Source: Helicobacter sp. (GTDB taxonomy: Bacteria; Campylobacterota; Campylobacteria; Campylobacterales; Helicobacteraceae). From it: 17,167 nucleotides of DNA. The stretch is from assembly GCA_029257755.1 (NCBI GenBank), contig JARIAP010000074.1, forward strand, positions 1 to 17,167. The letters are read 5' to 3'. The position numbers and the translations under genes were made by a program. Under the pieces are notes generated by a model. The model worked only from the letters and a program-made list of their open reading frames with translations, was not told where the DNA came from and ran no database searches. Of the stretch, positions 1 through 17,167 are shown in pieces (within the stretch, counting starts at the first letter, position 1; each line of letters opens with the position of its first letter).

Positions 1-1
1 T

Positions 2-2023
2 GCATGGGAATTAGAAAAAGTGTATTCTACTTGTGGGCATTGTGCGGGTGGTTGTGAGCTTATTTATAATGTGAAACACTTAGATGTAAAAGGTGATTTA
101 CAAAAAGTGTATCGTGTGCAAAATGACTATCTATATAATCCTATTTGTGGGGCAGGAAGATTTGCCTTTGATTTAGTATCTATTGGAACTAGAAATTTAA
201 CCCCTGCAATTGAAGCGTTTAAAAAAGCAGATTCCATTATGCTTGGTGGTGATGTTAGCAATGAAGAGGCATTAATTTCAAATTTTATTGCAAAAAAATT
301 AAATCTACCTATATATAATCATGAAGCAAAATGTTTTTCTAGTTTTCAAACAAGCTTTTTAAACTCATCTATATATTACAAAAATAAGTTTTATAATGAA
401 GTCGCACCAAAAGATAGAAAATTATCATATTCTCATTTTTTTGCTACATTTGATGATTTTAAAACAAGTAATTCTTTTGTTGCACTAAATACATATTACA
501 AATACGATTCTCCAATTGTTCGATATAGAATCAATAATAATTTAAAAATACAAAAAAACTCACAAGTATTAAATATAGGGCTTTTCCATGATAATCTTTT
601 AGAATCTCTTGGTAAAAATGTTATACAAGTAAAAGCTAATCCAAACAATGTTTCTCTTGCAGGGATACTAGGCTTAATTTTTGCAAATGATTTGATTGAT
701 GATTTTGAAGAATGTTTTCCTAATAGTTTGCAATTATTTAACAATAATGTAAATGAAAAAGATTATACTAAAATACAAGAAGATTCTACAAATGAAGCAG
801 AAACAAAAGAGGTTGAAAAAAGTACAGAAAGTAAAGTTGATAATTTAAGCCCATATAATGTAGATATAATTGCAAAAATTCTTAATCTTGAAAATCTAGA
901 TACATTGAAAATTATAAAGCCAAATGGAATATTAATAATTTCACAATTTGTATTTGATGAGTTCTTAAATCATGATTTTACAAGCTTTGATGGATATGGT
1001 TTGCAGTCTCACTATACAAGCACAAATCCACCAAGCATAACAAATGCTGTTGCAACAGCAATTATGGAAAATATAACAGAATCAATTCATAAAGAATTTA
1101 TAGATAATGATGAAAAATTGCAAATCTTAGCACATCTCTTAGCTTTTTTATGCCAAAAATTGCATTTAAAATTATTATTTATACCAAAGAGTTCTAATAC
1201 AATAGGAATTGCTAATCTTTGTGATTTAACATGGAATGATTGTAAAAAACATGTAAATATGTATAGTATAGGTATTCGCACTAAAGGAGATTTTGTTATT
1301 GATGCTAACTTAGATACTATTAAACCTGATTTTCCATTGCCTACATTAGCACAAAGTGAGGGGAGTATAACAAATATGGAAATGCGTTTGTTGCCACTTA
1401 ATCCTAGTGTGCCATATCTTGATTCTTGTTTAGAATCTGCATTTGATTTAAGCGATATTGCAAAAGAGTTAAATGTATTTGATGATAATACGCAAAATAT
1501 AGAATATATAGGAGATTTGACTTCTTTATTGCATAATTATAGTCAATCCTATAGGAATATTGCATATTTTGATTTAAATGCTTGTTATACTAAAGATGGT
1601 AAAGACATAAGAGGGTATTCATTAAGGTTTTTGCAATCTATGCAAGATTGTATTTTAAATTTTAAATTTTCTATTCGTTTTAGAGATAATGCAGAATTTA
1701 ATGCTATATTGCTAGAGACACAAAATCAATTCAACAACACAACACTAGCAAGCAACAATATGCAATCAAAAAGTGGAATATATGTAAATAAAAATCTTTT
1801 AGAAAAAGAAGGTTTTAATGAAGGTGATTATGTATATGTTAGCAATGGTGATATAAGTATATATACACAAATATATTGCGATAATGATTTAAAAGATTCT
1901 ATATTTTTGATTTCACCACTTATTGAAGGAGTTAGCGATTTATTTATGGAGAGTTTTGTTTCGTCTTTACAGATTTTAAAATGTGATATTAAATATAGTG
2001 AGAATGAGAGGAATAGGGCATGA
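2..2023 (+). CDS. nuoG: NADH-quinone oxidoreductase subunit G, C-terminal part (5' end outside window)
   Basis: NuoG is the large Fe-S subunit of the peripheral arm of respiratory complex I. The reading frame is already open at base 2 (AWELEK precedes the GTG at base 20), so that GTG is internal and the gene begins upstream of the window. What remains is the molybdopterin-oxidoreductase-like domain. It starts with the CxxCxxxC motif (STCGHCAGGC) and a fourth cysteine about 30 residues later in NPICGAGRF. This is the typical signature of the extra 4Fe-4S cluster (N7) of bacterial NuoG. The N-terminal 2Fe-2S and 4Fe-4S segments (roughly 200 residues in relatives) are missing only because of the window edge. 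The rest is poorly conserved, as is usual for this domain. A hydrophilic Glu/Lys/Asn-rich stretch near bases 755-850 looks like a linker or insertion. The stop overlaps the nuoH start (ATGA), which implies translational coupling. Confidence 0.93.
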   Translation, partial: AWELEKVYSTCGHCAGGCELIYNVKHLDVKGDLQKVYRVQNDYLYNPICGAGRFAFDLVSIGTRNLTPAIEAFKKADSIMLGGDVSNEEALISNFIAKKLNLPIYNHEAKCFSSFQTSFLNSSIYYKNKFYNEVAPKDRKLSYSHFFATFDDFKTSNSFVALNTYYKYDSPIVRYRINNNLKIQKNSQVLNIGLFHDNLLESLGKNVIQVKANPNNVSLAGILGLIFANDLIDDFEECFPNSLQLFNNNVNEKDYTKIQEDSTNEAETKEVEKSTESKVDNLSPYNVDIIAKILNLENLDTLKIIKPNGILIISQFVFDEFLNHDFTSFDGYGLQSHYTSTNPPSITNAVATAIMENITESIHKEFIDNDEKLQILAHLLAFLCQKLHLKLLFIPKSSNTIGIANLCDLTWNDCKKHVNMYSIGIRTKGDFVIDANLDTIKPDFPLPTLAQSEGSITNMEMRLLPLNPSVPYLDSCLESAFDLSDIAKELNVFDDNTQNIEYIGDLTSLLHNYSQSYRNIAYFDLNACYTKDGKDIRGYSLRFLQSMQDCILNFKFSIRFRDNAEFNAILLETQNQFNNTTLASNNMQSKSGIYVNKNLLEKEGFNEGDYVYVSNGDISIYTQIYCDNDLKDSIFLISPLIEGVSDLFMESFVSSLQILKCDIKYSENERNRA

Positions 2024-3009
2024 GTGCTTTTATTATTGAGACATTAATTAAAGTGTTAGTTGTTTTACTTGTTTTTTCTTTCTTAGGTGGTTTTGCAACT
2101 TATATTGAAAGAAAAGTTTTAGGTTTTTTTCAAAGGAGATTAGGACCTGTTTATGTTGGACCTTTTGGTTTATTGCAATTTGGTGCTGATGCTATAAAGC
2201 TTTTTACAAAAGAAGATATTATACCAAAAAATGCAAATAAAATAATTTTTGCTTTAGCACCTGTTGTTGCCTTAGTAAGTGCTATGACTTCTATGGTAGC
2301 TATTCCATTTTTTCCAGATTTTGAAATATTTGGATATAAAGTAACACCTATTATTTCTGATATTAATGTTGGTTTATTATTTTTTATTTCAGTTGGTGCA
2401 GTAGGAATCTATGCACCACTCTTAGCAGGACTTAGTAGCGGTAATAAATGGAGTTTAATAGGTGGTGCTAGAGCTTGTATTCAAGTATTAAGCTTTGAAA
2501 TTGTAAGTGGGCTTGCCATTTTAGCACCTATTATGGTAGTTGGTTCTTTATCGCTAGTTGCAATGAATAGTTATCAAGGTGATGGGGTTTTAAATTGGCT
2601 TATTTGGAAACAACCTTTAGCATTTTTGCTCTTTTTAATAGCAAGTTACGCAGAGCTTAATAGAACACCATTTGACTTATTGGAACATGAAGCAGAAATT
2701 ATTGCGGGATATTGCACAGAATATAGTGGCTTAAAATGGGGTATGTTTTTTATTGCTGAATATGCACATATGTTTGCATTTGGTTTTGTTGTTAGTCTTA
2801 TATTTTTGGGAGGATTTAATCCAATAGGTTTTATTCCCGGTGGAATTGCTATTATTTTAAAAGTTTGTTTCTTTATATTCTTATTTATGTGGGTTAGGGC
2901 TACTTTACCTCATATTCGCCCAGATCAACTTATGAATATGTGTTGGAAAGTGCTAGTTCCACTTGGTTTAATTAATATTTTAATTACTGGCATTGTATTA
3001 TTACCATAA
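2020..3009 (+). CDS. nuoH: NADH-quinone oxidoreductase subunit H
   Basis: NuoH is the membrane subunit that links the peripheral and membrane arms and forms much of the quinone-binding chamber of complex I. The 329-residue length is normal for the family. Hallmark stretches are visible: ERKVLGFFQRRLGP followed by VGPFGLLQFGADAIKLFTKE near residues 30-67, and RTPFDLLEHEAEIIAGY followed by TEYSGLKWG in the loop facing the quinone site. The latter has Leu-His where many NuoH proteins have Pro-Glu or Pro-Ala; I take this as a lineage variant because length and acidic residues are kept. Eight or so hydrophobic segments are evident. The start overlaps the nuoG stop by four bases. The C-terminus (VRATLPHIRPDQLMNMCWK, then a last membrane helix) is complete. 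Confidence 0.97.
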   Translation: MSAFIIETLIKVLVVLLVFSFLGGFATYIERKVLGFFQRRLGPVYVGPFGLLQFGADAIKLFTKEDIIPKNANKIIFALAPVVALVSAMTSMVAIPFFPDFEIFGYKVTPIISDINVGLLFFISVGAVGIYAPLLAGLSSGNKWSLIGGARACIQVLSFEIVSGLAILAPIMVVGSLSLVAMNSYQGDGVLNWLIWKQPLAFLLFLIASYAELNRTPFDLLEHEAEIIAGYCTEYSGLKWGMFFIAEYAHMFAFGFVVSLIFLGGFNPIGFIPGGIAIILKVCFFIFLFMWVRATLPHIRPDQLMNMCWKVLVPLGLINILITGIVLLP

Positions 3010-3019
3010 GGAGTAAAAT

Positions 3020-3632
3020 ATGGAAGAAAATAAAAAACATGATTCTAATGAACATAAGGATTATTATTTTGTATCTACACAAAAGTTACCGCAAAATGGA
3101 TTTGAAAGTTTTAAAAGAAGTGTAAATTTAAGCTTAGGAAGTGATATTGTAAAAGGATTAGGATTAACTATAAAGGAGTTTTTTAGCAAACCTGTAACAA
3201 TTAATTACCCTTTTGAAACACAACCATTAAGCCCTCGCTATCGTGCTGTGCATAATTTACAAAGAATGCTTGAATCTGGTAATGAGCGGTGTATTGGTTG
3301 TGGATTATGTGAAAAAATATGCACAAGCAATTGCATTAGAATCTTGACGCATGAAGGTGAAGATGGTAGAAAAAAAAATAGATTCTTATACTATAAATTT
3401 AGGTAGGTGCATATATTGTGGTTTGTGTGCTGAAGTATGCCCTGAACTCGCAATTGTTATGGGTAATAGATTTGAAAATGCAAGTGAGCAAAGAGCACAT
3501 TTTGGCTTAAAAGAAGATTTTCTAAAAGATTTGGAAGAAGCAAAGATTCATAATCAACTTGAGTTTGATGGATTTGGTTCTGTGCGACCTAGTGCAGATG
3601 AAGAAGTAAAACAAACTCCACTAGATTATTAG
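3020..3632 (+). pseudogene. nuoI: NADH-quinone oxidoreductase subunit I, split by an apparent +1 A frameshift
   Basis: NuoI holds the two 4Fe-4S clusters (N6a, N6b) that pass electrons towards quinone. The gene starts at ATG 3020 behind AAGGAG. The first frame runs to a stop at 3404-3406 and gives 128 residues, including cluster motif 1, CxxCxxCxxxC at residues 91-101. The second half, with motif 2 [11 protein letters not shown], lies in the +1 frame up to the stop at 3630-3632. The frames meet at a run of nine A at 3370-3378. Reading eight A gives an unbroken [15 protein letters not shown] and a protein of about 203 residues, a normal family size with all eight cysteine ligands. As written, the protein loses the second cluster and would be inactive. 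All neighbouring nuo genes are intact, so this may be a sequencing or assembly error, phase variation, or a tract rescued by transcriptional slippage rather than a dead gene. The ATG at 3351 heading the second half is not a convincing start. Confidence 0.92.
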
Positions 3633-3657
3633 AGTCTATTATAAATAAGGATAATGA

Positions 3658-4212
3658 ATGTTTGAGTTAATAGCCTTTTATACTTTTGCAGCTTTAACGC
3701 TTTGTGCATTTTTAATTGTTGTTATGTCAAATAATATTTTATATGCACTTAGTGCTTTGGCTTTTGGTATGATTTTAGTTTCTGGTTTTTTCTTTTTATT
3801 GCATGCAGATTTCTTGGGTGTTGTTCAAATTATTGTTTATACCGGTGCTGTTGTCGTTATGTATGCCTTTGGAATGATGTTTTTTGATATTAGTAGAGAA
3901 GTAAAAGAAAAATTTCAAAATCAATTTATATTATGGTTAATTGTTAGTGTCTGTGCTATATCACTTCTTATTGTTATTGGTGTAATTGAGCCACTTAATG
4001 TTACACATAATACTTTAAGCACAAATCAATTAGCACATATTTTGTTTAAAGATTATTTAGTTTGTTTTGAGGCTGCTGCTGTTATGTTGCTTATGGCAAT
4101 GATAGCAGGTATTGGGGTTGGGGCACATAAACCTGAATTTTTAGATGAAGATTCTAAACCTGATTGCACATTATCACATATAAATGATTTATCACAAAAG
4201 GAAGCAAAATGA
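3658..4212 (+). CDS. nuoJ: NADH-quinone oxidoreductase subunit J
   Basis: NuoJ is a small membrane subunit next to NuoH and NuoK in the complex I membrane arm. The 184-residue protein has five hydrophobic helices in its first 160 residues, with the conserved region YTGAVVVMYAFGMMFFDI near residues 61-78. This corresponds to the transmembrane helix that carries the pi-bulge in structures of complex I. The C-terminal tail is short and hydrophilic. The start at ATG 3658 follows AAGGA (from about 3647) with normal spacing; an ATG four bases earlier is out of frame and closes at once. The gap of 25 bp after the nuoI stop is the widest inside the operon. The stop overlaps the nuoK start (ATGA at 4209-4212). 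Confidence 0.95.
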   Translation: MFELIAFYTFAALTLCAFLIVVMSNNILYALSALAFGMILVSGFFFLLHADFLGVVQIIVYTGAVVVMYAFGMMFFDISREVKEKFQNQFILWLIVSVCAISLLIVIGVIEPLNVTHNTLSTNQLAHILFKDYLVCFEAAAVMLLMAMIAGIGVGAHKPEFLDEDSKPDCTLSHINDLSQKEAK

Positions 4213-4511
4213 TTACAATAAATCATTATCTTATATTTAGTGCCATTATGTTTTGTATTGGCTTATATGGAATCTTGCGTAGAAAAAATATATTATTACT
4301 ATTGTTTTCTACAGAAATCATGTTAAATGCTATAAACATTGCTTTTATAGCTATAGGATATTATAGAAGTGATTTGCAAGGACAAGTTATGGCGTTATTT
4401 GTTATTGCTTTGGCAGCAGCAGAGGTTGCAATTGGTTTAGGATTAGTATTAATGTTGCATAAGAAATATAAAACGCTTGATATTGATAAACTTAGCAATA
4501 TGAAAGGTTAA
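4209..4511 (+). CDS. nuoK: NADH-quinone oxidoreductase subunit K
   Basis: NuoK is the 100-residue, three-helix (MrpC-like) membrane subunit of complex I. The two buried glutamates that form part of the central hydrophilic proton path are present at the same positions as in E. coli: Glu36 in STEIMLNA and Glu72 in AAAEVAIGLGLV. Length and helix layout are complete. The gene overlaps nuoJ by four bases and ends one base before the nuoL ATG, so translation of J, K and L is probably coupled. Confidence 0.97.
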   Translation: MITINHYLIFSAIMFCIGLYGILRRKNILLLLFSTEIMLNAINIAFIAIGYYRSDLQGQVMALFVIALAAAEVAIGLGLVLMLHKKYKTLDIDKLSNMKG

Positions 4512-4512
4512 T

Positions 4513-6387
4513 ATGACATTGCTTGATTTTGTTGTTAATTATAAAGAAATTTTACTTGTTATTGTTGTTTTTTTACCACTTATATCTAGTTTAATTGCTG
4601 GATTAAGTGCAACATTAAAACAATCTATATTTATTGGATACTTTTGTTCTATATGTATTAGCATAAGTTTTATAGCATCTTTATTGTTATTTTACTATTT
4701 GGTGAATGGTGGACATACATTTCATGTTACATTATGGAATTTTATAAGCATAGCACAATTTAATTCTACTTTTTCTATTATGTTTGATTATATTAATGCT
4801 GTTATGATTTTTGTTGTTACATTGGTATCTAGCATGGTGCATTTTTATTCCATTGGTTATATGCAACACGACAAAGGATTTAATAGATTTTTTGCATATC
4901 TTGGTGGGTTTGTGTTTTCTATGCTTTTGCTTGTTGGTGGTGATAATCTTCTTATATTATTTATTGGTTGGGAAGGTGTTGGGACATGTTCTTATTTACT
5001 AATAGGTTTTTGGTATAAAAGAAAAAGTGCAAATTCTGCATCAATTGAAGCTTTTGTTATGAATAGAATTGCTGATTTAGGAATGTTGCTTGGAATCTTT
5101 TTAGTATATATTAGCTTAGGTTCTTTGTCATATAATGATATATTTACGCAACTTGCTATAAATCCTCCAAGTGATTCCATAATAACATGGATAGCTATTT
5201 TACTTTTTATTGGGGCAATGGGTAAATCCGCACAATTCCCGCTACATACATGGCTTGCAAATGCAATGGAGGGACCAACTCCTGTTTCTGCCTTAATACA
5301 TGCAGCTACTATGGTAACAGCTGGTGTATATCTTGTTATTCGCCTTGCACCGCTTTATAGTAGTGTGCCTCATGTTTCATATTTTATTGCCTCTCTTGGT
5401 GCTTTTGTAGCAATTTTTGCATCACTTATGGCAATTGTCAATAAAGACTTAAAAAGAATTATTGCATATTCAACACTTTCACAACTTGGTTATATGTTTG
5501 TAGCTGCTGGACTTGGGGCATATATTATTGCTTTATTTCATTTATTTACACATGCTTTCTTTAAATCACTTTTATTTTTAGGTGCAGGTAATGTAATGCA
5601 TGCTATGAATGATAAACTAGATATAACAAAAATGGGTGGCTTAGCTAAACCATTAAGAGTTAGTATGATATTTATGCTTATTGGCTCTATTGCATTATGT
5701 GGTATCCCACCATTATCTGGGTTTTTTTCTAAAGATAAAATTTTAGAAGTCGCTTTTGCAAATAATTCTTATGGAATTTGGGCAGTTTTACTAATTGGTG
5801 CAGTTTGTACAGCATTTTATAGTTTTAGATTATTTATGCTTGTTTTTATAGCACCTAAAAATCACAATGAACACCCACATGAAGCAAGTAAGGTTATGAT
5901 TTATGCTATGAGTCCATTAGCATTTTTAGCTATTGTTGCTGGATTTTTGTATTCTAATTTTGATATATTTTTATCAACTGCTCTTGTGCCTAGCAATATT
6001 CATTTAAATAATGCTATGTTATTAATTATTGTAACACTTGGGCTTGTTTTTATTTCAATAATACTAGCTTATTTTATGTATAAAAATGGCTATAAAGAAA
6101 CAAAACAAAACATTTTACACAAGATTCTAACAAATGAATATTATATACCTAATCTGTATAGAGCTTTATTTGTTAAGCCTTTTGCATTTTTCTCTGAATT
6201 TTTCTATCATATTATTGATATGGGAATTTTAGATAAAATTGTAGATGGGGTTGGTAGGTTTTTCTTATTTTTAAGCTATATATTAAAGCCTATGCAAAAT
6301 GGCAACTTAAGTAGTATGTTGAGACTTATGAGTGCTGGTGTAGCATTTATTTTGTTTATAACTTTAATTTATTTCATATTATATTAG
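4513..6387 (+). CDS. nuoL: NADH-quinone oxidoreductase subunit L
   Basis: NuoL is the distal antiporter-like (MrpA-type) proton-pumping subunit of complex I. The 624-residue protein shows the full set of landmarks. These are Glu154 in FIGWEGVGTCSYLLIGFWY, Lys238 in GAMGKSAQFPLHTWLANAMEGPTPVSALIHAATM, the HAFFKSLLFLGAGNVMHA segment near residue 350, and FFSKDKIL near residue 400. The last 130 or so residues fit the long lateral amphipathic helix and the terminal transmembrane anchor that are specific to NuoL among the three antiporter-like subunits. It starts one base after nuoK, with the ribosome-binding site AAAGG inside the end of nuoK. Confidence 0.97.
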   Translation: MTLLDFVVNYKEILLVIVVFLPLISSLIAGLSATLKQSIFIGYFCSICISISFIASLLLFYYLVNGGHTFHVTLWNFISIAQFNSTFSIMFDYINAVMIFVVTLVSSMVHFYSIGYMQHDKGFNRFFAYLGGFVFSMLLLVGGDNLLILFIGWEGVGTCSYLLIGFWYKRKSANSASIEAFVMNRIADLGMLLGIFLVYISLGSLSYNDIFTQLAINPPSDSIITWIAILLFIGAMGKSAQFPLHTWLANAMEGPTPVSALIHAATMVTAGVYLVIRLAPLYSSVPHVSYFIASLGAFVAIFASLMAIVNKDLKRIIAYSTLSQLGYMFVAAGLGAYIIALFHLFTHAFFKSLLFLGAGNVMHAMNDKLDITKMGGLAKPLRVSMIFMLIGSIALCGIPPLSGFFSKDKILEVAFANNSYGIWAVLLIGAVCTAFYSFRLFMLVFIAPKNHNEHPHEASKVMIYAMSPLAFLAIVAGFLYSNFDIFLSTALVPSNIHLNNAMLLIIVTLGLVFISIILAYFMYKNGYKETKQNILHKILTNEYYIPNLYRALFVKPFAFFSEFFYHIIDMGILDKIVDGVGRFFLFLSYILKPMQNGNLSSMLRLMSAGVAFILFITLIYFILY

Positions 6388-6400
6388 ACAAGGAGATAAA

Positions 6401-7978
6401 GTGGAATATCTATTAAGTTTGATTATTGTTTGCCCCCTTGTCGCATGTTTATTTATCTTTATGTTTGATGATAGTGGGGCTAAAAGATTTGGTCGTATTA
6501 TTTCATTTATTGAACTTATTTTAGTTGTTGTATTGTGGATAAGCTATCGTGCTAATATTTCTGATGTGCAGTTTTTTACAAAAGTTTTTTTAATTCCTCA
6601 ATTAGGCATTGATTATATTGTTTCTGTTGATGGAATCTCCTTGTTTTTGATTGTTTTAACTGCTTTTATCATGTTTATTGCAAATATATATTTACAACGA
6701 AGAGATAATGCAAAGCCATTTGTTGTATGTTTGCTTTCTTTGGAAGGTATATTAATGGCTTTATTTTCATTTCAAAATGTTCTTTTCTTTTATACTTGTT
6801 GGGAACTTGCACTTTTACCTGTATTATATATGGTTGGAGTTTGGGGAAGTGGTCAAAAAATATATATTGGATTAAAGTTTTTTGTTTATACATTTGCTTC
6901 AAGCTTATTGATGCTTGTATCTATTCTTTACATAGGTTATTTATGCTATGAACAATTGGGTAGTTTTAGCTTTGATTTAAATGTGTGGTTAAATGAATTG
7001 CAAATTCCATTAGAATTACAAATATGGCTTTTCTTAGGGTTTTTCATTTCTATTGCCGTTAAGATACCGATTATACCATTACACACTTGGTTACCTCATA
7101 TTTATAGTGAAGCTCCAGCATTAGGTAGTGTTATGTTATCTGCGTTACTTTCTAAGATGGGAACTTACGCATTTTTGCGATTTTCATTACCTTTGTTTCC
7201 TGATGCAAGTGTGCATTTTATGTCAATAATAAGTGTATTAGCTGTTATTATGGTTGTATATGCTGGAATAATTGCATTTAAACAAAAAGATATTAAAAAA
7301 GTTATAGCATATAGCTCAATTTCTCATATGGGTATTGTTGTGCTTGGAATCTTTAGTTTTAATGGTGAGGGTATAGGTGGTGCAATTTTTATGATGGTTG
7401 CACATGGTATTACAAGTGGAGCATTATTTCTTTTAGCTGGTATGTTATATTATCGCACATCTACAAGACATATTGATGATTTTGGCGGTGTTGCTGAAGT
7501 TATGCCTCATTATTCTACATTATTTGCTATTGTTATGCTTTCAAATGTTGGCTTACCACTTACCATAGGTTTTGTTGGTGAGTTTTTATCTTTGTATGGT
7601 TATTTTCAAACTTCTCCTATTGTAACCGCATTTGCTGGAACAACTTTGATTATTTCTGCTAGTTACATGCTATATTTATTTAAAAATGTATTTTATGGTG
7701 ATACTACAAAAGATGTAGTTTTATATAAAAATCTAAAGGATTTATATTTTAAAGAATATTGTGTTATATTGCCTATAGTAGCAATTATTATATGGCTTGG
7801 TGTATTTCCAAATACAATTTTAAAATCCATGCAAACTTCTATCCAACAATTAATTGGCACAATGTATTCAAATTCACAAGAAGAAAGCACAAAGCAACAT
7901 TTATATAGAGTAAATGGTGGTTTAATTATTAATTCATTTGAAAATACAAATAATGATGGAGGAGTAGAGCATGAGTAA
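6401..7978 (+). CDS. nuoM: NADH-quinone oxidoreductase subunit M
   Basis: NuoM is the middle antiporter-like proton-pumping subunit. The 525-residue protein has Glu135 in FYTCWELALLPVLYMVGVWG and Lys221 in SIAVKIPIIPLHTWLPHIYSEAPALGSVMLSALLSKMG as separate conserved blocks, plus FKQKDIKKVIAYSSISHMG near residue 300, all typical of NuoM. The start codon is GTG at 6401; AAGGAG at 6390-6395 with five bases of spacing supports it. The C-terminal tail after the last membrane helix is hydrophilic (about 40 residues, Asn/Glu/Ser-rich). The last eight bases overlap the start of nuoN. Confidence 0.97.
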   Translation: MEYLLSLIIVCPLVACLFIFMFDDSGAKRFGRIISFIELILVVVLWISYRANISDVQFFTKVFLIPQLGIDYIVSVDGISLFLIVLTAFIMFIANIYLQRRDNAKPFVVCLLSLEGILMALFSFQNVLFFYTCWELALLPVLYMVGVWGSGQKIYIGLKFFVYTFASSLLMLVSILYIGYLCYEQLGSFSFDLNVWLNELQIPLELQIWLFLGFFISIAVKIPIIPLHTWLPHIYSEAPALGSVMLSALLSKMGTYAFLRFSLPLFPDASVHFMSIISVLAVIMVVYAGIIAFKQKDIKKVIAYSSISHMGIVVLGIFSFNGEGIGGAIFMMVAHGITSGALFLLAGMLYYRTSTRHIDDFGGVAEVMPHYSTLFAIVMLSNVGLPLTIGFVGEFLSLYGYFQTSPIVTAFAGTTLIISASYMLYLFKNVFYGDTTKDVVLYKNLKDLYFKEYCVILPIVAIIIWLGVFPNTILKSMQTSIQQLIGTMYSNSQEESTKQHLYRVNGGLIINSFENTNNDGGVEHE

Positions 7979-9452
7979 TATGCAATTTAGTAATGATTTA
8001 TTTTTATATATGTATATGTATATGCCTTCTACTATTTTGGTTTTAGGTGCTATTGTAGTGCTTTTTAGCAATACTTTTGCAAGTAAGTTTTCACGAAACA
8101 CAAGTTTATCTTTAAGCATGATTTTTATAGCTTCATCATTTTTGTTTTGCTTAAGCTTAGGGCATATTTCTAATGTTTCATCAATCACATTAATGTCTGA
8201 ATATATTATATTAATTTCTTCATTTTTCTTTATATTTCTTACATTTTCAAAACAAAAGTTTGTAGAATTTCAAACTCCTGAATTTTATCCTCTTTATTTA
8301 TTTTCTGTTGCTGGTTTTATGTTAATGGTTAATTCTAGTAACTTTATTGTGGTATTGCTTGGTTTAGAAATAGGAAGTTTGCCTTTAGCAGCATTTATGG
8401 CTTTTAATCGTAGAATTTATGGCGTTGAAGCTAGTATTAAGTATTTTGTATCAAGTGCATTAGCTAGTATATTTTTTATACTTGGTATTATGTTTGTATA
8501 TTGTTATGTTTCTAGTTTTAATTTAAGAGATAGTATGATTTATTATAAATTGGGATTAAATATACTTAAGAATGCACATGTATTAAATGTTATGTTATTA
8601 ATATTTGGTGTTGTTTTTATTGTTGCTGGTATTGGTTTTAAAATATCATTAGTTCCATGGCATAGCTGGATGCCTGATGTTTATGAGGGAAGTAATCCTG
8701 TTATTGCAGGTTATATATCTGTTGTTCCTAAAATTGCTGGTTTCGCTGTATTTGCATCTATATTTGGAGCTATTTTTAATGGAAATTCGGCATTAAATGA
8801 TAAAGGATATATTGAGCAGTTATTAAAGATTCTTTTATTTATCACTATTTTATTGCCAAATATAATGGCTCTTTTGCAAAAAGATGTAAAAAGAATGTTA
8901 GCATTTAGTTCAATATCTCATTCTGGTTTTGCTCTTGCATGTATTTATCTTGGTAGTTTTGAAACTTTAGCGTTATACTGGATATTATTTTTTATTACAA
9001 ATTTAGGTGCTTTTGCACTACTTTGGATGAATAAGCCAAAAAATTCTCGTTCAAGATATGATTATTCTTTTGAAAAATTTTATGGTTTTTCAAATAAACA
9101 CCCTATTATTTCTTTAGTAATGGCTTTATTTATGGTATCACTTGCTGGTATCCCGCCATTTTCTATATTTTGGGGTAAAATTTTTATCATTACAAATGCG
9201 TTACAAAGAGATGAAATTGCCCTTGCTATAATAATGATATTAAGCAGTGCTATAGCAGTTTGTTATTATTTAAAAATAATTGTTGCAATGTATTTTAAAA
9301 AACCACTTATTGATAATGAAGAGTATTATGAAGACAATAGCACCTCATCAATTAGAGGTATAGTTTTAATTTGTGCGTTGCTTTGCATTGGCTCTATATT
9401 TGTAGTATCCTATGTTCTTGATTATATACCCTTGTTTAATTATATTTCATAA
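7971..9452 (+). CDS. nuoN: NADH-quinone oxidoreductase subunit N
   Basis: NuoN is the proximal antiporter-like proton-pumping subunit and the last complex I gene of the operon. The 493-residue protein has Glu133 in VLLGLEIGSLPLAAFMAF, Lys224 in GIGFKISLVPWHSWMPDVYEG and the LLQKDVKRMLAFSSISHSG segment near residue 305. These are the conserved proton-channel elements. A GGAGTAGAGC stretch just upstream of ATG 7971 is the likely ribosome-binding region, and the start lies inside the end of nuoM. The N-terminus contains a short in-frame hexanucleotide repeat that encodes MYMYMYM (residues 12-18). It is an oddity but does not disturb the frame. Confidence 0.96.
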   Translation: MSNMQFSNDLFLYMYMYMPSTILVLGAIVVLFSNTFASKFSRNTSLSLSMIFIASSFLFCLSLGHISNVSSITLMSEYIILISSFFFIFLTFSKQKFVEFQTPEFYPLYLFSVAGFMLMVNSSNFIVVLLGLEIGSLPLAAFMAFNRRIYGVEASIKYFVSSALASIFFILGIMFVYCYVSSFNLRDSMIYYKLGLNILKNAHVLNVMLLIFGVVFIVAGIGFKISLVPWHSWMPDVYEGSNPVIAGYISVVPKIAGFAVFASIFGAIFNGNSALNDKGYIEQLLKILLFITILLPNIMALLQKDVKRMLAFSSISHSGFALACIYLGSFETLALYWILFFITNLGAFALLWMNKPKNSRSRYDYSFEKFYGFSNKHPIISLVMALFMVSLAGIPPFSIFWGKIFIITNALQRDEIALAIIMILSSAIAVCYYLKIIVAMYFKKPLIDNEEYYEDNSTSSIRGIVLICALLCIGSIFVVSYVLDYIPLFNYIS

Positions 9453-9469
9453 GTAATTATAGGAATAAT

Positions 9470-10021
9470 ATGTTACTTGATATATCATGTTCTACCCCAC
9501 TTGCAAATTATAAGATTTTAAGCAATTCTATTACGCCTCGTCCCATTGCATGGATAAGCACTATAAGTAATGCAGGAGTTATAAATCTAGCACCTTTTAG
9601 TTTTTTTGCCCCGCTTTGTGCAACTCCTATGATATTTGGAATAAGCATTATGAATAAAAGTAATGGTGATATAAAAGATACATTATTAAATGCTAAAATG
9701 ACTAAGATTGCTACGATTTGTAGTGTTCAACATGATTTTTTAGAATCTATGAAACAAACAAGCGAAGAATTACCATATAATGTAAGTGAAACTGATACTT
9801 ATAAGATCAATACTAAAATGATTAGTGATAGATACCCACCGATTGTAGATGGTTGCTTGGTTGCATTTTTTTGTGATTTTAAAGATATTTTAAATTTTAG
9901 TGAAACTAGCTCTACATTGATTTTAGAAGCAAATAAAGTTTTTATTGATGATAGTATTTATGCTGAAAATCTTAATTTTTCTGTTGAAAATGTTGGGCGT
10001 GTTGGTAAAGGTTTTATATAA
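9470..10021 (+). CDS. Flavin reductase-like (FMN-binding split-barrel) protein
   Basis: The 183-residue protein resembles the flavin-reductase-like domain family (DIM6/NTAB type), whose members bind FMN in a split beta-barrel and reduce flavins or act as small flavoproteins. Family signature elements are TPRPIAWIST at residues 22-31 and NLAPFSFFAPLCATP at 39-53, followed by a core with DIKDTLLNAK at 67-76. No signal peptide or membrane segment is seen, so it should be cytoplasmic. It starts at ATG 9470 behind AGGAATA, 17 bp after nuoN, and is probably transcribed with the nuo operon. That placement does not prove a role in complex I. The substrate cannot be told from sequence. Confidence 0.83.
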   Translation: MLLDISCSTPLANYKILSNSITPRPIAWISTISNAGVINLAPFSFFAPLCATPMIFGISIMNKSNGDIKDTLLNAKMTKIATICSVQHDFLESMKQTSEELPYNVSETDTYKINTKMISDRYPPIVDGCLVAFFCDFKDILNFSETSSTLILEANKVFIDDSIYAENLNFSVENVGRVGKGFI

Positions 10022-10030
10022 ATAAATTTC

Positions 10031-10711
10031 ATGAATACTTTTTATTGTTTGGATAATTCTAAGTTACAGATAGATTTTGTAACTCCCATAGATTTATATG
10101 AAGTAAAGGGTTCTAAGTTTCTTTGTTATTTATTTCCTATTCCACTTTCAAGCGATATTTATAAGGCTAAAGTTAATTTAGATTCTAACAATTATTGCAA
10201 TTTATTATTTAATATACATAAAAACTTTATATTAGAGCAATTGCGTAGAAATCACAAAAAGGCTGTTCATTTTGTGTTAGCATTTAGAATCTTTAATGAA
10301 TATGATCATATAATTGAAGGTAGCAGTGATGATGGAGAACCAAAAGGAAGTTCTGGTATTCCTATGTTAGAAGTAATGCGTGGTGAAAAACTAATTAACT
10401 CTTTATGTGTTTGTGTTAGATATTTTGGTGGAACTAAGCTTGGTGTTGGCGGTTTAGTTAGGGCTTATACTCAATCTAGTTTAAATGCTATTTTAAAGTT
10501 AAAAGATCTTGACTTACTTAAACTATATAAAAAAACAATAGTAATTGATATAAAAGAAAGAAATTCAAATTATAATAGAATAATATATTTAGTTCAAAAA
10601 TACAATCTAAACATTATAAGTAAAAGTTTTTTGCAATCCTATATTGATTTAAAAATACAAGGAGAAGAAGATAATATAAATAAATTTTTAGAATCTTATA
10701 ATAATAATTAA
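10031..10711 (+). CDS. YigZ/IMPACT family protein (UPF0029)
   Basis: The 226-residue protein belongs to the YigZ/IMPACT family by two clear motifs: SDDGEPKGSSGIP at residues 99-111 and RYFGGTKLGVGGLVRAY at 130-146. Eukaryotic IMPACT regulates the translational stress kinase GCN2. Bacterial YigZ proteins are small two-domain proteins of uncertain function, thought to bind nucleic acid. The N-terminal domain is followed by a shorter, poorly conserved alpha/beta C-terminal domain (about 165-226), as expected. The start is ATG 10031, nine bases after the preceding stop, with no good Shine-Dalgarno sequence. Translation may rely on coupling to the upstream gene. Confidence 0.87.
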   Translation: MNTFYCLDNSKLQIDFVTPIDLYEVKGSKFLCYLFPIPLSSDIYKAKVNLDSNNYCNLLFNIHKNFILEQLRRNHKKAVHFVLAFRIFNEYDHIIEGSSDDGEPKGSSGIPMLEVMRGEKLINSLCVCVRYFGGTKLGVGGLVRAYTQSSLNAILKLKDLDLLKLYKKTIVIDIKERNSNYNRIIYLVQKYNLNIISKSFLQSYIDLKIQGEEDNINKFLESYNNN

Positions 10712-10813
10712 TAATAAAAGTTTTAAAAATAATTAATTAAAAGCTTAAAATAATATTCTTTAAGATTTTATTTATATTTATTTGCTAAATTAATAATTAA
10801 ATATTATTTTAGA

Positions 10814-10819
10814 TATAAT
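10814..10819 (+). promoter_or_regulatory. Candidate -10 element (TATAAT) for the NYN-domain gene
   Basis: TATAAT sits about 45 bases upstream of the NYN-gene start within a 150-base, very A+T-rich spacer that follows the yigZ-like gene. Epsilonproteobacterial vegetative promoters depend mainly on the -10 box and lack a clear -35, which fits. In such A+T-rich DNA a chance match is likely, so this is inference only. Confidence 0.4.
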
Positions 10820-10852
10820 ATTTAGTATTTTAGTAGTGCATAATTTATTTTA

Positions 10853-10858
10853 AAGGGG
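10853..10858 (+). promoter_or_regulatory. Ribosome-binding site that favours the second ATG of the NYN gene
   Basis: AAGGGG ends three bases before ATG 10862 but six bases before ATG 10865. The second ATG therefore has the more usual spacing and is taken as the start. The protein differs by one methionine only. Confidence 0.6.
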
Positions 10859-10864
10859 ATAATG

Positions 10865-11494
10865 ATGAATACAATAATTTTTGTTGATTGGGAGAATCTA
10901 AGACATGAGATTAAAAATATTCAAAAAGATTCACAATTTCCAAATTTTAATGAAGTTAGTATGAACTATAATAATGCTTATCATGTCTTAGCTCTAATAC
11001 ATTCTTTTTTGCTTAAAGAAGAAATATTAAAGAAAATATTTTTTTATACTGCAAAACCTTTAGAATTTGATAAAACACATCAAAATAAAGATGATGATTA
11101 TCAATCAAAAATTACACAAACAATAAAATTCTTAGATGATATAGCAGAGTTACCTTATGTTGCAACAAGGCTTGGTATATCTAAATTTCGTGGATATGAT
11201 TTGAATAATAGACCAATAATTATACAAAAACAAGTAGATATGTTAATAGGGCTTGATATAGCACATATTGTTTATAATAAACTTGCAGATAGAATCTTAG
11301 TTTTTTCTAAAGACATTGATTTAATACCCGCATTAAAGTGTGCTCGCACAAATGGTATAACAACAATTATAGCAAATCTTAAAGATGGTTTTGAGATAAA
11401 TCATAGTTTAATTAAGCATTCAGATTTAATTCGCTCTAGAAATTGTGATCAAATTTTAGAATATCTAAATAATGCCTTACAAATAGATAATTAA
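10865..11494 (+). CDS. NYN-domain (PIN-like) putative ribonuclease, LabA/DUF88 type
   Basis: The protein (209 residues from ATG 10865) matches the NYN domain, a PIN-like fold that cleaves RNA with metal ions held by conserved aspartates. Numbering from the upstream ATG at 10862, visible elements are FVDWENLR (Asp9, Asn12) at the N-terminus, KQVDMLIGLD (Asp126, Asp132) in the middle and SKDIDLIPALK (Asp151, Asp153) near residue 150, in the family order. All expected acidic residues are there, so catalysis looks possible. A basic, charged insert (about 66-90) lies between the first strand region and the core. It is cytoplasmic, with no extra domain. The gene is single, between a spacer with a candidate promoter and a convergent neighbour. 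Members of this family act in RNA turnover or as nuclease parts of larger systems; nothing here shows which RNA is the target. Confidence 0.8.
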   Translation: MNTIIFVDWENLRHEIKNIQKDSQFPNFNEVSMNYNNAYHVLALIHSFLLKEEILKKIFFYTAKPLEFDKTHQNKDDDYQSKITQTIKFLDDIAELPYVATRLGISKFRGYDLNNRPIIIQKQVDMLIGLDIAHIVYNKLADRILVFSKDIDLIPALKCARTNGITTIIANLKDGFEINHSLIKHSDLIRSRNCDQILEYLNNALQIDN

Positions 11495-11580
11495 TGCTAT
11501 TGTATTAAATATTTCTAATGTTATATTTGATTAATAAGGTGTTTGTAATAATATAATTAAATATTAGCCTAATTAAATTG

Positions 11581-12351
11581 TTATTTGTTTTTTAATCTTT
11601 CGTATTTATTTATTTCATTTGATAATTTATTTGCTTCTTCTTGATTACCTTCTTTATTTAACAATATAATATATAGCTTATATATATCAATTTCATTTGG
11701 ATTAATATCTTGTGCTAATGCTAACCATTTTCTAGCCTCTTCAATATCATCTTTTTTTAATGCAGATTCTATAATTTTTATTATATTTTTTATTTCTATT
11801 GTGCCATGTATATTTGGTATATTATAACTCTTTATTTTTGGTATTTTTAATGATATTGTTTTTGCATTATTTATAGAATCTTTTATATGAGTATTATTAG
11901 GTATTTGATTGTTTTTGTTTCTTAGTGTATCTATTGGTAAATATCCACGCAATAATATTTCATCATTCATTATTGTTATTATAACCCATTTACCCATAAT
12001 ATCTTTTAATGTAATTTGTAGGTTTGAGTTTAAAATATCTTGAGGGAAGTTTAAGCATATTTTTTGCCCTTTTTTAATTTGAAAAATTGTTTTACTATTA
12101 TTAGAATCCCTTTGTTTAATATTTGCTTGTTTTGTTATTAATGTATAGCATTCAAAGCTAGATTTTATTATAGTAGGAATATTAAATTCAATATTATTTG
12201 TAGTATCTTGTTGTATATTATTTATTTTATTTTCTTCTTTATTATTATTTTCTTTATATTCCATTTTATCATATTTCATATATATAGAAATGCTAATAAC
12301 ACAAATACAAATAATTATTAATATACGCATATAATAATCATAATGTTTCAT
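11581..12351 (-). CDS. Membrane-anchored protein with SH3-like region and TPR-like C-terminus, function unknown
   Basis: I do not recognise a named family. The 256-residue protein begins with a short basic segment and one hydrophobic helix (about residues 9-24) without a clear cleavage site, so it is probably an inner-membrane anchor with a periplasmic body. A low-complexity Asn/Glu/Lys linker follows (30-57). Residues 68-143 look like a bacterial SH3-like domain: CYTLITKQANIKQRDSNNSK, then an IKKGQKICL strand, a KWVIITI strand and a final GYLPIDTL. Such domains often bind peptidoglycan. Residues 185-250 fit one or two TPR helices (KKDDIEEARKWLALAQDINPNEID as two adjacent pieces, then NKEGNQEEANKLS), suggesting protein contacts. 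The start ATG at 12351 has AAGGA upstream at rather long spacing (11 bases). It is divergent from gatB and convergent with the NYN gene. A role in the cell wall is only an inference. Confidence 0.72.
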   Translation of the reverse strand: MKHYDYYMRILIIICICVISISIYMKYDKMEYKENNNKEENKINNIQQDTTNNIEFNIPTIIKSSFECYTLITKQANIKQRDSNNSKTIFQIKKGQKICLNFPQDILNSNLQITLKDIMGKWVIITIMNDEILLRGYLPIDTLRNKNNQIPNNTHIKDSINNAKTISLKIPKIKSYNIPNIHGTIEIKNIIKIIESALKKDDIEEARKWLALAQDINPNEIDIYKLYIILLNKEGNQEEANKLSNEINKYERLKNK

Positions 12352-12377
12352 TGATAGATTTATCCTTATTTACTTCA

Positions 12378-12393
12378 TATAATTATAATTATA
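12378..12393. promoter_or_regulatory. Overlapping divergent -10 boxes between the SH3/TPR gene and gatB
   Basis: The + strand reads TATAAT twice in tandem (12378-12383 and 12384-12389). The complementary strand also reads TATAAT twice (12382-12387 and 12388-12393). The block is therefore a near-palindrome that could serve as -10 box in both directions: towards the SH3/TPR gene (about 30 bases away) and towards gatB (about 70 bases away). No clear -35 is seen. Strong match, but chance is possible in A+T-rich DNA. Confidence 0.45.
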
Positions 12394-12447
12394 AACTTTT
12401 ATTGCAAGAATATTATTAACTTGCTTTTAGTGTAGATTCCATTATTT

Positions 12448-12452
12448 AAGGA
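12448..12452 (+). promoter_or_regulatory. Ribosome-binding site that decides the gatB start
   Basis: AAGGA ends on the A of the upstream in-frame ATG (12452), so that codon cannot use it. The next in-frame ATG at 12458 lies five bases downstream, which is normal spacing, and gives the expected [14 protein letters not shown]-terminus. Confidence 0.75.
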
Positions 12453-12457
12453 TGATT

Positions 12458-13888
12458 ATGAGCAATTTTGAAACTATTATTGGACTAGAAGTCCATGTTC
12501 AACTTAATACAAAAACAAAAATATTTTGTTCTTGTGCTACTAGTTTTGGAGAAGAACCAAATATGAATGTCTGCCCTGTTTGTTTAGGTTTGCCCGGTGC
12601 TCTTCCTGTGTTGAATAAAGAAGCTGTATCAAAGGCTATATCATTTGGCACTGCGATAGGTGCACAAATTAATCAAAACTCCATATTTGCAAGAAAAAAT
12701 TATTTTTATCCAGATTTACCAAAAGCTTATCAAATTAGTCAATTTGAAGTTCCTATAGTAGGTAAAGGTAAAATAGAAATAAATATAGATGGTATAAAAA
12801 AAGATATAGGTATAACAAGGGCACATCTTGAAGAAGATGCAGGTAAAAATATACATGAGGGCGATTGTTCAAAAATTGACTTAAATAGGGCTTGCACACC
12901 ATTGCTTGAAATTGTTAGTGAGCCTGATATGAGAAGTAGCACAGAAGCAATAGCATATCTTAAAAAACTTCATTCAATTGTAAAGTTTTTAGAAATAAGC
13001 GATGCTAATATGCAAGAGGGTAGTTTTAGATGTGATGCAAATGTATCAATTAGACCAAAGGGCGAAAATAGATTCTATACTCGCGTTGAAATTAAGAATC
13101 TAAATAGTTTTAAATTTATTCAAAAAGCTATAGAATATGAAGTTCAAAGACAACAAAATGCTTTTGAAAATGGCACTTATGATGATGAGGTATATCAAGA
13201 AACAAGATTATTTGATACTGATAAAGGTATTACAAAGTCAATGAGAGGCAAAGAAGAAAGTGCTGATTATAGATATTTTAATGATCCAGATTTATTGCCT
13301 GTGTTTTTAGATGATGAATTACTAGCAAAAGCTAGGAATATACCTGAAATGCCAGATATTAAAGTTAAACGATATATAGAATCTTTTGGTATTAAAGAAA
13401 ATGATGCAAGAGTTTTAACACAAGATTTAGACTTAACGAAATATTTTGAATATTTAGTAGATAATGGCATTTCCCCTAAGGGTGCATACACTTGGTTAAG
13501 TGTAGAATTACAAGGTAGATTAAAGAATGGAAACACTATTGCAACTTGTGGAATTACTAAGCAAACCCTTGCTACTCTTGTAAAAAGAATAGAAGAAAAA
13601 AAGATTAGTGGTGCAGGTGGAAAAGAAATACTTGATATTTTAGTAGATAAAAAAGGTGGTGATGTTGATTTATTGATTAAAGATTTAGGCTTAGAGCAAA
13701 TAAATGATGATAATGCTATTATTAGTATGATTGATACTATTTTAAGCAATAATGAAGATAAGGTTGCGGAATACAAGGCGGGTAAAGAGAAAATGTTAGG
13801 ATTTTTTGTAGGGCAGGTTATGAAACAAGCAAAAGGCATGAATCCAGCAAGAGTAAATGAGCTATTAAGACAAAAATTAAATTCATAA
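12458..13888 (+). CDS. gatB: Aspartyl/glutamyl-tRNA(Asn/Gln) amidotransferase subunit B
   Basis: GatB is the tRNA-binding and kinase-like subunit of GatCAB. This complex activates Glu-tRNA(Gln) or Asp-tRNA(Asn) and amidates it with ammonia passed from GatA. The protein (476 residues from ATG 12458) has normal length. It opens with [20 protein letters not shown], then has a CxC...CxxC set (KIFCSC and CPVCLGLPG) that probably binds zinc, and [19 protein letters not shown]. The next blocks are [13 protein letters not shown] and [15 protein letters not shown], then [13 protein letters not shown] and [21 protein letters not shown]. The C-terminal third is the YqeY-like tRNA-binding domain, ending in [14 protein letters not shown]. 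GatA and GatC are not in the window. Organisms of this group usually lack GlnRS or AsnRS and need this enzyme. The MetE-like gene follows after 19 bp, so the two are probably co-transcribed. Confidence 0.97.
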
Positions 13889-13894
13889 TTAATT

Positions 13895-13899
13895 AGGAG
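13895..13899 (+). promoter_or_regulatory. Ribosome-binding site supporting a TTG start of the MetE-like gene
   Basis: AGGAG lies eight bases upstream of TTG 13908. This is the only good signal near the N-terminus, and the protein read from this TTG begins at the same place as MetE (GFPSIG by residue 5), so TTG is accepted as the start. A kept ribosome-binding site argues that the gene is translated. Confidence 0.7.
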
Positions 13900-13907
13900 T
13901 TATTAAT

Positions 13908-15662
13908 TTGAGTATAATTGGATTTCCTAGCATTGGATTAAACTTAGAGTTAAAACATTTAATTGAATCTTATTGCATAGGAAAAATATCTAAAAATGAA
14001 TTTTTAGTAGAAATTGTTAAGTTTAGAGAGGCAAATTGGAAATATCAAGATAATTTTTATTTCACAACAATTAATGACTTTAGCCTATATGACAATATGC
14101 TTGATTTAAGTATCATGTTAGGGATTATCCCAAAAGAATATAGAGACATGGAGTGGCTTAGTCAATATTTTGCTATGGCTAAAGGTGAAGATAGCTTTGA
14201 GTTTGATTCTACTAGCAAATGGTTTGATACAAAATACTATTTTGTAGTGCCAAAATTAAGTGAAGATGATACCTACAAAATAAATCCTATAAAAATTATA
14301 GAAGAGTATTCACATGCAAGGAAATTAGGTTATATTCCAAAAATTAGTTTAATTGGATTCTTTACATATTTTTCTCTTGCAAGAACTAAAGCAAATATTG
14401 ATAAATCAATATTCTTTGATAATGTTAAAGATGCTTATTTGAGATTAATAGAATCTTTAAGCACACTTGATAAAATAATATATATTGAATTTAGTGAGCC
14501 AATATTTACACAAAATGAAGATTTAGATTCTAAAGTTATAAAAGATTTTTATAATCAAATAGCAGATTATGGGATTAATGCTATTGTAACTACATTTTTT
14601 GGTGCAAGTAACAAAACAACAAAAATTTTATGCGATACTAGGATTTATGGTATAGGCTTAGATTTTGTAAGTGGTGAAGAAAATTTACATAGTTTGCAAG
14701 ATATTGCAAATAGTGGTAAGAAATTATATGCAGGTGTAGTTGATGGGCTTAGTGTATATGCTATGGATATAGATTCTGTATTATTGCTATTAGATAAAAT
14801 AAGCTTTATTGTGCCAAAAGACTTGATTAATTTAAGCCCATCATGCTCATTTTTACATATACCATATACAATAGAAAATGAGAATCCTAATGATTTAGTA
14901 ATATCAAATTATTTTAGTTTTGCAAAGGAAAAAATAGAAGAATTAGAATTATTAGAATCTGTATTTAAATATAGTGTAACAGATAATAATAGAAAAAAAT
15001 ATGAAGCACAGAGACAAAAATTTATACGATATAAACAATCATTATCCATTAATGATTATTTTATGAGATACGAATTATCTAATTTTCATACACAAAATGC
15101 ACGAGAATTTATAGATAATTTTCTTATACATACAAATATGAAAACACATGATAAAATATCTAAATATTCACAAGAAATATTTGATTTAGTTTATAAATAT
15201 AATTATAGTGAATTTGATATAAAATCTTATATAAGCAATCTTGAAACCTTAATAAGTCAATACATACAAACATTAGATAAAAATATAGAAACTATTTCTA
15301 TATGTCAAGATTTTTGTTATACTCAAATGGTAGAGTATATTAGTATGCAATTAAATGGAATTTTTGTTACTAAGAATGGGTATATACAAACTAAAGGCAC
15401 AGAATGTATAAAGCCAATTATTATATATGGTGATATTAGTATGAAAAATATGGAATTATTAATATCATTCATTACAATACAATCTATATCAAATAAAGCT
15501 TGTAAGGTAATATTGCCAAGTCAAGATGGATTAATAAATATAGCATTCTCAAGAAATGATATTGCTATTAATGAAATATATAACCAACTCACATTAGTTT
15601 TATGTCAAGTTATAGAAGAATGTCAAAATCACTCAATGAGTATAGAAATATATTCACACTAG
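13908..15662 (+). CDS. MetE-like protein: degenerate, C-terminally truncated cobalamin-independent methionine synthase homologue
   Basis: The first two thirds align by eye with the N-terminal domain of MetE: GFPSIGLNLELK at residues 5-16 (MetE GFPRxGxxRELK), ANWKYQ 42-47, NDFSLYDNMLDLSIMLGIIP 56-75, YFAMAKG 87-93, SKWFDTKYYFVVPKL 103-117, SPSCSFLHIP 310-319 and FAKEKIEEL 338-346. Residues 473-505 match the MetE stretch RNDMVEYFGExLxGFxFTxNGWVQSYGSRCVKPP, and IYGDIS (506-511) the GDVSRP that follows. Yet the catalytic barrel is damaged. The TTTIGSFPQT loop is unrecognisable, VLVHGE reads SICQDF, and SRC reads TEC. The WSFxRxD tryptophan is Ala (IAFSRND), and the protein stops before IQIDEPA. 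It is 584 residues instead of about 750 and lacks all four zinc ligands (His, Cys, Glu, Cys). Methionine synthesis by the known mechanism is therefore excluded. The frame has no internal stop, and a TTG start with AGGAG is kept. It is either a decaying gene or a re-purposed protein. Confidence 0.85.
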   Translation: MSIIGFPSIGLNLELKHLIESYCIGKISKNEFLVEIVKFREANWKYQDNFYFTTINDFSLYDNMLDLSIMLGIIPKEYRDMEWLSQYFAMAKGEDSFEFDSTSKWFDTKYYFVVPKLSEDDTYKINPIKIIEEYSHARKLGYIPKISLIGFFTYFSLARTKANIDKSIFFDNVKDAYLRLIESLSTLDKIIYIEFSEPIFTQNEDLDSKVIKDFYNQIADYGINAIVTTFFGASNKTTKILCDTRIYGIGLDFVSGEENLHSLQDIANSGKKLYAGVVDGLSVYAMDIDSVLLLLDKISFIVPKDLINLSPSCSFLHIPYTIENENPNDLVISNYFSFAKEKIEELELLESVFKYSVTDNNRKKYEAQRQKFIRYKQSLSINDYFMRYELSNFHTQNAREFIDNFLIHTNMKTHDKISKYSQEIFDLVYKYNYSEFDIKSYISNLETLISQYIQTLDKNIETISICQDFCYTQMVEYISMQLNGIFVTKNGYIQTKGTECIKPIIIYGDISMKNMELLISFITIQSISNKACKVILPSQDGLINIAFSRNDIAINEIYNQLTLVLCQVIEECQNHSMSIEIYSH

Positions 15663-15706
15663 TTTAAAATAATCAAAATAAATAAAATCAATCAAATATT
15701 TAAAAG

Positions 15707-16738
15707 TTAAAAATCTCTTAGTCTTAAACCTAAACCTATTCTATTTACAGGCAAACTATACTCATATAAACTATCACCATAACCATATAAATATTGTATA
15801 TAAATTGCATAATGTTTTGTAATACCATAGCTATATCCTAATTCAATATGCCCTTTCCAATCCCAATATTCTTTAGTAAAATAATTATTTATAATATTAT
15901 TTAGATACAATTCAAATAAATTGTCTTTATATTTATAAGATAATTTTATATCGCCATAGCCACTATATTTTCCTATATCCCCATTTGTTTTTGCACCATC
16001 AAATGCTATTATTGACATATTAGCCCATGTCCTAAATCTAGCATTAAAATCTTTATATCTATAATTTGTTTCAAATACTAATCTATCAAATGCCTTGCTA
16101 CGCACAAAATTATTATTATATTGTGCTTGTCTAGGATCATTCATATTCTTATATTCACTCTCACCATTACTTGTATGTTTATATCCAATAGAAAACCAAT
16201 TAAAATATCCACCATCACCATTAAATATAGGTATTGGCTTTTTATATACAAAACTTATTGATGGTGATAAATCAAAATCTCTAAGCGGTGAGCTATATTT
16301 ATCATTATATGTTTGTAAATATATTCTTTGTGTATAATCAAAGCTAAAAGAGCAAAATTTACAGATAATATCATTTAATATATCAAATCTAAAGCTTATT
16401 TGAGACTTTATCTCTGTTTGCATAATTCTATTATCATACATTTTACTAAAACTATAATATGTAGGCAGGACATACCAAGGCTCACTTATTTTAAATATAG
16501 AAAAGAATGATTTATTAAACAATGTATTTGAAGTAATTTTAGGTTCTTTTATTTTACTATATTCATCATTGATTTTATTTTGTATTTCATCGTTTTTTCT
16601 ATCAATCTCATTTGTATTTAAAACTTTTGAATCTATTTTTTCATTATTAATAATAGTGTTATTTATATTATCTTTTGTGATTTCTTGCGAAAAAGCATAA
16701 CAAATGCTAATGATAAGAATAATAAAAATTTTCACCAA
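15707..16738 (-). CDS. pldA: Outer-membrane phospholipase A (OMPLA), PldA-like
   Basis: OMPLA is a calcium-dependent outer-membrane beta-barrel enzyme that cleaves acyl chains of phospholipids misplaced in the outer leaflet. The 343-residue protein has a signal peptide (about residues 1-17, cut near AFS-QE), a hydrophilic Asn/Lys/Asp-rich segment (20-68), and then the barrel domain: SEPWYVLPTYY, GYKHTSNGE with His188 and Ser190 of the active site, GYGDSLYEY near 319-327 and a terminal Phe as usual for outer-membrane barrels. The third triad residue, Asn in E. coli (SWNRLY), reads Asp218 here (AFDRLV). About 16 extra residues lie between Ser190 and this site compared with E. coli. The start is TTG 16738 or GTG 16735; GGGGA at 16743-16747 on the minus strand has better spacing (seven bases) to the GTG. 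It is convergent with the MetE-like gene, 44 bp apart. Confidence 0.9.
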   Translation of the reverse strand: MVKIFIILIISICYAFSQEITKDNINNTIINNEKIDSKVLNTNEIDRKNDEIQNKINDEYSKIKEPKITSNTLFNKSFFSIFKISEPWYVLPTYYSFSKMYDNRIMQTEIKSQISFRFDILNDIICKFCSFSFDYTQRIYLQTYNDKYSSPLRDFDLSPSISFVYKKPIPIFNGDGGYFNWFSIGYKHTSNGESEYKNMNDPRQAQYNNNFVRSKAFDRLVFETNYRYKDFNARFRTWANMSIIAFDGAKTNGDIGKYSGYGDIKLSYKYKDNLFELYLNNIINNYFTKEYWDWKGHIELGYSYGITKHYAIYIQYLYGYGDSLYEYSLPVNRIGLGLRLRDF

Positions 16739-16781
16739 ACTATCCCCATTATTTATCTTATTTTAAAATTGTGAATTTTTG

Positions 16782-16787
16782 ATTCTA
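16782..16787 (-). promoter_or_regulatory. Candidate -10 element (TAGAAT) for pldA
   Basis: Read on the minus strand, TTGATAGAATC lies about 45 bases upstream of the pldA start and offers a TAGAAT -10 box. A TTGACA occurs only nine bases upstream, too close to act as its -35. Weak, motif-based inference. Confidence 0.35.
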
Positions 16788-16820
16788 TCAACTAAATGTC
16801 AATTTTGTAGCTTAATGTGT

Positions 16821-16849
16821 TTAATTGCAATATATAACATAGCAATTAA
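16821..16849. repeat. Perfect 8-bp inverted repeat upstream of pldA, possible operator
   Basis: TTAATTGC (16821-16828) and GCAATTAA (16842-16849) form a perfect inverted repeat around a 13-base A+T-rich spacer. It lies between the end of the upstream minus-strand gene and the candidate pldA -10 box. No T-run follows on the minus strand, so an intrinsic terminator is unlikely. A regulator-binding site or RNA hairpin is possible. The arms contain a GC pair each, which makes chance less likely than for pure A+T repeats. Confidence 0.45.
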
Positions 16850-16883
16850 TATGAAATATTTATACTTAAATATTTTGTTTAAT

Positions 16884-17167
16884 TTAGAGGAATGGATTAG
16901 GCATTGATTTATTGTTTTGTATGTTATTTTTATATAAAGAATCTATTGCTTCATTATATTCTTCTATGGCTTTTAGATAGTTTCTTCTTCTAGCTCTAGG
17001 GCTTTCATTAGCTTTATCATTACATAATGTGGTGTGTAGAGAATATATTGCTTTATTTAGCACTATATACATATTTTTTAGATTCTCTACCATCTCTTTT
17101 TGCTTATCTGTATATGTGCTATAATCATTGTTATCTATTAAAATATCTTCAAATTTATTAAAATCCT
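16884..17167 (-). CDS. 3' end of an unrecognised gene (protein C-terminus, continues beyond window)
   Basis: On the minus strand the frame is open from the window edge to the stop at 16884. The ATG at 17093 is not the needed start, because 24 further in-frame codons upstream of it (DFNKFEDILIDNNDYSTYTD and on) remain open and have similar composition. The visible 93 or so residues are hydrophilic and look helical (LKNMYIVLNKAIYSLHTTL, then RRRNYLKAIEEYNEAIDSLY), with a short Asn-rich tail ending in PNPFL. No motif, signal peptide or membrane segment can be seen in this part, and I do not recognise the family. It is on the same strand as pldA with a 145-base spacer, so it may or may not be co-transcribed. 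Confidence 0.6.
   Translation of the reverse strand, partial: DFNKFEDILIDNNDYSTYTDKQKEMVENLKNMYIVLNKAIYSLHTTLCNDKANESPRARRRNYLKAIEEYNEAIDSLYKNNIQNNKSMPNPFL

Follow-up and report, generated by a model that had tools for sequence, protein, structure and literature searches.

An apparently selected, catalytically dead MetE relative beside gatB in two Helicobacter genomes

Behind gatB on a contig of Helicobacter sp. (assembly GCA_029257755.1, contig JARIAP010000074.1) lies a gene that resembles the methionine synthase MetE and stops before the residues of the zinc site. The contig, 17,167 nucleotides long, was analysed in full and is called the window below. The question raised by this locus is whether such a frame is a failing enzyme gene or a shortened protein that is kept for a role of its own. 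The original prediction, made from the letters of the window, allowed for both readings: selection for another role, for example binding of folate or a metabolite by the N-terminal domain, or very recent decay.

A frame that ends within the catalytic barrel

The frame is real. Its open reading frame and Pfam matches agree with the original description of a 584-codon MetE homologue that has the N-terminal blocks and the first half of the catalytic domain (Table 1). Meth_synt_1 (PF08267) is matched over residues 2-299 with 235.5 bits against a gathering cut-off of 27, covering profile positions 3-309 of 313, and the catalytic-domain profile is matched with 54.9 bits at positions 60-164 of 324 only. 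Both Pfam cut-offs are passed, and residues 2 to about 578 match the solved MetE of S. mutans in sequence. PMC539065 describes MetE as a double barrel, in which the N-terminal barrel duplicates the catalytic one and has its own sites obliterated, and places QIDEPA, conserved in MetE, in the beta4-alpha4A segment of each barrel. Because the window protein stops at this place, it consists of one whole barrel, a linker and half of a second barrel. The barrel boundaries were taken from the alignment and from PMC539065.

Table 1. Features of the window, with identities between the window copy and its counterpart in the second genome (G005)
Feature	Position	Strand	Evidence and remarks
YigZ/IMPACT-like protein	10031..10711	+	below both NCBIfam cut-offs (137.6 vs 167.95; 74 vs 298)
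256-aa gene, the other neighbour of gatB	11581..12351	-	place also kept in G005, 45% identity
gatB, neighbour kept in both genomes	12452..13888	+	88.9% identical in G005, same order; 19 bases from stop to TTG
AGGAG, ribosome-binding-site-like	13895..13899	+	eight bases 5' of TTG; read from sequence
Truncated MetE-like gene, 584 aa	13908..15662	+	TTG start, TAG stop; ORF; orthologue in G005
N-terminal barrel, residues 1-355	13908..14972	+	PF08267; fold model; 62% identity
Inter-barrel linker region, residues 356-409	14973..15134	+	37% identity; boundary from alignment with full-length MetE
Half of catalytic barrel, residues 410-584, then stop	15135..15659	+	four predicted barrel strands; 38% identity
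Best kept half-barrel piece, residues 480-511, with predicted beta hairpin	15345..15440	+	69% identity
Phospholipase A1 family protein, after the truncated gene	15707..16738	-	PF02253, 132 bits

An orthologue with the same truncation beside gatB, which the original prediction proposed to seek in relatives, was found in a second genome of the genus. The window's genome (G000) consists of 199 contigs and is 67% complete; the second genome (G005) is 87% complete. Its orthologue (L003:1501-3252, 583 aa) lies after gatB inside a 53.7 kb contig, has the same end point and is 53% identical to the window copy. The proteins end in IEIYSH (G000) and IDIYSC (G005), and three one-codon gaps and zero frameshifts separate them. 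The ribosome-binding site said to be kept is readily seen in the window; in G005, where the gene starts with ATG, AGGAG is less clear.

The surroundings of the locus also offer some observations. The 256-aa gene has no match in Pfam or NCBIfam at E 0.01, and relatives, counting the gene itself, occur in 9 of the 14 genomes of the genus, with an in-frame TGA in G010 and a fragment with two stops in G012. In G005, the frames that follow the truncated gene (234 aa and 176 aa) differ from those in the window.

Alignment with full-length MetE shows that the losses listed in the original prediction are real. In the window copy the TTTIGSFPQT block is gone, VLVHGE has become SICQDF, SRC has become TEC and WSF has become IAF, and the frame terminates at the I-Q-V-D-E-A position (the IQIDEPA block of the original prediction). 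The part of the protein that bears the four zinc ligands (His, Cys, Glu, Cys) is missing from both copies; the Cys that G005 shows in the column of the last zinc Cys is the protein's final residue, pulled over by the aligner, and not a ligand. Nine motifs, all found in each of four full-length MetEs checked, are likewise missing from both truncated copies. Six catalytic-barrel positions that serve homocysteine or folate, assigned in part after PMC539065, were tested, and five of them are changed or absent in both copies. Specifically, the Ser of TIGS, the Glu of VHGE (Asp in the window copy), the Arg of SRC and the Trp of NWSF are replaced, and the Asp of VDEA is absent; the sixth, the Cys of SRC, is retained in the window copy but replaced by Tyr in G005. 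The truncated protein also fails the NCBIfam cut-offs of TIGR01371 (348.6 vs 541) and NF003556 (313.6 vs 929.95), both of which the genome's own full MetE exceeds (1011.3 and 973.6). Judged by its residues, with the zinc part absent and the substrate residues changed, the protein cannot be a methionine synthase of the known type, as originally concluded, and having no zinc site it should not activate homocysteine.

The AlphaFold model of the window copy has a mean pLDDT of 79.3 and a pTM of 0.80. Its N-barrel lies mostly at pLDDT 77-97 per ten residues, with lower values at 1-10, 91-110 and 311-340. The half-barrel, at 47-84 per ten residues, has predicted barrel strands at 414-416, 462-465, 531-537 and 578-582, the last four residues of the protein being at 48. 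Strands of a hairpin region are predicted at 482-487, 493-496, 499-501 and 504-512; the best kept piece of the half-barrel overlaps this long hairpin, whose counterpart in MetE packs against the N-barrel according to PMC539065. The first 29 PDB fold matches of the model are all MetE, and the half-barrel shape may come from the full-length MetEs that make up 26 of the 28 rows of the predictor's alignment. The truncated protein thus has the N-barrel, linker, first catalytic half-barrel and fold match in common with MetE (TIGR01371, NF003556; structures 1xdj, 1u1h, 3ppf), but differs from it in ending near catalytic strand 4, without zinc ligands, with replaced substrate residues and below the NCBIfam cut-offs.

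Selection on the truncated gene

Between the two genomes, identity is 89% for gatB, 79% for the full MetE and 53% for the truncated one. The dN/dS ratio, whose calculation had been recommended, is far below 1: a pairwise codon model gives an omega of 0.063 for the whole truncated gene, and fixing omega at 1 is worse by 100.1 log units overall, by 74.8 for residues 1-355 and by 17.2 for residues 421-584. Because the dS values are saturated (full MetE 2.4, gatB 2.9, truncated gene 5.6), omega is rough and only "far below one" is trustworthy.

The constraint is distributed unevenly along the protein. Conserved columns were defined as those kept in at least 95% of 26 full-length MetEs (alignment A1, which holds 26 besides the pair), and of such columns the N-barrel retains 84 of 135 in both copies, the linker 1 of 10 and the half-barrel 22 of 114. 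At conserved columns the copies have 39 replacements in common, 13 of them in the N-barrel and 24 in the half-barrel. Half-barrel divergence at codon positions 1, 2 and 3 is 0.38, 0.35 and 0.42, and constraint on this part is weak, since position 3 has diverged little more than positions 1 and 2.

The original argument that so long an open frame is improbable by chance is borne out by simulation. A gene of the same length and composition was allowed to change neutrally, the base composition at third positions being that of gatB. Six branch lengths between 0.1 and 1.2 were simulated, and at each of them none of 400 copies was free of stops. With 0.1 changes per site and branch, 11.4 stops per copy and 61% protein identity are expected; the real pair, with zero stops, stands below this at 53%. 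A loss of function could stay hidden only if it were very recent, as 5% of 200 copies were still open at 0.02 changes per site. Very recent decay finds no support here. Neutrality is rejected by the codon models, more strongly for the N-barrel than for the half-barrel, and the pattern of the sequences suggests that the shortened protein is still maintained by selection in the two genomes. Selection for another role, the other half of the original proposal, looks right in view of the orthologue with the same truncation and an omega far below 1; the selected protein probably has another job than methionine synthesis.

Distribution and origin of the truncated form

A full metE, to be sought elsewhere in the genome according to the original prediction, was found on another contig (G000:C51). 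The full MetEs of both genomes have 9 of 9 checked motifs. Among 14 genomes of the genus, only these two have the truncated form beside the full one; the other 12 have one match each, in a frame of 751-773 aa, and no metE-like frame flanks their gatB within about 1.5 kb on each side (less in G007). The full metE of G011 lies about 13 kb from gatB on the same contig. PF08267 is matched in 66 of 121 genomes of the family, and a near-complete N-domain in a frame of less than 700 aa occurs only in the same two.

Of 199 genomes sampled from the order, G005 not among them, 148 match a MetE profile at E 1e-20 or better. Among the matches listed, five N-terminal frames of less than 700 aa besides that of the window were seen (G267, G269, G182, G281, G261), all of which hit a contig end; the remaining short frames are C-terminal pieces and one decayed copy in G109. 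That copy (G109:C6:5107-6328), in a genome given as 100% complete, is broken by stops into short pieces and illustrates decay of metE in the family. One C-terminal piece, G194:C70:1472-2545 (profile positions 388-745, 373-aa frame), lies in the interior of a 5.2 kb contig and is either a split gene or a core-like form.

A whole-protein search of a database of 5.8 billion proteins gave at least 801 matches among 7995 candidates scored, and among the 120 matches listed there is no truncated relative beyond the pair, the other 118 being 715-789 aa long. A search with the N-domain only gave 36 matches, the best after the pair being 48% identical. Nine of the other 34 were examined (P0122-P0127, P0130, P0135, P0136); these shortened MetEs also have the N-domain without a full catalytic domain, but by eye they carry ordinary RELK and KWFN motifs, and none has the Leu for the Arg of RELK that is common to the window pair. 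They look like recent breaks or partial records. One case, P0124/P0122, concerns a shortened MetE N-domain that is recorded as Brachyspira aalborgi and nearly identical lengthwise to a longer protein; by eye it closely resembles a Helicobacter-type MetE. A genome_contigs scan with the window protein returned one distant Bacillus match only, from a set in which relatives of the window genome are possibly missing. In the open-licence PMC literature searched, titles and abstract openings contain no dead or half-barrel MetE.

The genus has two types of full MetE, one in 8 of 14 genomes and the other in 6 (G001, G003, G006, G009, G011, G012). G012 goes with the first group by gatB (82% identity to the window), yet its MetE is of the second type and may be a replacement by transfer. 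A first quick tree (28 of the 120 listed matches and 33 locus rows; unrooted) placed the pair on a branch of 4.13 and flagged the letter composition of both truncated copies. The analysis was repeated on the N-barrel alone with a more careful search, and this second tree, also unrooted, has 41 rows (10 listed database matches and 31 locus rows, with L029 and L032 dropped as long branches). In it the truncated pair forms a single clade (100/100) within a set of 12 rows (95/95), the other ten being second-type MetEs, among them those of G001, G003 and G009, which are identical or nearly so to the H. muridarum, H. didelphidarum and H. saguini records. The genomes' own full MetEs fall elsewhere, and a topology that unites them with the pair is rejected (p-AU 1.9e-06), which rules out a duplicate of the own metE. 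By gatB identity, G005 is closest to the window's genome, followed by genomes with the first MetE type. Grouping with the second type means that the truncated gene was either transferred from that type or is the remnant of an old double set; of these, transfer is the arrival that we would prefer over duplication and loss.

Possible roles of a MetE without its zinc site

The interpretation that best accounts for these results is that the truncated protein is a selected, catalytically dead pseudoenzyme derived from MetE, most likely acting by binding, and on the sequence evidence we regard this as probable. In the ancestor shared by the two genomes, a second-type MetE gene would have taken its place behind gatB and been cut short at about strand 4 of the catalytic barrel, presumably once, before the genomes split, and would then have been kept. 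Its product would consist of the N-terminal barrel, the linker and the half-barrel, whose best kept piece overlaps the hairpin. The N-barrel may bind a small molecule or another protein, with methionine synthesis left to the ordinary MetE. The overlap with the hairpin fits an arrangement in which the half-barrel serves as a cap and the N-barrel is the working part, which binds something. That the N-barrel has become a protein in its own right, with a new binding or even catalytic function, and that the half-barrel either caps it or pairs with that of a second copy into a rebuilt barrel that has a new site, is a more specific proposal and an improbable one.

As a special case of the pseudoenzyme, the truncated protein could be a subunit or regulator of the ordinary MetE, its N-barrel or half-barrel pairing with the full enzyme of the same cell and changing that enzyme's activity or stability. 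Both genomes with the truncated form have an intact-looking metE, and within the half-barrel conservation is highest in the hairpin region; against this, the truncated form comes from another MetE type than its would-be partner, and the two genes lie on different contigs. We regard this role as possible but rather improbable. Still less probable, and indeed unlikely, is a slowly decaying pseudogene whose function was lost before or after the species split and whose frame is not yet broken. Its fast change relative to gatB and the own full MetE, the weakly conserved linker and half-barrel, and the intact-looking metE that makes it dispensable for methionine synthesis would all suit such a gene, and a neutral copy could remain open at about 0.02 changes per site. 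However, an omega of 1 is rejected for the whole gene and both barrel regions, the pair is more diverged than the simulated copies at 0.1 changes per site, none of which was free of stops, and the decayed metE of G109 looks quite different.

Folate binding by the N-terminal domain, which the original prediction had offered as an example, fares worse and is very improbable. Both copies retain the lysines of RELK and CVKP, and at the lysine of TKWFN they have Lys or Arg. However, RELK has Leu in place of its Arg in both, SRC has Glu or Asn in place of its Arg, NWSF has Ile or Tyr in place of its Trp, and the part after the VDEA position is missing; matched by motif, these residues would correspond to the T. 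maritima folate contacts. Those contacts are given as Arg15, Lys18, Lys104, Arg493, Trp539 and Glu583 in PMC539065, which also judges "folate-binding domain" an inappropriate name for the N-barrel. An assembly or sequencing artefact, with a frameshift or misjoin cutting a normal metE, might be suspected from the fragmentation and incompleteness of the window's assembly, yet it is hardly conceivable and in practice refuted by the second genome, where the same truncation recurs at only 53% protein identity inside a 53.7 kb contig. Active-site motifs upstream of the stop are lost too. No C-terminal MetE remnant was found downstream in the window, and the corresponding stretch of G005 gave one chance-level match (E 7.5); in these two assemblies, 67% and 87% complete, the missing C-terminus occurs only within the full metE. 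A frame error with the lost C-terminus elsewhere, as the original prediction had envisaged, is therefore not borne out.

The core-MetE type keeps the catalytic zinc barrel and has no N-terminal domain. The truncated protein is its mirror image, with the N-terminal domain present and the zinc part absent; core-MetEs and related core methionine synthases (PMC7005905, PMC7857596) are likewise shortened members of the MetE superfamily. Since the truncated protein passes both Pfam cut-offs, annotation by domains only could mistake it for a methionine synthase. What the two genomes appear to hold is a selected dead MetE relative, the reverse of the known shortened forms. An N-barrel that is kept while the catalytic barrel is lost would show that the N-barrel can carry a function alone.
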